From assembly GCF_001592745.1 (NCBI RefSeq), contig NZ_LUKD01000008.1, forward strand, positions 425,545 to 489,544: DNA of 64,000 nucleotides. The letters run 5' to 3'. The notes under the pieces are model-generated. The model was given only the letters and a program-made list of their open reading frames with translations. It was not told where the DNA came from and searched no databases. Each line of letters begins with the position of its first letter. The stretch's first letter is position 1. A program made the translations under genes and the position numbers. The DNA comes from Bdellovibrio bacteriovorus (GTDB lineage: Bacteria; Bdellovibrionota; Bdellovibrionia; Bdellovibrionales; Bdellovibrionaceae). Positions 1 through 64,000 of the stretch are shown one piece after another.

Positions 1-402
1 GAGTATGTTAATAGCATTATGGGCATAAGGTTTGGGTTGGTTTAGTGGAGCTTGAAAAACTATTTCAACTTTTGCAGAAATAGTTTTTACTTTGTTTTTT
101 TCTGACTGAAGGTCGGCACTTAGTAGTTTGTTATTATTTTCTTGAGTTTGTAATTGCTTCTCGAGCTCTAAAGACTTGTTTTTCAGTGTCAGAATCTCAA
201 TTTGATCAGATTTCTGACGATTTTCAGACTCCTGGGATTCTTTATAGGTAAAAAAAGCACCTGTGAATGTTGATACCACAATTAGGAATGAAATTACTTT
301 TAGAATATCCCTAATGCGCGGGTTGTGAGATAAAAATGTGTCTAGCGGCCACTGTAATGCTGCGAGAATACCGCCGATGAGGGTCCAGGCAATTGAATTC
401 AT
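1..402 (-). CDS. Membrane-anchored coiled-coil protein, C-terminus cut by window edge
   Basis: An open frame of 134 codons without a stop runs from an ATG at 402 to the left edge of the window, so only the N-terminal part is seen. The protein starts MNSIAWTLIGGIL, has a hydrophobic segment at about residues 40-55 (VISFLIVVSTFTGAFF), and then a long charged stretch rich in Glu, Lys, Gln and Leu (about 58-110) that reads as coiled coil. It lies 27 bases after the channel-like gene on the same strand, so the two are probably one transcript. I do not recognise the family; a membrane-tethered accessory protein to its neighbour is an inference. Confidence 0.7.
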   Translation of the reverse strand, partial: MNSIAWTLIGGILAALQWPLDTFLSHNPRIRDILKVISFLIVVSTFTGAFFTYKESQESENRQKSDQIEILTLKNKSLELEKQLQTQENNNKLLSADLQSEKNKVKTISAKVEIVFQAPLNQPKPYAHNAINIL

Positions 403-429
403 TTGGTTTGGTTTCGCTTTCTATGTAAG

Positions 430-1461
430 TCAGGCCAATTTTAGAATTTTAGCGACTACGGCAACTACGATTGCGAGATTGAAGTAAGATATCATCATTT
501 GAATCCAAATTAAAAAACGCACGTTATCCGTAATTGGGATGATTTCTGATGGCACGTTGTTTGTGGCAACCATTGTAGACGTATATACGAAGTCTAAGAA
601 TCGTGGTCGCATCATCAATGAATTTAGGTCAAAAATAATTTCTAGATTGTATTTTCCCAACGCTTTAAGCGTCTCTCCGTAAAAGATGTTTTTGAGCCGT
701 TCAATCTCGGGAAAATTTTGATTCTCAATTAATAGGGAATAAGACTCTTGAATCGCTGTGCTGAGTCTTTCAAGCGTAGTTGTTTGGGGTTGAAAGACTT
801 GTTTATGCAGATGTTCAAGGGCGCGTTGAAGGCTACTAAATAGGCGTAGTTCGTCTACACTCATTGGGGGGGATGCGTTGATGACTCTATTAGACATTGC
901 TGTCGCCGAAGGTTCACGAAAATACTCCATCATAATTGGGATTAACATTTCATTTATATTTGAAAGGCCGTTCTCAGTCCCGTTGAACCTAAATTCTATT
1001 TTAAGTTCTCCATACTTTTTAAATTGTTTTTCTATTAGTTGTGATGGGGTTAGCCCAAGCCTACTTATCTCACGTATGGCATCTGGCGTATCGGGATTCT
1101 CTCCGAATTGCCGATATATTGATTTATCTTCAGAAAAGCTGACCCAAGGTGCTTTACTTATTGAATCAGCGTTCTTTTGAAGCCTCAAATCGTTGATGGC
1201 GTCGATCATTAGTGTTGTTTTTAGAGATTCAGAAAAATTGAAAGCTGGAGTCGGGGAGAGTCTACCTATATAGGTTTTGCTGTCGTGAGAGACTGCGCTG
1301 ATGTTTTGCCAGTGAAAAATTAACCAATAAACAACTGCGAATACGGCTATGTTAATTAGAAATAATCCTAAGCAAGTAATAAGCATTGAGATTGGGCTTC
1401 CCCAAATTTGGGAGCCAATATACGAGAGGAGTAATTTTATTTTGAATAGAATAAAACTCAT
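430..1461 (-). CDS. Two-helix membrane protein with ion-channel-like pore and altered selectivity filter
   Basis: This 343-residue protein has a transmembrane helix at about residues 24-49, a soluble region of about 230 residues, and a C-terminal segment (about 287-340) laid out like the Ion_trans_2 pore module: aromatic-rich pore helix (FLDFVYTSTMVAT), filter position, an IPITD turn like the VPxTD of potassium channels, then a last hydrophobic helix. At the filter, the T-x-G-Y-G of potassium channels is replaced by T-N-N-V-P (residues 300-304). The resemblance is by eye; the family between the helices is unknown to me. It could be a channel of other selectivity or a dead relative. It is upstream of the coiled-coil membrane gene and likely co-transcribed with it. 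The A+T-rich composition fits the accessory island. Confidence 0.75.
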   Translation of the reverse strand: MSFILFKIKLLLSYIGSQIWGSPISMLITCLGLFLINIAVFAVVYWLIFHWQNISAVSHDSKTYIGRLSPTPAFNFSESLKTTLMIDAINDLRLQKNADSISKAPWVSFSEDKSIYRQFGENPDTPDAIREISRLGLTPSQLIEKQFKKYGELKIEFRFNGTENGLSNINEMLIPIMMEYFREPSATAMSNRVINASPPMSVDELRLFSSLQRALEHLHKQVFQPQTTTLERLSTAIQESYSLLIENQNFPEIERLKNIFYGETLKALGKYNLEIIFDLNSLMMRPRFLDFVYTSTMVATNNVPSEIIPITDNVRFLIWIQMMISYFNLAIVVAVVAKILKLA

Positions 1462-1960
1462 TCATTTAACCTTTTTCGAGGACCAATATTACGTAATTTC
1501 TGGCAACTGCTGTATTTAGCTAATTGTCATCTGGCAACTTCATTTTGAATATTCACGAATGGAAGACTCGAAGTTTAAAGTTCTCTGGATAATAAAGATT
1601 TTTACGCACGATGTAATTTGATATTAGTTTATGGTTGGTCGCGTTATGATTTTGAATTGGTTGCTACGGGCCATTCCGTGTCCGTATTTCGTACTTAACG
1701 TTCGTAAATCGGACTTCGATCGCGCAATGACTGAATATATCGGATTAGCAGTAGGATCACTTCTTGAAGTATTTTGATTTGATGAATAGGTCATGAATTT
1801 AAATTAAACGGTTATCTTTACCATTCTGTGATTGCAGATTGTGCTTCTCTTGCTAGATATAGGTCTGGCGCAAGACGGCCAACTGCACAACAAATCGGCA
1901 ATTGTTTGATTTTATTAAACTCATAACTGTATATAGCCGTTATACCTCTTGGAGGAATGA
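1462..1960. other. 500-base intergenic region between divergent accessory genes
   Basis: This A+T-rich stretch separates the leftward channel-like gene from the rightward two-gene operon and must contain both promoters. I see no RNA gene or strong hairpin. A 48-codon frame at 1631-1777 has no ribosome binding site and I do not call it. The last bases carry a clear Shine-Dalgarno, TTGGAGGAA at 1949-1957, just before the ATG at 1961. Confidence 0.5.
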
Positions 1961-2881
1961 ATGGCAAATTCACATTTTTTTAACTACTACACGATCAGAG
2001 TAAAAGAAAAACGCAAAGAGGGTAATGTCATCATCCGTAAATTTGGTGATGAAGAGTGGGATCTCTTCCCGATCATGCAAACATACTTTGGAAACATGAA
2101 TGAGTTCGCTAAAGATGAGCTTAAAAAGTCCATGTCCGGTAAGGATATAATGAAAGAGGATCAAGCGAACAATCTATTCTACGGGATAATTCAATACGGT
2201 AACTATGGAATGCAGCAAGATATTGCTCATAAAGATGGAGAAGTTACCTATAACATGAGTGAAAATGAGGGGCCTATTAAAAAACATTTTTACCTGATCT
2301 TCATTCCACCAAATTCAACGACCGGAGCGATGATATTGCATAGCATTGGGGCGGATGGAATATCAAGTCTTGTCCAGGATGGAATTACTACGATCTTTCG
2401 CGAAATTGCGCCAAAATTTATATTAGAAATAGAGCCTGTTATGTTTAATCTAAAGGCGCAGGATGAAGTTTTTCTAAACAGTATAACGGTAAACGCTTTT
2501 GAGCGGCCTTCAAAAGTAAAAACAAACAAAACTATTGGCTCCAGAGCTAAAAAAATAGCATCGATAACGATGAACACCGCTACCAAACAGGGAATTTTAA
2601 GTAAGATATTTAAATCAGAGAATGTTGCTGAAACAGTATTGGATGAAATAAATCCGGTAATTTCGCTAAAAAATGCGGATAAATATAATACCGAAGTTAA
2701 ATTGGACATTGATATTCTTGGAAAGAATAAGACGCTCAAAATTAACCGAGAATTTAAATATAGTACGTCAGAAGATATGACTGGTCGTCTGGAAATGGTT
2801 GCAGGTGTGCCAACTCTCGAGTCACTGCATAAAGAAGGCGTGGGTAGTTTAAAAGTTTTAAGAAGATTAGGGGTAATTTGA
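1961..2881 (+). CDS. Uncharacterised soluble protein, first gene of a two-gene accessory operon
   Basis: A 306-residue protein with no signal peptide or membrane helix. I do not recognise it. Visible traits are a mixed alpha/beta composition, a hydrophobic beta-like core near residues 109-145 (HFYLIFIPPNS, then GADGISSLVQDGITTIF) and a basic linker around 178-200. The start is fixed by GGAGG five bases upstream of the ATG. Its TGA stop directly abuts the ATG of the next gene, a four-helix membrane protein, so the two are translationally coupled and probably act together. A+T-rich codon use resembles its accessory neighbours. A soluble sensor paired with a membrane effector is a plausible arrangement, but this is inference. 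Confidence 0.8.
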   Translation: MANSHFFNYYTIRVKEKRKEGNVIIRKFGDEEWDLFPIMQTYFGNMNEFAKDELKKSMSGKDIMKEDQANNLFYGIIQYGNYGMQQDIAHKDGEVTYNMSENEGPIKKHFYLIFIPPNSTTGAMILHSIGADGISSLVQDGITTIFREIAPKFILEIEPVMFNLKAQDEVFLNSITVNAFERPSKVKTNKTIGSRAKKIASITMNTATKQGILSKIFKSENVAETVLDEINPVISLKNADKYNTEVKLDIDILGKNKTLKINREFKYSTSEDMTGRLEMVAGVPTLESLHKEGVGSLKVLRRLGVI

Positions 2882-3481
2882 ATGGAAGTGTTCTCTGCGC
2901 CTTTTGAAATCCTGTCCCATTATAATAGAATCGTTAAAGAGAATTATAATGGAATCTATCCTAGATCAGAGAAATTCTGCTTCATTGCTCTACCGATTAT
3001 AATGAGTTTTTGCGTTGCTCTGATGTCTCATGGGAATATTTCAACAGCAACTTCGGAGAATTTATTGACCATTCACGGGATTTTTTTAAGCGTTCTTGTT
3101 GCGTCGTATGCTCCATTTTTAGATTTTCTTAAACCAGGTGCCACAATCACAGCGAAGGCCACCGCTGAAGTTTCAGATCAAGAGTACCTCTCGACTGAAT
3201 ATGTGCTTTCAAAGGCCGGTGGAACGGTCAGGAAACTACTATTCATTTCAAATTCATTATGTATTGTTTTGTCCTTGGGAATCATTGTTTTGTTATGCAT
3301 TCAGCCTATAGTTTGTTCAGACTTAATTCCATGGTTTTTCGATATCGGATACATGAAGGGTCAACCGGTTATATCATTTATCTATTCGTGGACCGTTTAT
3401 GGATTAGTTATTACAAATGGATATGTACTGCTGCGCATCGTCGCTATTATGGCCAATAAAATCCTTACTGAGATGGATTAA
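2882..3481 (+). CDS. Uncharacterised four-helix membrane protein, second gene of operon
   Basis: A 199-residue protein with four predicted transmembrane segments at about residues 32-48, 61-80, 119-141 and 162-190. A polar loop of about 35 residues separates helices 2 and 3. The ATG follows the previous stop with no intervening base, which indicates translational coupling. No enzymatic motif is seen and I do not recognise the family. Small multi-helix proteins paired with a soluble partner occur as membrane effectors in several phage defence systems, but nothing in the sequence proves this here. A rho-independent terminator follows about 105 bases downstream. Confidence 0.8.
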   Translation: MEVFSAPFEILSHYNRIVKENYNGIYPRSEKFCFIALPIIMSFCVALMSHGNISTATSENLLTIHGIFLSVLVASYAPFLDFLKPGATITAKATAEVSDQEYLSTEYVLSKAGGTVRKLLFISNSLCIVLSLGIIVLLCIQPIVCSDLIPWFFDIGYMKGQPVISFIYSWTVYGLVITNGYVLLRIVAIMANKILTEMD

Positions 3482-3585
3482 GGCTAAAGATGGTTTTCCT
3501 CTAGTTGCAATTGAGTTCTAAACTCGTCCCATACGCTCCGCCATTTTTTAGCGAAAATGGCCGACCCTACAACGATGGAAATCAA

Positions 3586-3611
3586 AAGGAAGCCTTGAGC
3601 TTCCTTTTTTT
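3586..3611 (+). terminator. Rho-independent terminator after the two-gene operon
   Basis: An 8-base stem AAGGAAGC / GCTTCCTT with a 5-base loop (CTTGA) is followed by a run of seven T. It lies downstream of the rightward operon and before the convergent HNH gene. Confidence 0.85.
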
Positions 3612-3669
3612 ATTTGTGGGTTTGTAGTCCATAGGTTGGTTTAAGTCGTAAGGTCCACTTTTCTCAAAC

Positions 3670-4500
3670 CTAAACTGATCTTTTCTTATTTAGGTCTTGG
3701 TTTGTCCTATGTTTCCAAATTATCGCTAGGAAGTGATCACCATAAAGGCGAAGTTTTTCTGATGTTACACCAATTATGTTTGCCATTGATGCGGCGTCAT
3801 CTGGCATTTGCCGAGCCATCTCTTCAAGAGTGAAGTTTTTAAATACTAAATAGGCGGGAATGTTTTGCTCTATAGCAAGTCGGTTCCTTTCTTGCCTCAA
3901 ATCGGAAAAAAGTTTCTGAGAATAATCTTCTGAGTATCTGTGGTTGCTATTCACAGACGTCTGAACGACAAATGTGCGCCTAACTGGGGAGTATTTATTA
4001 GTTCTAAAGCTAAAGTTAAAGTTAGATGGCGCTTCCAAAAGATAGCCTTTGTAGTCCTCGCATAATACACGTTTTTGTTCTTTAAATGTGGGGTATCGGC
4101 CGCTTTTCTTCTTTTTCCAGTCCAGCCAAGCGTGAAATAATTCATGCTGATGTCGGTCCATTACGCACAGATTTCTTAATGTGTTATCAGATCTTTTTCC
4201 ATTTATGTGATGTACAACCTCATTGGGAAATAGATCCCGTTTCAAAACTCTTTTTGCAATGAGCCTGTGTTCATATTCGTTAGCCCCTCGAGCAAAGATA
4301 TAGCCACCTCTATCGCTTCTCTTGCCTCTAAAAAGTTTCAACAACGGAACAGCAACACTCAAGGTTGCCAAACTCACCCAGAAAATTTTTGAAATTAGGC
4401 TCGTACCTGGAATAAGTACCATTGCAACGGCGCAGACGATCGTCAGTGTTCGAGCCATGTTCACAAGGAATCTTTTCAGCTTTATTAGAAACCAGCGCAT
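3670..4500 (-). CDS. Membrane-anchored HNH nuclease fused to an HRDC domain
   Basis: A 276-residue protein with three parts. Residues about 14-57 contain two hydrophobic helices, so it is membrane-anchored. Residues about 76-125 form an HNH module of the phage/homing type: YEHRLIAKRVL, then VVHHING (H97, H98), SDN at 104-106, NL at 110-111, and H117/H119/H123. Residues about 189-265 match a RecQ-type HRDC domain: YSQKLFSDLR, P215 with YLVF, TLEEMARQMP, GVTSEKLRLYG and a final hydrophobic helix. HNH enzymes cut DNA at a metal site; HRDC domains bind nucleic acid in RecQ and RNase D. I know of no described protein with this order of parts. It is monocistronic, with A+T-rich composition. Function in nucleic-acid cleavage is well supported; a role in defence is inference. 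Confidence 0.85.
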   Translation of the reverse strand: MRWFLIKLKRFLVNMARTLTIVCAVAMVLIPGTSLISKIFWVSLATLSVAVPLLKLFRGKRSDRGGYIFARGANEYEHRLIAKRVLKRDLFPNEVVHHINGKRSDNTLRNLCVMDRHQHELFHAWLDWKKKKSGRYPTFKEQKRVLCEDYKGYLLEAPSNFNFSFRTNKYSPVRRTFVVQTSVNSNHRYSEDYSQKLFSDLRQERNRLAIEQNIPAYLVFKNFTLEEMARQMPDDAASMANIIGVTSEKLRLYGDHFLAIIWKHRTNQDLNKKRSV

Positions 4501-4837
4501 AATAGCTGATCGACATTTTTCAGATATAAATAAACTTTATTTATAGTATTTTGACTTTAAGGCAGATTTTTTCTGATATGAAACGAGGAAATGTAATTAC
4601 TTGGGACATCATACAGATATGTTTGGTTTTGATACGACAGATGTCTCTGCAATTTTAGTTTTTGATTTCGTACTTTCCCTCGTACACCTGTGCGGTCCCC
4701 TCCAGATGAAATGGTTTCCTTTTGCCCGTTTTGCTTAGACGGTGAGCAATTTTTGGTGGTATGGAATTGGCTTATATAAAATACATCTGATTTCTTGGAG
4801 TCATTGCGATACCAAGGCGATCTTTTATAGGAGCAAC
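4501..4837. other. Intergenic region, divergent promoters only
   Basis: About 340 A+T-rich bases lie between the leftward HNH gene and the rightward small secreted protein. No supported gene, RNA or repeat is seen. A possible leftward -10 (TATAAA within the T-rich stretch near 4540) and a strong ribosome binding site at 4829-4833 are the only signals. Confidence 0.4.
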
Positions 4838-5263
4838 ATGAAGAATCTAATTTCAACTTTTGTGATCATCATGGCGACATCTTCTTCGGCTTTTGCAGGA
4901 ACGATGTCTTTCACTAAAGATTTCATCGCGTCTACTACCTTATCTTTGGACAACGAGCCTGGGAAAAGAATAACCATCCAGCCTTACGAAACATTTTCTA
5001 GCACTGGATATGGTCGTGACGGAATTAGTGCGTTTCCTACGTTCCGGTTGGTCTTCACTCATCCTGGTATCGACTATTCAAGCGGCTATAAAAATATTGA
5101 GCCAGAACAGTTGAATATTTACTGGGAGGGTCAATGTGAAAACGGTGCCAAAGTTTTTAAAGGTGAAATGGTTTCTTACGAAGTGCTTCGAGTTGTGATG
5201 CACAATAATTCTGGCAAAGTCAGTATTCACGGTGTTGGACAAGTAGTAGGGGACTGCAACTAA
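4838..5263 (+). CDS. Small secreted protein, unknown function
   Basis: A 141-residue protein with a classical signal peptide (MKNLISTFVIIMATSSSAFA, cleavage after residue 20). The mature part of about 120 residues is beta-rich and has two cysteines, one near the middle (EGQC) and one at the end (GDCN), which could pair in the periplasm. The frame stays open upstream to 4742, but the ATG at 4838 has AGGAG at 4829-4833 and begins the signal peptide exactly, so it is chosen. I do not recognise the family. Confidence 0.8.
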   Translation: MKNLISTFVIIMATSSSAFAGTMSFTKDFIASTTLSLDNEPGKRITIQPYETFSSTGYGRDGISAFPTFRLVFTHPGIDYSSGYKNIEPEQLNIYWEGQCENGAKVFKGEMVSYEVLRVVMHNNSGKVSIHGVGQVVGDCN

Positions 5264-5296
5264 GTTCGAGGTCTGTTGTAAATCGAATCGCTAATA

Positions 5297-6655
5297 TTAA
5301 GGAAACGTCGGCTTCCCTAAAACCCAACTAGCAGCGCCCATATCAAACAAGTTGTGACTGACACCTGCGGGAAGAGCCCAGGTACTCAGATTCTGATTGA
5401 ATGAATCCGCATTTAAGAACATTTGATCCATGTTCGTCATGCTTCCGGTGAAAACCCAATTGCCGATGTCTTGGTTAAAGGCATCGGCGTCTTCGAACAT
5501 TCCTGCCATTGAAATGACTTTCGACGTGTCCCAAGAGCTGCCTGATTTTGCGAGCGGGCTGTTGAAGGAGCTTGCTTCGAAGAACATAAATGCCATGTCG
5601 GTCACGTTAGATGTGTTCCAGGTGCTGATATTTTGGTTGAACGCCACGGCGCTGCCGAACATCGCGCTCATATCTGTGACGTTAGAAACATCCCAATTGC
5701 CAAGAGGCTTGTTAAAGGCCGTTGCTCCGGCAAACATATCACTCATGTCGGTGACGGCAGTCGTTGTCCAGTGATTGATGTCACTATTAAAATTCGTAGC
5801 ACCTTGGAAAAGTCCGCGGAAGCCACTTGCGAGCGACGTTAAGACGGGAGCATCTGTTGCGGAAATCTGCACATTCTTACAGTTTGCGAACATGAACTCC
5901 ATCTTCCACCAGGCATTGGGGCCCCATTGCTTGACGTCGACGATTTTTAGTTTGTCAGTGCCGCTACAGAATTGCAGCCATGGAAGATTACTCCCTTTCA
6001 TTTTCACTTCATAAATGCCTGGGGCACCGTACGTGTGCGTGATCACGCGGCCTCCGCTGGCAGGGCTATTCACCGTTTGAGTTGAAGAATCACCCCAAGA
6101 AATTTCGAAGTCGTATCCGATCCAATCGGCCAAAGGGAAACTGGCATCCGTGTTTGCCGACGAACCTCCCTCGGTATTATTGGTATTAAAGATAACGATG
6201 AAAGAGTTTTTGACGTTGGCGTTGGAAGAGGGGCCGTAAGCCGGCGCTTGGTTGCAGTCAGCATCTTGAGCGGTGTTTGCGGCTATTGAAATATTCGCGG
6301 TGCCGTCGCCCGTACAACCTGACACAGTGACGGTGGCGGTCGCCGTAGTCCCATTTGTCACAACAGCATTGCAGCCTGCGAAGTCAGTTCCGCCTAAAAT
6401 AATATCTGCATTGGTAAGATTGATCGTCGTCGCATCGGTGTAGGTCACCGTGTACACGAAAGAGGTCGCGCTGCTGCCAGAAGAAATGGCGGGTCCGGTA
6501 ATGACGATGGAAGGTGCAGGCAGGGGCGGTGGAGTGACAGAAGATAAATCTGTTTTCCAGCTATTGGCCGTTATGTTCCCGATACATCCTGTCAGCCCCA
6601 AAAAGCAAAACAGGACCATCACGAACCTTGTTAAGTTACGTCCCCGAACATTCAT
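5297..6655 (-). CDS. BspA-family (DUF285) surface lipoprotein with PKD-like domain
   Basis: A 452-residue lipoprotein: the signal peptide ends in the lipobox LTGC (Cys24). An Ig-like segment follows (about 45-150), then a PKD-like stretch (ISWGDSSTQTV ... HTYGAPGIYEVKMKG, about 185-220), then DUF285 repeats (about 245-430) with the typical W-x-x-S/T-x-V-T-x-M-x-x-M-F-x-x-A-x-x-F-N pattern, at least five copies. Such repeats build bacterial surface proteins, often adhesins, known from BspA of Tannerella and from many mycoplasmas and marine bacteria. It faces the small secreted protein gene head to tail with 33 bases between the stops. Exposure on the outer membrane is inferred from the lipobox. 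Confidence 0.9.
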   Translation of the reverse strand: MNVRGRNLTRFVMVLFCFLGLTGCIGNITANSWKTDLSSVTPPPLPAPSIVITGPAISSGSSATSFVYTVTYTDATTINLTNADIILGGTDFAGCNAVVTNGTTATATVTVSGCTGDGTANISIAANTAQDADCNQAPAYGPSSNANVKNSFIVIFNTNNTEGGSSANTDASFPLADWIGYDFEISWGDSSTQTVNSPASGGRVITHTYGAPGIYEVKMKGSNLPWLQFCSGTDKLKIVDVKQWGPNAWWKMEFMFANCKNVQISATDAPVLTSLASGFRGLFQGATNFNSDINHWTTTAVTDMSDMFAGATAFNKPLGNWDVSNVTDMSAMFGSAVAFNQNISTWNTSNVTDMAFMFFEASSFNSPLAKSGSSWDTSKVISMAGMFEDADAFNQDIGNWVFTGSMTNMDQMFLNADSFNQNLSTWALPAGVSHNLFDMGAASWVLGKPTFP

Positions 6656-6834
6656 GAGATATACTTCGGATAGCTAAGACTTTCCCTTGAATTACCAAGC
6701 CAGCATGCGATGTACCTTGCATTACCGCCTCATACTGAGACCCCCGGTCCTTCATCAGCTGTTGCGTTGATGCACTTTTTTCTGATGATCCTAAGAGCCT
6801 TTTCGACCATCATTAAGGAATTAGCGAGGTTGCC

Positions 6835-7263
6835 ATGTCGACACATCCAAATTCAATGCGGACGCCCGAGGTTGAAACTGTTAAAGCCTTCTATGAGGCA
6901 CTCAATAACAATGACATATCTGCAGCTATGAAGCTTTTTGATCCAAACATTGAGCGCGTTGAATTTGAAGACTTACCGACGGGTGGAACTTACCGTGGAC
7001 TTGACGAAATGAAAGCGCATATCACCTCAGGCCGTGCGACGTGGGCCGAAGGGAGCTGTCATCCCGAGCGCTTTCTTGTCGCCGGCGATAAGGTCGTTGT
7101 ATTTGTGCATGTTCACGTAAGGTTGAAAAATAAAACAGAATGGATCGACGGACATGTCGCTGATGTTTTTGCTTTCCGCGGTGAAAAGATCATCCAGATG
7201 CGTTCGTACTTAAAAAACGAACAGGCCTTAGAGTGGGCTGGGGTCAGGGACTCTTCGAAATAG
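6835..7263 (+). CDS. NTF2-like (SnoaL-type) small enzyme or binding protein
   Basis: A 142-residue cytosolic protein with the NTF2/SnoaL fold pattern: an N-terminal helix pair (TVKAFYEALNNNDISAAMKLF), then beta strands with YRGLDEMKAH, FLVAGDKVVVFVHV and WIDGHVADVFAFRGEKIIQMRSY. This size and layout are typical of the stand-alone family, whose members include isomerases, hydrolases and non-enzymatic binders; the substrate cannot be read from sequence. GAGG at 6825-6828 supports the ATG. It is convergent with the YCII/VOC pair, with a long hairpin between them. Confidence 0.85.
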   Translation: MSTHPNSMRTPEVETVKAFYEALNNNDISAAMKLFDPNIERVEFEDLPTGGTYRGLDEMKAHITSGRATWAEGSCHPERFLVAGDKVVVFVHVHVRLKNKTEWIDGHVADVFAFRGEKIIQMRSYLKNEQALEWAGVRDSSK

Positions 7264-7356
7264 CTCCATGGGCTATATATAGACGACAAGGATAAAGCCG
7301 CGTGGGTTTCAGAGCCGTTCCTTACGGACGAAAATAGATTGAACAGCCCTAAACCT

Positions 7357-7387
7357 TAAATTCACAGCCACCGTGGCAGTGAATTTA
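7357..7387. terminator. Long near-perfect hairpin between convergent genes
   Basis: Arms TAAATTCAC / GTGAATTTA and inner arms GCCAC / GTGGC are centred on base 7372, with a single A-A mismatch. It lies between the NTF2-like gene and the YCII gene, three bases from the stop of the latter. A bidirectional terminator is likely from its position, although no long T tract follows on either strand. Confidence 0.5.
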
Positions 7388-7389
7388 TA

Positions 7390-7758
7390 TTACGTTTTCT
7401 TTTTCATCACTTCTTCTAAATTCAAGCACTCGACGATTTCAACGCTATCTCCGGGAAAGATCGTGAAATGCGGATGATTTAAGAACATCTTCGCGGCTTC
7501 TTCAGCGTTAGGCGCCTCTACGATCACATACCCCGTAAGATTATTGCGAGTGTCAGAAATGCCGTTGGCATCCACGCGTTTTGTTTTTCCCAGCGGGGTT
7601 CCGTTATCTTTAATCGCGAGCTGATGTTTCTTGCCCCAGTTCATCCAGGCTTCGACACCTTGTTTTTCGCGATCGTGTCTTTCTTTTTCATTTAACGACT
7701 TCCACTTTTGATGAGTGGATTCTTCAGTTCCTAAATAGACGGCTAAAAATGTTTTCAT
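7390..7758 (-). CDS. YCII-related domain protein
   Basis: A 122-residue protein of the YCII/DGPF type. The start is MKTFLAVYLGT, the middle has GKTKRVDANGISDTRNNLTGYVIVEAPNAEEAAKMF, and a final strand HFTIFPGDSVEIVECL closes the ferredoxin-like fold. YCII proteins are small putative enzymes, often encoded near sigma factors or VOC proteins; the reaction is unknown. It follows the PhnB-like VOC gene by three bases on the same strand, so the two form an operon driven by the promoter at about 8280-8309. Confidence 0.85.
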   Translation of the reverse strand: MKTFLAVYLGTEESTHQKWKSLNEKERHDREKQGVEAWMNWGKKHQLAIKDNGTPLGKTKRVDANGISDTRNNLTGYVIVEAPNAEEAAKMFLNHPHFTIFPGDSVEIVECLNLEEVMKKKT

Positions 7759-7761
7759 GGA

Positions 7762-8247
7762 TTATCCCTTATAAGCACGCTTTAAAGTTTCGATATCGAA
7801 CTTCACCATTTTGTACATTTCGGCCATCACGCGTTTGACTTGCTCTGGTGTTCCATCCTTTTGCATGTCGTCCATGATCGTAGGAACAACCTGCCAAGAA
7901 AGACCGAATTTATCTTTCAGCCAGCCACATTGTTGAGGTTTTCCACCACCAGCCATTAGTTTTTCCCAGTATTCATCAATCTGCGCCTGTGTGTCGCAAT
8001 AAACCATCAGGGAGATGGATTCGTTGAACTTAAAAATGGGTCCACCATTCACGGCGACAAATTTTTGTCCGTTCGCAGTGAAGTCCACGGTCATGACAGA
8101 TCCTTCGGGCTTTCCGTGATGTTCAAAACCTTCCTTACCGAAACGGGCAATTGTCCCGATGCGACCATCTTTGAAAATAGAAGTGTAAAACTTTGCAGCG
8201 TCCTCAGCTTCAGAATCAAACCAAAGGCAAATACCAAAGGGCTTCAT
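7762..8247 (-). CDS. VOC-superfamily protein, PhnB-like
   Basis: A 161-residue protein of the PhnB-like VOC group (often labelled 3-demethylubiquinone methyltransferase by similarity). Signature segments are LWFDSEAEDAAKFYTSIF at the N-terminus, GSVMTVDFTANGQKFVAVNGGP in the middle, and CGWLKDKFGLSWQVVP with a C-terminal helical tail. The fold is a paired beta-alpha-beta-beta-beta module; the catalytic role is not established in the family. TCCTCC (GGAGGA on the coding strand) sits just upstream of its ATG. It is the first gene of a two-gene operon with a palindromic operator over its promoter. Confidence 0.9.
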   Translation of the reverse strand: MKPFGICLWFDSEAEDAAKFYTSIFKDGRIGTIARFGKEGFEHHGKPEGSVMTVDFTANGQKFVAVNGGPIFKFNESISLMVYCDTQAQIDEYWEKLMAGGGKPQQCGWLKDKFGLSWQVVPTIMDDMQKDGTPEQVKRVMAEMYKMVKFDIETLKRAYKG

Positions 8248-8277
8248 AAATCCTCCAATCTTAAAAGTGATCTTTTG

Positions 8278-8309
8278 TTACATACTATTTGGTATGTAAA
8301 CTTTGTCAA
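8278..8309 (-). promoter_or_regulatory. Promoter with palindromic operator for the VOC/YCII operon
   Basis: On the minus strand, TTGACA (8304-8309), a 16-base spacer and TAGTAT make a good sigma-70-like promoter. A perfect inverted repeat, TTACATAC / GTATGTAA with a 6-base centre (8278-8299), covers the spacer and -10. This placement is typical of a repressor site; the regulator is not apparent nearby. The rest of the 307-base gap up to 8554 holds nothing else I can support apart from the hairpin at 8520. Confidence 0.7.
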
Positions 8310-8519
8310 CAAGGAATTCTTTATCCAAACCTTAGGTGTCTTAAAAAGATAAAGTTTTAAACTCATCTTGCTTAAATGCAGAGAGCTAGACGCTCTAAAG
8401 ATCTTTGGAGGACTTGTTGTAATTCGCGGCCAGCATTGTTCCACGCGTTTCCATTAGGACCATTATTTAGACACCAGATTCTTTTTTACCGATGACATAA
8501 GTTTCACTGTTGAAAATAA

Positions 8520-8553
8520 GGAACCGCCTTTAAAAGGATGTAAAGGCGGTTCC
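8520..8553 (+). promoter_or_regulatory. Hairpin burying the ribosome binding site of the trypsin-like gene
   Basis: A perfect 13-base inverted repeat (GGAACCGCCTTTA / TAAAGGCGGTTCC) with an 8-base loop ends one base before the TTG start codon at 8555. The right arm contains the only G-rich sequence at Shine-Dalgarno distance, and the loop carries another (AAAGGA). No T run follows, so it is not a plain terminator. Translational control, for example by temperature or a bound factor, is inferred. Confidence 0.6.
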
Positions 8554-8554
8554 T

Positions 8555-9355
8555 TTGAAGACTTTGGCAAAACTCTTAGTACTGTTAACTATGGGGCTTT
8601 TCGTAGGCTGTGCACCTTCAGCGGATGATGGCAGCGTTGTCATTTCAGATGCGAGTGCAGGGATATTTGGAGGAGAGAAAGTCGATAGTGACGAGCGCAT
8701 GGCTCAATCGACCGTGGGCATTTATAGCACACAGAAAAAAGCCATTTGCACGGGGACTTTGATTGCAAAAAATGTCGTGCTGACTGCCGGTCATTGTTTG
8801 GTGGGTTCCAAGTCGGATATGGAAATCAGGTTCGGGACAAAAATTTCTAAAGGGGTTTCGCGTAAGGTGGTCGAAGCTCTTCGTGAGCCTCACTACACGA
8901 ACACAATCATCTTCGGTCCAGAACGTGACATCGCCCTTATCAAATTCGCAGGCAGCCTCCCTTCAGGCTATAGACCGATCCGTATTTTAAATGATTTTTC
9001 TGTTCTGACTGCGGGTAAGAAAATCATCGTTGCCGGATATGGTCGCAGTCTTCCAAAAATGAAAATGGGTGAAGGGACACTTCGCAAAACTCAGCTTAAA
9101 ATCTTAAAGCCTTTCTACAGACAAGATGAAATCCAGTTCGACCAGTCCGATGATACCGGTAGTTGCCACGGTGACTCAGGCGGTCCTGCCTATACAAATG
9201 AAAATGGCGAACTGAAAGTTTTTGGCGTTACAAGCAAAGTTCGCACGACGAAGGAAAGACGTCATGTTTGCGATGGCACGGTGATCTACACTCGTATCGA
9301 CTTCCATCTTCCGTGGATTGAAAAAGTCCTTCGAGATTTCGGATCTATTAACTAA
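8555..9355 (+). CDS. Trypsin-like (S1) serine protease lipoprotein
   Basis: A 266-residue protein starting at TTG: this start gives a complete lipoprotein signal peptide with lipobox VGC (Cys19), while the next in-frame ATG would cut it in half. The chymotrypsin-fold triad is intact: TAGHC (H80), RDIAL (D125) and GDSGGP (S208). The IFGG at 37-40 resembles the activation-site IxGG of trypsins, preceded by a short pro-segment. Cysteines at 65/81 and 204/238 are placed as in trypsin disulfides. It is probably anchored to the outer membrane or exported to act on other proteins. A strong hairpin covers its ribosome binding site. The stop overlaps the convergent prpF-like stop by four bases. Confidence 0.93.
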   Translation: MKTLAKLLVLLTMGLFVGCAPSADDGSVVISDASAGIFGGEKVDSDERMAQSTVGIYSTQKKAICTGTLIAKNVVLTAGHCLVGSKSDMEIRFGTKISKGVSRKVVEALREPHYTNTIIFGPERDIALIKFAGSLPSGYRPIRILNDFSVLTAGKKIIVAGYGRSLPKMKMGEGTLRKTQLKILKPFYRQDEIQFDQSDDTGSCHGDSGGPAYTNENGELKVFGVTSKVRTTKERRHVCDGTVIYTRIDFHLPWIEKVLRDFGSIN

Positions 9356-10449
9356 ACGAAAACACGTCCTTCAAAAAGAATTCTTGCGGTACGATAAAAG
9401 CTTCCACTCAAAGCCACGTACTGCGAGTTTCGTTCTTCCACCTTCGCATTCAAAGTTAATACACCTGAAGGCATGCCGATGCGGACTTCATCGAGGTTTT
9501 TATTTTCTAGTGTTTCATGAATCAGGCTTCCTGGAAGTTTCGCCGTGACGGCCGCACACAACGACACCGTTAAGGGCAAGGCCTTGTGAGGTTGTCCGCT
9601 GGCAATCACGCGCAAAGAAAAATCCATGTCGGGTGAGTACCGAGGAGCCACCAAACCTAAATAGGGAATGGCGATAGATTTTTTTGCTTCGTCAATACTT
9701 GCAGCAATGCCCATCGCCACGGAGGCCTCTAAGCGAATGCTTTCAAAGGATTTGAGAAGCTCTGGTTGATCAAGTTCCGCTGTGGACTCATCACCACGAA
9801 GGCCAAGGTCTGAGGCTTTTAAAAACACACAGGCATTCGCCGCATCAATCATTGAAACCTCCAATGACTTTCCATTGGATAATTTCAAAATGTCCCGTGT
9901 CTTGTGAGTCGGAAGAAGTTTTCCTGTTGTCGCTCCGCCTGGATCCTGAAACTCAAGACGAATCGGCGCGCCTGTTCCGCTGACTCCAGGAATCTCAAGA
10001 TCTCCCGTGAAAGCCACTTCGCCATTTTTAACAGGGAAGTAGGCGTGAATCACTTTTTGAGTGTTTGTATTATAAATCCTCACGTGAGCTTCAGAGCTCG
10101 ATGGCAAAACCCATTTCTTAAAAACAGCATAGGGCCCAACGGCTGAACTGATATTGCCGCAATTGCCTTTGTAGTCGACTTTTCTTTCCGTCACTGAAAC
10201 TTGCGCGAAAGTATAGTCGACATCGGCATCATCACGCGAGGAGGGTTTCAGTATAGCCACTTTTGAGAGTGATGAAATGCCCCCACCCATGCCGTTAAGC
10301 TGTCTGCCGTAAGTATCGGGACTTCCTAGAGCGCTTAAAAAAATCTCGTCCCACTGGGCGCGATCTTTCGGTAAGTCGTCTTCATTAAAGATCAAGGCGC
10401 GGCTGGTGCCGCCCCTCATATAAGTGCAGGGAAAAGAAAGAAGAGACAT
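9352..10449 (-). CDS. prpF: PrpF-type isomerase (2-methylaconitate / oxalomesaconate type)
   Basis: A 365-residue protein of the PrpF/DUF453 family (diaminopimelate-epimerase fold). The signature start FPCTYMRGGTSRALIF and downstream blocks KVDYKGNCGNISSAVGPYA, with the conserved Cys in GNCGN, and IDAANACVFLKA are clear. PrpF isomerises 2-methylaconitate in the methylcitrate cycle; relatives act on oxalomesaconate, and no acnD, prpB or prpC is near, so the substrate is open. The frame continues 37 codons upstream, but that part overlaps the upstream gene and is basic low-quality sequence; the ATG at 10449 matches the family start and has AAGG upstream. It is eight bases after the P1 peptidase gene on the same strand. 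Confidence 0.9.
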   Translation of the reverse strand: MSLLSFPCTYMRGGTSRALIFNEDDLPKDRAQWDEIFLSALGSPDTYGRQLNGMGGGISSLSKVAILKPSSRDDADVDYTFAQVSVTERKVDYKGNCGNISSAVGPYAVFKKWVLPSSSEAHVRIYNTNTQKVIHAYFPVKNGEVAFTGDLEIPGVSGTGAPIRLEFQDPGGATTGKLLPTHKTRDILKLSNGKSLEVSMIDAANACVFLKASDLGLRGDESTAELDQPELLKSFESIRLEASVAMGIAASIDEAKKSIAIPYLGLVAPRYSPDMDFSLRVIASGQPHKALPLTVSLCAAVTAKLPGSLIHETLENKNLDEVRIGMPSGVLTLNAKVEERNSQYVALSGSFYRTARILFEGRVFV

Positions 10450-10457
10450 AGAAGCCT

Positions 10458-11510
10458 TTACTTTACTCGCAGATTTTTGCCGTGAACATCGCGATAAGCC
10501 GGTAGGGCGCCTAAGGCAGTTGCTTCGTAAACTCCGCGAGCGACGGCGCGAGCTAAACAATCCGCAGCGACAAGGCCGATGCGATTCACGAGGTCTGCGC
10601 GTTCTTGAATGTCAGCGCCCCAGGTTCCCGTTGATGCCGCAAAAACAGTGTCACCATCAAATGGCGTGTGCACCGGGCGGATCGAGCGGGCATATCCATC
10701 TTGAGCCATGATCGCTACACGTTGCGATTCGGCTTTTGTCAGGCGAGCATTGGTGGCGACGACTCCGATAGTCGTATTTTCTCCGGCTTGATTTGTCAGA
10801 CTGTCTAACGGCGAACCTGTCCACGCTTCTGCGGCTGAATTAAAATCGATGGCAGATGTTGGAATCGGTTGGCCGCCCATTTCATTCGCTTGTTCAAAAG
10901 GCCACGCCCAGAAAGAAGACTGGCCCGGCATCACCGCCGTACCCACGCAGTTGACGGCGACGATAGCGCCGATTTGTAAACCGTCACCAGAAACGGAAGA
11001 GGCACTTCCTAGTCCGCCTTTGAAAGGTCCTGCTTTGGCGCCGTAACCGGCTCCCGCGCAACCCAATTTAAAATCTAAAGACGCAGCATCAAGAGCGGCA
11101 CGTCCCAGGTTCCAATAAGGGGATTTTTCTCCCCAGCCTTTATCGCCGCCATTGAGTAAGTCAAAAAGCACCGCACTTGGAACAATCGGAGCGCGAGCTG
11201 TTCCGATAGGAAATCCAATTCCGCGGGAGGCCAATGTATCTGTAACTGCAGAGGAAGCACCCAAGCCGAAAACAGAGCCACCGCTTAAGACGATAGCGTC
11301 CACACGATCCACGAGACAGCTTGGATTTAAGGCATCGGTGTCACGCGTACCCGGAGCACCACCGCGCACGTCAACCGCGGCCACTGCGGGATTATCAAAC
11401 AGGATCACGGAAACACCACTCCAAGCTTTTTGATCTTCAGCTTGGCCGACGCGAATAGAGTCAACATCTGTAATGCGATTGCGAGCGCCGGGACGGAAGT
11501 TGTATTTCAT
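10458..11510 (-). CDS. P1-family (S58) aminopeptidase, DmpA/BapA-like
   Basis: A 350-residue protein of the self-processing Ntn-type P1 peptidases. Family blocks are NRITDVDSIRVGQAED at the start, DVRGGAPGTRDTD, IVLSGGSVFGLGAS, and ENTTIGVVATNA, where autoprocessing before the nucleophile Thr/Ser is expected. Members cleave N-terminal residues from short peptides, some acting on beta- or D-amino acids. Three ATG codons lie in a row; the third (11510) is chosen because AAGGAG is seven bases upstream of it. It is the first gene of an operon with prpF. Confidence 0.9.
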   Translation of the reverse strand: MKYNFRPGARNRITDVDSIRVGQAEDQKAWSGVSVILFDNPAVAAVDVRGGAPGTRDTDALNPSCLVDRVDAIVLSGGSVFGLGASSAVTDTLASRGIGFPIGTARAPIVPSAVLFDLLNGGDKGWGEKSPYWNLGRAALDAASLDFKLGCAGAGYGAKAGPFKGGLGSASSVSGDGLQIGAIVAVNCVGTAVMPGQSSFWAWPFEQANEMGGQPIPTSAIDFNSAAEAWTGSPLDSLTNQAGENTTIGVVATNARLTKAESQRVAIMAQDGYARSIRPVHTPFDGDTVFAASTGTWGADIQERADLVNRIGLVAADCLARAVARGVYEATALGALPAYRDVHGKNLRVK

Positions 11511-11592
11511 CATCATACTCCTTGGTTGAGAGCTTTGATGCTAATGTCTACCCGGCGCAGGGATCAATCTAAAATTAGTTTGGAACGCGTAA

Positions 11593-12693
11593 CTACCACC
11601 ATGCTTCATTTTTATAATCGTCATTCACGGAGACGATTTGTCCAAGACGAGGTGTGACTAAGTTGATCCCTCTAGATACTGAAGCCTCTTGCAACTTCAA
11701 AATGGGATCATTCCAGGCATGAAACGCCAGGACAAACATGCCCCAGTGAACGGGAAAAAAGCGTTTCGCTTTCAGATCTACGTAAGCCTGCATGGATTCG
11801 TCAGGAAGCATGTGCACTTCCTTCCACTTTTCATTGTATTGACCACATTCTAGGAAAGCGATGTCGAAGGGACCGTATTTTTCACCGATTTCTTTAAAGT
11901 GGACGTCGTATCCAGAGTCTCCGCTAAAATAAACATTGTGCTTATCACTTCTTAACACCCACGAAGCCCAAAGAGTTTCATTATCCTTAAGGCCGGTGCG
12001 CCCTGAAAAGTGTTGAGCGGGTGTGGCGATAAATTCAATTCCATCCACGCTGTGTTTTTGCCACCAATCCAATTCCGTGATGCGCGAAGATTCAATACCC
12101 CAACCGACAAGGTGAGAGCTGACTCCCAAGGGAGTTAAGAATCGGGCCTTTTTATCTATGAAGAACTGAATGGAAGTCATGTCGAGATGATCATAGTGGT
12201 CATGTGAGATCACGATGTAATCAATCTCTGGCAAATCACTCAGATCTAAAACAGTTTTTTGGAATCGTTTTACCATGAAGGAAAAAGGCGCGGCACTTCC
12301 TGAAAAAACAGGATCCACTAAAATAATTTTGCCATCCATATTCAATAGAAACGTGGAGTGACCGAACCAGATTGTTTTTAAATGGTCCGAAGGTTTTAAG
12401 AATTCGGCCAAGTCTGGCTTCACTTCGGGAAGGGGCTGGGTCGGAGTGCGATTTTCCCCCTTGCTAAACCATTCTTTGAAAGTCGAAAAAGACATCGCGC
12501 GCTTGCGCATTTCTTTAATGGCTTCTTGCTGACGGTTGACGAAGACCTTTTCATTCTTATCGTAATTCGGCGATTGAGCGAATTTTTCTTGAAATTCTTT
12601 TCCGGGACGGGTTCCAAATGCAGCGCAGCCTACCATATAAAAGCCTCCTACAAAGGCAATAAACAAAGTGAGAAGAACGGACGCCGTTTTCAT
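11593..12693 (-). CDS. Metallo-beta-lactamase-fold lipoprotein hydrolase, NAPE-PLD/UlaG-like
   Basis: A 366-residue lipoprotein (signal peptide ending YMVGC). The metallo-beta-lactamase fold starts near residue 105 (IWFGHSTFLLNMDGKIILVDPVF) and carries the zinc motif SHDHYDHLD, a later HFSGR and SGDSGYD, and a C-terminal HWGMF histidine. This order matches the NAPE-PLD-like/UlaG branch, which hydrolyses phosphodiester or lactone substrates; the substrate here is unknown. GAGG sits just upstream of the ATG. It is transcribed away from a TetR gene and has one of two identical operators on its -10, so TetR control is likely. Confidence 0.9.
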   Translation of the reverse strand: MKTASVLLTLFIAFVGGFYMVGCAAFGTRPGKEFQEKFAQSPNYDKNEKVFVNRQQEAIKEMRKRAMSFSTFKEWFSKGENRTPTQPLPEVKPDLAEFLKPSDHLKTIWFGHSTFLLNMDGKIILVDPVFSGSAAPFSFMVKRFQKTVLDLSDLPEIDYIVISHDHYDHLDMTSIQFFIDKKARFLTPLGVSSHLVGWGIESSRITELDWWQKHSVDGIEFIATPAQHFSGRTGLKDNETLWASWVLRSDKHNVYFSGDSGYDVHFKEIGEKYGPFDIAFLECGQYNEKWKEVHMLPDESMQAYVDLKAKRFFPVHWGMFVLAFHAWNDPILKLQEASVSRGINLVTPRLGQIVSVNDDYKNEAWW

Positions 12694-12703
12694 AAAACCT
12701 CAC

Positions 12704-12727
12704 AAAGTAAACGGTTGTGTTTACTTT
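12704..12727. promoter_or_regulatory. TetR operator site 1, over the -10 of the lipoprotein hydrolase promoter
   Basis: A perfect inverted repeat AAAGTAAAC / GTTTACTTT with a 6-base centre. A leftward promoter (TTGAAA at 12746-12751, 17-base spacer, TAAAGT at 12723-12728) has its -10 inside this repeat. The same arms recur 52 bases away. Confidence 0.8.
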
Positions 12728-12755
12728 AGGGCGAATGCGGACTGTTTTCAACAGA

Positions 12756-12779
12756 AAAGTAAACGAAAGCGTTTACTTT
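12756..12779. promoter_or_regulatory. TetR operator site 2, over the -35 of the tetR promoter
   Basis: A perfect inverted repeat AAAGTAAACG / CGTTTACTTT with a 4-base centre, the same 24-base size and arms as site 1. The rightward promoter of the TetR gene (TTTACT at 12772-12777, 16-base spacer, TAAAAT at 12794-12799) has its -35 in the right arm. The -10 lies only eight bases before the ATG at 12807. Confidence 0.8.
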
Positions 12780-12806
12780 CACAAAAACCCATGTAAAATC
12801 AGGGGT

Positions 12807-13397
12807 ATGTTAAAAGAAGAAATCTCAAAGAAAATCAAGGACGCCGCCGTTGCCGAATTTATGAAGTGGGGATTGGATGCCGCTTCTATGGAAGACATTG
12901 CCAAGGGCGCTCAGGTCTCAAAACGAACTCTTTATAAGTATTATCCGACCAAAGAGGCGGTTTTTGATGACATGGTCTTAGAGCTGGTGGAGGTCGCTTG
13001 CGGAGGCCCTGCCATAGTCTATTCAAAAAATGAAAGTCTTGAATCACAAATAAAAGACCTCGTTGAAAAAAAAGCCGAGCTTCTGACTTCAGAAGAGTAT
13101 TTAACAACAGCTCGCATCGTTTTAAGTGAAGTCATGAAGGGTAAAAAGCTGAGCGCAAAACATCTGGCGAAGTTCAATGAGTCGGAAACGAAATTCTTAA
13201 AATGGATTGAATCGGCTAAAAAGGATGGAAAAATCAAAGCGAAGATTTCGAATGAGGTTATTGCAGAGCAGATGCATGCTTTCATCAAAGGTCAGCTTTT
13301 CTATCCAGTGCTTTTTGGAATGAAGAAAGTGTCGGCTAACGACGTTAAGAACATTAAAAAGATGACAGTTGAGTTCTTCTTTAAGATGTTTTGTTAA
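12807..13397 (+). CDS. TetR/AcrR-family transcriptional regulator
   Basis: A 196-residue regulator with an N-terminal TetR helix-turn-helix (about residues 5-52: IKDAAVAEFMKWGLDAASMEDIAKGAQVSKRTLYKYYPTK split over the usual three helices) and a C-terminal ligand/dimer domain ending in the hydrophobic KKMTVEFFFKMF. The frame is open upstream to 12717, but that would read through both operators; the ATG at 12807 fits the family. The -10 eight bases upstream predicts a leaderless mRNA, which explains the badly spaced Shine-Dalgarno. It probably represses itself and the divergent hydrolase through the twin operators. Confidence 0.92.
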   Translation: MLKEEISKKIKDAAVAEFMKWGLDAASMEDIAKGAQVSKRTLYKYYPTKEAVFDDMVLELVEVACGGPAIVYSKNESLESQIKDLVEKKAELLTSEEYLTTARIVLSEVMKGKKLSAKHLAKFNESETKFLKWIESAKKDGKIKAKISNEVIAEQMHAFIKGQLFYPVLFGMKKVSANDVKNIKKMTVEFFFKMFC

Positions 13398-13417
13398 ATC
13401 TAGTTAGGTAAAATGCT

Positions 13418-13681
13418 ATGAAATGGAAATCGGACCAAAAAATTCATATTGACCTAAAACCACCTGAGGGAAAGATCACTTGCGATTTCACCGATGAATT
13501 GGAAACAATCTCAGTTAGATCTTATGAGGTGACGGTGACGTACGGTGGGCCGCATGAAGAGGTGAAAACCTGCCGCGGAAAGATCACAGACTTTGTTACC
13601 GAAAATAAGATTGAATACATGGTGATGTCCGATGGCACCAAGATTCCACAAAACGCGATTCGACGGATTTCTTCGGAATAA
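13418..13681 (+). CDS. Small conserved-looking protein of unknown function
   Basis: An 87-residue protein 20 bases after the tetR gene on the same strand. It is strand-rich (KITCDFTDELETISVRSYEVTVTY split by short turns) and ends in TKIPQNAIRRISS, a layout like small Sm-like/SH3-like barrels that bind RNA or protein; this is only an impression. No signal peptide or membrane helix is seen. It abuts the convergent TfoX-like gene with no gap between the stops. Confidence 0.65.
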   Translation: MKWKSDQKIHIDLKPPEGKITCDFTDELETISVRSYEVTVTYGGPHEEVKTCRGKITDFVTENKIEYMVMSDGTKIPQNAIRRISSE

Positions 13682-14506
13682 CTACTTCTTTTTCGCTGTC
13701 TTCTTTTTTGTGACTTTCTTGGGAGTGTTCTTAGCCAAGGCCTTCTTCTTCAGTTCCTTTTCTTTTTTTGCTAGACCTTGCACAAAGCTGCGCGCCTCGT
13801 CTTTTTCAGCCTGAGAGATCAGATTGAATTCTCTATTCGTGAGTGCTCCGATAAGCGCGTAGGCATAAATGCTGTGGCGATGTTTCGGATTCATTGCGAT
13901 CAATTTTAGAAGGGTTTTCTTCCAACCTAGTTTAATGAACTGTTGCGGGGTTTTTATTCCCGCCTTCAGAAAATGTTTTTCGCTTTCCGCACCTAGGTTT
14001 TTTAGGTCGGAAATTTTCTTCGCGCGTTTCAGGACTTCCTCTGCAGGTTCGTCTGTAAACATACGTGGACGGGTGGTGTCCATCTTGTCGGGAATTCCGC
14101 GAAAAGGGTCTTTCTTGGTTTTTAATTTTGATTTGGGAATGCTTCCCCAAAAACTATGCGGACGTAATACTTGTTTAAGTACTTCGGTTGCAAGTTCGTC
14201 AAAATGCTCGGTGTGCACCGGAAGATAAAGCCACTTTGGTAAAATTGGATGAGGAATTAAAAATGGACAGCGTTGCAGAGCCTGTTCTTGAAACTCTTTA
14301 TCCACCGGGAACATGCAGCCATTCCATAGATCGAAGTCGTACTTTTTTCCTTTGTAAGTGCGACTGCCGCCTTCGCTTTCAAAAATAAGAAGAACGGCTT
14401 TGTCCTCGATATAGTAAATAAAACCGCCGAACATCGCTTTTCTGCGATAATCGCCTTCAGGAAGTAAGCTCTCTATCCATTTCAGTTCTTGCGGTTCCTT
14501 TGCCAT
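13682..14506 (-). CDS. TfoX-like protein with lysine-rich C-terminal tail
   Basis: About 274 residues. The N-terminal part has the TfoX-N hallmark AMFGGFIYYIEDKAVLLIF near residues 24-42. The middle has a LKNLGAESEKHFLKAGIKTPQQF block, typical of the TfoX C-terminal helical domain that ends about 65 residues later. A lysine/alanine/threonine tail (last 30 residues, KKVTKKKTAKKK) resembles histone H1-type tails and suggests nucleic-acid binding. TfoX relatives regulate competence in other bacteria; the role here is unknown. The frame also permits a TTG nine codons upstream; the ATG at 14506 is preferred but neither has a good ribosome binding site. Confidence 0.75.
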   Translation of the reverse strand: MAKEPQELKWIESLLPEGDYRRKAMFGGFIYYIEDKAVLLIFESEGGSRTYKGKKYDFDLWNGCMFPVDKEFQEQALQRCPFLIPHPILPKWLYLPVHTEHFDELATEVLKQVLRPHSFWGSIPKSKLKTKKDPFRGIPDKMDTTRPRMFTDEPAEEVLKRAKKISDLKNLGAESEKHFLKAGIKTPQQFIKLGWKKTLLKLIAMNPKHRHSIYAYALIGALTNREFNLISQAEKDEARSFVQGLAKKEKELKKKALAKNTPKKVTKKKTAKKK

Positions 14507-14549
14507 AAAGCAATTTTCAAATAAAATCGCCAAAGGGTCAAAGGGGTTT

Positions 14550-15338
14550 TTAAAGTGGTGGTGCTTCCGGTAAGCTCGTTAAGATTTGTTCCTGCTCTTT
14601 TTTCATTGGGCCGATCCAGGACTCTAATATTTCTTGATAGCGCGCGGATTTTTTTAGTTTAGCAAGGCCCACTTCAAATTTTTTTAATAGAAGACGGCCT
14701 TCGTCATTCTTGGCAAAGTGGACGAAAATTTCTTCTTCGGTTAGAAGTAGAAGGATCGAAAAATTGCGAAACTCTGGATTTTCTTTCAGCAGATAGTAGT
14801 ACACGAATTCGTCGATAGCGATAAAGGAAACACGGTTGGCTTTAAGCATACGCAAGCTGTTATAGTCTGATGCCGTAAAAATTTTTTTTATCTTTTTATT
14901 TTCATCAAATTGCGGACCGAACGGAAAACCCGTAGGCAGGGCCACACTTCGACCTTCCAGATCGGTGACTTTACCAATCTTCTCGCGAGCGAGGGGTGAT
15001 AAATTTGTGACGATGAGACCGCGGCTTTTAAATAAAGAATCTTTAGGAAAAAGAAAATCTTTATTCATCTCGGAACTGTGAGCGGAATTAAAACAAGCGG
15101 GGAATTTCCCGGCCGCCGTTAAAGCCAGGCATCTTGGATAAGGAACTTGCACCAGTTGCGGTTTTTCATCCACCAAACGAAAGGCTTCTTGCACCAGATC
15201 TACCGAAAGGCCCGCGGGCTTTCCCTGTTTTTTGAATGCAAACGGAGGCCATGAGTCCTCCACCATAATTTTTGGAATAGCGGCTTTACAGGTGGAGGAA
15301 AGAATCGCTAGGAACAAAAGAAAAATCAAAGTACGCAT
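14550..15338 (-). CDS. Periplasmic solute-binding protein (SBP_bac_3 type)
   Basis: A 262-residue protein with a signal peptide (RTLIFLLFLAILSSTCKA) and a mature part of the amino-acid-binding protein class: IMVEDSWPPFAFKKQGKPAGLSVDLVQEAF at the start, LEGRSVALPTGFPFGPQ in the hinge region and a TASDYNSLRMLKANRV block in lobe 2. No permease gene is adjacent, so it may be an orphan receptor-like binding protein or serve a distant transporter. The ATG at 15338 with AAGG upstream is chosen over a TTG six codons earlier. Confidence 0.88.
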   Translation of the reverse strand: MRTLIFLLFLAILSSTCKAAIPKIMVEDSWPPFAFKKQGKPAGLSVDLVQEAFRLVDEKPQLVQVPYPRCLALTAAGKFPACFNSAHSSEMNKDFLFPKDSLFKSRGLIVTNLSPLAREKIGKVTDLEGRSVALPTGFPFGPQFDENKKIKKIFTASDYNSLRMLKANRVSFIAIDEFVYYYLLKENPEFRNFSILLLLTEEEIFVHFAKNDEGRLLLKKFEVGLAKLKKSARYQEILESWIGPMKKEQEQILTSLPEAPPL

Positions 15339-15431
15339 GCCCTTGTTTTCTAACAAGAGTGCGACAGAGTCTTCTTAAGACTCTGTAATATTAAAATTTC
15401 TGGCGAAATCACTTGGAACAGGCGCGATGAA

Positions 15432-17213
15432 TTACTTTGTCCAAATCGCGCCGAATTTGCCTCCCGCTCCGTAAGACTGAACTTTCCACAAGCGATATCC
15501 CTGATTGCTCATCTCGTCGTACTTGCTTTGATAGACATCGCTTGTCATATCCACGACGGCGATCCATTCTCCGGGCATTTTCATCCAAACGCCTCCGAAG
15601 CGATCTCCCTTAGAAAAGGTGGCGGCTGTGAGAGATGTGCTTTTCCAACCTTGTAAAAGAAGTTCGCTGGATTTTGTTAAATACTGCTGATGATCCAGTC
15701 CATAGGTCATCTGAAATTCCAAACCATCTTGTACGAAAACCGCCGCGTGACGGCGAGTGCCTCCGACAGGATACGAGACGTAATCTTCCACTCGGAATCC
15801 TTGATTAGTCACCAGGTAATTGTACTTCGTTTGGAAGTCGGCATCGTTCATATTTGTAAACACATAGTAGGGAAGGCGGTCTGCATTCTTTTTCCACAAG
15901 GCAGTAAATCGCGGTTGTCCATTATGCACTTGAACTTGCAGTTCGCGAGGTAGCAGACCTTTAAGATCATAAGCGTGAATAGCTTTATTAAACTCGTTGG
16001 CACTCAACCAGCCTTCTGCGGCCCATGGAAAACCCACTTTATCATCAAAAGTGCCGGCTGCTTTTACGGAGCCCCCCGAGTTGTAAACACTCAGGCTTTG
16101 TAAACCCAACCCCATGTTCGTGTAATAGCCTTTGTAAAAATCTACAAGGCTCCAGCTGACATTGTGAAAATCAGGAAAGTAGGGGGCGAAGAATCGAGGG
16201 AAGTTGATTGTTTTTAGCGGAGCATAACAACCTGTGTTCATCTGGGCATAGACCGAGAACGGATCCAGAAAAACCCATTCAGTGGTATTTTTTGGACTGG
16301 GCACCGCTAACATAAAGTGCAGGTGGTTGTTGGCGCGCACAGAATCCATCGGTGTGCCGTCGTCATTCAGCCCCGTACCGACGCCGCCGGCGCCGGTGTT
16401 GCCGGATTTGCCGATGTACTGTCCAGTGCTAACCCAGTCGCCGACATTCACCGCGATGGCGTGAGATTCCTCACCCCAGTAAAGATTGCTGGTGTGAGTT
16501 TTTGTGTAACGCACATACTTTGCGAAACTGTCGGTGGCATTGGGATCTAAAGCGATGATGGCACTGGCGGCATTGATATCATGAGTGTATCCATTTCTTA
16601 AATGCATATACATGCTGCGATATTTCGATCCGTCTTTTGCCACGTGTTCGATGACGACAACATTGCCAAACCAGTTGTCCCAAATTTTTGTAACAACGCG
16701 CCCTGGAGCTACAGCCACGACATCAAAAGAAACATCCGTCCCGGCTTGAACAGAATCTCTCCAAGAATCAATTCCCGAATGTGCTTCACCGCTGTCGTAA
16801 TACCAGCCTTGGATCAAAGAAACTTCATTGCCGTCAAAAGGCAAAAAGAAGGGGAGTTGTGGGTGCAGTTTTGCGGCCCAATTTCTGGCGGTGGTTTCGT
16901 TTGAAAAAACAGACTTGGGGCCTTTGTACGTCACTTCTTTATTGGCGACCGTATCCAAGATTTTATAGTTGCAGCAATCACTGGCGACGCGTGGGGAGGT
17001 ACAAAGTCCCTTGTCATCCGGGAGGCTTTTATCGGGCGGCGCAGGGGGGCCTGGATCTGTGGCGACATGTTCGTCATGATCTTCGTAAAGACGGTCCGGG
17101 CCTTTATAGATTTTGACGTCATAGATGCCACGAAGATTTACTTTTTTTTCTGCGAAAGTCGAAGATGTCGAAAGAAGAAGAATGCAGACGATCAGGGCGT
17201 TTAGGGCTTTCAT
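15432..17213 (-). CDS. Secreted M23 (LytM-type) peptidase with C-terminal tandem repeats
   Basis: A 593-residue protein with a signal peptide (cleavage near residue 21). The M23 zinc site is present: HSGID (H145, D149), MHLR (H204) and HLH (H297, H299), with an expanded loop of about 90 residues between H204 and HLH. M23 enzymes cut peptidoglycan cross-bridges. From about residue 380 to the end are four to five copies of a repeat of about 50 residues (endings such as FTALWKK, HAAVFVQ, FGGVWMK, FGAIWTK) resembling the bacterial tandem repeat found in polyglycine-hydrolase-like proteins. In a predator this could remodel prey or self wall; that is inference. The Shine-Dalgarno is inside a hairpin. 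Confidence 0.9.
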   Translation of the reverse strand: MKALNALIVCILLLSTSSTFAEKKVNLRGIYDVKIYKGPDRLYEDHDEHVATDPGPPAPPDKSLPDDKGLCTSPRVASDCCNYKILDTVANKEVTYKGPKSVFSNETTARNWAAKLHPQLPFFLPFDGNEVSLIQGWYYDSGEAHSGIDSWRDSVQAGTDVSFDVVAVAPGRVVTKIWDNWFGNVVVIEHVAKDGSKYRSMYMHLRNGYTHDINAASAIIALDPNATDSFAKYVRYTKTHTSNLYWGEESHAIAVNVGDWVSTGQYIGKSGNTGAGGVGTGLNDDGTPMDSVRANNHLHFMLAVPSPKNTTEWVFLDPFSVYAQMNTGCYAPLKTINFPRFFAPYFPDFHNVSWSLVDFYKGYYTNMGLGLQSLSVYNSGGSVKAAGTFDDKVGFPWAAEGWLSANEFNKAIHAYDLKGLLPRELQVQVHNGQPRFTALWKKNADRLPYYVFTNMNDADFQTKYNYLVTNQGFRVEDYVSYPVGGTRRHAAVFVQDGLEFQMTYGLDHQQYLTKSSELLLQGWKSTSLTAATFSKGDRFGGVWMKMPGEWIAVVDMTSDVYQSKYDEMSNQGYRLWKVQSYGAGGKFGAIWTK

Positions 17214-17215
17214 AG

Positions 17216-17249
17216 AGCTCCTCCTCCAAAATCAAAGATAGGAGGAGCT
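17216..17249 (-). promoter_or_regulatory. Hairpin sequestering the Shine-Dalgarno of the M23 peptidase gene
   Basis: On the minus strand the upstream arm AGCTCCTCCT pairs perfectly over ten bases with AGGAGGAGCT, which is the ribosome binding site of the ATG at 17213. The loop is 14 bases. No T run follows the stem, so it is not a terminator for the upstream HEAT-repeat gene. Control of translation start is inferred. Confidence 0.65.
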
Positions 17250-17266
17250 TCGCAAAGGCGTAAGGT

Positions 17267-18961
17267 CTAGTGTTGAGATACTTCCATATTAACCAAGGCG
17301 TGATCAATGGCACGAGCCCATTCTAAATTTTTCTTGTTGGCCATCCAACCTGAATTTTTAGAACGCTCTTCCATCAACTTATCTTTTGCGGCGGGATCAT
17401 CGACAAAACTGAGGGCGCGTGTTGCCACAGCTTTCATTGTTTCATCATCTGATTTTAGAAGTTTCAAAATGTTTGGAATCGCTGGGGCTCCAGATTGACC
17501 TAAAGCTTGACTGCACCATTCGCGCACACCGTTTTCTTTGTCATGCACACAAGAACTGGCTGTTTCAAGAACGCTTTTACTGTCTTTCCATTCAACTTCA
17601 GCGAAGGCTCGCGCCGCTAACGATTTATCTGTTTGTTGCGGGGCAAAGATCTCCTTTTGCAACGCTGTCAATCCAACAGGTCCAAGACATTCTAGTGCTT
17701 TTACGGCAGGATCATCGGCTTCACCCGTTTTGATCGAGGCAACAATGACATTGATTTGTTCTTCATTGAAGTGACGTGCTTTTTCTGGCAAAGAGCACAC
17801 CATGCTAATCGCGAGATCTTTTTCTGAACTTTCTACGGACAAGTTTGTCGCGACGAAATTATTAACGACGTCTTCTTTTTTTAATTCAGAAACTAAAATC
17901 TTTGAAGCCAGAGCACTGGTCTTCGGCGTGTCTAAAAGATTTGTCAGTCTTTTGCTAACCCAAGCACGCTCTTCTTCACCGAGCTTCAACATCACCAAAG
18001 AAGAAGCCTCAATGACGGGAAGGGGTTCTTTATCAGTAATGCGTTTCACTAAAAGATAGCCGATCTGTTTCACATTCGCTGCACCAAACTTCATCATTTG
18101 GCTGATCGCCGCTGCACGCACGACAGAGTTGGGATGTTTTAGCATAATGTCGGCAAGTTTTGGCAGTCCGACAACAGACTTCATCTCGGTGCACCCCACG
18201 GCCTTGATGGCCCAGTAAACCGAGTCGGCATCACCTTGCGCAGTTAAAGTTCTTTGCACGAGTTTATTTTTGTCGTTGCAGGATTCACCGGATTCGACGG
18301 CATTTTTAAGTTCGATAGCGATAGGGGAGGACGCTTGAATCGCGTGAGCTGATGTTGCCTCTTCCGAAGAGCTTGCCTGATCTGATTCTTCTGACGGAAT
18401 CAGGGTTCTTTGAGAAAACGCAAAATCGGGCCGACTTTCGCGATAGGCTGTTGAAATCGTTCTTCCTAAGAATAAAGCCACAATTGGAACTAAAAGAAAA
18501 ATGGGCCAGCTCAGGATAAACGCTGAGATACGGCTGAAAGCGACGCGTGAACACCACACAAGGACAGGACCCATCAGACTGCGGATGGCGAAGAAAAGAC
18601 AGATCATAGAGACAACGGGAATCACCGCCGCCTGCCAAACGACTGGAGCCCAATCTGCTTTTCCCATTCCATAAATAATGTAAGCAAATGCAATGGCCAC
18701 TGCCGCGCGAGCAAACCACCACCAAGGATTTGTTCTTAAGTAAGTGGGCAAAGAATGCGCAATCCAGATTCCTGCTTTTGTCAGAGTCCGGAAATTAAAA
18801 TAAAGACAGATCGCGGCCCCCGCACCAATAAGTGCCAAGTAATATTCATAAACGAAGGGAAGAAAGCGAATGACAGTACCATCTAAAACCAAAGCCGCGA
18901 TAATCGAACAGAAAAGTACAAACCACGGCAAGATCAAATAGCGAAGGGCATTGAATTTCAT
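17267..18961 (-). CDS. Polytopic membrane protein with cytosolic HEAT repeats
   Basis: A 564-residue protein. Five hydrophobic helices lie at about residues 10-28, 38-57, 82-99, 107-127 and 147-166; after a low-complexity linker (about 185-210) the C-terminal 350 residues are alpha-helical HEAT-like repeats (for example GLPKLADIMLKHPNSVVRAAAIS and APAIPNILKLLKSDDETMKAVA, each split over two helices). HEAT arrays are protein-binding scaffolds. The specific partner is unknown. GGAGG lies ten bases before the ATG. It precedes the M23 peptidase gene by 53 bases on the same strand, so co-transcription is possible. Confidence 0.82.
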   Translation of the reverse strand: MKFNALRYLILPWFVLFCSIIAALVLDGTVIRFLPFVYEYYLALIGAGAAICLYFNFRTLTKAGIWIAHSLPTYLRTNPWWWFARAAVAIAFAYIIYGMGKADWAPVVWQAAVIPVVSMICLFFAIRSLMGPVLVWCSRVAFSRISAFILSWPIFLLVPIVALFLGRTISTAYRESRPDFAFSQRTLIPSEESDQASSSEEATSAHAIQASSPIAIELKNAVESGESCNDKNKLVQRTLTAQGDADSVYWAIKAVGCTEMKSVVGLPKLADIMLKHPNSVVRAAAISQMMKFGAANVKQIGYLLVKRITDKEPLPVIEASSLVMLKLGEEERAWVSKRLTNLLDTPKTSALASKILVSELKKEDVVNNFVATNLSVESSEKDLAISMVCSLPEKARHFNEEQINVIVASIKTGEADDPAVKALECLGPVGLTALQKEIFAPQQTDKSLAARAFAEVEWKDSKSVLETASSCVHDKENGVREWCSQALGQSGAPAIPNILKLLKSDDETMKAVATRALSFVDDPAAKDKLMEERSKNSGWMANKKNLEWARAIDHALVNMEVSQH

Positions 18962-19070
18962 TTTTGAATAGCCTCCAGGTCTTGCGACGAGTGATTAAAA
19001 TCCTCTCGAGCTTAACACAGGACGGCTATGTGAAAGATTATATTTGGCCGGACCTAGACAGAAGACAGAG

Positions 19071-20282
19071 TTATTGCGAGACCTTTTGAAATCCCGTCAA
19101 CCACTCGGTTCCGAAATAAATAAATGCGAGCAGTGGGAATAAGAAACCCACCCACGAAGTGAGCATCCATCCTCCATGCGCATAAGCCCACGCACCGACG
19201 TAGCTGCCCACGGCTCCACCCACAAAAATCGTCGCAACATAAAGACCGTTGAGGCGACCCCGAAGCTCAGCCGAGAGAGAAAAAATCGCACGCTGACCCA
19301 AAACCAAGTTCGCCGTGATGCCTGCATCCAATAAGATCGCTGCGAACACAAGAATAGCTAACGCCCATCCCGAACCTGGCGCAAAAATATGTGTTATCAG
19401 AAATGACACTGACGCAGAAATCATAGCAACGGTCGTAGCTTGTCGACTGAATCCTTTATCGGCCATACGTCCAGCAAGGGGGGCAGACACCGCACCTGCG
19501 ACTCCGGCCAATGCAAAAAGAGCAATGGCTGTTTGAGAAAGATGAAACTCTTCAACAAGTAATAAAGGCGTCGTTGTCCAGAACAATGAAAAAGCGCCAA
19601 ACATGAAGGCTTGGTAGATCGCGCGTCTTCTTAAAACGGGAGTTTCTGCAAACAGATTTCCCATGGATGCCATCAACTTCGAATAGCGAATACCCGTATT
19701 GGTAGGTTGTCTTTCGGGCAGAAGTTTATAAAGTGCTAACCCTAGTAAGAGCATCAAAGCGGCAGAAAAATAAAAAACCGCGTGCCAAGAAAATAAATCC
19801 GTCAGAAGGCTCGAAATAGGACGCGACAGCATAATACCAATCATCAATCCGCTCATCAGACTTCCTACGACACGACCGCGTGTTGCTTCGGGCGCTAAGT
19901 GAGCCGCATAAGGCACGATCACTTGCACCGTTGAAGCACCTAATCCCACGGCTAAGGCCGCAAGAAAATAGGGAATCAAACTTGTCGCGAAGGCCAAGCC
20001 CAGTAAGCTAACGGTCGTTAGCAAGATCATTGTCAAAATCAGTTTTCGATTTTCAAGAATATCGGCCAGGGGAACGATCATAAGGACACCCAGTCCGTAA
20101 CCCACTTGAGTCAGAGTCACAACCAAGCCCGCCAAAGAAGGATCTAGATTGAGAGCCTTGCTGATAAGCCCCACCAGAGGCTGCGCATAATAAAGGTTAG
20201 CGGCGACAACACCGACCGCCAGGCCTAAAAGCAATATAAGAGATTTAGAAAGCGAATGAGAGGAGGAAGCAGAGGAAGACAT
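19071..20282 (-). CDS. MFS exporter, drug-efflux type
   Basis: About 403 residues with twelve predicted membrane helices. The major-facilitator pattern is clear: an N-terminal helix with LAVGVVAANLYYAQPLVG, loop 2-3 with GLGVLMIVPLADILENRKLI, and a second half starting after the central loop near PERQPTNTG. It belongs with proton-driven efflux of small molecules; the substrate is unknown. Two in-frame ATGs exist; the second (20282) is chosen because GAAGG precedes it by five bases. It is divergent from an ArsR regulator, and a 20-base operator lies 14 bases upstream of this start. Confidence 0.92.
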   Translation of the reverse strand: MSSSASSSHSLSKSLILLLGLAVGVVAANLYYAQPLVGLISKALNLDPSLAGLVVTLTQVGYGLGVLMIVPLADILENRKLILTMILLTTVSLLGLAFATSLIPYFLAALAVGLGASTVQVIVPYAAHLAPEATRGRVVGSLMSGLMIGIMLSRPISSLLTDLFSWHAVFYFSAALMLLLGLALYKLLPERQPTNTGIRYSKLMASMGNLFAETPVLRRRAIYQAFMFGAFSLFWTTTPLLLVEEFHLSQTAIALFALAGVAGAVSAPLAGRMADKGFSRQATTVAMISASVSFLITHIFAPGSGWALAILVFAAILLDAGITANLVLGQRAIFSLSAELRGRLNGLYVATIFVGGAVGSYVGAWAYAHGGWMLTSWVGFLFPLLAFIYFGTEWLTGFQKVSQ

Positions 20283-20295
20283 AAGAACCTTCATT

Positions 20296-20315
20296 TGTTA
20301 GATACCTATCGAACA
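20296..20315. promoter_or_regulatory. ArsR operator copy 1 (next to MFS gene)
   Basis: Inverted repeat TGTTAGATA / TATCGAACA with a 2-base centre and one mismatch between arms. The left arm is identical to that of copy 2, which lies 56 bases away at the start of the arsR gene. Confidence 0.7.
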
Positions 20316-20328
20316 ATAAATAAACCTG

Positions 20329-20348
20329 TTCTTGCGTTGGCGCAAGAA
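20329..20348. repeat. GC-rich perfect inverted repeat between the two operators
   Basis: Arms TTCTTGCG / CGCAAGAA with a 4-base centre (TTGG). It lies between the two ArsR-type operators and ends two bases before the ATG at 20351. It may be a third protein site or an RNA hairpin; its role is unclear. Confidence 0.5.
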
Positions 20349-20350
20349 GA

Positions 20351-20677
20351 ATGTTAGATATTTATCTAACAATGGAAACTATCGATCATCCGAAACTTAA
20401 AGATATCAGTTTGGAACAAGTGCTAAAAGCACTCGGGGATCCTGTGCGTCTCTCCGTTGTAAAGCAGCTCTTGAAGGATCCTGAAGGTGAAATTGCTTGT
20501 GGATCTTTTGACTACTCCGTGACAAAGGCGACGTTTTCTCATCATATGCAAATTTTGCGTGAAGCGGGTGTGACTCGCAGTCGCCAAGACGGGACGAAAA
20601 AGCTTGTGTCTTTGCGCCTTGACGAACTGGAAAAAAGATTTCCCGGCTTAATTGAAGTGATTCTTACGACTAGATAG
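20351..20677 (+). CDS. ArsR-family transcriptional repressor
   Basis: A 108-residue winged-helix protein: LEQVLKALGDPVRLSVVKQLL, then a recognition helix in VTKATFSHHMQILREAGVTRSRQDG and the wing KLVSLRLDELEKRFPG. No metal-binding Cys pair of the CxC type is present, so it probably senses something else. The start is uncertain: the ATG at 20351 has only AAGAAG upstream, and an in-frame ATG at 20372 directly follows the second operator. If the promoter -10 lies in the operator, the mRNA from 20372 would be leaderless. It likely represses itself and the divergent MFS gene. Confidence 0.9.
   Translation: MLDIYLTMETIDHPKLKDISLEQVLKALGDPVRLSVVKQLLKDPEGEIACGSFDYSVTKATFSHHMQILREAGVTRSRQDGTKKLVSLRLDELEKRFPGLIEVILTTR
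20352..20371. promoter_or_regulatory. ArsR operator copy 2 (at the arsR start)
   Basis: Perfect inverted repeat TGTTAGATA / TATCTAACA with a 2-base centre, directly before the in-frame ATG at 20372 and overlapping codons 1-7 of the longer start. It repeats the site found in front of the MFS gene. Confidence 0.75.
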
Positions 20678-20679
20678 AT

Positions 20680-21537
20680 TTATCGAGCGCACTCTTTGAG
20701 AAGTCCAGCGCATCTATCTAATATCGTCACACGAATGTTTTCCCGATGCACCAAAAGCTCGGGGAGTTTTGTTTTTTGAACAATGCGATAAAGTTGAATG
20801 GCTCTTTCTAAATCGGCCAGACGTTGCTTCTGCGGTCCACGCGAAAGAGGAAACTTCGGCAGTGTTACGTTGGCAACGACGCTTTTTTGTACGTCGGTAA
20901 CCCAGTCTATTTCTGTTTGAGTTAAATAAATCGTCGGGTGAAAGCGAGTTCCCACATCTTTGTTTGCATCGGCGTGTTTTAACTGCGTATTTAACCAATG
21001 AAGTTCTTTAAGGATGTGATTGAGGTCGTCATCATGCTTTTTTCCAAATAGCTGAAAGACGACCTTTTTCCAGGCCGCACAAAAATCTTCAAAGGTGATG
21101 TCTTTCGCTTTTTCATAAAGCGGTGGGTTGGTGATGTAATTCATGGTGCGCTGTAAAACATCCGCTGAAATGACGCTGCTATTGCTTTTTAAACTGACAC
21201 GCATCAGGTGATGCGCCCAGCTTACGATATTAGAAACAGCACGACTGTCGACAAGACCTGTGCGGAAATTCAAGTGGAAGTCTTCCCATACCAAAACGTC
21301 GACGGGACGCTCTAGAAGTGCATCTAATGAACTTTTTTTTCTTTCGGCTTTAGGCAAAGAAAAGAAGGTTTCCAGTTGTTTCGAGAACTTTTCAAAACTG
21401 TCCGTCCAAAGATTTTCTCTCTGGCAAGTTTTGTAAAGCTGAAAGGCCTTCATCGGATTTGGTTCAGCTTCATCCAGCAGGGCATTGATTCTTTGTTCAA
21501 GCAAACGTGGAAACGAACTCCAAAGTTCTTTGATCAT
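20680..21537 (-). CDS. Uncharacterised cytosolic helical protein
   Basis: A 285-residue protein with no signal peptide or membrane helix. It is predicted mostly helical, with many charged residues, and contains no motif I recognise. The ATG at 21537 is preferred to a TTG two codons upstream. It is convergent with arsR (two bases between the stops). Function unknown. Confidence 0.7.
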   Translation of the reverse strand: MIKELWSSFPRLLEQRINALLDEAEPNPMKAFQLYKTCQRENLWTDSFEKFSKQLETFFSLPKAERKKSSLDALLERPVDVLVWEDFHLNFRTGLVDSRAVSNIVSWAHHLMRVSLKSNSSVISADVLQRTMNYITNPPLYEKAKDITFEDFCAAWKKVVFQLFGKKHDDDLNHILKELHWLNTQLKHADANKDVGTRFHPTIYLTQTEIDWVTDVQKSVVANVTLPKFPLSRGPQKQRLADLERAIQLYRIVQKTKLPELLVHRENIRVTILDRCAGLLKECAR

Positions 21538-21623
21538 AAACAAATATTAACACGATCCTATCTGGAAAGTGCATTTGCGTATTCTGTCGAACTTCTAGAC
21601 GATCAGGGCTTATGAAGAAGCCC

Positions 21624-22943
21624 TTACACCTGTAAGCTGATTTGGAAGCGGGCGTCGCCAGCAACTCCGAAGCTTGTCACATCCATAGTGCAGCCGCCGT
21701 TGCTTGCCGCCGCTTTGACCAAAAGATAGTTTCGTTGTCCATTACCCGCGATACGCCGGTTGTTCGGTATAATATCTGGTGAGCCAGGAATATTCCTGCT
21801 GTGAATAGAACTTGAAGTCAGTTCGAAAGTTTCATAGCCAAGAGCTTCTTTTTCAATTTTAGAAATCTCACTGTAATGAACATCACCGGAAGCAAAAATA
21901 ACTTTACGCGGAATCAGTTTCAACTCTTGCAAAAAGCCTTTGAAGTTGTCGGGATGATCCCCGGAAACAGATTCTTTCCATGGGACATTTGGAAAGAACT
22001 GACTGCCATTCATCAGCCATGTAGTTCCTGGGTTTTCCCAGATTTTTTCGAAAATCCAAGTTTCCTGTTCTTTTCCCCAATGCGCATAGCGGTCTTTACT
22101 TCCACGGCGTTGGCGAAAGCTGCGATCGTCTAAGAGCAGAATCGTCTGATTCGAAAATTTTAGCGCACTGGCAATGCCGGGACCCTTCTCAAGAATATGG
22201 CAATGGCTGGTATCTTGGGCAAAGAAATTGAGGAAATTTTCTTGGGACTCTTTGACGAATTTAAAATCGACACTGTTGGTGTCGTTCAGTCCGAAATCAT
22301 GATCATCCCAAGTGGCAAAAATAGGGATCAGACGGCGGCTGTAGTATATTTCTAAAGTGTGGCGTGCTTCACAGAAGCGATTCCAAAGATGAGCGGGGTC
22401 GGCTCCTGTCAGAGGAGAGTCGCTATCGGCATAAACAGAATCCCCGATGAACAACAAAACATCTGGCTTTTTTTGAACCATATTCTGCCAAATTTCTGGC
22501 GCATGTTCGCGATCGTTCATACAGGAACACAAAGCGAAACTTAAATCTGGTTTGCTCAAATCCAGGGTTTGAAATTCTCTTTGATCTAAAAGCTCTCGCG
22601 TAACGGCATTGACCAGGTGAAGCTCGTAAGTCTCGTTGACATCCAAGAACGAAAAATAAACTTTGGTGATCTTTTTAGTGTGATCGCGAAAAGCGACAGT
22701 GCGGGTAAAGTCGGGAATGCGCCGACGTCCACCAGAGTCTACGGCATAAATGTCTAAGATCTCGGTGTTGTTATGAACTATCGAAAACTGTGTCTTGGTA
22801 TCGTCCGTAGCACCTTGCAAGATCGAGGGACCTGACCTGCGCAGAATTTTTGGAATTTGATAAGCATTTGCTTTTCGCGTAAGTCCCAGAGCGGCGGCCT
22901 GAAGAAGGCCCAGCTTAATAAAGTTTCTTCTTTCGATTTTCAT
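21624..22943 (-). CDS. PhoD-like phosphatase/phosphodiesterase with Tat signal
   Basis: A 439-residue protein. The start ERRNFIKLG is a twin-arginine signal, so it is exported folded. After an N-terminal beta domain come the PhoD-family metal motifs: CSCMNDR and LFIGDSVYAD (first metal site), TWDDHDFGLND, LLDDRSFRQ, and ASGDVHYSE near the C-terminus. PhoD enzymes bind Ca/Fe and hydrolyse phosphodiesters and phosphomonoesters in the periplasm. An AAGGG precedes the ATG by about nine bases. No Pho box was recognised. Confidence 0.92.
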   Translation of the reverse strand: MKIERRNFIKLGLLQAAALGLTRKANAYQIPKILRRSGPSILQGATDDTKTQFSIVHNNTEILDIYAVDSGGRRRIPDFTRTVAFRDHTKKITKVYFSFLDVNETYELHLVNAVTRELLDQREFQTLDLSKPDLSFALCSCMNDREHAPEIWQNMVQKKPDVLLFIGDSVYADSDSPLTGADPAHLWNRFCEARHTLEIYYSRRLIPIFATWDDHDFGLNDTNSVDFKFVKESQENFLNFFAQDTSHCHILEKGPGIASALKFSNQTILLLDDRSFRQRRGSKDRYAHWGKEQETWIFEKIWENPGTTWLMNGSQFFPNVPWKESVSGDHPDNFKGFLQELKLIPRKVIFASGDVHYSEISKIEKEALGYETFELTSSSIHSRNIPGSPDIIPNNRRIAGNGQRNYLLVKAAASNGGCTMDVTSFGVAGDARFQISLQV

Positions 22944-23038
22944 GAACCAATCCCTTTTTGATCAGACAAGTTCAACAAGTCTTGGTTCAAAAATGAAGTT
23001 AGGTTCTCGTCATGTTGGCAAATGGCAAATAAAACTGT

Positions 23039-23743
23039 TTAGCTCTGTTGTGCGAACAGCTTTTCGATTTTGTCCCATTTTTCACAGGTGTCGGTACGAA
23101 TGGTGATCTCTTCTTGGCTCCAGGGATTTTGCATTCGAATCGACGTGGCCTTCAGGCACAGTCCACGAATGTCCAAGTGATCGCGAAAGAAACGGTTGTG
23201 ATGGGAATCTCCGTGCTCGATGTCACCCAAAAGAGGATGAGCGATTCTGTCAAAGTGTCGGCGAATCTGATGCCAGCGTCCGGTCACCGGGTTGACTTCC
23301 ACCCAAGAATAGCGGGCTGTAGGATATTTCTTGCCGACCGGAAAGGGCAGTTCCACCGTGCCCCGTCTTTTGTAAAGTGTCGTTGATTCCGCAAGCACAC
23401 GGCCTTCATCAATTTCTAAGGGCAGATCTATGCGGCCTTCTTCTTCTACAAAACCGCGAACAACCGCTTGATAGGTCTTGTGCATTTTGCGATCTGCAAA
23501 AAGCCGGTTTAATTCACGCGCCGAATCCCGGCTCATTGCGAACAAAAGGACACCACTTGTCGGAGCATCCAAACGATGAACGGGAAAGACATCTTGGTTA
23601 AAATGTTTTCTAAGATGATAAAGACAGATTTTTTCGCGAGGAACGGGATAAGGTGATAATTCAGGGGGATGGACAAAGTATCCCGCTGGTTTATCAATCG
23701 CAAAGAAGTGTTCATCCTGAAAAAGAATTTTAAACGGATTCAT
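23039..23743 (-). CDS. truC: RluA-family pseudouridine synthase, TruC-like
   Basis: A 234-residue protein. The catalytic loop HRLDAPTSGVLLFA with its Asp is at about residues 56-69, and RWHQIRRHFDRIAHPLLGD lies in the C-terminal half. No N-terminal S4 domain is present. The opening FQDEHFFAIDKPAGYFVHP and the size match TruC, which makes pseudouridine 65 in some tRNAs, but a related RluA paralogue cannot be excluded. A second member of the family is at 54004-54684. Confidence 0.85.
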   Translation of the reverse strand: MNPFKILFQDEHFFAIDKPAGYFVHPPELSPYPVPREKICLYHLRKHFNQDVFPVHRLDAPTSGVLLFAMSRDSARELNRLFADRKMHKTYQAVVRGFVEEEGRIDLPLEIDEGRVLAESTTLYKRRGTVELPFPVGKKYPTARYSWVEVNPVTGRWHQIRRHFDRIAHPLLGDIEHGDSHHNRFFRDHLDIRGLCLKATSIRMQNPWSQEEITIRTDTCEKWDKIEKLFAQQS

Positions 23744-23789
23744 AGACGGGGAACATATCAGAACTCGCTTGGAAAAGGAATTTTAAAAC

Positions 23790-24590
23790 TTAAGGCATAT
23801 TATAAACGCGAGCAGAAAGGCAGGCGGCGCTCCCGCTGGATTTATGAAAACAATCCAAGGGAGTCACAATCACATTTTTTCCCATCATCTCTAATTGATC
23901 GATGATCTCCTTTACGTCGTCACCTAAAACAATGGTGTTACCGACTTCGACCATGTTTAAGCCAAAATTATAGGCAGCTTTCTCTGAGGCGGGGATGAGC
24001 CTTTTTAGCTCCGTTAGATTTGACAGGCGTTCCCAGGCCTCTTCAGAAAAAGCCTCGCGACAAGCAAATGCGGTTCCATCACTGAGAACTGCGCAAGCCA
24101 AATCCAAGTGAAAAAAACGCTTAGAAACAAGTTCTAAAGGTACCGTTTCGATACCTAAAAAATCCTCCACTTCGTTAATGGCACGATATTCCGTTCGCTG
24201 CCCGTAACCCACCAGTGCCATTTTCCTAGAAGGGAGCAAAGTTAGGTCGCCGCCTTCGAAATAATTTTCAGCTTCTCCGGCGATGCGAAAACCAAGATCT
24301 CTAAGGCCATGTCCCCGATGGTATTGTTCATCTCTGCGTTCATGATGTCGAGGATGCGCCATAAAGGCCATGCGCTCACGGCCATTATCGATCAGCAATG
24401 CACTGTCTTTCACAAAGACAGAGTCTAAATCATCAGGCACGAGAGGAACTTCAAGCACCTGGGCTCCCGCTTTTCGTAAGACGTGACGAAATCGTTCGTG
24501 CTGTGCGCAGGTTTCCTGACTATCCCAGATGGATAATTCTTCAGCGTCACAGGTGCTTACGACCAGGGTCGGATGTGATTGTGCCTTCAT
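23790..24590 (-). CDS. Amidinotransferase/dimethylarginase-type hydrolase
   Basis: A 266-residue enzyme of the guanidino-group-modifying superfamily. Motifs: FVKDSALLID, FEGGDLTLL (substrate Glu/Asp), FFHLDLACAVL with the catalytic His, and a C-terminal SGSAACLSARV with the catalytic Cys. Members cleave arginine, methylarginine or related guanidines (DDAH, arginine deiminase, succinylarginine dihydrolase); a dimethylarginase is the closest by size. Its ATG directly follows the stop of the YbhB-like gene, so the two are coupled. Confidence 0.87.
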   Translation of the reverse strand: MKAQSHPTLVVSTCDAEELSIWDSQETCAQHERFRHVLRKAGAQVLEVPLVPDDLDSVFVKDSALLIDNGRERMAFMAHPRHHERRDEQYHRGHGLRDLGFRIAGEAENYFEGGDLTLLPSRKMALVGYGQRTEYRAINEVEDFLGIETVPLELVSKRFFHLDLACAVLSDGTAFACREAFSEEAWERLSNLTELKRLIPASEKAAYNFGLNMVEVGNTIVLGDDVKEIIDQLEMMGKNVIVTPLDCFHKSSGSAACLSARVYNMP

Positions 24591-25067
24591 TCAGTGACTC
24601 ATTTCATAAGTACCAACAAGATCGGCTTCACCCAAAATATGACCTTTCATGGCCTTCAACAAATCCTCTTTGGTAAGAATGCCATTCTGAGGCAAGAACG
24701 TATTCAATGCATAAATTTTGTGGTGATAGTGATGCTTGCCAACTGGAGGGCAGGGGCCGCGGTAGCCTTCAGCCTTCCAGTCGTTTTGCACTTCTTGAGT
24801 TTCTTCCGGAAAGTCATGAAAGTTTTCAGGCAGCGCATGAATTTCTGCGGGAATATTATACACCACCCAATGCACCCAAGTTCTTTTTGGAGCTGAAGGA
24901 TCTGGAGCGTCGGGATCATCCACGATGATCGCATAACTTTTCGTACCTTGAGGTGCTCCATACCATTCGAGTGGCGGCGACATATCATCGCCTTCGCAAG
25001 TGTACTGTTTAGGAATCTCGCCGTTGTTTTCAAAAACAGGCGAGCTTAAGGTGAAATCAGTTTGCAT
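24591..25067 (-). CDS. YbhB/YbcL-type PEBP (Raf-kinase-inhibitor-like) protein
   Basis: A 158-residue protein with the bacterial PEBP motifs: FTLSSPVF, the conserved YTCEGDDMSPPLEWYG, DDPDAPDPSAPKRTWVHWVVYNI, GYRGPCPPVGKHHYHHKIYAL. PEBPs bind phosphate-like anions and lipids; the bacterial role is unclear. GGAGG precedes the ATG at 25067 by six bases, which decides this start over one ten codons upstream. It is adjacent, with no gap, to the amidinotransferase-type gene. Confidence 0.93.
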   Translation of the reverse strand: MQTDFTLSSPVFENNGEIPKQYTCEGDDMSPPLEWYGAPQGTKSYAIIVDDPDAPDPSAPKRTWVHWVVYNIPAEIHALPENFHDFPEETQEVQNDWKAEGYRGPCPPVGKHHYHHKIYALNTFLPQNGILTKEDLLKAMKGHILGEADLVGTYEMSH

Positions 25068-25129
25068 AAGTGACCTCCAAAAAAATAGGGAAGCCATCCC
25101 CCTATAGAACGACTCCCCTATCTATTGAA

Positions 25130-25315
25130 TTAAACTTTGCCAGGATGCTGTGGGTTCTGATGGGTTTTTTCCATTTTGTCTCCAGCATCGTGGATTTTTT
25201 GACCCACTTTCGGAGCACCCATATCAGAAATTTTACGTCCTGCTTTTTCAAGGCTTTCACCTACTTTGTCAGCGAAAGAATCTCTTTTAGAGCCTGGTTT
25301 ATTCATTTCAGCCAT
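25130..25315 (-). CDS. Small hydrophilic stress-type protein
   Basis: A 61-residue, highly charged protein without membrane segment (MAEMNKPGSKRDSFADKV at the start, repeating KVGxxLxxAG / KVGQKIHDAG units). The perfect AAGGAGG four bases before the ATG supports it as a real, well-translated gene. Hydrophilic repeat character recalls CsbD- and LEA-like stress proteins, but it is not a clear member of either. It lies in a run of minus-strand genes with similarly strong ribosome binding sites. Confidence 0.75.
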   Translation of the reverse strand: MAEMNKPGSKRDSFADKVGESLEKAGRKISDMGAPKVGQKIHDAGDKMEKTHQNPQHPGKV

Positions 25316-25409
25316 ACAGCCTCCTTTTTATTTATTATCTCACTTTCAGTTCGCTCCTAAAATCACCGATGTGCGAAACTTGTGCTCACACACGAAGAAA
25401 GAAAACAAA

Positions 25410-25835
25410 TTACTGGCTTAAGTCGCGATCCTTTTTGCGAGGTTTTTGATGAGTCGCTAGATACTCGTCCGTTTTGGCGGCGACTTCTTCAATGCCTCCG
25501 GGAGTGTATTTAAAAGATGCTCCCAATTCCGTTTGCGGGCTGTCTTCAGCTCCTTGATTTTGATAGCCGTGCAAAGAAGCGTCCAGCGCATCAGCGGCGC
25601 GATCCATTTGTTCCTTCACATCTACTTCACCACGCATGAAATCTCCCGGCTCATCTTCGAGGGGTTCATAGGAACGTGTTTTAGCACCTAAGTTTTCATC
25701 ATCGGGACGAAGATTGCTTTTATTGGTCAAATCCTGATCGTTCAGAATTTCGTTTTCGTCGCGTGTGTTTTCCGAAGGTTCGCCACGGGAAATTTGCGTG
25801 AATTCGGGGATGGGGGTGCGATCTCTGTCAACCAT
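25410..25835 (-). CDS. Acidic hydrophilic protein of unknown function
   Basis: A 141-residue protein rich in Asp, Glu, Asn and Gln with no hydrophobic core, so probably partly disordered. AGGAGG lies six bases before the ATG. I do not recognise it. It sits nine bases after the membrane-protein gene at 25845-26348 on the same strand and is likely co-transcribed with it and with the 61-residue protein. Confidence 0.75.
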   Translation of the reverse strand: MVDRDRTPIPEFTQISRGEPSENTRDENEILNDQDLTNKSNLRPDDENLGAKTRSYEPLEDEPGDFMRGEVDVKEQMDRAADALDASLHGYQNQGAEDSPQTELGASFKYTPGGIEEVAAKTDEYLATHQKPRKKDRDLSQ

Positions 25836-25844
25836 GGAAACCTC

Positions 25845-26348
25845 CTATTTCGCCAGCACTGGATTTCTTCTTCCATCCAGCATTGTTGATCCTCGGCGAC
25901 GCAGTTCTTGTTCTGCGTAACCCAAGCTAATGCCCCAAACAATGTGGGAAGCAAACATCATAAAATTTCTTTTCTTAGTCATATTCGGTGCCGATGTTGA
26001 AAGACCCATGCTGGGAATTAAGCCGTAATAACTTGCAAGCCACACGCCCACTCCAAAAAGACTTCCTTTGATCACAGGATTCCCCGGAAGTTTCGAAGCA
26101 AGTATTGCATACACGGCGCCTGCCGCAGCTCCGTAACCGAAATGGGACACCATTGTGAACATCTGTTGCTGCTGCGATGTCAGATTTTTTGCGAGGCCTG
26201 TTTTTTCACCGATCTCTCGGCTTAAAAGGGCTGGAGGAAGCGGAGCCTTTTGTAAAAAGGGCAGACTTTTAAAAGCCTGAAAAAGAGAAATCGTCATCGA
26301 ACTTGTTGCCATAACTCCGGCCCAAAGACCACGAAGCAGTGTGTTCAT
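25845..26348 (-). CDS. Small membrane protein, DUF1440/YagU-like
   Basis: A 167-residue protein with several hydrophobic helices (LWAGVMATSSMTISLFQ, HFGYGAAAGAVYAILASKL, GSLFGVGVWLASYYGLIPSMG, FASHIVWGISLGYAEQ). The G-x-x-A-T-x-x-M-T opening and the conserved H in FASHIVWG resemble the YagU/DUF1440 family of inner-membrane proteins linked to acid or envelope stress. The frame runs on to 26531, but AAGGAGG six bases before 26348 and the promoter at 26373-26378 fix the start. Confidence 0.8.
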   Translation of the reverse strand: MNTLLRGLWAGVMATSSMTISLFQAFKSLPFLQKAPLPPALLSREIGEKTGLAKNLTSQQQQMFTMVSHFGYGAAAGAVYAILASKLPGNPVIKGSLFGVGVWLASYYGLIPSMGLSTSAPNMTKKRNFMMFASHIVWGISLGYAEQELRRRGSTMLDGRRNPVLAK

Positions 26349-26372
26349 AGATGCCTCCTTATTACCAACCTC

Positions 26373-26378
26373 ATTATA
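26373..26378 (-). promoter_or_regulatory. -10 element of the small stress-gene cluster
   Basis: A perfect TATAAT on the minus strand, 24 bases upstream of the ATG at 26348. The -35 position is weak, which could indicate an activator or another sigma factor. It would drive 26348 and the genes to its left. Confidence 0.5.
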
Positions 26379-26531
26379 GAGGATTTCAGAGGAGATGATC
26401 CTAAGAACGCTCCTTTTCTGTCGGAGATCACAGCCACAGAGCCCTTTATCTAGGATTCTATGATGACTTTTTAATAAAAGTTTGCCATTCTGTTTGATGC
26501 CCTTTGCTCGGGTTAAAAAAAGGAATTCCAA

Positions 26532-29500
26532 GTGTTTTTAACGCCACTGACATTACTGCAAATTTCTCAGCTTCGTGACTCTGGAGAGCGTGTGCCATTC
26601 AGCGAGCGCGAGGCTTATGTCGATGGTTTAGGGCTTTTGGAAGATCAAGGTCTTGAAGGTTACGAGCTTCTTTCTAAAGACGAAGAGCCGTTACAACTTC
26701 TGCTGTTCTTTCACGATGCCCAGCTTAACAAGGGTGTTAAAGTTCGTATCGAAGAGATGAACTATCAGGGCGCCTTGAATTTTTCTTGCGAATTCTGCGC
26801 CCAACATTTTCCTAAACATGAAAACTGCGCACACAAGTGGGCGGCCTACGTCACTTTATGGCAGGCTTTGACTTTAAATGAAAACAAAGAAGAAAATCCG
26901 GTTCTGTTAAAGCTTGCGCAAGATCTTAAGTCGCCTCTTTTTTTAAGCCAGGGAAAAACGGCAGAGGCGCGCAATGCGATTCCTAAAGATTGCCAATTGG
27001 ATTCGTTAAGTTTGATTCTGGAAGATCATCCTCTTTTAAAAGGGTCTCCGCTAAATTCTTTTTTGGATAAAGACTTTAGCAAGTACCGCTTGCAGGACAT
27101 CAACAAAGAAAAAGAGCTTTTATCTCCGATGCTTTGGAATATGCCCGAGGTTTTTAGAAAAAAGCTCACCGCTTATTCGGATTTCTATCTCAATGAAGTG
27201 AATGAACAGAATCGTTTGGCGGGCATGATTCGCTATAACTTCAGTAACGGAATGCAAGTGAGTGCAAAAGATATTTTGCGTCATCCTTTGCATCGCGTGG
27301 TGCCTCGCCATCTTCTTCCGCAAAAAGCGTCACAAACATCTGCTTTTAATCAGTGGCCTTTGACTCAGCAAAAAGAACATCTTTTTGTCAGCCAAAATTT
27401 GCGGGAACTGGAAGAGGTTGTGCAGCAGCTTCTAAGCACCGTGGCAACCCAGCTTCGTCAAAAAAAGATAGATCTTTATTTGCAAACTAAGAGCACGAAT
27501 ATGCGTGCCTTGCAGATCAAAGATATTGAATTTGATCCTAGCACCGAGCTGGATTGGCGTTGCGAATTTGTCGAGCGGGACTATTTAGAATGTGATTTCA
27601 AGCTTGTCAGCGGAACGAAGAAAAACTTCCAGTTTTTTGAAACTGTCGCCCTGGACCCGGAAAGCGGAACTTTGATGGTGCACCCATGGCTTCGGGAGTG
27701 GAATCAGCTAGAAGAAGTTCTTTACAGTGTTTCTCAGGAAAATGTCACTTGGGTGCATCACCCCGGTGAAATGCCCATTGTGTCCGTTATCGGCGAACTC
27801 GAAGCAAAATCAGTTTTAAAATATCTGCGTTCTCGCCAAATCCCCACGAAGGTGACGGGGACATCGGTGACACTTTCACCGGGGCAAGGCCTTATAGCTT
27901 TGCAGTTGGACGACAAAGGCGAATTTTACGTTGAACATAAGGCGCGCATCAAGGGTCAGAAAGATTTATCTCGCAAGGGATTCACCCCACGAACGACCTT
28001 GTATCTTCAAGCGATGTCAGAGGGCTTGGCTTTTTTACTTAATGCCGATGCAAAAGATGTGGCGACACGAAGTCGTTTAAAACGCGACTGGGATTTAAAG
28101 CTCTTAAGGCACTTAGGAATTATCCAGTACTTAGTTTTCGAAATTTTGAATCACCACTTTGATGGTGGCACTTTGTCTGATGGACGAAAAGTCACTAAAG
28201 AAGAACTCTTCATGGCTTTGCACGAAAAGGTGCAGACTTTGTTGGTAAGTGGTTCAGGGCTTGTGTTAGCTCGAGACATGACACTGGAAGAGCTTTGTTC
28301 AAAACCAGTGCTTACAAATTTTGAAGATTTTGTTCGTAAAACTTTTGAAGTTCTAAATTCTTCTGAGTCTTTTTATTCAGACCAAGGAGAAGTGACTTTA
28401 GAGGGCCTGGTCGAGCGTGAATTCCGACTGATTTATGAAATGCTCAAAGAGTGGGCTATTTCTACGAATGGTGAAGCCTTTAAAAAATCTCGCACTTCCT
28501 TGTTATCAAAAATTTGGAGTGGTGACCCTGATGCCGATCCTTATTTGGCCAAAGGCACCTTCCATTTGCCGTCTGCGAAAAAAGATGTGCCCCATTTGCA
28601 CGAGACGCTAGAAACTTTCCAGGCTTTGATTCCTTTTGGATTTCAGATTTACTTCAACGGGCAACCTTTACAAGAGTTGCAGGAGGATGAATTTAAAGTC
28701 GACTTCATTCTTCAATCGGATGATGAAAAGCGCGACATCAATTGGTTTGAACTGAATCCGAAGTTCTTCTTGCGCGGTGAAGAGATCGATCCCATGAATA
28801 TGCGCAACTTCGGCAGCGGCGGCGTGATTGAGTATCAGGGAAAATTGTTCCTGGTACCTCGAAAGCAGATGCCATCTTTGCGTCGATTGGAAAACTTCTG
28901 GTTGAAGCTGCAAAAAGGCAAAAAGGATTCGGCGAAGAAAAGCATCGGCGATAAGGTGTATCAACTGCCAAGACATCAAGTCCTTGAGCTATTGGCTTTG
29001 CGGGCTTCTGGTGTGGGTATTCGTGGTGATGAAGAATGGAAAAAACTTTGCCTATTCTATGACAGCCTCGGACAAGAGAACCGTGAAATTCACATTCCAA
29101 AAACTATTAAAGCGCATCTTAAGCCTTATCAATTAAAGGGCGTGCAGTGGCTGCAAGATCTTTATCGTCTGCGCCTGGGCGCTTTGCTGGCCGATGACAT
29201 GGGTCTTGGAAAAACGTTGCAAACTTTGACCTTCCTTGAAGATTTGCGCACCAAAGAAGACTTGGGACAGGTTTTAATCGTGGTGCCTTCATCTTTGATC
29301 TTTAACTGGCAAAGCGAAGTGGAAAAGTTTGCTCCGGAATTGCCTTTCCGTGTTTTCACTTCTAAAGATCGAAACAACATCGGTAAAAAGCTAGAACTGA
29401 AAGAAGACGTCGTCGTTATTACGACCTATGGTCTTTTAATGGAAAACGAAGACTTCTTAAGTCAGTATCAATGGAAAGTTTTGATTTTTGATGAAGCTCA

Positions 29501-30530
29501 GAATTTAAAAAATATCACGACCAAACGTACAAGCTCTGCCAGAGCCCTTAATGCGAGATTTAAAATCTGTCTGACGGGAACGCCGATGGAAAACCACTAC
29601 GGCGAATTCTATTCTTTGGTGGATTTGTTGGTGCCAGGCAGTTTAGGTCGCCTTGAAGACTTCCGTCGTCAATTCGTCAATACGGAAATGGTGACTCGAG
29701 AAGAAATTGAAGATCTCAAATTAAAAATGAAGCCTTTGCTTTTGCGCCGGACGAAAAAAGAAATTTTAGATCAGCTTCCGGAAAAACAAGAAACGAAGGT
29801 GAGTATCGCCTTTGAAGACAGACAGCGCGAAATTTATAGAGATATCGCTTTATCATACAATCAGCGGGTTCAAGAAAGCTTATTGACTCAAGCCGAAGCC
29901 AGCGTGCAACTGCAAATGTTGACGGCACTTTTGCGTTTAAGACAAGCTTGTTCGGATCCCGCGGCTCTTCCAAATGTCAGATACGATCGTGTGCCACCGA
30001 AATTGGAAGCCCTTCAAGATTCTTTGCAAGAAGTTGTCGAATCCGGTGAAAGTGCTTTGGTGTTCACGCAGTTTATTCAAACTTTGGAACACACTGTGGA
30101 GTTGCTCAAGAAATCCAATATTCCGGTTTTTGCATTACATGGTGGAGTGCCGACAAAACAAAGACAAAAAATTTTAGCGGATTTCAACGCCACTAAAGGT
30201 GGTGCCGTCTTAGTTATGACCTTAAAAACGGGTGGGGTGGGCCTCAATCTGACGAAGGCCAGCTATGTCTTTCACTTAGAGCCTTGGTGGAATCCGTCTG
30301 TGGAAAACCAAGCCACAGACCGCGCGCATCGTTTAGGTCAAAATAAAGCGGTGCAAGTCTTCCGTTACATCATGCACGAGTCTTTGGAAGAAAAAATTGA
30401 ACTTCTCAAAGGCCGTAAAGACAAAAAGTTTCAGTCCTTGTTCTCAGCGGCGGAAACTGCTGGAGAATTAGGCCCAGGATCAGGTGCTTTAAGCAAAGAA
30501 GACTTCGATATTCTTCTGGGTTTAAAGTAG
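26532..30530 (+). CDS. Large SNF2-family helicase/ATPase with SWIM-like zinc finger
   Basis: A 1332-residue protein starting at GTG with AAGGA eight bases upstream. A zinc-binding motif CxxC...CxH (C86, C89, C99, H101) near the N-terminus is SWIM-like. After a long middle region, the SNF2 core occupies the last 470 residues: DDMGLGKT (K894, Walker A), DEAQ (987-990), LTGTPMENHYGE, RRTKKEILDQLPEK, VFTQF, LKTGGVGLNLTKA and a final HRLGQNKAVQVFRY. Such bacterial SNF2 proteins move along double-stranded DNA or displace proteins from it; the target is unknown. It is a single gene, divergent from the stress cluster. Confidence 0.94.
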   Translation: MFLTPLTLLQISQLRDSGERVPFSEREAYVDGLGLLEDQGLEGYELLSKDEEPLQLLLFFHDAQLNKGVKVRIEEMNYQGALNFSCEFCAQHFPKHENCAHKWAAYVTLWQALTLNENKEENPVLLKLAQDLKSPLFLSQGKTAEARNAIPKDCQLDSLSLILEDHPLLKGSPLNSFLDKDFSKYRLQDINKEKELLSPMLWNMPEVFRKKLTAYSDFYLNEVNEQNRLAGMIRYNFSNGMQVSAKDILRHPLHRVVPRHLLPQKASQTSAFNQWPLTQQKEHLFVSQNLRELEEVVQQLLSTVATQLRQKKIDLYLQTKSTNMRALQIKDIEFDPSTELDWRCEFVERDYLECDFKLVSGTKKNFQFFETVALDPESGTLMVHPWLREWNQLEEVLYSVSQENVTWVHHPGEMPIVSVIGELEAKSVLKYLRSRQIPTKVTGTSVTLSPGQGLIALQLDDKGEFYVEHKARIKGQKDLSRKGFTPRTTLYLQAMSEGLAFLLNADAKDVATRSRLKRDWDLKLLRHLGIIQYLVFEILNHHFDGGTLSDGRKVTKEELFMALHEKVQTLLVSGSGLVLARDMTLEELCSKPVLTNFEDFVRKTFEVLNSSESFYSDQGEVTLEGLVEREFRLIYEMLKEWAISTNGEAFKKSRTSLLSKIWSGDPDADPYLAKGTFHLPSAKKDVPHLHETLETFQALIPFGFQIYFNGQPLQELQEDEFKVDFILQSDDEKRDINWFELNPKFFLRGEEIDPMNMRNFGSGGVIEYQGKLFLVPRKQMPSLRRLENFWLKLQKGKKDSAKKSIGDKVYQLPRHQVLELLALRASGVGIRGDEEWKKLCLFYDSLGQENREIHIPKTIKAHLKPYQLKGVQWLQDLYRLRLGALLADDMGLGKTLQTLTFLEDLRTKEDLGQVLIVVPSSLIFNWQSEVEKFAPELPFRVFTSKDRNNIGKKLELKEDVVVITTYGLLMENEDFLSQYQWKVLIFDEAQNLKNITTKRTSSARALNARFKICLTGTPMENHYGEFYSLVDLLVPGSLGRLEDFRRQFVNTEMVTREEIEDLKLKMKPLLLRRTKKEILDQLPEKQETKVSIAFEDRQREIYRDIALSYNQRVQESLLTQAEASVQLQMLTALLRLRQACSDPAALPNVRYDRVPPKLEALQDSLQEVVESGESALVFTQFIQTLEHTVELLKKSNIPVFALHGGVPTKQRQKILADFNATKGGAVLVMTLKTGGVGLNLTKASYVFHLEPWWNPSVENQATDRAHRLGQNKAVQVFRYIMHESLEEKIELLKGRKDKKFQSLFSAAETAGELGPGSGALSKEDFDILLGLK

Positions 30531-30580
30531 CGGTATTTTTTATTTGACTAAAGAACCTGTTCTGCGCGAAGTTGCCAGGC

Positions 30581-30666
30581 AACTAGGGGTGCTAGCGACC
30601 ATGGGGGTTGCTGGCTGAGAATGACCCTTTGAACCTGATAGAGATAATGCTCGCGCAGGGAAGGTT
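30581..30666 (+). ncRNA. TPP (thiamine pyrophosphate) riboswitch
   Basis: The thi-box consensus is present in order: AGGGGTGCT (30585-30593), CTGAGA (30615-30620), ACCCTTTGAACCTGAT (30624-30639), GATAATGC (30643-30650) and GCAGGGAA to 30662. The closing helix pairs AACT (30581-30584) with GGTT (30663-30666). That helix contains or abuts the ribosome binding site of the ATG at 30667, so TPP would shut off translation start directly. Confidence 0.95.
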
Positions 30667-32781
30667 ATGAATAAGATATCGATGCTGGCGTTCGCCGGTT
30701 TTTTGACGCTCTTTTTTTCCACAAACTCATTTGCTAATGAAACGACGACGACCACTCTGTCAGAGTCGACTCTTTCTTCCGTTATGATTTCAGACAGTCA
30801 AGTGGCGGATTCAGAAGTCAGTGGTTTCTTTGACGTATCGGTCAAAGAACTGCCAGCCTCGCTGCATATTCTATCTGCCAAGAAATTAGAAGAAAACAAT
30901 GTGCAAAGGCTTTCAGAGATCACCACTTTAGATGCCTCGGCGTCTGATTCCTACAATGCCGCTGGGTACTGGGACGCGCTTTCCATCCGCGGCTTTACTT
31001 TGGATAATCGCACGAGCTATTTACGCGAAAATCTTCCCATCAACGCAGAGACTTTTATCGCTCTAGAGAATAAAGAACAAATCGATATCTTAAAGGGCTT
31101 AAGTGGGGCTCAAGTCGGAGTGTCAAGTCCGGGTGGTGTAGTGAACTACAAGGTGAAAAGACCCACCATCAAAGATTTGCGTGCAGTGAAGATGCAAGTC
31201 GGCGAGCAGGGAAGTTTTTTAACGGCGGCTGACGTTGGCGGAAGATTTTCTTCGGCCCCTCAGTTTGGTTACCGAGTGAACCTGGCTCAAGAAAATCTGG
31301 CGCCGGAATTAGAAAATGCAAAAGGCAGCCGTTCTTTGGTTTCTTTTTCGGGTGATTGGAACTTGTCTTCGGCAAGCCTTTTACAGACGGAAGTGGAGTG
31401 GTCTCGCCGTTCCCAACCCAGTCAGGCGGGTTTTAGTCTTTTAGGAAATAGACTTCCGGATCCGGTGAATCCACGACTGAATTTGAACAATCAAGAATGG
31501 ACTCAACCCGTGGTCTTTGAAGGAGTTGCCGGAAGCGTCGGATTAAAGCACAGTTTCAGCTCTTCTTGGAATCTTCAAGCAGTTGCCGGTTTCCAGAATC
31601 TTGTCACGGATGATCGCTTGGCTTATCCGTACGGGTGTTCAGCCGAAAATAACTACGATCGCTATTGCTCTGATGGAACTTACGATCTTTATGATTTTCG
31701 CAGTGATGACGAAAAGCGTGCGACTTATTCTGGAAAAGTGTCTTTCGATGGAGTGCTGCAAACGGCTGCGCTCACTCACAAGGTCAGTGTGGGAGTCATG
31801 ACCGCAAATCAACAAACCCGCGTGCAAAAACAAGCTTACAACTATGTGGGTGTGGGAAATGTCGAAGGCACGGCTCAGCTTCCTCAAGACCCTGCACTGA
31901 CAGATGAAGGAACGAATCGCGATTCGACAACAACAGATGTTTTTATTTTTGATAATCTTAAATACGAAAATTGGAATCTATGGTTGGGCTTACGCCACAG
32001 CATGATTAATCGCGAAAGCATCCGCACGGATGGCAGCCGGGCGGTGTCGCACGATCAGGCCTTCACTTTACCTTGGTTTGCGCTCTCGTATGATTTTGAA
32101 AAACTCATAGCTTATGCCAGCGTCGCTCAAGGTGTGGAATCTTTCGTGACCCCGAACAAAGTGGACTACACGCGTGCTGGCGAGTATGTTCCCGATGTGA
32201 TCAGTCATCAATATGAAGTGGGCCTTCATGGAAACGAAGAAAACACCTGGTTTGTTACGGTCTTTCACATTGACCGACCTTTGATTCTGGATCAAAAGCC
32301 CTTATACCAAGTCGATGGAACGGCTGAACATCAAGGGCTTGAGTTGGGTGGTGAATACCGCCTTTCCAAATGGCTTCTTGAGGGAAGCGCCATGGTTCTT
32401 AAAGCCCGTCGTAAAGATGCAAGTGTGGCAGAGAATCTTAATGATAAAAATCCGATCAATGTTCCTAGTCACACGTTGCGTGCGCAAGCGTCGTACCTAG
32501 TTTCCGACATCAAGGGTCTGACACTTAACACGCGCTTAGTGCAAGAAGGTTCCCGCGCTGTGACCGCCGACAATACTGTGACGTTACCGACGTGGACTCG
32601 CTGGGATGTGGGCGCCTCTTACAACACGGCTATCGCGGATGTGAAAACTCAGTGGCGCGTTTCCGTGGATAATGTCCTGGATACACGCTACTGGAAAGAA
32701 TCACCTGAACAGTACGGGCACTTGTATCTATATCCAGGGCAGGCAAGAACTTTTTGGTTAAGTCTGCAAGCCGCACTTTAA
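30667..32781 (+). CDS. TonB-dependent receptor under TPP riboswitch control, probable thiamine-compound uptake
   Basis: A 704-residue outer-membrane receptor: a signal peptide (to about residue 24), a plug domain (about 55-160, with LSIRGFTLDNRT, LENKEQIDILKGLSGAQVGVSSPGGVVNYKVKRP in split form), and a 22-strand barrel ending in ARTFWLSLQAAL. By itself it resembles siderophore receptors, but the TPP riboswitch immediately upstream indicates thiamine or a precursor as ligand; riboswitch-linked TonB receptors for thiamine are known in Bacteroidetes. No thiamine ABC transporter is adjacent. In a predator it could import vitamin released from prey; that is inference. Confidence 0.93.
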   Translation: MNKISMLAFAGFLTLFFSTNSFANETTTTTLSESTLSSVMISDSQVADSEVSGFFDVSVKELPASLHILSAKKLEENNVQRLSEITTLDASASDSYNAAGYWDALSIRGFTLDNRTSYLRENLPINAETFIALENKEQIDILKGLSGAQVGVSSPGGVVNYKVKRPTIKDLRAVKMQVGEQGSFLTAADVGGRFSSAPQFGYRVNLAQENLAPELENAKGSRSLVSFSGDWNLSSASLLQTEVEWSRRSQPSQAGFSLLGNRLPDPVNPRLNLNNQEWTQPVVFEGVAGSVGLKHSFSSSWNLQAVAGFQNLVTDDRLAYPYGCSAENNYDRYCSDGTYDLYDFRSDDEKRATYSGKVSFDGVLQTAALTHKVSVGVMTANQQTRVQKQAYNYVGVGNVEGTAQLPQDPALTDEGTNRDSTTTDVFIFDNLKYENWNLWLGLRHSMINRESIRTDGSRAVSHDQAFTLPWFALSYDFEKLIAYASVAQGVESFVTPNKVDYTRAGEYVPDVISHQYEVGLHGNEENTWFVTVFHIDRPLILDQKPLYQVDGTAEHQGLELGGEYRLSKWLLEGSAMVLKARRKDASVAENLNDKNPINVPSHTLRAQASYLVSDIKGLTLNTRLVQEGSRAVTADNTVTLPTWTRWDVGASYNTAIADVKTQWRVSVDNVLDTRYWKESPEQYGHLYLYPGQARTFWLSLQAAL

Positions 32782-32821
32782 CATATCGCTCTTTTTTCAG
32801 CGCAGCCTTATAATCAATGAC

Positions 32822-33328
32822 ATGAAAATCTTCACTGTAGGTTATGAAGGCTGCGATATTGATGAGTTCACAGAGGGGCTCAAGGAAAAAGGTGTCACCC
32901 ACGTCGTGGATGTACGAAAAAATCCATTAAGTCGTAAGCGTGGTTTTTCGAAGAAAAAGCTAGCAGAAGAACTTGCGAAAAAAGACATTGCCTACACACA
33001 TATGCCCGGCCTCGGTGTGCCAACGCTGTGGCGTAAGCAAGCAAAGACCCATTTAATCACGAGGGAAAAAATGTTTCGTGATTACGTAAAAAAGGTCTTA
33101 CCGAAGCAGCAAGAAGAAATTCTGCAGCTTTTAAAGCTGGGAAAGAAGAAAGGTCTGACACTTTTATGCTATGAAGCCGACGCTTCAGACTGTCATCGGC
33201 GTTATGTGGCGGAAGAAATGGATCGCCATCAAAAAGGCAAACTCAAGATCGAAAACTTAGTACTTAAAGATCAAGAGGGAATCTTTCTTTTCAATATCGG
33301 GAAGAGGGGCCGAGCCTCTTCCGCCTAG
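32822..33328 (+). CDS. DUF488 domain protein
   Basis: A 168-residue protein with the DUF488 signature: IFTVGYEG at the start, VVDVRKNPLSRKRGFSKK, YTHMPGLGVP, and a C-terminal LLCYEADASDCHRRYVAEE with the conserved Cys and His. The function of the family is not established; structure predictions suggest a nucleic-acid or phosphate-related enzyme. The end overlaps the convergent SRPBCC gene by four bases. Confidence 0.9.
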   Translation: MKIFTVGYEGCDIDEFTEGLKEKGVTHVVDVRKNPLSRKRGFSKKKLAEELAKKDIAYTHMPGLGVPTLWRKQAKTHLITREKMFRDYVKKVLPKQQEEILQLLKLGKKKGLTLLCYEADASDCHRRYVAEEMDRHQKGKLKIENLVLKDQEGIFLFNIGKRGRASSA

Positions 33329-33753
33329 TCATCCAAATAGGATTTCAGTTCTTTGAGGTGATAGTTCCATCCCACTTTGAAATCTTTCATCGTCGAAGAC
33401 CTTAAAGCTTCAGGAAGGGTGTCCCAGCCTTCGTGTTTCACGGTCAGGGTGCGAACAGATCCCTTATCTTCGATAATAAAAGAACATTGTGTGTTGGCGT
33501 TCTTGGGCCAATTTTTTTCTTTCCACGTGAACGAGATCAGTTTTTCATTTTTAACGGCGGTGACTTTGCCGGAAGCCAATTGCTTTTCGCCTTCGTCATT
33601 TTCCCAAGGTTCTTTAAATGAGCCGCCGACTTTGGCTTGCAAGACCACGTCATCACTCCACCAGTTTTCTAATTCTGTGGAATCAGTAAGGGCTTTCCAA
33701 ATCCAGGCAGCGGGAGCTTTTATGCTGACAGAAAGTTCAATGATGTCTTTCAT
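33325..33753 (-). CDS. SRPBCC (AHSA1-type) protein
   Basis: A 142-residue protein of the START/Bet v1-like fold. The opening IIELSVSIKAPAAWIWKAL, the WW-DDV turn and VTAVKNEKLISFTWKEKNWP match the AHSA1-type SRPBCC group, small binding proteins or co-chaperones. AAAGG precedes the ATG. It follows hflX by 14 bases on the same strand and may be co-transcribed with it. Confidence 0.88.
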   Translation of the reverse strand: MKDIIELSVSIKAPAAWIWKALTDSTELENWWSDDVVLQAKVGGSFKEPWENDEGEKQLASGKVTAVKNEKLISFTWKEKNWPKNANTQCSFIIEDKGSVRTLTVKHEGWDTLPEALRSSTMKDFKVGWNYHLKELKSYLDD

Positions 33754-33767
33754 GGTGAAACCTTTCG

Positions 33768-35189
33768 TTAGATACCAAACTTCTTACGCATTTTTTCGAT
33801 GTCTTGCACGTGTCCACGAACTGTCAAAGTCAGACCGCGATTGTCGTAGTTTTCTGAAAGGACGCGCATCTTTGCGCGGATTTCTCCGATCGCACCTTGA
33901 ACATCGTAGGGGATAAGAATCTCTTCATCGATCATCGCGGTTTCAAAATGCTTAATCAAACGAAGACGCAAATTGGCTACATCTTCTTTGTTGTGTGCGG
34001 ATAAGAATATCGCATCGGGATATTCCTGCTGCAATTTTTCACGTTCTTCCGAAGACAAGCGGTCCACTTTATTTAGAACCAGGATGCTATCCAGGTCGCT
34101 CGCTCCCACTTCGTCTAAAACTGATTTCGTAACTTGCAATTGGGAGCGGAAAGTAGGATCCGAAGAATCCACAACATACAAAAGCAATGAAGCATTGGCT
34201 GCTTCATCCAATGTCGATTTAAAAGAGGCCACCAGGTCATGCGGAAGTTTTTTAATAAATCCGACAGTATCTGAAATCAAAATCTTGGGGCGAGATTCAG
34301 GATATAAAACACGCACCGTTGTATCTAAGGTCGCAAAAAGTTTATCGGCCACCAAGACTTCACTGCCAGTCAGGGCGCGCATCAAAGACGATTTACCGGC
34401 ATTCGTATAGCCGACTAAAGCCACAGAGATTTCTTGATTACGACGCGAACGACGCGTGATGTGCTCTTGAGAGATCGCAGAAAGCTCTTGTTTCAACTCT
34501 TTGATGCGATCGCGGATTTTACGACGATCGAGCTCGATGCTAGTCTCACCAGCACCTTTACCGCCGATACCTCCGCCACCGCGGTCTTCTCCTCCCGCAG
34601 TTTCGCGCAAGCGAGGTGCTACATAAGTAAGTCTTGCGATCTCTACCTGAAGTCGCGCGGCCTTGGTGCGCGCATGGCGGCTGAAGATCTCAATGATGAC
34701 ACCTGTGCGGTCTAAGACCTGAGCTCCTGTGGCACTTTCCAGATTACGAAGTTGAGAAGGGGACAGGTCACAGTCAAAAATAACCACTTGGGCTTTTTCG
34801 CGAGGCACTTCCGATGCAGAATCCAGGGACAGATCTTCGCTTTCTTCAGGAACATCTTCAAAATCATCTTCGATCTCAAAGTCATCTTCCTCTTGATTTT
34901 TTTCAAAACGCAAAGCCGCCTTGTGTTTCTTTTTCACCACCATCGGACCGACAACGCCGGTCCCGCCCGTCCAAGAGGCTAATTCTTTCATTTTGCCGTC
35001 ACCTAAGACGGTGGCGCTTTTGGTAGAGCTGCGTTTTTGTGAGGTTTGCCCCACAACTTGGTATCCCAAGGTGGTTACCAGGCGAGAAAGCTCTGCCAAA
35101 GAGCCTTGGGTCTCTTCATCGGAAACACGCGGAAGTTGCACACCCACGAGAACAGCTTTAAGAGGTTTTGAGTTATTAAGAATGTCCAT
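33768..35189 (-). CDS. hflX: HflX GTPase
   Basis: A 473-residue ribosome-associated GTPase. The N-terminal HflX domain (about 1-250) includes the glycine-rich GGEDRGGGGIGGKGAGE loop and the coiled coil; the G domain has GYTNAGKSS (P-loop), DTTVR, DTVGFIKKLPHDLV and NKVD. HflX splits stalled 70S ribosomes under stress. Between the GDGKMKEL motif and VVIFDCDLSPSQLRNLE there is an insertion of about 60 residues dominated by Asp/Glu (near residues 88-132), not part of the usual family core. It probably shares a transcript with the SRPBCC gene. Confidence 0.95.
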   Translation of the reverse strand: MDILNNSKPLKAVLVGVQLPRVSDEETQGSLAELSRLVTTLGYQVVGQTSQKRSSTKSATVLGDGKMKELASWTGGTGVVGPMVVKKKHKAALRFEKNQEEDDFEIEDDFEDVPEESEDLSLDSASEVPREKAQVVIFDCDLSPSQLRNLESATGAQVLDRTGVIIEIFSRHARTKAARLQVEIARLTYVAPRLRETAGGEDRGGGGIGGKGAGETSIELDRRKIRDRIKELKQELSAISQEHITRRSRRNQEISVALVGYTNAGKSSLMRALTGSEVLVADKLFATLDTTVRVLYPESRPKILISDTVGFIKKLPHDLVASFKSTLDEAANASLLLYVVDSSDPTFRSQLQVTKSVLDEVGASDLDSILVLNKVDRLSSEEREKLQQEYPDAIFLSAHNKEDVANLRLRLIKHFETAMIDEEILIPYDVQGAIGEIRAKMRVLSENYDNRGLTLTVRGHVQDIEKMRKKFGI

Positions 35190-35298
35190 GAGGCCACCGT
35201 GAAGAAAGGGATGAATTTACGGCATCATAGCAGAATTCCCATGGTTCCGAAATGGAATTTCGGTTATAGTCCGCCATAAATTAAAGGAACATAAGCTC

Positions 35299-36132
35299 GT
35301 GGTACAGATTGGTCATTTTAACAAACTCAAGGTCGTCAAACATGCGGATTTCGGTGTCTTTCTGGATGGCGGCGATGATGGAGAGATCCTGCTTCCCTTA
35401 CGTTATATGCCGGATCAGTGTGAAGTTGGTGACGAGCTTGAAGTTTTTATTTGCTATGACTCTGAAGACCGCTTGATGGCTACGACCGAAGAGCCCTTTG
35501 CGCAAGTGGGAGAGTTTGCTCACCTTAAAGTCAAAGCCATCGAAAAAGTCGGTGCCTTCTTGGATTGGGGCTTAGCGAAGGACTTGTTTCTTCCTTACAG
35601 TGAACAATCCCGCGAACTGCGCGTAGGTCAGTATGTTGTGGTTCATATTTACTTGGATAAAACCGATCGTATTACGGCGAGCATGCGCTTAGATCGTTTC
35701 ATTGATAAAGAGCCCGGCGATTACAAAGAAGGTGATGCTGTGAATCTTTTTATCGCGGCCAAAACTGATTTGGGATTCAAGGCCGTGATCAATGGCCGTC
35801 ACTGGGGCATTCTTTACGAAAACGAAGTTTTCCAACCTCTGTATCATGGCGAAAAGTTAAAAGGGTATATCAAGAAAATCCGTCCCGACGGAAAAGTCGA
35901 CCTCAGCTTACAACAAACAGGACATAAAGGTTCTGACGATATCGGTGAAAAAATCTTGGAGCTTTTAAATGAAAAACGCGGCTTTCTTCCTTTGACAGAG
36001 AAAACCGCCCCTGAAGAAATTTATAAGCTTTTTGGTGTTAGCAAAAAGAAATACAAAATGGCTTTAGGCGGCCTTTATAAAAAGCGCCTGATCACGATTG
36101 AAGACGATGGTATCAGGCTGGTGGAGGGCTGA
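35299..36132 (+). CDS. S1-domain RNA-binding protein, CvfB-like
   Basis: A 277-residue protein with two or three S1/OB modules in tandem (IGHFNKLKVVKHADFGVFL; FAHLKVKAIEKVGAFLDWG; a third starting near KEGDAVNLFIAAKTDLGFKAVI), followed by a C-terminal winged helix (EKILELLNEKRGFLPL ... ALGGLYKKRLITIEDDG). This is the CvfB architecture, a regulator of virulence and gene expression in Gram-positives that binds RNA. It starts at GTG. Its 3' end overlaps the convergent oxidoreductase gene by 20 bases. Confidence 0.9.
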   Translation: MVQIGHFNKLKVVKHADFGVFLDGGDDGEILLPLRYMPDQCEVGDELEVFICYDSEDRLMATTEEPFAQVGEFAHLKVKAIEKVGAFLDWGLAKDLFLPYSEQSRELRVGQYVVVHIYLDKTDRITASMRLDRFIDKEPGDYKEGDAVNLFIAAKTDLGFKAVINGRHWGILYENEVFQPLYHGEKLKGYIKKIRPDGKVDLSLQQTGHKGSDDIGEKILELLNEKRGFLPLTEKTAPEEIYKLFGVSKKKYKMALGGLYKKRLITIEDDGIRLVEG

Positions 36133-37678
36133 TACTGTCTTGCTCCTTCGGCTTGTCTTTATGACCGACGGGAGTCAGATCGTCGAAGGCCGGTCCTTCG
36201 ATCACTTTACCGTGACAATCAAATCTTGAACCGTGGCAAGGGCAATCCCAGGATTTTTCTAAAGAGTTCCAGTGAACCACCCCCGCGAGGTGAGGACACA
36301 CGGCAGACATAAACTCCAAGTGTCCCACTTCGTCTTTGTACACCGCCACTTTTTTAAGTCCTAAATTAACTACGGCGCCTTCGCCTTCCGGAATGTCATC
36401 CAACGACTTCACATGATCGGGGGTGACATACTCAGTGTATTGCGCGGCAACGTTCGCATTTTCAGAGATGAACTCTTTGGCCGCTTTGAGATTCACCCGG
36501 CTTGGATCATACAGCTCTTGCCAAGGGTTGGGACGATTCATAATTTGATCCCGAATCAATATTCCTCCGACCACACAATGGGTCATGCCATTTCCCGAGT
36601 CGCCGGTGATGATATAGACATTGTTCTTATCCATGGGGTTGTGCCCTAAGAATCCCATTCCATCGACGGGCTCCATCACTTGTCCCGACCAACGATAGCG
36701 CACGGACTCAATAGGGAAGCGTGTGCGTGCCCACTCTTCGAGGTTTTTCAAAGAATGTTCAGGGTAGGGGTTTTGTCCCGTCTTATGATCTTCACCGCCG
36801 ACGATAATAAGATCGTGAGTGACTGAGTAAGGCGTCGTGCGAATGTAGTGGTACGGATCTCCGGTATCCCAACAAAGCACATGAGGGAAGCGCCCCTTGG
36901 CGATAAGACCAGCCACCACGTATGTGCGGTAAGGTGCTTGTTTTGTGTGAATCGCAAACAGGTCATTGATCGGTGAGTTCGTCGCCACCACAATGTTCTG
37001 CGCGCGCACGGTGTGCCCATCACGAGTTGTGACTGAAGCTTGTTCTCCACCCTGTACGTCCACGACGACGGTGTTGGTAAAAATCGCCTGACCTTTTTTT
37101 AAAATGGTATCAGCCAGTCCCCGTAAGAGTTTTAAAGGATGAAGCTGAATCTGTCTTGGAAAGCAAAGACAAGTCCCGCAATCAAATCCTAACGGAGGCT
37201 GTTGAACGAGCTTTACTATAAGACCGGCGCGGGTGGCCGCGCGAAATTCATCTTCTAGCGTAGTCAGATGATCGCCTTCGGCCAGGAACAGATATCCATC
37301 AAGATGTTGCATCTCGCATTCGATGCCTTCTTCTTTGATGATGCGTTCGATTTCATCTAAGGCAGCCTGATGGCTTTCAGCGGCGAAAGAAGCTTTCTCT
37401 TCACCGTGCAGTCTTTCAATTTCAAAGTACCGGTCATCAAGGGCGGTTGTAAAGTGAGCCGTGGTTCTGCCGGTCTGCCCACTTCCTAATTCGTGGGCCT
37501 CTAAAACGCAGACAGAGCGACCTTCTTTCATCAATAGATAGGCCGTGATCAATCCGCCCAGACCTCCGCCGACCACGCATGTGTCGACCATAAGGTCTTT
37601 GTCCAAAGCTTTGGTCGGTGGCATTTCCACCGAGTCCATCCAATAAGAGTGGGTTTCGTGTGTGTGATATGTGTTCAT
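36113..37678 (-). CDS. FAD-dependent oxidoreductase with C-terminal Rieske domain
   Basis: A 521-residue fusion. The first 370 residues are a DAO/GlpO-type FAD enzyme: TCVVGGGLGGLITAYLL (FAD dinucleotide site), ELGSGQTGRTTAHFT, and ITGDSGNGMTHCVVGGIL. The C-terminal part is a Rieske [2Fe-2S] domain with C461-x-H463 and C479-x-x-H482. Such fusions oxidise small amines or similar substrates and pass electrons through the Fe-S centre; the substrate is unknown. No signal peptide is present, so it is cytosolic. Confidence 0.92.
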   Translation of the reverse strand: MNTYHTHETHSYWMDSVEMPPTKALDKDLMVDTCVVGGGLGGLITAYLLMKEGRSVCVLEAHELGSGQTGRTTAHFTTALDDRYFEIERLHGEEKASFAAESHQAALDEIERIIKEEGIECEMQHLDGYLFLAEGDHLTTLEDEFRAATRAGLIVKLVQQPPLGFDCGTCLCFPRQIQLHPLKLLRGLADTILKKGQAIFTNTVVVDVQGGEQASVTTRDGHTVRAQNIVVATNSPINDLFAIHTKQAPYRTYVVAGLIAKGRFPHVLCWDTGDPYHYIRTTPYSVTHDLIIVGGEDHKTGQNPYPEHSLKNLEEWARTRFPIESVRYRWSGQVMEPVDGMGFLGHNPMDKNNVYIITGDSGNGMTHCVVGGILIRDQIMNRPNPWQELYDPSRVNLKAAKEFISENANVAAQYTEYVTPDHVKSLDDIPEGEGAVVNLGLKKVAVYKDEVGHLEFMSAVCPHLAGVVHWNSLEKSWDCPCHGSRFDCHGKVIEGPAFDDLTPVGHKDKPKEQDSISPPPA

Positions 37679-37779
37679 ACGCCCATTTTATATCGCGGAC
37701 ATGTCGATGCCAGATGTATAGAAACAGTGTCTAGGGTGGCCGCATTCGTTTTTGAATCGCTTTCAGTTAAACTCTTTAT

Positions 37780-38730
37780 ATGACACGCAAAAATCTTTTT
37801 TACGCCATTATCGCTTTTGTCGTCGGAGTGTCCGTGTGGCTCTTCTATGTCAATCGTGAAATGCGTGAGACCCAAAGTCTGATCCTGCAACAGGCCGAGC
37901 GTCCGACACGCACTGTCGCTGCCGTGCCCGAAACAAACTTAGCCGTAGAACGCGCTCGTGTGCAATCCGAGATCACTGTGCTTCAGCAGCAAATCAGTGA
38001 TGAAAGAACTAAACTTCAAAATCAGCAAAGGCTTTTAGAAGAAATTCGCGCCCGCACTCAAAATAGCATGCAGAATCAGAACCCCAATAATTCTTCCGCC
38101 ATTCCACCGCAAGGATCCTATGGAACTCAATTGCGATCCACATCCAATCAGATTCAGGATTTTTTAGAGGATCTCCAAGGGTTTGATCGTATACAAGAAG
38201 ACATCAACCAGCATGCTTCCGATTTGATGCGAGATCAGACCAGTCAGGCGCAGATGCTAAAAGAACAATTGGATCAGGATATTCGCAATATGGAAGCCGC
38301 TGTTCGTGAAACTCAGCAAGAATGGACCTTCTGGGTCTACAACGGGAACTACATCAACGAAAAAACCGCACGGCTTTCTGAACTTCAAACGCTTTTAGAA
38401 ACTCAAAGACAGCAAATCGAGGTTTTAAAGCAGCAGCGCGCAGATGTGTCAGCCCAAGCACTCGCAAATACGCAAGCGATTCAATCCGAAAAACAACAGG
38501 CTTTACAGGATCTTCAACAAACACGTTTAGATATTCGTGATGAAATCGCAGCTCTACGACAGGAAATGGTTCAGTTGCAACAAGTCCAATCCCAAGCGCA
38601 AAGCAATCAATCCACTTTGAGTTCTCAGATTCGACAAGCTCAAGAAAATGTACGTCGACAACAAGAGCAGATCCGTGTTTTAGAGTCGAATTTGCAGCAG
38701 AAAAATGAAGAGCTCAGCCTGATTCGTTAG
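37780..38730 (+). CDS. Membrane-anchored long coiled-coil protein
   Basis: A 316-residue protein with one N-terminal transmembrane helix (LFYAIIAFVVGVSVWLFYV, residues about 5-23) and a long Gln/Glu/Leu-rich coiled coil (about 45-316), interrupted by a short region with WTFWVYNGNYIN near residue 190. It is probably anchored in the inner membrane with the coil in the periplasm. No family is recognised. It is convergent with a lipoprotein gene, one base between the stops. Confidence 0.8.
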   Translation: MTRKNLFYAIIAFVVGVSVWLFYVNREMRETQSLILQQAERPTRTVAAVPETNLAVERARVQSEITVLQQQISDERTKLQNQQRLLEEIRARTQNSMQNQNPNNSSAIPPQGSYGTQLRSTSNQIQDFLEDLQGFDRIQEDINQHASDLMRDQTSQAQMLKEQLDQDIRNMEAAVRETQQEWTFWVYNGNYINEKTARLSELQTLLETQRQQIEVLKQQRADVSAQALANTQAIQSEKQQALQDLQQTRLDIRDEIAALRQEMVQLQQVQSQAQSNQSTLSSQIRQAQENVRRQQEQIRVLESNLQQKNEELSLIR

Positions 38731-38731
38731 A

Positions 38732-39280
38732 TTAGTACGAATTGCACCAAGGCTGTGGCGTGATCACTTTCTGAATTTCGTTTGCGCGCATATAAAGAAA
38801 TTGAGAACCCACAGCTAATTTCAAACGTTGAGTTCTTTGCGAAGGCACGGCGGCCGTGACGATCTGTCCGTAACCTTGACTGTCGGTCATGGTCACACCT
38901 TGGATGCCTTTTAGATTCCAACGCACATTGCGGCTTCCCAAGGGTTGTAGGTCTTCCTCTGAAAGAACCGTCGAAATAGTGCCCTCAGAATCGCGACAGA
39001 GCAGACGGAAGTGAATCACAACTAAATGCTCTTTGTGGCAGTTCTGTGAACGTGAATAGCCATAGCCCGTGTCACAGGTATTAAAAGATTTTTCGGAAAA
39101 GCCCAAGCTATCGCGGTCTCTTTCAAGTTGCAGGTGTCTTTGGATAGCGATGTAATCAATAGCTGTAGTTTCTTCAGCAACGGGTTCTGAAGCGGGCGGG
39201 GGAGTCGAAACTTCCTTCTTAGGAGTCGTCGTACACGCCGCAAGTATCAACGCAGGTAAAATCAGAATCAGAGATCTCAT
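38732..39280 (-). CDS. Lipoprotein of unknown function
   Basis: A 182-residue lipoprotein: signal peptide with lipobox LAAC (Cys16) followed by a Pro/Ser/Thr-rich linker. Mature cysteines (CDTGYGYSRSQNCHKEH, then LLCRD, and PQPWC near the end) could form disulfides. AAGGA precedes the ATG by six bases. Not recognised beyond this. Confidence 0.8.
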   Translation of the reverse strand: MRSLILILPALILAACTTTPKKEVSTPPPASEPVAEETTAIDYIAIQRHLQLERDRDSLGFSEKSFNTCDTGYGYSRSQNCHKEHLVVIHFRLLCRDSEGTISTVLSEEDLQPLGSRNVRWNLKGIQGVTMTDSQGYGQIVTAAVPSQRTQRLKLAVGSQFLYMRANEIQKVITPQPWCNSY

Positions 39281-39474
39281 TGTCGTCCTTCTTTGGAATG
39301 TTGAAACATTATGACATAAATAAGGATCACCTTACAAAGTTCGATGAAGTGCCGAACTATTGGCTAATTATAAAGGTCTAGATTGGCAGAAGAAGGTCGC
39401 CTTGAAATGAGACTTTTCCACTCTGCCTCCATAGTGTCTGTCTATTCTCATCCTAGCAAACGAAGGAGAATCTT

Positions 39475-39807
39475 ATGAAAAATCGAAGACAAGTCCTTGC
39501 AGACCTTCAACTCTATATCGCCACAAGTGTTATTCTTGCACTCTCGGCTCCGGCCTTGGCACAGCAAGCAGACAGCGCGCGCAGTAAGTCGCATGAAGAG
39601 CATCGTGCCGCTTTCGACGCCTGTCGTGAAGAATTGGGATTGCCAGCTCCAGTTCAAGGCGAAAGACCCCAAGCCTTGGATGAGGAAACACGGGCGCAGA
39701 TGGATGCTTGCTTAAAGGAAAAAGGCTTTGAGCCACCGAAATTTGGTCGTGGCCACGGAGGACGTCCGCCTAAACAAGACAGCTCGTCGTCTTCAGGTGT
39801 TCAATAA
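39475..39807 (+). CDS. Small secreted protein with a CREELGLP-type repeat
   Basis: A 110-residue protein with a signal peptide (cleavage after ALA-Q near residue 30). The mature part has two related segments, FDACREELGLPAP and MDACLKEKGFEPP, each with one cysteine, then a glycine/proline-rich tail. AAGGAG lies six bases before the ATG, and a rho-independent terminator follows, so it is monocistronic. Function unknown; similar Cys-bearing small periplasmic proteins are common in this kind of genome. Confidence 0.8.
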   Translation: MKNRRQVLADLQLYIATSVILALSAPALAQQADSARSKSHEEHRAAFDACREELGLPAPVQGERPQALDEETRAQMDACLKEKGFEPPKFGRGHGGRPPKQDSSSSSGVQ

Positions 39808-39810
39808 TAA

Positions 39811-39837
39811 AAAGGGGCTCTCAACGAGCCCTTTTTT
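39811..39837 (+). terminator. Rho-independent terminator after the small secreted protein
   Basis: Stem GGGCTC / GAGCCC (extended by A-T and G-U pairs) with loop TCAAC, followed by six T. Confidence 0.9.
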
Positions 39838-39878
39838 AAACCGTGTTCTAGAATACAGGTCACTAGAACTTTTTAAAA

Positions 39879-41222
39879 TTAATTGCCGCAGACTTCGTCT
39901 AAGGACACGCGGTATTTTTCTGGTTTAAAGATACGACCCAATTTCCCTTTGATGCCGCCAGAACCTTGGCGTTCGATCGTACACTTTTCAATGTTTGCAA
40001 ATTGATCTGAAATCATGATGCGGTGAAGACTGATACGAAGTGTGTGAAGATTCGTCGTCGCTTTCACTTTATTCAAAAGAGCTGTCGTCAAAGAATTACC
40101 TGCTTGAAGGACATGCAAGATGTCCGTGATACCCAATTGGTAACGCTTGTATTCTGCATCGTACACTTCACGCAAATTCGCTTCCGCCAAAGAAGCCGCT
40201 TGATACTGACGGTGAGCCTCTTGCAAAGCTCCTAAAGTCGACTCAATCAAAGCCGCTTGGTCATAGCGCAACTCTTTTTTACGAAGACGAAGTTGCTCAA
40301 CATTCAAGTTTGAAAGTTCAAGACTTGGGAAGTAACCAAAGCCCATGTTCACAGAGCCCGTTGAAGTCACAGAGCTGAACGCCCCCCCTGAAGCCGGACG
40401 GTTCATCCCTAAAGAGCTTCCCGTCAAGAAGCTGAATGCCTTGCTCCACTTGTTGTATTGAGCCGCAGTGATCATCGCATTCATTTGCACAGTCTCTGGC
40501 GAGCTTTCGTGGATTTTCTCTAGTAGAGCGGTCGGAGTCATGCTTTCAGCTGCTGAGGAAGGAACAGTTGCTCCCTCAAAAACGATTTCTTGAGTCAGCT
40601 CAAGACCTAGCATTTGACGTACGGACGCTTTTTCTCTTTTGATCAACTCATCCACTTGCGACACTTGCACCAAAGCATTCTTCGCTTGAGCTTGCGCTTG
40701 CAAGTATTCTTCTTTACGGATGATGCCCACTTCGGCAGGCAAGCGCAGAGCTTCCGCGATCTCTTCGTAGTTTTCGTATTGAGCTTGAAGAGCATTGCGA
40801 AGTTCGATGTCACCCAGAACCGTCAAGTAGATCGAGTAAGCCGAAGCATAACCGTTCAACTGCGCAAGATAGTAAGACGTCCCTTGAGCGCGAAGAAGGT
40901 AAGTATTTTCTTTTAAGTCCAACCAGCTGCTTGGCATAAGGAAAGGTAAAAGCATGCTTACGGACGTCAGCATGAAGCTAGGTCCGCTGGAAATGACGGC
41001 ACCTAAATTCACAGAAGGCAGAAGGTTGCCACGAGCAATCGAAACTTGTGTCTTTGCCTGTTGCACTTCGTTCAACGCAATCGCGATGTCGATATTACGA
41101 GACAAGAAAAGTTGGCGTAAAGTTGTAGGATTGATCTTCACCGGCCCTTGTTGTTTTTTAGGAGCCGCAAAAGCAGATGTCGTCACTAAGAAGAATGTCA
41201 GAATCAGAGTAAGAAATTTCAT
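39879..41222 (-). CDS. TolC-family outer-membrane channel protein
   Basis: A 447-residue protein with a signal peptide (cleavage near residue 19) and two OEP repeats: long helical hairpins with ALNEVQQAKTQVSIARGNLLPSVNLG in the first half and ALGALQEAHRQYQAASLAEANLREVYDAEYKRYQLGITDILHVLQAGNSL in the second (shown here in part). This is the trimeric export-duct family of type I secretion and efflux pumps. No inner-membrane pump or adaptor is adjacent. A GGAGGG precedes the ATG. Confidence 0.9.
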   Translation of the reverse strand: MKFLTLILTFFLVTTSAFAAPKKQQGPVKINPTTLRQLFLSRNIDIAIALNEVQQAKTQVSIARGNLLPSVNLGAVISSGPSFMLTSVSMLLPFLMPSSWLDLKENTYLLRAQGTSYYLAQLNGYASAYSIYLTVLGDIELRNALQAQYENYEEIAEALRLPAEVGIIRKEEYLQAQAQAKNALVQVSQVDELIKREKASVRQMLGLELTQEIVFEGATVPSSAAESMTPTALLEKIHESSPETVQMNAMITAAQYNKWSKAFSFLTGSSLGMNRPASGGAFSSVTSTGSVNMGFGYFPSLELSNLNVEQLRLRKKELRYDQAALIESTLGALQEAHRQYQAASLAEANLREVYDAEYKRYQLGITDILHVLQAGNSLTTALLNKVKATTNLHTLRISLHRIMISDQFANIEKCTIERQGSGGIKGKLGRIFKPEKYRVSLDEVCGN

Positions 41223-41448
41223 TAAAGGATCCCTCCCTCATTTATGTGACCCACAGAGTTATTAGCCACCGAGCTGGTTGTCAAACACGTCTTTATTCGG
41301 GTCCCAAATTACCATGGGGTCCCAAATCGGCCTCGTGTATTCGTTCCATCGTGAGATACAGGAATGAGAAAACTTTAATGCATGGGGAGCTATGTTAAAA
41401 TTGTAAAAAACTTAGATAAAAAAGCATCGATTTCGCGGGAGTTGTACG

Positions 41449-41802
41449 TTGGAAGACCAGAAGTCGTTTCAGTATGCCTTTAACCAAAGAAACAACATGC
41501 TTGTTGTCTCTTTAACAGGAGAAATAACAAGCCAAGTCGTCCCGGCTTTGGAAGCCTGTCGCCAAGAACTTTTGGGTAAGAAGGATTTCAGTCGTGTGGT
41601 GATTTATTTTCAGGATGTCGACGCGATCAGCCTCGATGCGGTTCCGGTATTAGCGCAAATGCAAAGAGAAATTCGCGCCAAACCTGCCGATCTGCGACTG
41701 GCTTCTTTGCGCGAAAGTCTCAAAGAAAAATTGATTCGTATGGGGGTCGTCCGCGGACTCGAAGTCGCAGACGATTTGAAGACGGCGTTGCTTTCGTTTT
41801 AA
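41449..41802 (+). CDS. STAS-domain protein (anti-sigma-antagonist type)
   Basis: A 117-residue single-domain protein with the STAS pattern: NNMLVVSLTGEIT, a middle strand VVIYFQDVDAISLDAVPVLAQMQREI and a final VVRGLEVADDLKTAL. The usual phosphorylatable Ser in the DxSGxGxL motif is replaced (DAISLDAVPVL keeps a Ser two residues away), so control by a kinase is uncertain. It starts at TTG with GGGAG upstream. It is monocistronic and convergent with the lysozyme-like gene; the two stops abut. Confidence 0.75.
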   Translation: MEDQKSFQYAFNQRNNMLVVSLTGEITSQVVPALEACRQELLGKKDFSRVVIYFQDVDAISLDAVPVLAQMQREIRAKPADLRLASLRESLKEKLIRMGVVRGLEVADDLKTALLSF

Positions 41803-42522
41803 TTATTTGCAGAACGCCAAGTTTTTAACTGCTTTTTGTACTTTCTTGTATTTTTGAGATCGCGCCTGAGGGCGCAATACATCCCAATAAGATTTGCGAG
41901 AGAAAAGCGCGTCTTGCGAAGCCATTTGTTTATCTAACATGGAAAGACCACAGCGGAATGTTGTTGCTGGAGAATCGGCGTCGCCACGGCGGCAACCTTC
42001 TGCGTAAACCTGTTCACGACCCTTGTGAAGTTGTAAAAGACCTTTCAAAGTTCCATTCGGACCGCGCGCCGTAACGGATTTCGTGCATGAGCTTTCAAGA
42101 TGCACCATCGTATTGATGATCATTACCCACACCATCTCTTTTCCATTATCATTCAACGAGTTGAACGCCGGGCAAGCCGCGAGTAAGTCGGGAGTGGCGT
42201 GATAAAGGTTTTCATAGCGCTCTTTACGCATTTCTTCGGCGATGGTTCGACCCCAGGATCCTAAACCGTCTGAATCGATGAAATTGTCACATTGATCCGC
42301 AAAGGTCATGAGCTCTGTCACGTCGATCATGTCTTCGACTTTTTCTTGAGCGGTGATGGTGTTACGAATGTCGCGCAGTTGCGCTTGGGCGCTTTTCTGA
42401 CTTGTAGAGCAGGAAGTGCAGGTTCCGGCTTGGAATTGCGATGTGCTTGAGTGTTTCGTCGCTTCAGCTTTTGCCGCAAGCATCATGAAAACAAAAGAAA
42501 AAATAAATGTCGCAGTTTTCAT
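41803..42522 (-). CDS. Secreted lysozyme-like (SLT-fold) protein, paralogue A
   Basis: About 239 residues with a signal peptide (MKTATFIFSFVFMMLAAKA). The C-terminal half has the transglycosylase layout: a Glu in VHLESSCTK, then GTLKGLLQLHKGREQ, as in SLT enzymes (catalytic E, later GLxQ). It shares the ES...GLLQL block and the ending VKNLAFCK with the protein at 44581-45378 (VKSLALCK). GGAG before the ATG at 42522 decides this start over an upstream one. Peptidoglycan cleavage is inferred from the motif. Confidence 0.75.
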   Translation of the reverse strand: MKTATFIFSFVFMMLAAKAEATKHSSTSQFQAGTCTSCSTSQKSAQAQLRDIRNTITAQEKVEDMIDVTELMTFADQCDNFIDSDGLGSWGRTIAEEMRKERYENLYHATPDLLAACPAFNSLNDNGKEMVWVMIINTMVHLESSCTKSVTARGPNGTLKGLLQLHKGREQVYAEGCRRGDADSPATTFRCGLSMLDKQMASQDALFSRKSYWDVLRPQARSQKYKKVQKAVKNLAFCK

Positions 42523-42576
42523 AGGCATCTCCATATCTACAGCTAAAGCAAACATGGTGCCTAAATCTCAAAATAA

Positions 42577-42604
42577 AATGGGAAGGCATACACGCCTTCC
42601 CATT
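42577..42604 (-). terminator. Terminator between the DEAD-box gene and the downstream lysozyme-like gene
   Basis: An 11-base perfect stem (AATGGGAAGGC / GCCTTCCCATT) with a 6-base loop. On the minus strand it is followed by TTTATTTTG, so it should end the helicase transcript before the next gene. Confidence 0.8.
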
Positions 42605-42657
42605 GTCGAACTCACTAACAGTTGGTTGCCGAAAAAAGCGACCGTCTCAGAGTGAGA

Positions 42658-44490
42658 CTAGTCTTGATACTTCTTTTTTCCGGGGCGGAAACGCTTGATG
42701 CCCGGGTGATCACGGCGTTCGCCACGGTCACCACCACGATCACTGCGCTCGCTGCGTTCAGCGCGCTCAGAACGCTCTGTACGCTTCGTCGCATGACGTG
42801 GACCAGAAGCTTCTGCACGAGGACGGTAGCCAGTCACGGGATTGATTTCCGCACGTTCTTGGCGTTCTGCGCGAGGAGCAAAGCTACGCTCTGTGCGTTC
42901 GCCACGTTCTGCACGGTCACCACCGCGATCACTGCGTTCGTTACGATCACCACGATCGCTGCGCTCAAAGCGACGGCCACCGCCACCGCTGCTGTAGCCA
43001 CCACGACGGTAACCACCACCACCACTGCGGCCACCGCTATCGCTGCGACCACGAGTGAAACGATTGTCGTTAGGATCACGAGGCAATAATTCGCGAGGAA
43101 TGCGATCGCCCATGTAATCGAGCATCTGGTCTTTCTTCACGAACACTTTCGGGAAGTAAGCCACGATGAAGCGAGCCAAAAGCTCTTCTTTTGAGAAGTT
43201 TTGCAAGTTGATGTCTTCGCTTTGGATCAAGTCTTGGATCAAGTCATTAGCAAGTTGAAGCTCGGCGCCTTCCGCAGGCATTGTGCTGACGCGATCTAAA
43301 ACGTCTTTGATTTTTAAGCCCGCAACTTCATCGGCAGAAGGAACAACGCCCTTAGTAAGAACCGCTTTCGTCGTGTTCATCACGCGGCGAAGAAGATTCA
43401 ATTGCTCAGGGTTCACTAAAGTGATCGCCGTTCCTTTTTGTCCGTTACGGCCGGTACGACCGATACGGTGAACATAAGATTCCGCATCCCAAGGTAAAGA
43501 GTGATTGATTACGTGAGTTAGATCTTTGATATCCAAACCACGAGCCGCTACGTCAGTAGCCACGATCACTTTTACTTGGCGTTGCTTGAACTTTTTCAAA
43601 GTCGCTTCACGCTCTTGTTGGGATTTATCACCGTGCAAAGAATCTGCAGGGAATCCACGTTGAGTCAAAATATCTGCTAGCTCTGCCACTTCCATTTTCG
43701 TTTGGCAGAAGATGATGCCGTAGAATTCAGGCAATGTTTGCAGCAAGCGGCCAATGACTTCCGTTTTCGCAGAGTCTTTCACCGTGTAGTAAACTTGCTC
43801 GATAGTGTCAGCAGTGCCCGTGGATTTATTGATTTGAACCGTTTCTGGGCTTTCCAAATACGTTTCAGCAATACGACGAACATCGCCGCTCATAGTGGCA
43901 GAGAACAACCAAGTACGGCAGGCCGCACGGTGAGAGCTTTCGCCCTCAGAGTGTGTGGCTTTCAAGATGAACTCAAGGTCATCTTTGAAACCCATGTTCA
44001 ACATTTCATCGGCCTCATCAAGCACGACCGTTTTTACGTTTTGAAGTTTGATAATTTTTTGCTCTAGGAAATCCACAAGACGGCCGGGTGTTGCCACCAC
44101 GATGTGCGCGCCTCTTTTAATTCCTTCGATTTGAGTGCGGTAGCTAGAACCACCGTAAATCGTCACAACACGAAGGCCTTTTTTCTTACCTAGCAAAGTC
44201 AATTGCTCGGCGACTTGAAGAGCCAACTCACGTGTGGGGCTCATCACTAAAGCTTGAGTGTCTTTTGTGGAAGCATCGATAGACTCTACAAGAGGGATAC
44301 CGAATGCGGCTGTTTTTCCTGTGCCTGTTGATGCAAGACCGATGAAGTCTTGAGCTCCTGCTAGGAGGATAGGCAAAGCTTGGCGTTGGATTGGGGTCGG
44401 TGTCGTAAAGCCCATGTCCAGCATAGCGGCCATCACCGGCGCGCTCAGACCAAAGCTTTCGAAACTATCGACAGTTGTCAATGGAGTCAT
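42658..44490 (-). CDS. DEAD-box RNA helicase with RG-rich tail
   Basis: About 610 residues starting at the ATG at 44490 (AAAGG upstream; an in-frame earlier start lacks support). All DEAD-box motifs are present: the Q motif near FESFGLSAPVMAAMLDMGF, STGTGKTAAFG, PTRELALQVAEQL, DEADEMLNMGF, SATMSGDVRR, and HRIGRTGRNG. After a short CsdA-like region, the last 120 residues are a low-complexity Arg/Gly/Ser/Asp tail (RSDRGG, ERSERAERSERS) that binds RNA loosely. It is a general RNA remodelling helicase, often cold-induced. Related secreted lysozyme-like genes lie on both sides. Confidence 0.95.
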   Translation of the reverse strand: MTPLTTVDSFESFGLSAPVMAAMLDMGFTTPTPIQRQALPILLAGAQDFIGLASTGTGKTAAFGIPLVESIDASTKDTQALVMSPTRELALQVAEQLTLLGKKKGLRVVTIYGGSSYRTQIEGIKRGAHIVVATPGRLVDFLEQKIIKLQNVKTVVLDEADEMLNMGFKDDLEFILKATHSEGESSHRAACRTWLFSATMSGDVRRIAETYLESPETVQINKSTGTADTIEQVYYTVKDSAKTEVIGRLLQTLPEFYGIIFCQTKMEVAELADILTQRGFPADSLHGDKSQQEREATLKKFKQRQVKVIVATDVAARGLDIKDLTHVINHSLPWDAESYVHRIGRTGRNGQKGTAITLVNPEQLNLLRRVMNTTKAVLTKGVVPSADEVAGLKIKDVLDRVSTMPAEGAELQLANDLIQDLIQSEDINLQNFSKEELLARFIVAYFPKVFVKKDQMLDYMGDRIPRELLPRDPNDNRFTRGRSDSGGRSGGGGYRRGGYSSGGGGRRFERSDRGDRNERSDRGGDRAERGERTERSFAPRAERQERAEINPVTGYRPRAEASGPRHATKRTERSERAERSERSDRGGDRGERRDHPGIKRFRPGKKKYQD

Positions 44491-44580
44491 TAAAGGGAAC
44501 CTTTCAGAATAAGTGGCCCCGAAGATAAACGATCTTGAGGTCAAAAGCTCCCTATTTCTTGGCTTTTTACATGAAATGTA

Positions 44581-45378
44581 CTATTTGCACAAAGCGAGTG
44601 ATTTTACGATAGACTGAATTGCGCTGATCTTCTGATAACTTCCGCCTCTCTTGATCACCGCCCAATACACTCCTGAGCTTAGGACGATGGCCCCCTTATT
44701 TTTTACCTGCTTGGCCATAATTCCGACACCACAATCCAGATTCAGATAGGGGTCCAAGATGGTTTTCTTAGGGTCCGTGGCCGAGAGGTACTTATCCTTC
44801 GACCAATCAAATTCACACCAGGGGGACCACTGGATGTCCTGGTAAGAGAGCTGCAGAAGCCCCTCGGAATACACCGGTTTTCCCGTGACGGGATCAGTTC
44901 CCATCGTGGTTTCCTGCATGCGCGAAGTAGGACTGTAAGCGCTCTCATATTTCGTGATAGCGACAAAGATCTGCGCCCACACGTTGGCGCGCTCATCGTT
45001 GTCGAGCTTGTAGTAGGTCGGGCAGAAGTCCTCGATATCATCGGCTCCCGCAAGCAGGGTGTTCCAGTCCGTGCCGATGATTTTTTGTAAGTGCTGGGAC
45101 CACAGTGTGCGTTGCGGGTAGCTCGTGCTTTCCCAGGCGAGGGCCTGCATTTTGTAAGAGGGGACTTCAGGTTCAGCCGGTGTCGTTGGGGTTGTTGGTT
45201 CTTCAGTGTCTGGCGTTTCGGGAGCTGGCTCTGCGACCCCTGAACTTTGGTTTGAATCTCCTAAGTGAGTTACGGGAAATTGCCCTGATTGTGAACATCC
45301 GATCGACAGGACCAGAGTTGAAAACAGTGTCGTCGCGAGTATATGGTGTCTGAAGCTTTTGTAGATCGTGGTTGCCAT
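44581..45378 (-). CDS. Lysozyme-like (SLT-fold) lipoprotein, paralogue B
   Basis: A 265-residue lipoprotein (lipobox SIGC) with a Pro/Glu/Thr-rich linker (about 50-75), then a transglycosylase-like domain: KYESAYSP with the candidate catalytic Glu and YSEGLLQLSYQD. It has cysteines placed to form disulfides. Its C-terminus (IVKSLALCK) and the ES...GLLQL block match the protein at 41803-42522, so the two are paralogues. The ATG has GGAGG about ten bases upstream. It ends 90 bases before the DEAD-box gene, on the same strand. Confidence 0.78.
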   Translation of the reverse strand: MATTIYKSFRHHILATTLFSTLVLSIGCSQSGQFPVTHLGDSNQSSGVAEPAPETPDTEEPTTPTTPAEPEVPSYKMQALAWESTSYPQRTLWSQHLQKIIGTDWNTLLAGADDIEDFCPTYYKLDNDERANVWAQIFVAITKYESAYSPTSRMQETTMGTDPVTGKPVYSEGLLQLSYQDIQWSPWCEFDWSKDKYLSATDPKKTILDPYLNLDCGVGIMAKQVKNKGAIVLSSGVYWAVIKRGGSYQKISAIQSIVKSLALCK

Positions 45379-45500
45379 CTTAGAAGCCCTCCGCAGGGTT
45401 TAAAAAGCAACACGAAGACCATGTGAGGGCGCTCTACATTTCGCGAAGTGCTTGAAATTCTTGAAGCTTCCTTGCGCGATTTTTCCCCGAAGTTTATTTT

Positions 45501-45530
45501 TTTGTGTACACTCTTGAAAGTGCACACAAA
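45501..45530. repeat. Inverted repeat in the divergent region before the ABC-F gene
   Basis: Arms TTTGTGTACACT / AGTGCACACAAA with a 6-base centre and one mismatch. It lies in the 288-base gap between the lysozyme-like lipoprotein and the ABC-F gene and could be an operator or a leader hairpin. The remaining gap holds another short stem (GCGAGC / GCTCGC at 45611-45625) but no supported gene. Confidence 0.45.
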
Positions 45531-45666
45531 CTAAGCAAAATATTTAAAAATTTTTAGCGCACTTTCGCCATTTTCGAGATATAAATCCGCGCGGACGTGC
45601 AGGATGTGCAGCGAGCTCTGCTCGCAAGCTGGACTCGCTCCAACGCGAACTAGATAGGAAAAAAGA

Positions 45667-47298
45667 ATGATTCACTTATCAAACATTTCTAAGCAACACG
45701 GTAACAAGATCCTTTATCGCAACGGCTCTTTCCAAATCAACGCCGGCGAAAAAATTGGATTGGTGGGACCGAATGGGGCGGGTAAGACCACCATCTTCCG
45801 TATCATCACGGGTGAAGAGGGTGTGGATGGTGGAACGATTTCTAAATCCGATCGCACTGTTATTGGCTATTTCTCACAAAACATCGAAGAGATGAAAGGT
45901 CGCTCCGCTTTAGAAGAAGTGAAATCCGCCGTTGGCAACATCGGAGATATGCAAGCGCGCATGCAAGAGTGCGAGACGAAACTAGCGGACCCGGAACTGG
46001 ATGCAGACGAGATGACAAAAATTCTTGAGGAGTACGGTGAGCTTCAAGCGGAGTTTGAACGCTTGGGTGGTTACGATCTTGAGTCTCGGGCAGCAGAAAT
46101 TTTAACTGGTTTGGGCATTGGCCCTGATGACTACCACCGTCCGACGGACAGCTTTTCAGGCGGTTGGAAGATGCGTATCGCTTTGGCGAAAATCCTGGCT
46201 TTGAATCCTGAAGTTCTTTTGATGGACGAGCCGACGAATCACTTGGATGTTGAATCTATTATCTGGCTTGAAGAGTGGTTGAGCAATTTCCCGGGCGCGA
46301 TTTTGATGACAAGCCATGATCGCGATTTCATGAATCGCCTGGTCACTAAAATTGTTGAGATCGCGAATAAAACAATCACCGTCTATGGCGGTAACTACGA
46401 TTTCTACGAAAAAGAACGCGAGATCCGTTTGCAACAATTGATCGCTGCGGCGAAACGCCAAGAAGACATGTTGGCAAAAGAAGAAGAGTTCATTGCTCGC
46501 TTCGCCGCTCGTGCATCTCACGCCGCTCAAGTACAGTCGCGTGTGAAGAAGTTAGAAAAAATTGATCGCATTGAAATTCCACCTGAAGAAGCAGAAATCA
46601 AATTTGAATGGCCGGTACCTCCTCGCGGTGGTGATGAGGTCGTGAAGTTTGAAGGGCTTTCTAAAATCTGGAAGCGGGATGATGGTAAAGAGAAATTAGT
46701 CTTCTCTGGCGCGAATGCTTTAGTGAAGCGTATGGACCGCATTGCGGTTGTCGGCGTGAACGGGGCGGGTAAGTCGACGCTTCTAAAAATTATCGCAGGC
46801 CATGCAGAGCCTACAAATGGCGCCGTCAATATCGGAGCTTCCATCAATGTCGGTTATTTCAGTCAGAACTCTTTGGATGTTCTAGATCCGAAGTCGACGA
46901 TCTTAGATGAAGTTCATGCGCGTATGCCAAACGCAGGATTAGGTTTTGTTAGAAGTCTGTTGGGCGCGTTCAAATTTTCGGGTGAAGAGGCTGAAAAGAA
47001 AATCTCCATTCTTTCAGGTGGTGAAAAGTCACGCGTTGTTCTGGCGACAATCTTAGCTCAGCCCGTGAATCTTTTGATTCTGGATGAGCCGACGAATCAC
47101 TTGGACATCAAGTCTCGTGAGGTTTTATTGGAAGCAATCAAGAACTTTCCGGGTACTGTGATGATCGTAAGCCATGATCGCCACTTCTTAAGAGAAATCA
47201 CGACACGCGTTTTTGAAGTGGATAAAAACCAAATCCGTATCTACGAAGGTAATTACGAATATTACACTCGCAAAAAACAACAAGAGGCCCTGGCATAA
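45667..47298 (+). CDS. ABC-F family ATPase (ribosome-associated type)
   Basis: A 543-residue protein with two ABC ATPase domains on one chain and no membrane segment. Domain 1 has GPNGAGKTT, SFSGGWKMRIALAKIL and LLMDEPTNHLD; domain 2 has GVNGAGKST, ILSGGEKSRVVLATIL and LILDEPTNHLD. Between them is the charged linker helix (about 240-300) that reaches the peptidyl-transferase centre in ABC-F proteins. The group includes translation factors and antibiotic-resistance factors; which subgroup is not decided. It overlaps the next gene at TAATG, so they are coupled. Confidence 0.93.
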   Translation: MIHLSNISKQHGNKILYRNGSFQINAGEKIGLVGPNGAGKTTIFRIITGEEGVDGGTISKSDRTVIGYFSQNIEEMKGRSALEEVKSAVGNIGDMQARMQECETKLADPELDADEMTKILEEYGELQAEFERLGGYDLESRAAEILTGLGIGPDDYHRPTDSFSGGWKMRIALAKILALNPEVLLMDEPTNHLDVESIIWLEEWLSNFPGAILMTSHDRDFMNRLVTKIVEIANKTITVYGGNYDFYEKEREIRLQQLIAAAKRQEDMLAKEEEFIARFAARASHAAQVQSRVKKLEKIDRIEIPPEEAEIKFEWPVPPRGGDEVVKFEGLSKIWKRDDGKEKLVFSGANALVKRMDRIAVVGVNGAGKSTLLKIIAGHAEPTNGAVNIGASINVGYFSQNSLDVLDPKSTILDEVHARMPNAGLGFVRSLLGAFKFSGEEAEKKISILSGGEKSRVVLATILAQPVNLLILDEPTNHLDIKSREVLLEAIKNFPGTVMIVSHDRHFLREITTRVFEVDKNQIRIYEGNYEYYTRKKQQEALA

Positions 47299-48092
47299 TG
47301 AAGGGCCGCATCCTGGATCTTCGCACATTTAAAATTCCACTGGGAAAGTTAGCTCCCTTGGAAACTTTTAAAACGCGACAGGGTGCCTCACTTTCCTATC
47401 GTATGTATCCTGCCTGGTGCGAGGACTTGATTGTTCTGTATCACGGTGTTGGAAGCGACAGTCGCTATATGTGCGTACTGGCTTCGGCTTTAGCGCAATC
47501 CGGTGTTGCGAATGTCGTGACTCCGGATTTTCGTGGGCATGGTGCGAGTCTGGGCATTTCCGATATTATTCCTGAAAATCAACTTGAGATCGATCTTGAA
47601 GAGTTGATCATTCACATGAAAATGCAACGGGCAATTTCGCGAATCACCTTGGCGGGTCATTCCCTCGGTGGCGGTTTTACGTTGCGAGTAGCGACTTCGG
47701 AGTTGCGTAAGCAGTTTGCTAAATTTGTAGCGTTGGCGCCACGTCTACCAGCTCATTTGCAGGCTTTCTATCCCAGTTACGGTGGTTGGATCACTCCGAA
47801 TGAGGATGGAAGTTTTGTCGTCAATATGCCCGAAGCCATGCGCAGCGGTCAGGAAAAGATCACGTATTCAAAAGAATTTCTTAAAGCGGCATCGCCAGCT
47901 GATGACTTAATGGAAAAGCTAGTGAAGCTTTCTCCGCCGTTGAAGGTTTTTACCGGCGCAGATGATGAAGTCGATATTCCCGAAAGACATTTGGAGCTCT
48001 TTACTAAAGCAAATATTCCAGTTGAGATCCTCCCAGGCCTGAATCATCTTACTATCGTCTCAAAGCCAGACAGCTATCTATCGCGGTTTTAA
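47298..48092 (+). CDS. Alpha/beta-fold hydrolase
   Basis: A 264-residue hydrolase of the lysophospholipase-like group. The oxyanion loop HGVGSDSRYM, the nucleophile elbow GHSLGGG, Asp in GADDEVD and His in GLNHLTIV make an intact triad. There is no signal peptide, so it is cytosolic. Its ATG overlaps the stop of the ABC-F gene by one base, so a shared function is possible but the substrate is unknown. Confidence 0.88.
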   Translation: MKGRILDLRTFKIPLGKLAPLETFKTRQGASLSYRMYPAWCEDLIVLYHGVGSDSRYMCVLASALAQSGVANVVTPDFRGHGASLGISDIIPENQLEIDLEELIIHMKMQRAISRITLAGHSLGGGFTLRVATSELRKQFAKFVALAPRLPAHLQAFYPSYGGWITPNEDGSFVVNMPEAMRSGQEKITYSKEFLKAASPADDLMEKLVKLSPPLKVFTGADDEVDIPERHLELFTKANIPVEILPGLNHLTIVSKPDSYLSRF

Positions 48093-48240
48093 TTTTTCTT
48101 ATTTTAGAGTTCCAAGATGAGGCGGGAAAATTAAAACTGTTTTTCTCTGCTTCCAGAATCAGGAACTCCCATCAAGCTTCACGAAAGTCCTGCCGAAGAG
48201 TTCTACAGAATAACCAAATTATTGAACGTAGGTGGTGGTT

Positions 48241-48477
48241 ATGAATTCAGAGGTAGGGGCCTTTGCCCTGCGCCAGGTCTTAGCGTCGACCGCTGTGGTC
48301 GGCCCGATCTTGATTCTGATCGGGCTGTGTTATTATCTCTTTAAACAGGATAAAAGAAGCGTATTGCTTTATCTGTGCGCCGGAGTGGTTTGCACGGTGG
48401 TGGGCGCGATCTGCTTGTATTCGGAGTTCAGAGCCGAATCTGGTGCCGCTCCTGAGGTGCAGCGAGCGGCAAAATAG
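48241..48477 (+). CDS. Small inner-membrane protein with two helices
   Basis: A 78-residue protein with two hydrophobic helices (about 10-32 and 42-62) and a short charged C-terminus. The ATG at 48241 has AGGTGG upstream; a GTG three codons earlier is less likely. Function unknown. It is convergent with potD, four bases between the stops. Confidence 0.65.
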   Translation: MNSEVGAFALRQVLASTAVVGPILILIGLCYYLFKQDKRSVLLYLCAGVVCTVVGAICLYSEFRAESGAAPEVQRAAK

Positions 48478-48481
48478 CAAC

Positions 48482-49528
48482 CTACTGGGTTTTAATTTCC
48501 GTCCAGGCATCTTCAAAGAGTTTATTCTTCTCTCCGAGATCTTGGATGCGTTCCAGATTTTTCAAAGTAGCCGCTTTCGGGAAGAGGGCTTCGTTGTTTT
48601 GCAACTCTTTTGGAAGATCCGATTGAGTTTTGCTCAGAACGGGTCCTCCCAAAATCGTTTTTACCTTATTGATTTCTGCTTCATGACTTAAAAGAAAATC
48701 GATCAGCTTATGGGCTGCTTCAATGTGTTTTGCACCCTTGGCGATCACTAAATTGTCGATAGCCACGGTCGCACCTTCTGCCGGAATGATGTATTCAATT
48801 TTTCCTGGCGCGCGGGCAGCGGCTTGCAAAGCATCTGATGAGTACGCTTGGGCTGCCGCCACTTCTTTATTCCCTAAAATGTCTATCGTGTCGGACGAGA
48901 ACATCTTTACGTTCTTCTTTGCCTCAAGCAAAGTGGCCTTGGCTTTGGCAATTTGTGAGGGATCAGTGGTGTTCACGCTGAAGCCATGAAGCTTAAGAGC
49001 GGCCCCCATGGTTTCGCGAACATCGTCCAACAACGCCATTTTACCTTTCAGCTGATTGTTCGTAAGAAGATCCTTCCAGCTATTCATCGGTCCTTTGTAA
49101 AGCTCACGGTTGACCGCAATGCCCACCGTCGTCCAAATGTAGGGTACGGAGAATTCGTTCTTAGGATCGAAATCCTGTTTTAAGAATTGTTCGGCGATAA
49201 GCGCTTTGTTGGGAAGAAGTTCCGCTTTTAAGGGCTCAAGCAGGTTCATCTTACGCATGATATCGACCATGTAGTCGGAGGGAACGGCCACATCAATCCC
49301 TGATGAACCCATTTGCATCTTTGCTAAAAGCTCCTCATTTGAGGAATAGTTGGAAATGTTGATCTTGATACCGGTTTGTTGTTCAAACTGCGCCTGCATT
49401 TCCGGAGAAAGATAGTTGCCCCAAATTGAGAGGTTCACCACTTTGCTTGAAGTGTCTTGAGCCTCTTTTTTCGTACAACCCGCCAGCAAAGCGAAAAGAA
49501 CAGAGATCGCGATCAATATTCTCGACAT
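48482..49528 (-). CDS. potD: Spermidine/putrescine-binding lipoprotein PotD
   Basis: A 348-residue lipoprotein (lipobox LAGC) of the PotD group. Typical blocks: VVNLSIWGNYLSPEMQAQFEQQTGIKINISNYSSNEELLAKM (in part), DVAVPSDYMVDIMRKMNLLEPL, VPYIWTTVGIAVNR and AQAYSSDALQAA. Lipid anchoring of polyamine-binding proteins occurs in Gram-positives and some other bacteria. It is transcribed away from potABC with only 29 bases between the two starts. AAGGA precedes its ATG. Confidence 0.92.
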   Translation of the reverse strand: MSRILIAISVLFALLAGCTKKEAQDTSSKVVNLSIWGNYLSPEMQAQFEQQTGIKINISNYSSNEELLAKMQMGSSGIDVAVPSDYMVDIMRKMNLLEPLKAELLPNKALIAEQFLKQDFDPKNEFSVPYIWTTVGIAVNRELYKGPMNSWKDLLTNNQLKGKMALLDDVRETMGAALKLHGFSVNTTDPSQIAKAKATLLEAKKNVKMFSSDTIDILGNKEVAAAQAYSSDALQAAARAPGKIEYIIPAEGATVAIDNLVIAKGAKHIEAAHKLIDFLLSHEAEINKVKTILGGPVLSKTQSDLPKELQNNEALFPKAATLKNLERIQDLGEKNKLFEDAWTEIKTQ

Positions 49529-49557
49529 TTTTTTAAATCCTTCTTATTGTTAAAACA

Positions 49558-50436
49558 ATGTTAGAGCTTCTGAATATCGGTAAAAGTTTTTCCAGTCAAA
49601 CGGCGTTAAAGGGAATCAACCTTTCCATCGCAGAAGGAGAGTTTTTCTCTTTGTTGGGGCCGAGTGGTTGTGGAAAAACGACTCTCTTACGAATCATCGC
49701 CGGACTTGAGAAAGCCACGTCCGGGCACATTCTTTTGGATGGCCAGCGCGTTGATACACTTCCGGCTCAGAAACGCCCCTTCAACATGGTTTTTCAACGA
49801 CATGCTTTATTTCCGCATCTTTCCGTGAGTGAAAACATCGCTTTCGGACTGAAGCTGAAAGGGCTGAGTAAAGACCTTATCGAAAGCAAAGTCGCCGAAG
49901 TTCTAGCTCTGGTTGATATGACGTCGTTTCGGGATCGGAAGCCCGAAACTCTTTCCGGCGGGCAAAGTCAGCGCGTGGCGGTGGCGCGGGCTCTGGTGAA
50001 CGAACCGCGAGTCTTGTTGCTGGATGAACCTCTGTCAGCGTTAGATCTAAAAATGCGCGAGCACATGCAAAAAGAACTTCGAGCCTTGCAAAGAAAGCTG
50101 GGATTGACCTTTATCTGCGTCACCCACGATCAGGAAGAGGCGCTGGCCCTTTCGGATCGCATCGGCATTATGAACCACGGGGTTTTAGAGCAAGTCAGTT
50201 CGCCACGTGAAATCTATGAAAATCCAGAAAGCATTTTTGCTTCTCACTTTATTGAGTCTACTAGCTGCCTCAAAGGGGAGCTCATCGAAGTCAGCCAGGA
50301 CTTGGCGACGATTCGTTTGGGTGATGGCAGTCTTATTAAAAGCAAAATCGGTGTGCCACCGGATCAACTGCGCGTCGGCATGAACCTAGACGCCTACGTG
50401 CGAAAGGCCATGGTGTTTGGAGAACGAAGCAAATGA
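49558..50436 (+). CDS. potA: Polyamine ABC transporter ATPase PotA
   Basis: A 292-residue ATPase: GPSGCGKTT, RPFNMVFQRHALFPHLSV with the Q-loop, LSGGQSQRVAVARAL and LLLDEPLSALDLKMR, followed by a short TOBE-like end. It is about 60-80 residues shorter than common PotA proteins, the loss being in the C-terminal regulatory region. No Shine-Dalgarno is visible before the ATG. It overlaps potB by four bases (ATGA). Confidence 0.95.
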   Translation: MLELLNIGKSFSSQTALKGINLSIAEGEFFSLLGPSGCGKTTLLRIIAGLEKATSGHILLDGQRVDTLPAQKRPFNMVFQRHALFPHLSVSENIAFGLKLKGLSKDLIESKVAEVLALVDMTSFRDRKPETLSGGQSQRVAVARALVNEPRVLLLDEPLSALDLKMREHMQKELRALQRKLGLTFICVTHDQEEALALSDRIGIMNHGVLEQVSSPREIYENPESIFASHFIESTSCLKGELIEVSQDLATIRLGDGSLIKSKIGVPPDQLRVGMNLDAYVRKAMVFGERSK

Positions 50437-51260
50437 GGCTTCGCGATTTTTTTCTTCTTCCGGCACTTTTGTGGTTCCTTACTTTTATTCTAGCTCCTCT
50501 GATGATTGTCGCTGTTGTCAGTTTTGCCACTCGCGGGACTTACGGGGGCATTGAGTGGACTTGGACGCTTCAGAACTATGCGCGCATTTTCAACGGTCCT
50601 TACTTGGGAATCTTTTTTGAAAGTGTGGTGCTGGCGTCGCTGACGACCTTACTGTGTCTGGTCTTAGGAATGCTTGTCGCTTGGGCCATGGCGACGTCAC
50701 CGGCTCCTCTTCGTTCGCTTTATGTGATGGCGATGGCTCTGCCTTTCTTAACCAATCTGGTGATTCGTATTTATGCGATTCGCTTGTTTGTAGGGGTGGA
50801 AGGACCTTTGCAAAGTGCGCTGATTTTTTTCGGCGTTCCGTTTGATCCTTATGCTTTGACCCAGAATAAATTTTTAGTCCTTTACGGCATGGTGACCACT
50901 TATCTGCCTTTTATGGTTCTGCCTCTTTATGGCGCTTTTGAAAAATTGGATTTCACTTTGGTGGAGGCTTCTGAAGACTTAGGAGCGGGGCCGTGGCGCA
51001 CGCTTTTTCAGGTGATTCTTCCGAACTTAAAGAAAGCTTTGTGGAGCGGGTCCCTTCTGGTGTTTATTCCTTCGCTCGGAGAGTATGTCATTCCTGATCT
51101 TTTAGGTGGGGCAAAGAACATGCTCTTCGGAAATCTTATCACCGAGCAGTTTTTAAAATCCCGGGATTGGCCTTTTGGTTCAGCTCTTTCTGTGCTGCTG
51201 ATGATTCTTTTGCTTGGAGTCGTTTTCGTTGTTCAAAGAAAAGGAAGGGCGCGTGAGTAA
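50433..51260 (+). CDS. potB: Polyamine ABC transporter permease PotB
   Basis: A 275-residue permease with six membrane helices. The coupling loop EASEDLGAGPWRTLFQVILP (EAA motif) is intact. The opening PALLWFLTFILAPLMIVAVVSF and LPFLTNLVIRIYA match PotB. The ATG overlaps the potA stop by four bases. Confidence 0.94.
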   Translation: MRLRDFFLLPALLWFLTFILAPLMIVAVVSFATRGTYGGIEWTWTLQNYARIFNGPYLGIFFESVVLASLTTLLCLVLGMLVAWAMATSPAPLRSLYVMAMALPFLTNLVIRIYAIRLFVGVEGPLQSALIFFGVPFDPYALTQNKFLVLYGMVTTYLPFMVLPLYGAFEKLDFTLVEASEDLGAGPWRTLFQVILPNLKKALWSGSLLVFIPSLGEYVIPDLLGGAKNMLFGNLITEQFLKSRDWPFGSALSVLLMILLLGVVFVVQRKGRARE

Positions 51261-52092
51261 AGAAGGAGCTCGCCCTGCGGCGCCGGTCTTGGCAAAAGTA
51301 GTTTTGGGACTCGTGCTGGCGGCGCTTTATATTCCGATTGTGGTGATGCTGTTCAGTGCTTTTTTAGATAAAACAGCAGACGAAGTTCATTTCACTGTCC
51401 GCTGGTTTAGAGAGGTGCTTCAGGATGCCGCTTTGATGCAGGCTTTGATGAACAGTCTTCTGATAGGTGTCGCTTCAAGTTGTGTGGCGACCGTTCTGGG
51501 AACTTTAGGCGCTTTGGGATTACGTCGTAATCAAAAATCCTGGCGTCACAGTGTGGAAGCTCTTTCGGTGGTTTCCCTGATCTTTCCAGAGATCGTATTT
51601 GCGCTGTCATTGCTTTCTTGGTTTTTCGTTTTGCAGTTGGAGCTGGGCAGAACCACGGTGATTTTAGCTCACGTGAGTTTTTCAATTTCCTATGTGATGA
51701 TGACGGTGAATGCGCGTTTAGTTAATTTGGAGGCGTCTTTAGAAGATGCTGCCCGCGACTTAGGGGCGAGTTCCTGGCAAATCCAACGGCGTGTCCTATT
51801 GCCGCTTTTAAAGCCTGCAATCTTGGGTGGTTTTATTTTAAGCTTCTTGCTTTCGTTTGATGATTTTCTTATCACTTATTTTGTGAACGGTGTCGGGCAA
51901 GACACTTTGCCGGTGAAGCTTTATACGGCCATGAAAATGGGCGTCTCGCCCAAGCTCAATGCTTTATCCAGCATTATGTTTTTAATGACTTTGTCAGTGC
52001 TGATTTTCTTCTTCCGTTCTGCTTCTTTCCGTGTTCTCTTTGAAGAAAGCCGGGGGAAGAATGGATCAAACTCAGAAGAAAAAAATCTTTAG
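51253..52092 (+). CDS. potC: Polyamine ABC transporter permease PotC
   Basis: About 279 residues with six membrane helices and the EAA loop DAARDLGASSWQIQRRVLLP. PotC features include LLSFDDFLITYFVNG. The GTG at 51253 with GGAAGG upstream is chosen; an ATG 39 bases earlier would overlap potB by 47 bases. With potA and potB it forms the membrane pump for the polyamine bound by PotD. Confidence 0.93.
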   Translation: MSKEGARPAAPVLAKVVLGLVLAALYIPIVVMLFSAFLDKTADEVHFTVRWFREVLQDAALMQALMNSLLIGVASSCVATVLGTLGALGLRRNQKSWRHSVEALSVVSLIFPEIVFALSLLSWFFVLQLELGRTTVILAHVSFSISYVMMTVNARLVNLEASLEDAARDLGASSWQIQRRVLLPLLKPAILGGFILSFLLSFDDFLITYFVNGVGQDTLPVKLYTAMKMGVSPKLNALSSIMFLMTLSVLIFFFRSASFRVLFEESRGKNGSNSEEKNL

Positions 52093-53323
52093 CTGGGCGC
52101 TTTATGACTGGGCCAACAGTGCTTATTCCACGACGGTCATGGCCGGTTTTTTTCCGATCTTTTTTAAGTCTTACTGGAGTCATGGCACCGACGCCGTCGT
52201 TACAACCGCACGTTTAGGCACGGCCATCTCAGTTTCAAGTTTGGCGATTGCTTTATTGAGCCCCACATTGGGCGTGATCGCCGATCTGAAAGGCTTTAAG
52301 AAACTGTTCTGTATGATCTTTACGGTTGTCGGGGTGCTTTCCTGTGCTGCGATGGGCTTTATTCCCATGGGCGATTGGTTAGCTGCGATAATCGCTTATG
52401 GCGTGGCGATGGCAGCATTCAACGCAGCCAGCGTCTTCTATGATTCGCTTCTTCCCTATGTCGCCCAAGGGCGCACGATGGATTATGCTTCTTCGTTAGG
52501 TTATGCGATGGGATACCTAGGGGGAGGAGTTCTCTTCCTCGTCAACGTGCTCATGTATCTTTTTCCAGCCACGTTCGGAATCCCTGACGGTGTGACAGCC
52601 GTGAAAATCTCTTTTGTGATGGTGGCAGTGTGGTGGCTTGTTTTCTCGTTGCCATTAGCTAAGAATGTCCCTGAGCCGCATGTGCAGATTTCTCCGCACA
52701 ATATATGGCGTCTGACTCAGGAAAGTATAAAAACTCTACGTCGAACCTTTAAAGCACTCTTGCACGAAAAAAATCTTCTTATTTTCATGATTGCTTACTG
52801 GCTTTATATCGACGGTGTTTACACGGTGATGACCATGGCCGTGGATTATGGAATTTCAATCGGATTTGAAGCTAAAGACCTGATTGCCGCTTTGTTGATC
52901 ACACAGTTTATTGGATTTCCATGTGCGTATTTCTTTGGGACTTTCACGAAGCGCTGGGGAACGAAAGCTCCGATTCTGGCGTGTATTGTGATTTACGCCT
53001 TTACGGTGATCGCTGCGACTTGGATGTCCCAAGCATGGCATTTCTATTTGCTTGCGACGGTGATTGGAATGGTTCAAGGGGGTGTGCAATCGCTCAGCCG
53101 TTCGATGTTTGGTCGAATGATCAAACCTGAAGAAAGTGGAGAATACTTTGGCCTCTTCAATCTCGTGGGCCGTTTTGCCTCCATCCTGGGGCCATTAGTG
53201 GTGGCTGTCGGCGTGACCGTGACGGGGAATTCTCGTATGGGCATGATGGGGCTTTTGGTGCTATTCGTTCTTGGTGGAGGCCTTCTCGCATTAGTGCGGG
53301 AACCAGCTCGCGAAAGTGCCTAA
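52061..53323 (+). CDS. MFS transporter, Atg22/UMF1-like
   Basis: A 420-residue transporter with twelve helices. The signature FSWALYDWANSAYSTTVMAGFFPIF is that of the Atg22-like (UMF1) family, whose yeast member exports amino acids from the vacuole. The ATG at 52061 with GGGGGAAG upstream overlaps the potC end by 32 bases, so it is part of the pot operon or coupled to it. Substrate unknown; polyamine or amino-acid export is a guess from context. Confidence 0.9.
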   Translation: MDQTQKKKIFSWALYDWANSAYSTTVMAGFFPIFFKSYWSHGTDAVVTTARLGTAISVSSLAIALLSPTLGVIADLKGFKKLFCMIFTVVGVLSCAAMGFIPMGDWLAAIIAYGVAMAAFNAASVFYDSLLPYVAQGRTMDYASSLGYAMGYLGGGVLFLVNVLMYLFPATFGIPDGVTAVKISFVMVAVWWLVFSLPLAKNVPEPHVQISPHNIWRLTQESIKTLRRTFKALLHEKNLLIFMIAYWLYIDGVYTVMTMAVDYGISIGFEAKDLIAALLITQFIGFPCAYFFGTFTKRWGTKAPILACIVIYAFTVIAATWMSQAWHFYLLATVIGMVQGGVQSLSRSMFGRMIKPEESGEYFGLFNLVGRFASILGPLVVAVGVTVTGNSRMGMMGLLVLFVLGGGLLALVREPARESA

Positions 53324-53416
53324 AAGAGTGAATCTTTTTTAAGCCGAAGAGCCAAAGTTAGCATGCTTCCAAGAAGTGATAGACTTTGGCCTTTGAAAGC
53401 CCGATAAACCTCCGAT

Positions 53417-54007
53417 ATGACTTACAATCCTCGCGATCACTATTTCAAAAAAGCCAAGCAAGAAAACTTCGCGGCACGTTCCGTATTTAAACTGGAAGAG
53501 ATCGACAAGAAATACAAAATCTTTAAGCCCGGCCAAACCGTTTTGGATTTAGGTGCGTCGCCGGGCTCTTGGTCTCAATACGCTTCCAAGATGGTCGGCG
53601 AAAAAGGCAAAGTCTTGGGCGTGGATTTAAGCCCGGTCACGGTGAAACTTAAAAACGCCGTTTTTATTCAAGCTGACCTTCGCGATTTGAACCTGGAGGA
53701 TATTTTTAAAGAGCATGGCTTCGAACCTCCGTTCGATTTAGTGATGTCGGATATGGCTCCCAAAACAACCGGCATTCGCATGACAGATCAGGCCCGCTCG
53801 ATGGAGCTTTGCGAACTTGCGTTGGATGTGGCTCGACGTTTTCTTAAAAAAGACGGCCATTTTATTTGCAAACTCTTTCACAGTGATGACTTCACCAAAC
53901 TTCGTGACGAAATAAAAAAATCTTTCGTGAAGTGTGAAGCGGTGAAACCGGACTCTACGCGAAAGATTTCTAAAGAGATCTTTCTTGTCGGTATCAGTAA
54001 AAAATGA
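53417..54007 (+). CDS. rlmE: 23S rRNA 2'-O-methyltransferase RlmE (FtsJ)
   Basis: A 196-residue protein matching RlmE in length and motifs: RSVFKLEEIDKKYKIFKPG, VLDLGASPGSWSQYA (SAM site), VLGVDLSPV, DLVMSDMAPKTTGIRMTD and GHFICKLFHSDD. The catalytic K-D-K-E pattern is in place: Lys in RSVFKL, Asp in SDMAP, Lys in ICKLF and Glu near SKEIFLVG. RlmE methylates U2552 of 23S rRNA late in 50S assembly. Its stop overlaps the start of the pseudouridine synthase gene by four bases. Confidence 0.96.
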   Translation: MTYNPRDHYFKKAKQENFAARSVFKLEEIDKKYKIFKPGQTVLDLGASPGSWSQYASKMVGEKGKVLGVDLSPVTVKLKNAVFIQADLRDLNLEDIFKEHGFEPPFDLVMSDMAPKTTGIRMTDQARSMELCELALDVARRFLKKDGHFICKLFHSDDFTKLRDEIKKSFVKCEAVKPDSTRKISKEIFLVGISKK

Positions 54008-54684
54008 TTCACATTATTTTTGAGAACGAAAATTTCGTTGTCTGTGACAAAGAAAGCGGAGTGCTCACGACTCCCAGCCGCTTTGAAGAAGACGATGAAC
54101 GTCTTTGCCTTGGAACGGCCCTGCAAAAAAAGTTAGACAAACAGATTTTTCCTATACACCGATTGGATTTTGAAGTTTCAGGTCTTGTTATGTACGCGAA
54201 AAATCCAGAGGCTCATCGCAAAGCCAACGCATGGTTTGAGCAAAAACAAGTGCAGAAAACATATCGTGCGCTTACAAGTAAGCAAGGGTTTGAACATATT
54301 CCTGCAAATGTTCCGAACAGCCGTGAGTGCTTTCAAATCCGACCGGGGCAGAGGTTTGAATGGAAATCACGTATACTTCGTGGCAAGCGTCGAGCTTTTG
54401 AGAGCCCTCAAGGGAAGCCAAGTTTGACAATCGCCATTTTTCTAGACGAGACCGCAAATGCCCACCTGGCTTGGGATTTAAGCCCGGTTACGGGGCGTTC
54501 CCATCAGCTTCGTTTTGATTTAAGTCGTCACGGATTCCCCATATTAGGGGATTCACTCTACGGTTCGACGGTTTTTTTTGGCGAAAATAAAATTGCACTT
54601 CGCTCATATAAAATCGATTTTTCGAGTGCAAAAGGCGCATCAATGCTCGGACTTCCTAGGGTCATCGAAGTGTCATCGTTGTGA
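54004..54684 (+). CDS. RluA-family pseudouridine synthase
   Basis: A 226-residue enzyme with the catalytic HRLDFEVSGLVMYAK motif (Asp in RLD), an opening ENFVVCDKESGVLTTPSR, and WDLSPVTGRSHQLRFDLSRHGFPILGD near the C-terminus. There is no S4 domain. It is coupled to rlmE, so an rRNA or tRNA target is likely. It differs from the TruC-like protein at 23039-23743 and could be a RluE/RluA-type paralogue. Confidence 0.88.
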   Translation: MIHIIFENENFVVCDKESGVLTTPSRFEEDDERLCLGTALQKKLDKQIFPIHRLDFEVSGLVMYAKNPEAHRKANAWFEQKQVQKTYRALTSKQGFEHIPANVPNSRECFQIRPGQRFEWKSRILRGKRRAFESPQGKPSLTIAIFLDETANAHLAWDLSPVTGRSHQLRFDLSRHGFPILGDSLYGSTVFFGENKIALRSYKIDFSSAKGASMLGLPRVIEVSSL

Positions 54685-54719
54685 GTTTTCGCGGACTTTG
54701 CAAAACGTCATATATGTGC

Positions 54720-54755
54720 ACTCATATAAAATAAGTTTGATTATTAAATATGAGT
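54720..54755. promoter_or_regulatory. Inverted half-sites before the MarR gene
   Basis: ACTCATAT (54720-54727) and ATATGAGT (54748-54755) form an 8-base inverted repeat 20 bases apart, upstream of the MarR start at 54772. A third partial copy, ACTCAT, overlaps the start codon. They may be autoregulatory half-sites. Confidence 0.4.
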
Positions 54756-54771
54756 CTCGTTAAATGAACTC

Positions 54772-55257
54772 ATGAACAATGCACCGCTGTCGTCGTATCA
54801 TTCTGAAGTTGCTGAAGTCATGGATTGTATACGCTTTATTTTTAAAGCTTTAAGGGTCGCTTCTAGCCAATCAGAAAAAGATCTTGGACTAAGTGCTGCC
54901 CAAATTTTTGTTCTAAAAAAACTCCAAGCTGAACCTGGTCTTTCCATCAATGATCTTGCGTCTCGCACTACCACTCATCAAAGTTCTGTTTCTGTCGTAG
55001 TAAAAAAATTAGAAGAACAAGGTTTCGTGTCTCGTACAACCTCCAAAGAGGATTCTCGTCGTGTGGTGGTGTCATTGACTCCTGCGGGAGAGCAGAAACT
55101 GCGTGAGGTGCCTCGCACAGTTCAAGAAGAGATGATTGAATGTCTTCACAAAATGGGTCCTGAGAAAACAAAGCAACTAGCCTCTTTGATGAAGGAATTT
55201 GTCAAAGCTGCTGGTTTTGTCGAGGGCGGCTACACTCCCATGATTGGTGAAAAGTAA
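54772..55257 (+). CDS. MarR-family transcriptional regulator
   Basis: A 161-residue winged-helix regulator: LSAAQIFVLKKLQAEPGLSINDLA, TTTHQSSVSVVVKKLEEQG (recognition helix) and SKEDSRRVVVSLTPAG (wing with the conserved D-x-R). MarR proteins usually repress their own gene and efflux or stress genes; the target here is not apparent. No Shine-Dalgarno is clear at the ATG. Confidence 0.92.
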   Translation: MNNAPLSSYHSEVAEVMDCIRFIFKALRVASSQSEKDLGLSAAQIFVLKKLQAEPGLSINDLASRTTTHQSSVSVVVKKLEEQGFVSRTTSKEDSRRVVVSLTPAGEQKLREVPRTVQEEMIECLHKMGPEKTKQLASLMKEFVKAAGFVEGGYTPMIGEK

Positions 55258-55272
55258 GAACACACTTCCTGC

Positions 55273-55938
55273 TTATATCTCTCTTTTAATTTGTTCTAAG
55301 TAAGTTTTGATGAAGGCGATGCGATGTTCGCCTTCTTTTTTGGCGGTCGGTGTATTCAAGTGATCGACTAATTTAAAAAGCTTTTGGAAGAAGTGATCAA
55401 TGCCGTAGCTTTTGTCATCCAAACTGCGGGATTCAGCCCAGGGATCTTCTTCTGCATAAAAGGGTCTGCTCATCATCGTCGAGGTGGCAAAGCATCTAGC
55501 AATGCCAATGGCCCCTAAGCTGTCCAGTCTGTCTGCATCCTGAACAATCTGCGCTTCTAATGTTGTCGCCTTGATATTTGCGCTATAGCTGTGGGCTTCA
55601 ATGGCATGGCGAATGGCTTCATAATACTTCTCTGGATATCCGACGGACTTCAAGTACTCGATGGCTGCTTCAGCGGAAAGCTGTGAAGCATAGGGGCGGC
55701 GAGGATCGCCCTTAGGGACATTGATATAGTCATGAAAGAAAGCCGCTGGTAAAACCACGTTCCAGTCCGCTTTTTCATGAAGGCATAAGTTCTTCGCGGT
55801 GTTCACCACGCGCATGATATGAAGGTAATCGTGAGCAGGATCCGTGGGAGGATACAAGACTCGCGCCTTATTGCTAAAGAGCTGAAACCATTTTTTTTCG
55901 TCGTGAACGGTGGGGGTGTGGTTTTCCATGACTCCCAT
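55273..55938 (-). CDS. HD-domain phosphohydrolase
   Basis: A 221-residue enzyme with the HD signature: H in PAHDYLHIMRV, HD in AAFFHDYIN, and D in QDADRLDSLG. The family includes nucleotide and phosphate hydrolases acting on small metabolites; the substrate is unknown. A start three codons in (ATG with GGGAG just upstream) is possible. It follows the VOC gene by ten bases on the same strand. Confidence 0.9.
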   Translation of the reverse strand: MGVMENHTPTVHDEKKWFQLFSNKARVLYPPTDPAHDYLHIMRVVNTAKNLCLHEKADWNVVLPAAFFHDYINVPKGDPRRPYASQLSAEAAIEYLKSVGYPEKYYEAIRHAIEAHSYSANIKATTLEAQIVQDADRLDSLGAIGIARCFATSTMMSRPFYAEEDPWAESRSLDDKSYGIDHFFQKLFKLVDHLNTPTAKKEGEHRIAFIKTYLEQIKREI

Positions 55939-55948
55939 CTTAAACCGC

Positions 55949-56323
55949 TCACTCTGCTTCTGGCAAATTGATCAAAGTCTCTTTGTGATGAGCGGGTTCC
56001 CAGAGTTCAATCCTATTCCCTTCAGGGTCATAGACCCAGGCAAAAAGCCCATGCTCGGTTTCTTCTATGCGATCATCAATGCGCACGCCGTTTTCTGCCA
56101 TGGAGGTCAGAAGAGCGGCCAGATTGTCGACCTGGAAATTAAAGAGGTTGCGGGTGTTGGAAGGAGAGAAATAGCTGGTGTCGTAAGGAAAAAAGCTGAC
56201 CGGCTCGGAGTTCGCTAAAAGACGCTCACTCGGAATGACGAAGGCTCCGTCAGAGTCCTGCATCAGGCCTAGGTTTTGTTGATACCAAGAATAAAGGTTT
56301 TGGGGGACGCCATTGATTCTCAT
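55949..56323 (-). CDS. VOC-superfamily protein with shortened N-terminus
   Basis: A 124-residue glyoxalase-fold protein: LYSWYQQNLGL, a second strand RNLFNFQVDNLAALL, and WVYDPEGNRIELWEP at the end, typical of VOC proteins. Compared with relatives, the first strand between RINGV and PQNLYSWY lacks about six to eight residues. That strand would contribute to the metal site, so activity may be reduced. The segment reads through in frame, so this is a small in-frame deletion or a divergent start rather than a frameshift. Confidence 0.78.
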   Translation of the reverse strand: MRINGVPQNLYSWYQQNLGLMQDSDGAFVIPSERLLANSEPVSFFPYDTSYFSPSNTRNLFNFQVDNLAALLTSMAENGVRIDDRIEETEHGLFAWVYDPEGNRIELWEPAHHKETLINLPEAE

Positions 56324-56382
56324 GGGCCCATTTTGCTTTGGTCTCCTAGGAAATCAAGAAATCCCCGGAACTGTGCAAGGAA

Positions 56383-56859
56383 TCAGTGATTGGCCGGCTG
56401 ACGCAGAACCTTGCACCAATCGGGATGTTTTTTCGTTCCACCGTCATAAGTGTAGGCCAGGTTGTTCTTTAGCAGAATCTCTTTCAGGGAACGACCATCT
56501 ACTATGACATCCGCCAGAATGCGAAAGTACTTATCGCGCTGGACATTGTGCAGTTCAACGGTCTTGGCATTTCTTAAAGTACTAGCCACCAAATTGCGGG
56601 CAATCTTACCTGCCTCTTTTTCGCAGCCATTTTTTGTTTTTACCTCGGGCGTATCGATTCCCGAAACGCGAACTGAAATGTTTTTACCGATCAATGCCGG
56701 CACGTTTGGAATATTCACCGTCAAGGTATCACCATCGTAGTTCTTTAAAACCTTCACACAGCGAAAGGTGGTGTCATCATGTTGGCACACTTGAGCCTGG
56801 AGGGTGAAGGGAAGGGACGTGATGGCAAAACAGAAGATAAGTCGAAGGTGAAATCTCAT
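56383..56859 (-). CDS. Secreted thermonuclease-like (SNase) nuclease
   Basis: A 158-residue protein with a signal peptide (cleavage after LQAQA-like region near residue 23) and an SNase OB fold: YDGDTLTVNIPNV, VRVSGIDTPEVK (Arg and Asp of the active site), CEKEAGKIARN (Glu) and KYFRILADVIVDG (Arg). Three cysteines suggest periplasmic or extracellular stability. SNase-type enzymes degrade RNA and DNA with calcium; a secreted version fits breakdown of prey or environmental nucleic acid. Confidence 0.9.
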   Translation of the reverse strand: MRFHLRLIFCFAITSLPFTLQAQVCQHDDTTFRCVKVLKNYDGDTLTVNIPNVPALIGKNISVRVSGIDTPEVKTKNGCEKEAGKIARNLVASTLRNAKTVELHNVQRDKYFRILADVIVDGRSLKEILLKNNLAYTYDGGTKKHPDWCKVLRQPANH

Positions 56860-56895
56860 GATTTAAGCTTATCTTCTGTTTTGTTGCTCGTCAAA

Positions 56896-57825
56896 CTAAG
56901 GGGTGCTGTGCAAAGACGCCAAGCTTGATATACGGGATTGAGTTCGAATTTTCTTAGTCAGCATGCGGTCCTTCGTCGCACTTTGCTCCAGATACCTTTT
57001 TATATCTTCGGGGCGCAGAGATTTCTCTGAGCGTGCCAGTAAAGAAGCCACCAGGCCGCTCACCCACGCTGTTGCTTGTGAAGTCCCCGTCATAAATCCA
57101 TAGCGGCCGCCGGGGAGGGATGAAAAAACGTTCTTACCTGGCGCCGCTATGTCGACAGACTTGGAACCATAGTTACTGCTCGCTAAAAGACGCTTACGAG
57201 AATCGACGGCGGCAACAGAAATAATGTTGCTTAATCGGTAGCCCGCTGGATAGTAGCCGACGCGGTCGGTGTCGCGCCCTTCATTGCCGGCCGCCGCTAC
57301 AAAAACGATTCCCTGTTTTTGAGCGTCACGAATAGCAGCTTCTTCCAGCGGGCTTCTTGAGTCGCCACCACCTGAATAGTTAATAATGTCCGCTTTCATT
57401 TTCGTTGCATACCGAATGGCTTTCACCGTCGCTAGCAAGTTGTCATCCCCTGACTGAAGCGGGTCGTAGTATTTCAGAATCATGAATTTCACTTTTTGAG
57501 TTTTCGCTTTTTGCAGGATAATTCCCGCGACGTGGGTGCCGTGCCCGTGATTGTCTGAGATATCACTATTGTTTGAAACAAAGTTCCATCCATGGAGGTC
57601 ATCGGCATATCCATTGCCATCATCATCTAAAGTATTTTTCTGATCGTTCGGATTCACCCACAAGTGATCCCGAATAAGGGGATGATTTATGTCGACCCCA
57701 GTATCAATGATCGCTACGACAATGTCGCGATCCTTAGGTGCAGTCGTGTCTGCTTGCGCTTGAACAGCGAGGTTTGCAAAAAGAAGAAGCACTAAAAGTT
57801 TCTTTGGAAGTGTTGTCGTCATCAT
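56896..57825 (-). CDS. Secreted subtilisin-like (S8) serine protease
   Basis: About 309 residues with a signal peptide (MMTTTLPKKLLVLLLFANLA, cleavage near AQA). Counting from 57825, the triad is D41 (AIIDTGVD), H95 (HGHGTHVAG) and S249 (GTSQATAW), with oxyanion N181 (AAAGNEG). The usual GTSMA is GTSQA. No long pro-domain separates the signal from the catalytic part, unlike many secreted subtilases. The start is one of two adjacent ATGs; a TTG ten codons upstream is less likely. Confidence 0.92.
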   Translation of the reverse strand: MMTTTLPKKLLVLLLFANLAVQAQADTTAPKDRDIVVAIIDTGVDINHPLIRDHLWVNPNDQKNTLDDDGNGYADDLHGWNFVSNNSDISDNHGHGTHVAGIILQKAKTQKVKFMILKYYDPLQSGDDNLLATVKAIRYATKMKADIINYSGGGDSRSPLEEAAIRDAQKQGIVFVAAAGNEGRDTDRVGYYPAGYRLSNIISVAAVDSRKRLLASSNYGSKSVDIAAPGKNVFSSLPGGRYGFMTGTSQATAWVSGLVASLLARSEKSLRPEDIKRYLEQSATKDRMLTKKIRTQSRISSLASLHSTP

Positions 57826-58040
57826 GACTGACGTACAAAGCAAAGTGAAAGCCAACTCTGCGTGCGTTGATTTCGATTTCGTTTTGAAATTCGCTGCGAG
57901 TGTTTAGATTTTTCAGAACACCCCGAAATTTACGGCGTGTGATCAGAAAATTCCAGTCACCAGAATTCTCTGGGCAACTGTCTAAAGTTTGGACAGGGAT
58001 TCTTGAGTCTTTTTAAGAAGCTAGGCGGGGAGGGAAAAAG

Positions 58041-58065
58041 AAAAGGATCCTTGCGGATCCTTTTT
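58041..58065 (-). terminator. Rho-independent terminator after the diguanylate cyclase gene
   Basis: Stem GGATCC / GGATCC extended by A-T pairs, loop of four bases, with T runs on both sides, so it can act in either direction. It lies 21 bases downstream of the GGDEF gene stop. Confidence 0.88.
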
Positions 58066-58085
58066 AGTCTCAGTTAGATTCCTTA

Positions 58086-59198
58086 TTATGCGACCCGTTT
58101 CATTCCGGGGGCTTTTGCTAACGAGTATTTGTTGCGGCCTGTTTGCTTGGATTCGTACAGGGCTTCATCGGCACGCTTGTACCAGCTATCCGCCGATTCT
58201 CCCGCGGTGATTTCTGCAATCCCCATAGAGATGGTGAAACGAATCTCAAGTTTATCTTGCACAAAGACTTCTTTGCGGATGCGGTTCATGGCCTCTTCTG
58301 CCATCTTGATCGCGGCTTCCGTATTACAACCCGGAAGAATCACGGCGAACTCTTCACCGCCTAGACGGGCGATAAAATCTTCTTCGCGAGAAAAGCTTTC
58401 TTGCAGCAGGCGAACGCATTCTTTTAGCACGAAATCGCCAATATCGTGTCCGTAGGCATCGTTGATCTTTTTAAAGAAGTCGATGTCCAAAAGAATCAGT
58501 GTCATCGGGTCTTTGTCGATGTCATGCAATTGCAGATAGCGGCGTACTTGCTCATCGTAACTGCGACGGTTGTGAGCTCCCGTCATGTGATCCCGGCGCA
58601 TGGTCTGATTGGCTTCCATCAATTGCTTTTTGACCGTGGTTAGATTCTTTTTAATGGATTCCATGCGTTTAGAGCGGCGTTCGTTCGTTGAATTCTGATG
58701 CTTCAAATAGAAGTTAATGAATTCTCTGGAGCGCGCGCGCAGCTCTTCAATAGAGTTTGATTCAACGGCTTCACGCAAGCCCTCAAGGCTTTGATTGATA
58801 TCTGCTTGCGAAGCATCTTCGACTTGGGCTTCTTCGCTTAAGTGATCCGCGAAATCCCAGATGATGCGTTTAAAATCGTCAAACGTGTTTTGCACGTAAG
58901 TGTATTCATCAATGCGGTAGCTAGAGATAAACTGACGAAGGCGGAACAGAGTTTTTTCTGTTGCTTCTGTATCGGCTTGTACTAGCTCTTTAGCGAACGT
59001 ATCCAATTTCGCGCGCACCTTGCGCACCGAATGATTTTGAATTTCAAAGAGGTGCTTGTTGTAAACATCAAGGATGTAGAGCAACGTTGCGCGATCCTCG
59101 GTCAAAGAGGGACCTGCAGAGGCCGCTCCTTTTTCGTGGGATGAAGTGCCCCAGTCCATATCAAACTGCTCAACAAGTTTTTTCATCCATTGTTTCAA
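58086..59198 (-). CDS. Diguanylate cyclase with helical N-terminal region
   Basis: A 370-residue protein. The last 170 residues are a GGDEF domain with RLGGEEFAVILPG, DIDFFKKINDAYGHDIGDFVL and SMGIAEI intact, so it should make c-di-GMP. The R-x-x-D inhibitory site is not obvious. The N-terminal 200 residues are helical and charged, without membrane segment, so it may respond to a cytosolic partner. It starts at TTG with AGGAGG six bases upstream. In Bdellovibrio, c-di-GMP enzymes control steps of predation and gliding; a role here is inference. Confidence 0.93.
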   Translation of the reverse strand: MKQWMKKLVEQFDMDWGTSSHEKGAASAGPSLTEDRATLLYILDVYNKHLFEIQNHSVRKVRAKLDTFAKELVQADTEATEKTLFRLRQFISSYRIDEYTYVQNTFDDFKRIIWDFADHLSEEAQVEDASQADINQSLEGLREAVESNSIEELRARSREFINFYLKHQNSTNERRSKRMESIKKNLTTVKKQLMEANQTMRRDHMTGAHNRRSYDEQVRRYLQLHDIDKDPMTLILLDIDFFKKINDAYGHDIGDFVLKECVRLLQESFSREEDFIARLGGEEFAVILPGCNTEAAIKMAEEAMNRIRKEVFVQDKLEIRFTISMGIAEITAGESADSWYKRADEALYESKQTGRNKYSLAKAPGMKRVA

Positions 59199-59435
59199 AC
59201 GTAGCCTCCTGGCGACTAAACAACCACCTTTCTCATCGGAATTATAGGGTCTTGATTGAAGGTCCCCCGCCGATTTTTAATCGAGAGTCCTGTTTCAGAC
59301 TGAGACAATCAACACAATTGCCACTCCTCAAGAGTGATTTTCAGAACGCATTGTTGTTTTTATGCACAACTTCCTGACACTGCCTGCGACGCCTTCTGAA
59401 TGGGACTATCATCGAAGTCATCAAGGAGATTTGTC

Positions 59436-61037
59436 ATGGCTGTAAGTGCAAAAGTCAGCGGACCAGATTTCTCTAAGGGAGTTTCTGAAGAAATACTTAA
59501 AGACAATGAAAGCCTGCTTGGTCATATCGGTGATGAACCGGTTCTTTTAGTTCGTCACGAAGGCGATTATTTCGCGGTGGGTGCAAAGTGCTCTCACTAT
59601 GGAGGCCCCTTAGAGGCCGGCATCGTGACAGGTGATAAAGTCATGTGTCCGTGGCATCACTCTTGTTTTGATTTAAGAACGGGGGAAGCTTTAAAAGCGC
59701 CGGCTTTAAGTCCCATTCCAGCTTGGCATGTTGAAGTCCGCGATAACAAAGTTTACGTCACCGATAAGAAAAGCCCTGTGATAACTCCACGTAAAGGCAC
59801 AGAAACTCAACAGTATGTCATTGTCGGCGCCGGGGCTGCGGGGACTGCGGCTGCTGTGATGTTAAGAAGAAAAGGTTTCTTGGGAAGCATCACGCTGATC
59901 GGTGAAGACAAAGAACTTCCGTATGACCGTCCTAATCTTTCAAAAGATTTTTTGGCGGGGAATGCCCCTGAAGAATGGATTCCTCTTTTTACCGAAGATT
60001 TTTACAAACAAAATCGCATTCGTCTTGAATTGGGTGTCAAAGTTGAAAAAATTGATACGCATAGAAACTCTGTATTTATCTCGAATGGAAAATCTTTGAA
60101 ATATGATCGCTGTTTACTCGCGACCGGAGGGACTCCTCGAAAGCCGCGCATTCCTGGAATTGATAAAGGGCATGTGTATTTGCTGCGAACATTGAAAGAC
60201 AGTCGGCGCATTATCGCGCGCACGTCGTGGGCCTCTAGGGTCGTTATCATCGGGGCGGGTTTTATTGGGCTCGAAGTCGCGGCCTCTTTGCGCTTACGAG
60301 GGATGGAAGTTCATGTTGTGGCTCCAGAGGAAATGCCACTGATGAATGTCGTGGGCGTTCACGTCGGAAGTTATCTTAAAAAATTGCATGAACAGCATGG
60401 AGTGAAATTTCATCTAGGACACGGAATTAAGGAAATTCGCGATCGCAGCGTGGTGTTAGATAACAAGCAAAGCATTGATGCTGACTTCGTTGTAGTAGGA
60501 GCCGGAATACAACCAAACACGGAACTAGCCGAACAAGCGGGCTGCTTTACAGACAACGGAATTTTAGTAAATGAATATCTAGAAACCAGTATGCCCGGCA
60601 TATTTGCTGCCGGAGATATCGCCCGTTGGCCCGATCCTCGCAGTCAAAGGCCGATTCGAGTCGAACACTGGGAGGTCGCTGAGCGCCAAGGGCAAGTGGC
60701 AGCGCTAAATATGATGGGTGATAAAGTGCGCTTCCAAGATGTGCCGTTCTTCTGGACAACACATTATGGACTGACCTTGTGTTACATTGGACATTCGGAT
60801 CGTTTTGATCGCATGGATGTTTTGGGCGACATGGAGCAAGTGGATTTTGCCGTCGCCTATTACGAAGATCGAAGAATTGCGGCCTTGCTTACGGTGGGGC
60901 GTGATCAGGAAAATCTGAAAGTGGAAGAAGCGCTTTCGCATTTAGATGATGAAAAGGTACACGAAATCTTGGCTGAGTACGAACATCGTTTTGAACGGAT
61001 TCAATCTTCGCCCGGGTTTATGGAGCCCTCACCCTGA
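59436..61037 (+). CDS. Rieske/AIF-like FAD oxidoreductase
   Basis: A 533-residue fusion with an N-terminal Rieske [2Fe-2S] domain (C52-x-H54 and C71-x-x-H74) and a pyridine-nucleotide-disulfide-oxidoreductase body: YVIVGAGAAGTAAAVML (FAD), VVIIGAGFIGLEVAASLRL (NAD), and GIFAAGDIARWPDP. This order matches the AIFM3-like/NirB-type ferredoxin reductases. It probably passes electrons from NADH via FAD and the Fe-S centre. AAGGAG seven bases before the ATG at 59436 decides the start. It overlaps the convergent HTTM-like gene by 37 bases. Confidence 0.93.
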   Translation: MAVSAKVSGPDFSKGVSEEILKDNESLLGHIGDEPVLLVRHEGDYFAVGAKCSHYGGPLEAGIVTGDKVMCPWHHSCFDLRTGEALKAPALSPIPAWHVEVRDNKVYVTDKKSPVITPRKGTETQQYVIVGAGAAGTAAAVMLRRKGFLGSITLIGEDKELPYDRPNLSKDFLAGNAPEEWIPLFTEDFYKQNRIRLELGVKVEKIDTHRNSVFISNGKSLKYDRCLLATGGTPRKPRIPGIDKGHVYLLRTLKDSRRIIARTSWASRVVIIGAGFIGLEVAASLRLRGMEVHVVAPEEMPLMNVVGVHVGSYLKKLHEQHGVKFHLGHGIKEIRDRSVVLDNKQSIDADFVVVGAGIQPNTELAEQAGCFTDNGILVNEYLETSMPGIFAAGDIARWPDPRSQRPIRVEHWEVAERQGQVAALNMMGDKVRFQDVPFFWTTHYGLTLCYIGHSDRFDRMDVLGDMEQVDFAVAYYEDRRIAALLTVGRDQENLKVEEALSHLDDEKVHEILAEYEHRFERIQSSPGFMEPSP

Positions 61038-62242
61038 TGCGAGACTTCACGGGTGACTTTGTTAATCCACGTATTCGGGAAAAAACTTGAATAGGTCAGT
61101 TCTTTATTACAGACATCTGTCGCGGCGACCAGGGGTTGCCAATCTTCAGTATTTTCGTAACGAACGGGCACGTAAAGATCGACTTGAACAATAGAGACAT
61201 CCTTCTTCGTCCAGCTGCAAATATTTTGCGCCAAACGCCAATACACCATCGCATCACACTTCGTGCGGGTGATAAGCCAAGGCGGTTGAAGTGGCATTTC
61301 TTCTTTTTCCTTATTCTTTTTCCATAATGTCAGATAAGGCTGACACTGAGTCCGACCGTCATACATGATCATAGCGTACATGCGTCCTTCGCCGGTGAGG
61401 GCAGCATCACCGGGAATTAAGTACTGCGGAATCTGCAAAAGAATAAAGAATGTGGTTAAAAGTTTAGCTTCTGCTGAAGAGAAAACTCTTTGGAATGTTT
61501 CTTTAAAACCCAGGGCCGGGGCCGTGGATCGAACAACTAACAAAATCCCCAACAATGTCAGCATCACCGTCGGATAAAAGAAGCGAGTGAGATGCCAAGA
61601 ATAAAGATGGAATAAAACCAACTGAGCAAAAATAAAATAGAACCAGCGATTCTTTTTACTGAATAAGAAGAAAATGAAAGCAAGTTCAAGGACTAAGACA
61701 TACCATACGCCGATTTTATTGATGATCGGAGGCAGCAGTCGCTCGTTGATGGCTTCCGCGTTGAGCCATGTTGGATTCAGTTTTAAAAGTCCCGCTGTAA
61801 AATAAATAACGAAAAAACTAAATGTCAGGGCGTACGGTCGACCGGGAATAAGTAAAAAACAGACCGTTATAAGAGTCGGAAGATAATGGTAGTTTCCGGT
61901 CAGGCGATAGTCTTGAAGAATGATCAGGCACTTAATCGCAACCAGCACCCAAAGAGCGATAATGCCCCAACGAAAATTCTTGCGCAGCCAGAAGTACATC
62001 GCCACTAAAGCTGTAAGACCGTAGATGGCTAAAATAATTCCTAAGACGACGGAAGACGGTTTAAAGTCAGCACACGCCGAAAAAAGCGGCCAGCACACCG
62101 AGGGGTTCGAGGGAGAAAGAACCCATTGCACGGGCCTTTCTGTGAGCCAGAAAAATAAAGTGAGCAGATGTTCGAAGCTTAAAATCACTCCGACAAAAAG
62201 CAACTGAGGATAGGTTTTTAATTCTTGAAGTAACGACCTCAT
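61001..62242 (-). CDS. Polytopic membrane protein, HTTM-like
   Basis: A 413-residue protein with about eight to nine hydrophobic helices and a C-terminal soluble part of about 110 residues with several cysteines (CQPYLTLW, TKCDAMVYW, NICSW, DVCNK). The pattern Y-x-x-A-G-L-L-K-L-N-P-T-W with a run ending HLYSWHLTRFF resembles the HTTM / vitamin-K-dependent-carboxylase-like membrane family. The match is moderate. It is the last gene of the fibre operon, overlapping the pentapeptide gene by four bases (ATGA). Confidence 0.72.
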   Translation of the reverse strand: MRSLLQELKTYPQLLFVGVILSFEHLLTLFFWLTERPVQWVLSPSNPSVCWPLFSACADFKPSSVVLGIILAIYGLTALVAMYFWLRKNFRWGIIALWVLVAIKCLIILQDYRLTGNYHYLPTLITVCFLLIPGRPYALTFSFFVIYFTAGLLKLNPTWLNAEAINERLLPPIINKIGVWYVLVLELAFIFFLFSKKNRWFYFIFAQLVLFHLYSWHLTRFFYPTVMLTLLGILLVVRSTAPALGFKETFQRVFSSAEAKLLTTFFILLQIPQYLIPGDAALTGEGRMYAMIMYDGRTQCQPYLTLWKKNKEKEEMPLQPPWLITRTKCDAMVYWRLAQNICSWTKKDVSIVQVDLYVPVRYENTEDWQPLVAATDVCNKELTYSSFFPNTWINKVTREVSHQGEGSINPGED

Positions 62243-62676
62243 AGCTGCTCTTTCATACCCAATGCCAAGGCCGTTTCATGAGAGAAGGGGAGCCGCGTAT
62301 TTTTATCGAACAAAGCGCCGTCCAGTTGAGCCCCATAAAGCAAGGCTTGAGAAAGATCTGTGCCGAGAAGTTTACTTCCGCGCAAATCTGCAAAACTTAA
62401 GTGAGCTTTAGAAAGATTTCGATTCGAAAGATTGGCTTCACGCAAGCTGACAAAAGGAGCATACAGACGCTCTTGCAAAATAACTTCCGAAGCAGGGAAG
62501 AGGGGTTGCACCCCGGGATTTAAAATAGGAAAAGCAGGAGTGAATACCTGCTCTTCTGATGGAAAATAAAGTCTATTTACTTTGGGAGGAGGGAACATGC
62601 GCTGACCTAAATAGGTCAGCTGCAAAAGTCCCACGAAGGTGATTAATCCTGAGTAGTAAAAAGCCAGGCGTTTCAT
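62239..62676 (-). CDS. Membrane-anchored pentapeptide-repeat protein
   Basis: A 145-residue protein with an N-terminal hydrophobic helix (residues about 6-24) and a C-terminal run of A-(D/N)-L-x-x pentapeptides: LREANLSNRNLSKAHLSFADLRGSKLLGTDLSQAL (shown in shortened form), about eight to nine units, forming a short right-handed beta-helix. It is coupled to its neighbours on both sides (one-base overlap with the fibre gene, four bases with the HTTM-like gene). Confidence 0.82.
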   Translation of the reverse strand: MKRLAFYYSGLITFVGLLQLTYLGQRMFPPPKVNRLYFPSEEQVFTPAFPILNPGVQPLFPASEVILQERLYAPFVSLREANLSNRNLSKAHLSFADLRGSKLLGTDLSQALLYGAQLDGALFDKNTRLPFSHETALALGMKEQL

Positions 62677-64000
62677 TAGAAACCGTCGCCATCTCCGTCG
62701 CAGGAGCTTGGAACTGAGAATGTTCCCACCGTCACTGTACTACCGTTCACACATTGAGAAATTGTCGCGCTACTACAGCTGCTGGATCCGACCCAGGCTC
62801 TTCCGTGCAGATTTCCACCACAGGAAGCATAACCCGCATTTACCGCTACGTTATTGACGGCTGTAATGCGTCCGTAAGAATCGACATAGAATTGCGGAAC
62901 GTAAGAACCGTTACCATACCAACCTGCACCGACACCTGTATTATTGAGTCCGATGGAAACACCACCAGAGGAGCCGCCGCCCCACATGCCTGGGCCTACG
63001 CTTACGCTCGTGATAGTACCACCAGAGTTATTATCTGCTTGCGGAACCCATTGTCCGCCGTCCCACTTCAGCACTTGGCCTACGCCCGGATTGACGTTAG
63101 CAACCCAACGACCTTGTACACGCTGAACTGTCGTACCGCTCTGACCACCGACGACGTCACCGGCTAAAGCGCCATAGAACCCAGCAGCGTTACCAGGAAT
63201 ATTTCCAGTTACTTTTGAGCCCGAGACAGAAGCTATTTTTGCGTCAGTGACATTTCCGTCAGCGATCTTCGCTGTCGTCACGTTGGCATCGGCAATTTTT
63301 GCCGTCGTCACGTTGCCATCAGCGATCTTCGCCGTAGTTACAGCGGAGTTTGCAATTTTAGCTGTCGTTACATTGCTATCAGCAATTTTTGCCGTCGTTA
63401 CATTTTGATCAGCAATTTTATCTGTGGTGACATTTCCATCTGCAATTTTAGCGGTGGTCACGTTCTGATCAGCGATTTTCGCCGTCGTAATATTACTATC
63501 CGCAATCTTCGCTGTTGTCACCGCACTGTTTGCTAAATCGGCTGTCGCAATACTTCCATCCAAGATTTTTGCAGAGTTCACAGCACCATCAACGATTTTG
63601 ATTGTACTGATAGCACCGTTTGCAATTTTATTAAATGTAATCGCACCGTCGGCGATTTTACCGTTCGTTACCGAGTTATTCATTAGTTTATCACTGGTAA
63701 CGGCTTCGTCCGCCAGCTTATCGGTTGTCACGGCGTTATTTAAGATTTTTCCGCCAGAGATCGCATTATCAGCAATGTCTGCGGCTCCCACAGAACCGTC
63801 TTCGATATTGCTTGAGCCGACTCCCGTGTTTCCAGTCACCACATTTTGCCAAGTTCCTCCAATAGAAACTTGAACTGTCTGCGTGGCTTCATCGTAGCGC
63901 ATAAGACCGTCACGCACGGGCGCTGTCGCTGTACCATCAGAAGATGGAATACCGATAGAGCCTGTTGTCGGAGAGCTTGCACTTGGATTTAAAAGCGCAA
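62676..64000 (-). CDS. Tail-fibre-like repeat protein (MAT-type adhesin candidate), N-terminus outside window
   Basis: The frame is open to the right edge, so the N-terminus is missing; at least 441 codons are seen. Nineteen decapeptide repeats (V-T-T-A-K-I-A-D-x-N type) lie between 63228 and 63797. Then a fibre-tip region follows: a linker with RWVANVNPGVGQVLKWDGGQW, a glycine-rich GPGMWGGGSSGG segment, YGNGSYVPQFYVDSYGRITAVNNV typical of phage tail fibres (in part), and a Cys-containing end CDGDGDGF. Such chimeric fibres (mosaic adhesive trimers) are known in Bdellovibrio and bind prey. Assignment to that group is by pattern. Confidence 0.83.
   Translation of the reverse strand, partial: ALLNPSASSPTTGSIGIPSSDGTATAPVRDGLMRYDEATQTVQVSIGGTWQNVVTGNTGVGSSNIEDGSVGAADIADNAISGGKILNNAVTTDKLADEAVTSDKLMNNSVTNGKIADGAITFNKIANGAISTIKIVDGAVNSAKILDGSIATADLANSAVTTAKIADSNITTAKIADQNVTTAKIADGNVTTDKIADQNVTTAKIADSNVTTAKIANSAVTTAKIADGNVTTAKIADANVTTAKIADGNVTDAKIASVSGSKVTGNIPGNAAGFYGALAGDVVGGQSGTTVQRVQGRWVANVNPGVGQVLKWDGGQWVPQADNNSGGTITSVSVGPGMWGGGSSGGVSIGLNNTGVGAGWYGNGSYVPQFYVDSYGRITAVNNVAVNAGYASCGGNLHGRAWVGSSSCSSATISQCVNGSTVTVGTFSVPSSCDGDGDGF
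63228..63797 (-). repeat. Nineteen tandem 30-base units coding decapeptide repeats
   Basis: The units encode ten residues each in register, with consensus VTTAKIADxN. DNA units differ at third positions and so are not a recent expansion. They build a beta-helical or trimeric shaft in the fibre protein. Confidence 0.9.

Follow-up and report, generated by a model that had tools for sequence, protein, structure and literature searches.

A candidate membrane-tethered HNH nuclease with a RecQ-type HRDC domain at a variable tRNA-Asp locus of Bdellovibrio bacteriovorus

The window (the whole 64,000-nt stretch of the B. bacteriovorus contig that was analyzed) contained near its left end a gene that was predicted to encode a membrane hairpin, an HNH nuclease, and an HRDC domain in a single chain (Table 1). 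This gene stands alone, flanked by convergent and divergent genes. A tRNA-Asp gene is located 1.0-1.1 kb left of the window (L152:12455-12531), and the DNA that extends from it to about position 5263 is AT-rich (GC 0.383 for window positions 1-5263 vs. 0.466 for 20000-64000) and encodes membrane proteins and proteins of unknown function. A repeat of the sequence downstream of tRNA-Asp lies near the HNH-HRDC gene on its 3′ side and is likely the relic of an attachment site as well as a terminator between convergent genes. The two-gene pair that converges on the HNH-HRDC gene is context and not an operon partner of it. Neither protein of this pair had a Pfam or PADLOC match above the cut-off, and among 65 other genomes of the family only one encoded a relative of the 306-aa protein (22% identity); the pair may represent a conflict module of two genes that has yet to be described. 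Left of the window (L152:5571-9551), a tail-fiber-like, repetitive protein of 1326 aa with a C-terminal Peptidase_S74 intramolecular chaperone was also observed.

Table 1. Features of the HNH-HRDC locus in window coordinates.
Feature	Position	Strand	Remarks
343-aa membrane protein	430..1461	-	Same island; context
Two-gene pair, 306 aa + 199 aa (the latter a multi-pass membrane protein)	1961..3481	+	Same island; convergent with the HNH-HRDC gene
Degenerate repeat of the downstream/terminator sequence of tRNA-Asp	3526..3625	.	Matches the G007 copy at 84% over 104 bp
HNH-HRDC CDS	3670..4500	-	276 aa, ATG start; TM hairpin - HNH_3 - linker - HRDC
HRDC domain, residues 189-268	3697..3936	-	Pfam, 1wud match, model; Y217 corresponds to Y555 of E. 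coli RecQ
Disordered linker, residues 159-188	3937..4026	-	pLDDT under 50; 39% identity to the nearest relative
HNH nuclease, residues 76-157	4030..4275	-	Pfam, PHROG, family alignment
Membrane hairpin, residues 2-58	4327..4497	-	Hydropathy, charge, AlphaFold2 model
GTCGATCAG box	4506..4514	-	5 nt upstream of the ATG; degenerate variant of the family's FliA-like -10 box

The nearest genome (G007), in which the orn product was 100% identical, retained both flanks of the island and lacked the island segment; its position was occupied by an SF1 helicase related to MkoA (PADLOC E = 4e-50; L200:17533-19239). A MkoA-like SF1 helicase also lies nearby at the tRNA-Asp locus of G023 (L202:5209-6912), and in G021 an HSDR_N-AAA-S1 protein of 885 aa is located between two tRNA-downstream repeats (L204:3128-5782). 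The HNH-HRDC gene is thus cargo of a variable tRNA-Asp locus, at which the cargo of sister species is of defense type. Across Bdellovibrio (G007, G023, and G021), this locus was observed to be a cargo hotspot. G007 harbors an insert of about 10 kb (L200:5171-15634), probably a small prophage, in which a phage integrase and a HerA/FtsK-type ATPase lie beside small uncharacterized proteins. A tRNA gene was found within 3 kb at five of 18 family loci vs. 4.3% expected (P about 1e-3), a post hoc value that is optimistic because the pattern was noticed first and tested later. The original prediction had cited defense neighbors as support; these were not found, as no immediate neighbor of the HNH-HRDC gene matched a known defense family or system in PADLOC. 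Separate fusion loci shared no conserved operon, and only the orthologous locus of two relatives described below (G014 and G018) was syntenic.

An AlphaFold2 model of the 276-aa protein, built with 19 family members as input (mean pLDDT 84.8) and superseding a first model from 5 sequences (pLDDT 70), placed the membrane hairpin in helices 2-29 and 35-58, the HNH beta-beta-alpha unit in strands 94-98 and 111-115 and helix 116-133, a disordered linker at 159-188, and the HRDC domain at 191-275. The model and the Pfam and PHROG matches given below confirmed that hydrophobic helices, an HNH site, and a complete HRDC domain are carried by one open reading frame, as originally predicted. Kyte-Doolittle hydropathy over 19 residues peaked at 2.14 (residues 18-36) and 1.93 (residues 39-57), and the charge of the protein was +5 at the N-terminus and +4 after helix 2. 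Net charges of the two-helix family members ranged from +4 to +6 before helix 1, from 0 to +2 between the helices, and from +3 to +6 after helix 2, and the one-helix member L047 had an N-terminus of -4 and a post-helix stretch of +8. Both charge patterns follow the positive-inside rule; therefore, the HNH domain is predicted to be cytoplasmic, and both termini together with the nuclease would lie on the cytoplasmic side of the inner membrane.

The HNH_3 profile (PF13392) matched residues 78-120 with 25.9 bits against a cut-off of 24.8 (E = 7.7e-6). Eight PHROG HNH families matched the same stretch (E 3e-12 to 5e-4), and 11 residues (H78, R79, R88, H97, H98, N100, D105, N106, N110, H119, and H123) were invariant in an alignment of 19 family members. 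Given the alignment and the PHROG matches, the narrow Pfam margin no longer appears to leave doubt about this domain. Pfam, the alignment, and the model agreed in placing a HHxN...DN...NL...H motif on a beta-beta-alpha fold, as befits a member of HNH_3. Fold searches with the model matched the HRDC domain and gave no HNH match, and the HNH assignment is thus sequence-based. The active site had been read originally as H97/H98 with N106 and H117; the first three of these residues stood as invariant, whereas H117 was variable, and the predicted third catalytic histidine is H119 instead. Beyond the HNH core, the protein contained a tail (W..W..GRYP...L..GILL) whose general form, W..W..GxYP...L..GILL, was common to nearly all family members and missing from the phage HNH_3 proteins compared. 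A decayed family copy in G012 (L038:6163-6528) has kept a W..W..YP..GILL tail and lost the HNH core.

The HRDC profile (PF00570) matched residues 195-261 over profile positions 2-68 of 68 (E = 9.4e-19, 67.6 bits, cut-off 23.8). The nearest solved structure by sequence was the HRDC domain of E. coli RecQ (1wud; 2e-14, residues 189-268), on which the modeled domain was superposed with a TM-score of 0.93 and an rmsd of 0.6 Å. The full-length profile match and the fold identify this region as a genuine HRDC domain and bear out the complete, RecQ-like domain that had been proposed at about residues 189-265. Y217 was invariant in all five fusions and aligned with Y555 of E. coli RecQ (a numbering of our own calculation, obtained by counting backwards from the C-terminus of 1wud), the mutation of which abolishes binding of ssDNA by the RecQ HRDC (PMC4464074). 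Because this tyrosine is conserved, the HRDC domain of the window protein would be expected to bind DNA. It was 44% identical to the HRDC domain of E. coli RecQ over 73 positions vs. 30% to that of the RecQ that the window genome also retains, and the tree did not single out a donor of the fusion HRDC. No helicase was matched by Pfam in the 276 aa, and RecQ models aligned with the HRDC end only; the protein is therefore not a RecQ helicase.

A search for other proteins of the same kind, as suggested in the original prediction, recovered the TM-HNH-HRDC order in four further genomes of Bdellovibrionota, namely G014 (58-60% identity) and G076, G069, and G101 (about 38-43%), the named counterparts of the last three being Bdellovibrionales or Bdellovibrionota MAGs. 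Loss of the helices or of the HNH histidines in homologs had been named as grounds for rejection, and was seen in none of these four full-length relatives. A survey of 144 genomes of the class found the fusion in five; most Bdellovibrio lack it. A larger TM-HNH set without HRDC was spread across Bdellovibrionota, so that most family members lack this domain. Searches of phages, plasmids, and viral sequences yielded HNH-only or RecQ matches and no combination of HNH with HRDC; nor was a fusion found outside Bdellovibrionota, in a scan of genome contigs that used two conserved HNH peptide patterns and that diverged fusions could escape. An ORF of an Oscillospiraceae MAG (L060, 28% over residues 72-265) was considered as an HNH-HRDC protein and rejected, since apparent helix-turn-helix repeats, and not an HRDC domain, accompany its HNH domain.

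In a tree of only 73 columns, the five fusion HRDCs formed a single clade (97/88 support), which indicates that HRDC probably joined once, and the fusion appears to have arisen within the wider TM-HNH family of Bdellovibrionota. In the HNH tree, the protein of G018, a Bdellovibrio sp. of the same genus as the window genome, has no HRDC and paired with the G014 fusion (99/90); a tree forcing the fusions together was rejected (AU p = 0.00016). G014 and G018 represent the same locus, with neighbors of 338 aa and 174 aa common to both. In G018, a stop codon ends the frame past the linker and is immediately followed by the start of an OmdA/YdeI gene (L033:4829-5413), at the point where G014 continues into HRDC. 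This comparison points to at least one loss of HRDC, that at the orthologous G018 locus; G018 is a MAG, in which an assembly error is possible. Since G018 holds an ortholog of the G014 fusion without HRDC, the domain would be dispensable in at least one lineage. Identity between the window protein and its nearest relative (G014) was 78% in HRDC, 71% in HNH, and 39% in both the membrane part and the linker, and HRDC was thus the best-conserved part. Synonymous sites were saturated between these two nearest fusions, so that dN/dS can be read only qualitatively; saturation at a protein identity of 71-78% points to purifying selection on HNH and HRDC. The joining of HRDC to a membrane nuclease, as read in the original prediction, is thus supported as a combination that has been kept, by the single HRDC clade and by purifying selection. 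Family members with HNH alone and those that also carry HRDC provide a ready comparison for the contribution of this domain, and they include two orthologs that differ in its presence.

A CGAT[AC] box, typically CCGATAAG, was located at most 30 nt before the start codon in 14 of 20 family genes vs. 19 of 165 control ORFs, a set that included family genes and unverified starts (Fisher 4e-8, a value that is likewise optimistic because testing followed the observation). The better family promoters also contained TTCAG, CTAAT, or CTCAG about 16 nt upstream of the box. FliA, probably the regulator of the attack phase in B. bacteriovorus, has the consensus TTAAG-N16-CCGATA (PMC3627812). The family box and its upstream element match this consensus, and the family may be under FliA control. 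The promoter of the window gene itself had a poor -35 element (TTTAT vs. TTAAG) and a -10 element of TCGATC vs. CCGATA. CGATAAG-N4-12-ATG occurred 98 times in the window genome vs. 24 times for the reversed pattern, and the box therefore marks a general promoter class in this genome. The distance from the family box to the ATG would suit leaderless transcripts. Genome-wide, FliA-type promoters often seem to lie directly against start codons, which suggests that leaderless attack-phase transcripts may be frequent in the window genome.

The role that we tentatively favor, at a confidence just short of even, is that of a stand-alone membrane-tethered DNA endonuclease that restricts incoming DNA. 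The two N-terminal helices would fix the protein in the inner membrane with both ends in the cytoplasm, and a flexible 30-residue linker would hold the RecQ-type HRDC, which may grip single-stranded or partly unwound DNA and offer it to the HNH active site. The HRDC domain of RecQ prefers single-stranded or partly unwound DNA, a preference that would fit the single strands that enter during transformation or conjugation. The tether would allow cutting only along the inner side of the membrane; entering DNA (phage, conjugating, or transforming) could thus be cut and the nucleoid spared. A FliA-type promoter would probably confine most of the synthesis of this protein to the attack phase, when the cells swim freely. 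The view that it serves to restrict incoming DNA is consistent with the predicted topology, with the analogy to SNIPE discussed below, and with a variable tRNA-Asp island whose sister cargo is of defense type. The patchy presence in the class is counted in its favor, whereas the lack of a recognized defense neighbor, the unshared neighbors, the many relatives without HRDC, and the weak promoter of the window gene are counted against it. No sensing part or rule for self and non-self besides location was visible in the protein. It is more doubtful that the protein is a phylum-specific, single-gene immune device of the attack-phase regulon, in which HRDC catches DNA crossing the inner membrane and the SNIPE design has been reached independently.

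Restriction of the family to Bdellovibrionota in all scans and the FliA-like box would also suit a predation enzyme, i.e., an attack-phase inner-membrane nuclease with which DNA from prey or imported DNA is cut so that it can be taken up or its nucleotides salvaged. However, the charge pattern places the nuclease in the predator cytoplasm, outside the prey, the absence from most Bdellovibrio is ill-suited to a general predation function, and the window copy sits in an island; such a role is considered unlikely. A membrane-localized, structure-specific nuclease for self DNA (junctions and stalled forks), to which HRDC would lend a structure preference as in RecQ, is quite unlikely. The HRDC domain is under strong purifying selection, and some RecQ and BLM HRDCs help to recognize Holliday junctions (discussed in PMC4464074), but the gene is patchily distributed, lies on an island, and can be dispensed with by close relatives, no repair genes adjoin it, and the genome keeps its own RecQ.

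The mobile setting of the gene invites two other explanations. HNH_3 is a homing or phage type of HNH, and the statistical proximity of family loci to tRNA genes could reflect a selfish or homing-type gene that was captured near tRNA genes and has no host function. This appears improbable for a stand-alone ORF in which no intron or intein was seen and in which the hairpin, the promoter box, and HRDC are conserved without an evident homing role; moreover, the gene-free locus of G007 holds other cargo and not a clean uncut site. Alternatively, the protein might be a membrane-tethered superinfection-exclusion factor of a mobile island that guards the element of the island rather than the host, as the gene adjoins a tRNA-downstream repeat within AT-rich cargo of uncharacterized membrane proteins. 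This is highly improbable, however, since the family members L032/L033 occupy an ordinary locus that is common to different species with no visible element, and no example was found in phages, plasmids, or viral contigs.

The proposal of a new domain order stood within the literature and collections searched: neither HNH-HRDC nor TM-HNH-HRDC was found described in the literature, and every example in the collections came from Bdellovibrionota. HNH and HRDC have each been described before, as have nucleases tethered to membranes; what would be new, to our knowledge, is the combination and its apparent restriction to one phylum. Little seems to have been described on the resistance of Bdellovibrio and its kin to phages or foreign DNA, as a literature search yielded nothing on point.

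The window protein shares with RecQ helicases a C-terminal HRDC of the same fold with the same DNA-binding tyrosine, but it lacks the helicase core, the RQC, and the zinc-binding domain, and its HRDC is joined to a nuclease and to a membrane anchor. If the favored reading is true, this would be the first case known to us in which an HRDC outside helicases and RNase D serves as the DNA grip of a restriction nuclease. The HNH_3 core is common to free-standing phage-type nucleases (PHROGs 15471, 10730, and others), to which the window protein adds the hairpin, the W..W..GRYP..GILL tail, and HRDC, and it is chromosomal rather than phage-borne. ZorE of Zorya type II is likewise an HNH nuclease of a membrane-based defense system, although the similarity lies in the HNH core only (E = 1.6e-3); ZorA/ZorB motor genes were not adjacent to the window gene, which therefore does not belong to Zorya type II. 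The closest parallel in design is SNIPE (DUF4041, TM + GIY-YIG nuclease), an anti-injection system that was experimentally shown to cut phage DNA during injection and that is toxic to the host without its TM anchor (PMC13190303). DUF4041 and GIY-YIG were not detected by Pfam in the window protein, which is thus not a SNIPE member; the two are unrelated in sequence, with HNH here in place of GIY-YIG and HRDC in place of DUF4041, and the order here is TM-nuclease-DNA-binding, whereas that of SNIPE is TM-DNA-binding-nuclease. Both are nevertheless single genes that combine, here by prediction, an N-terminal anchor, a cytoplasmic DNA-binding domain, and a nuclease in one chain, and in both the anchor is poorly and the nuclease highly conserved. 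If restriction of incoming DNA is its true role, the HNH-HRDC protein would represent a second, unrelated example of the SNIPE principle, in which membrane location, rather than sequence or modification, marks DNA as foreign.
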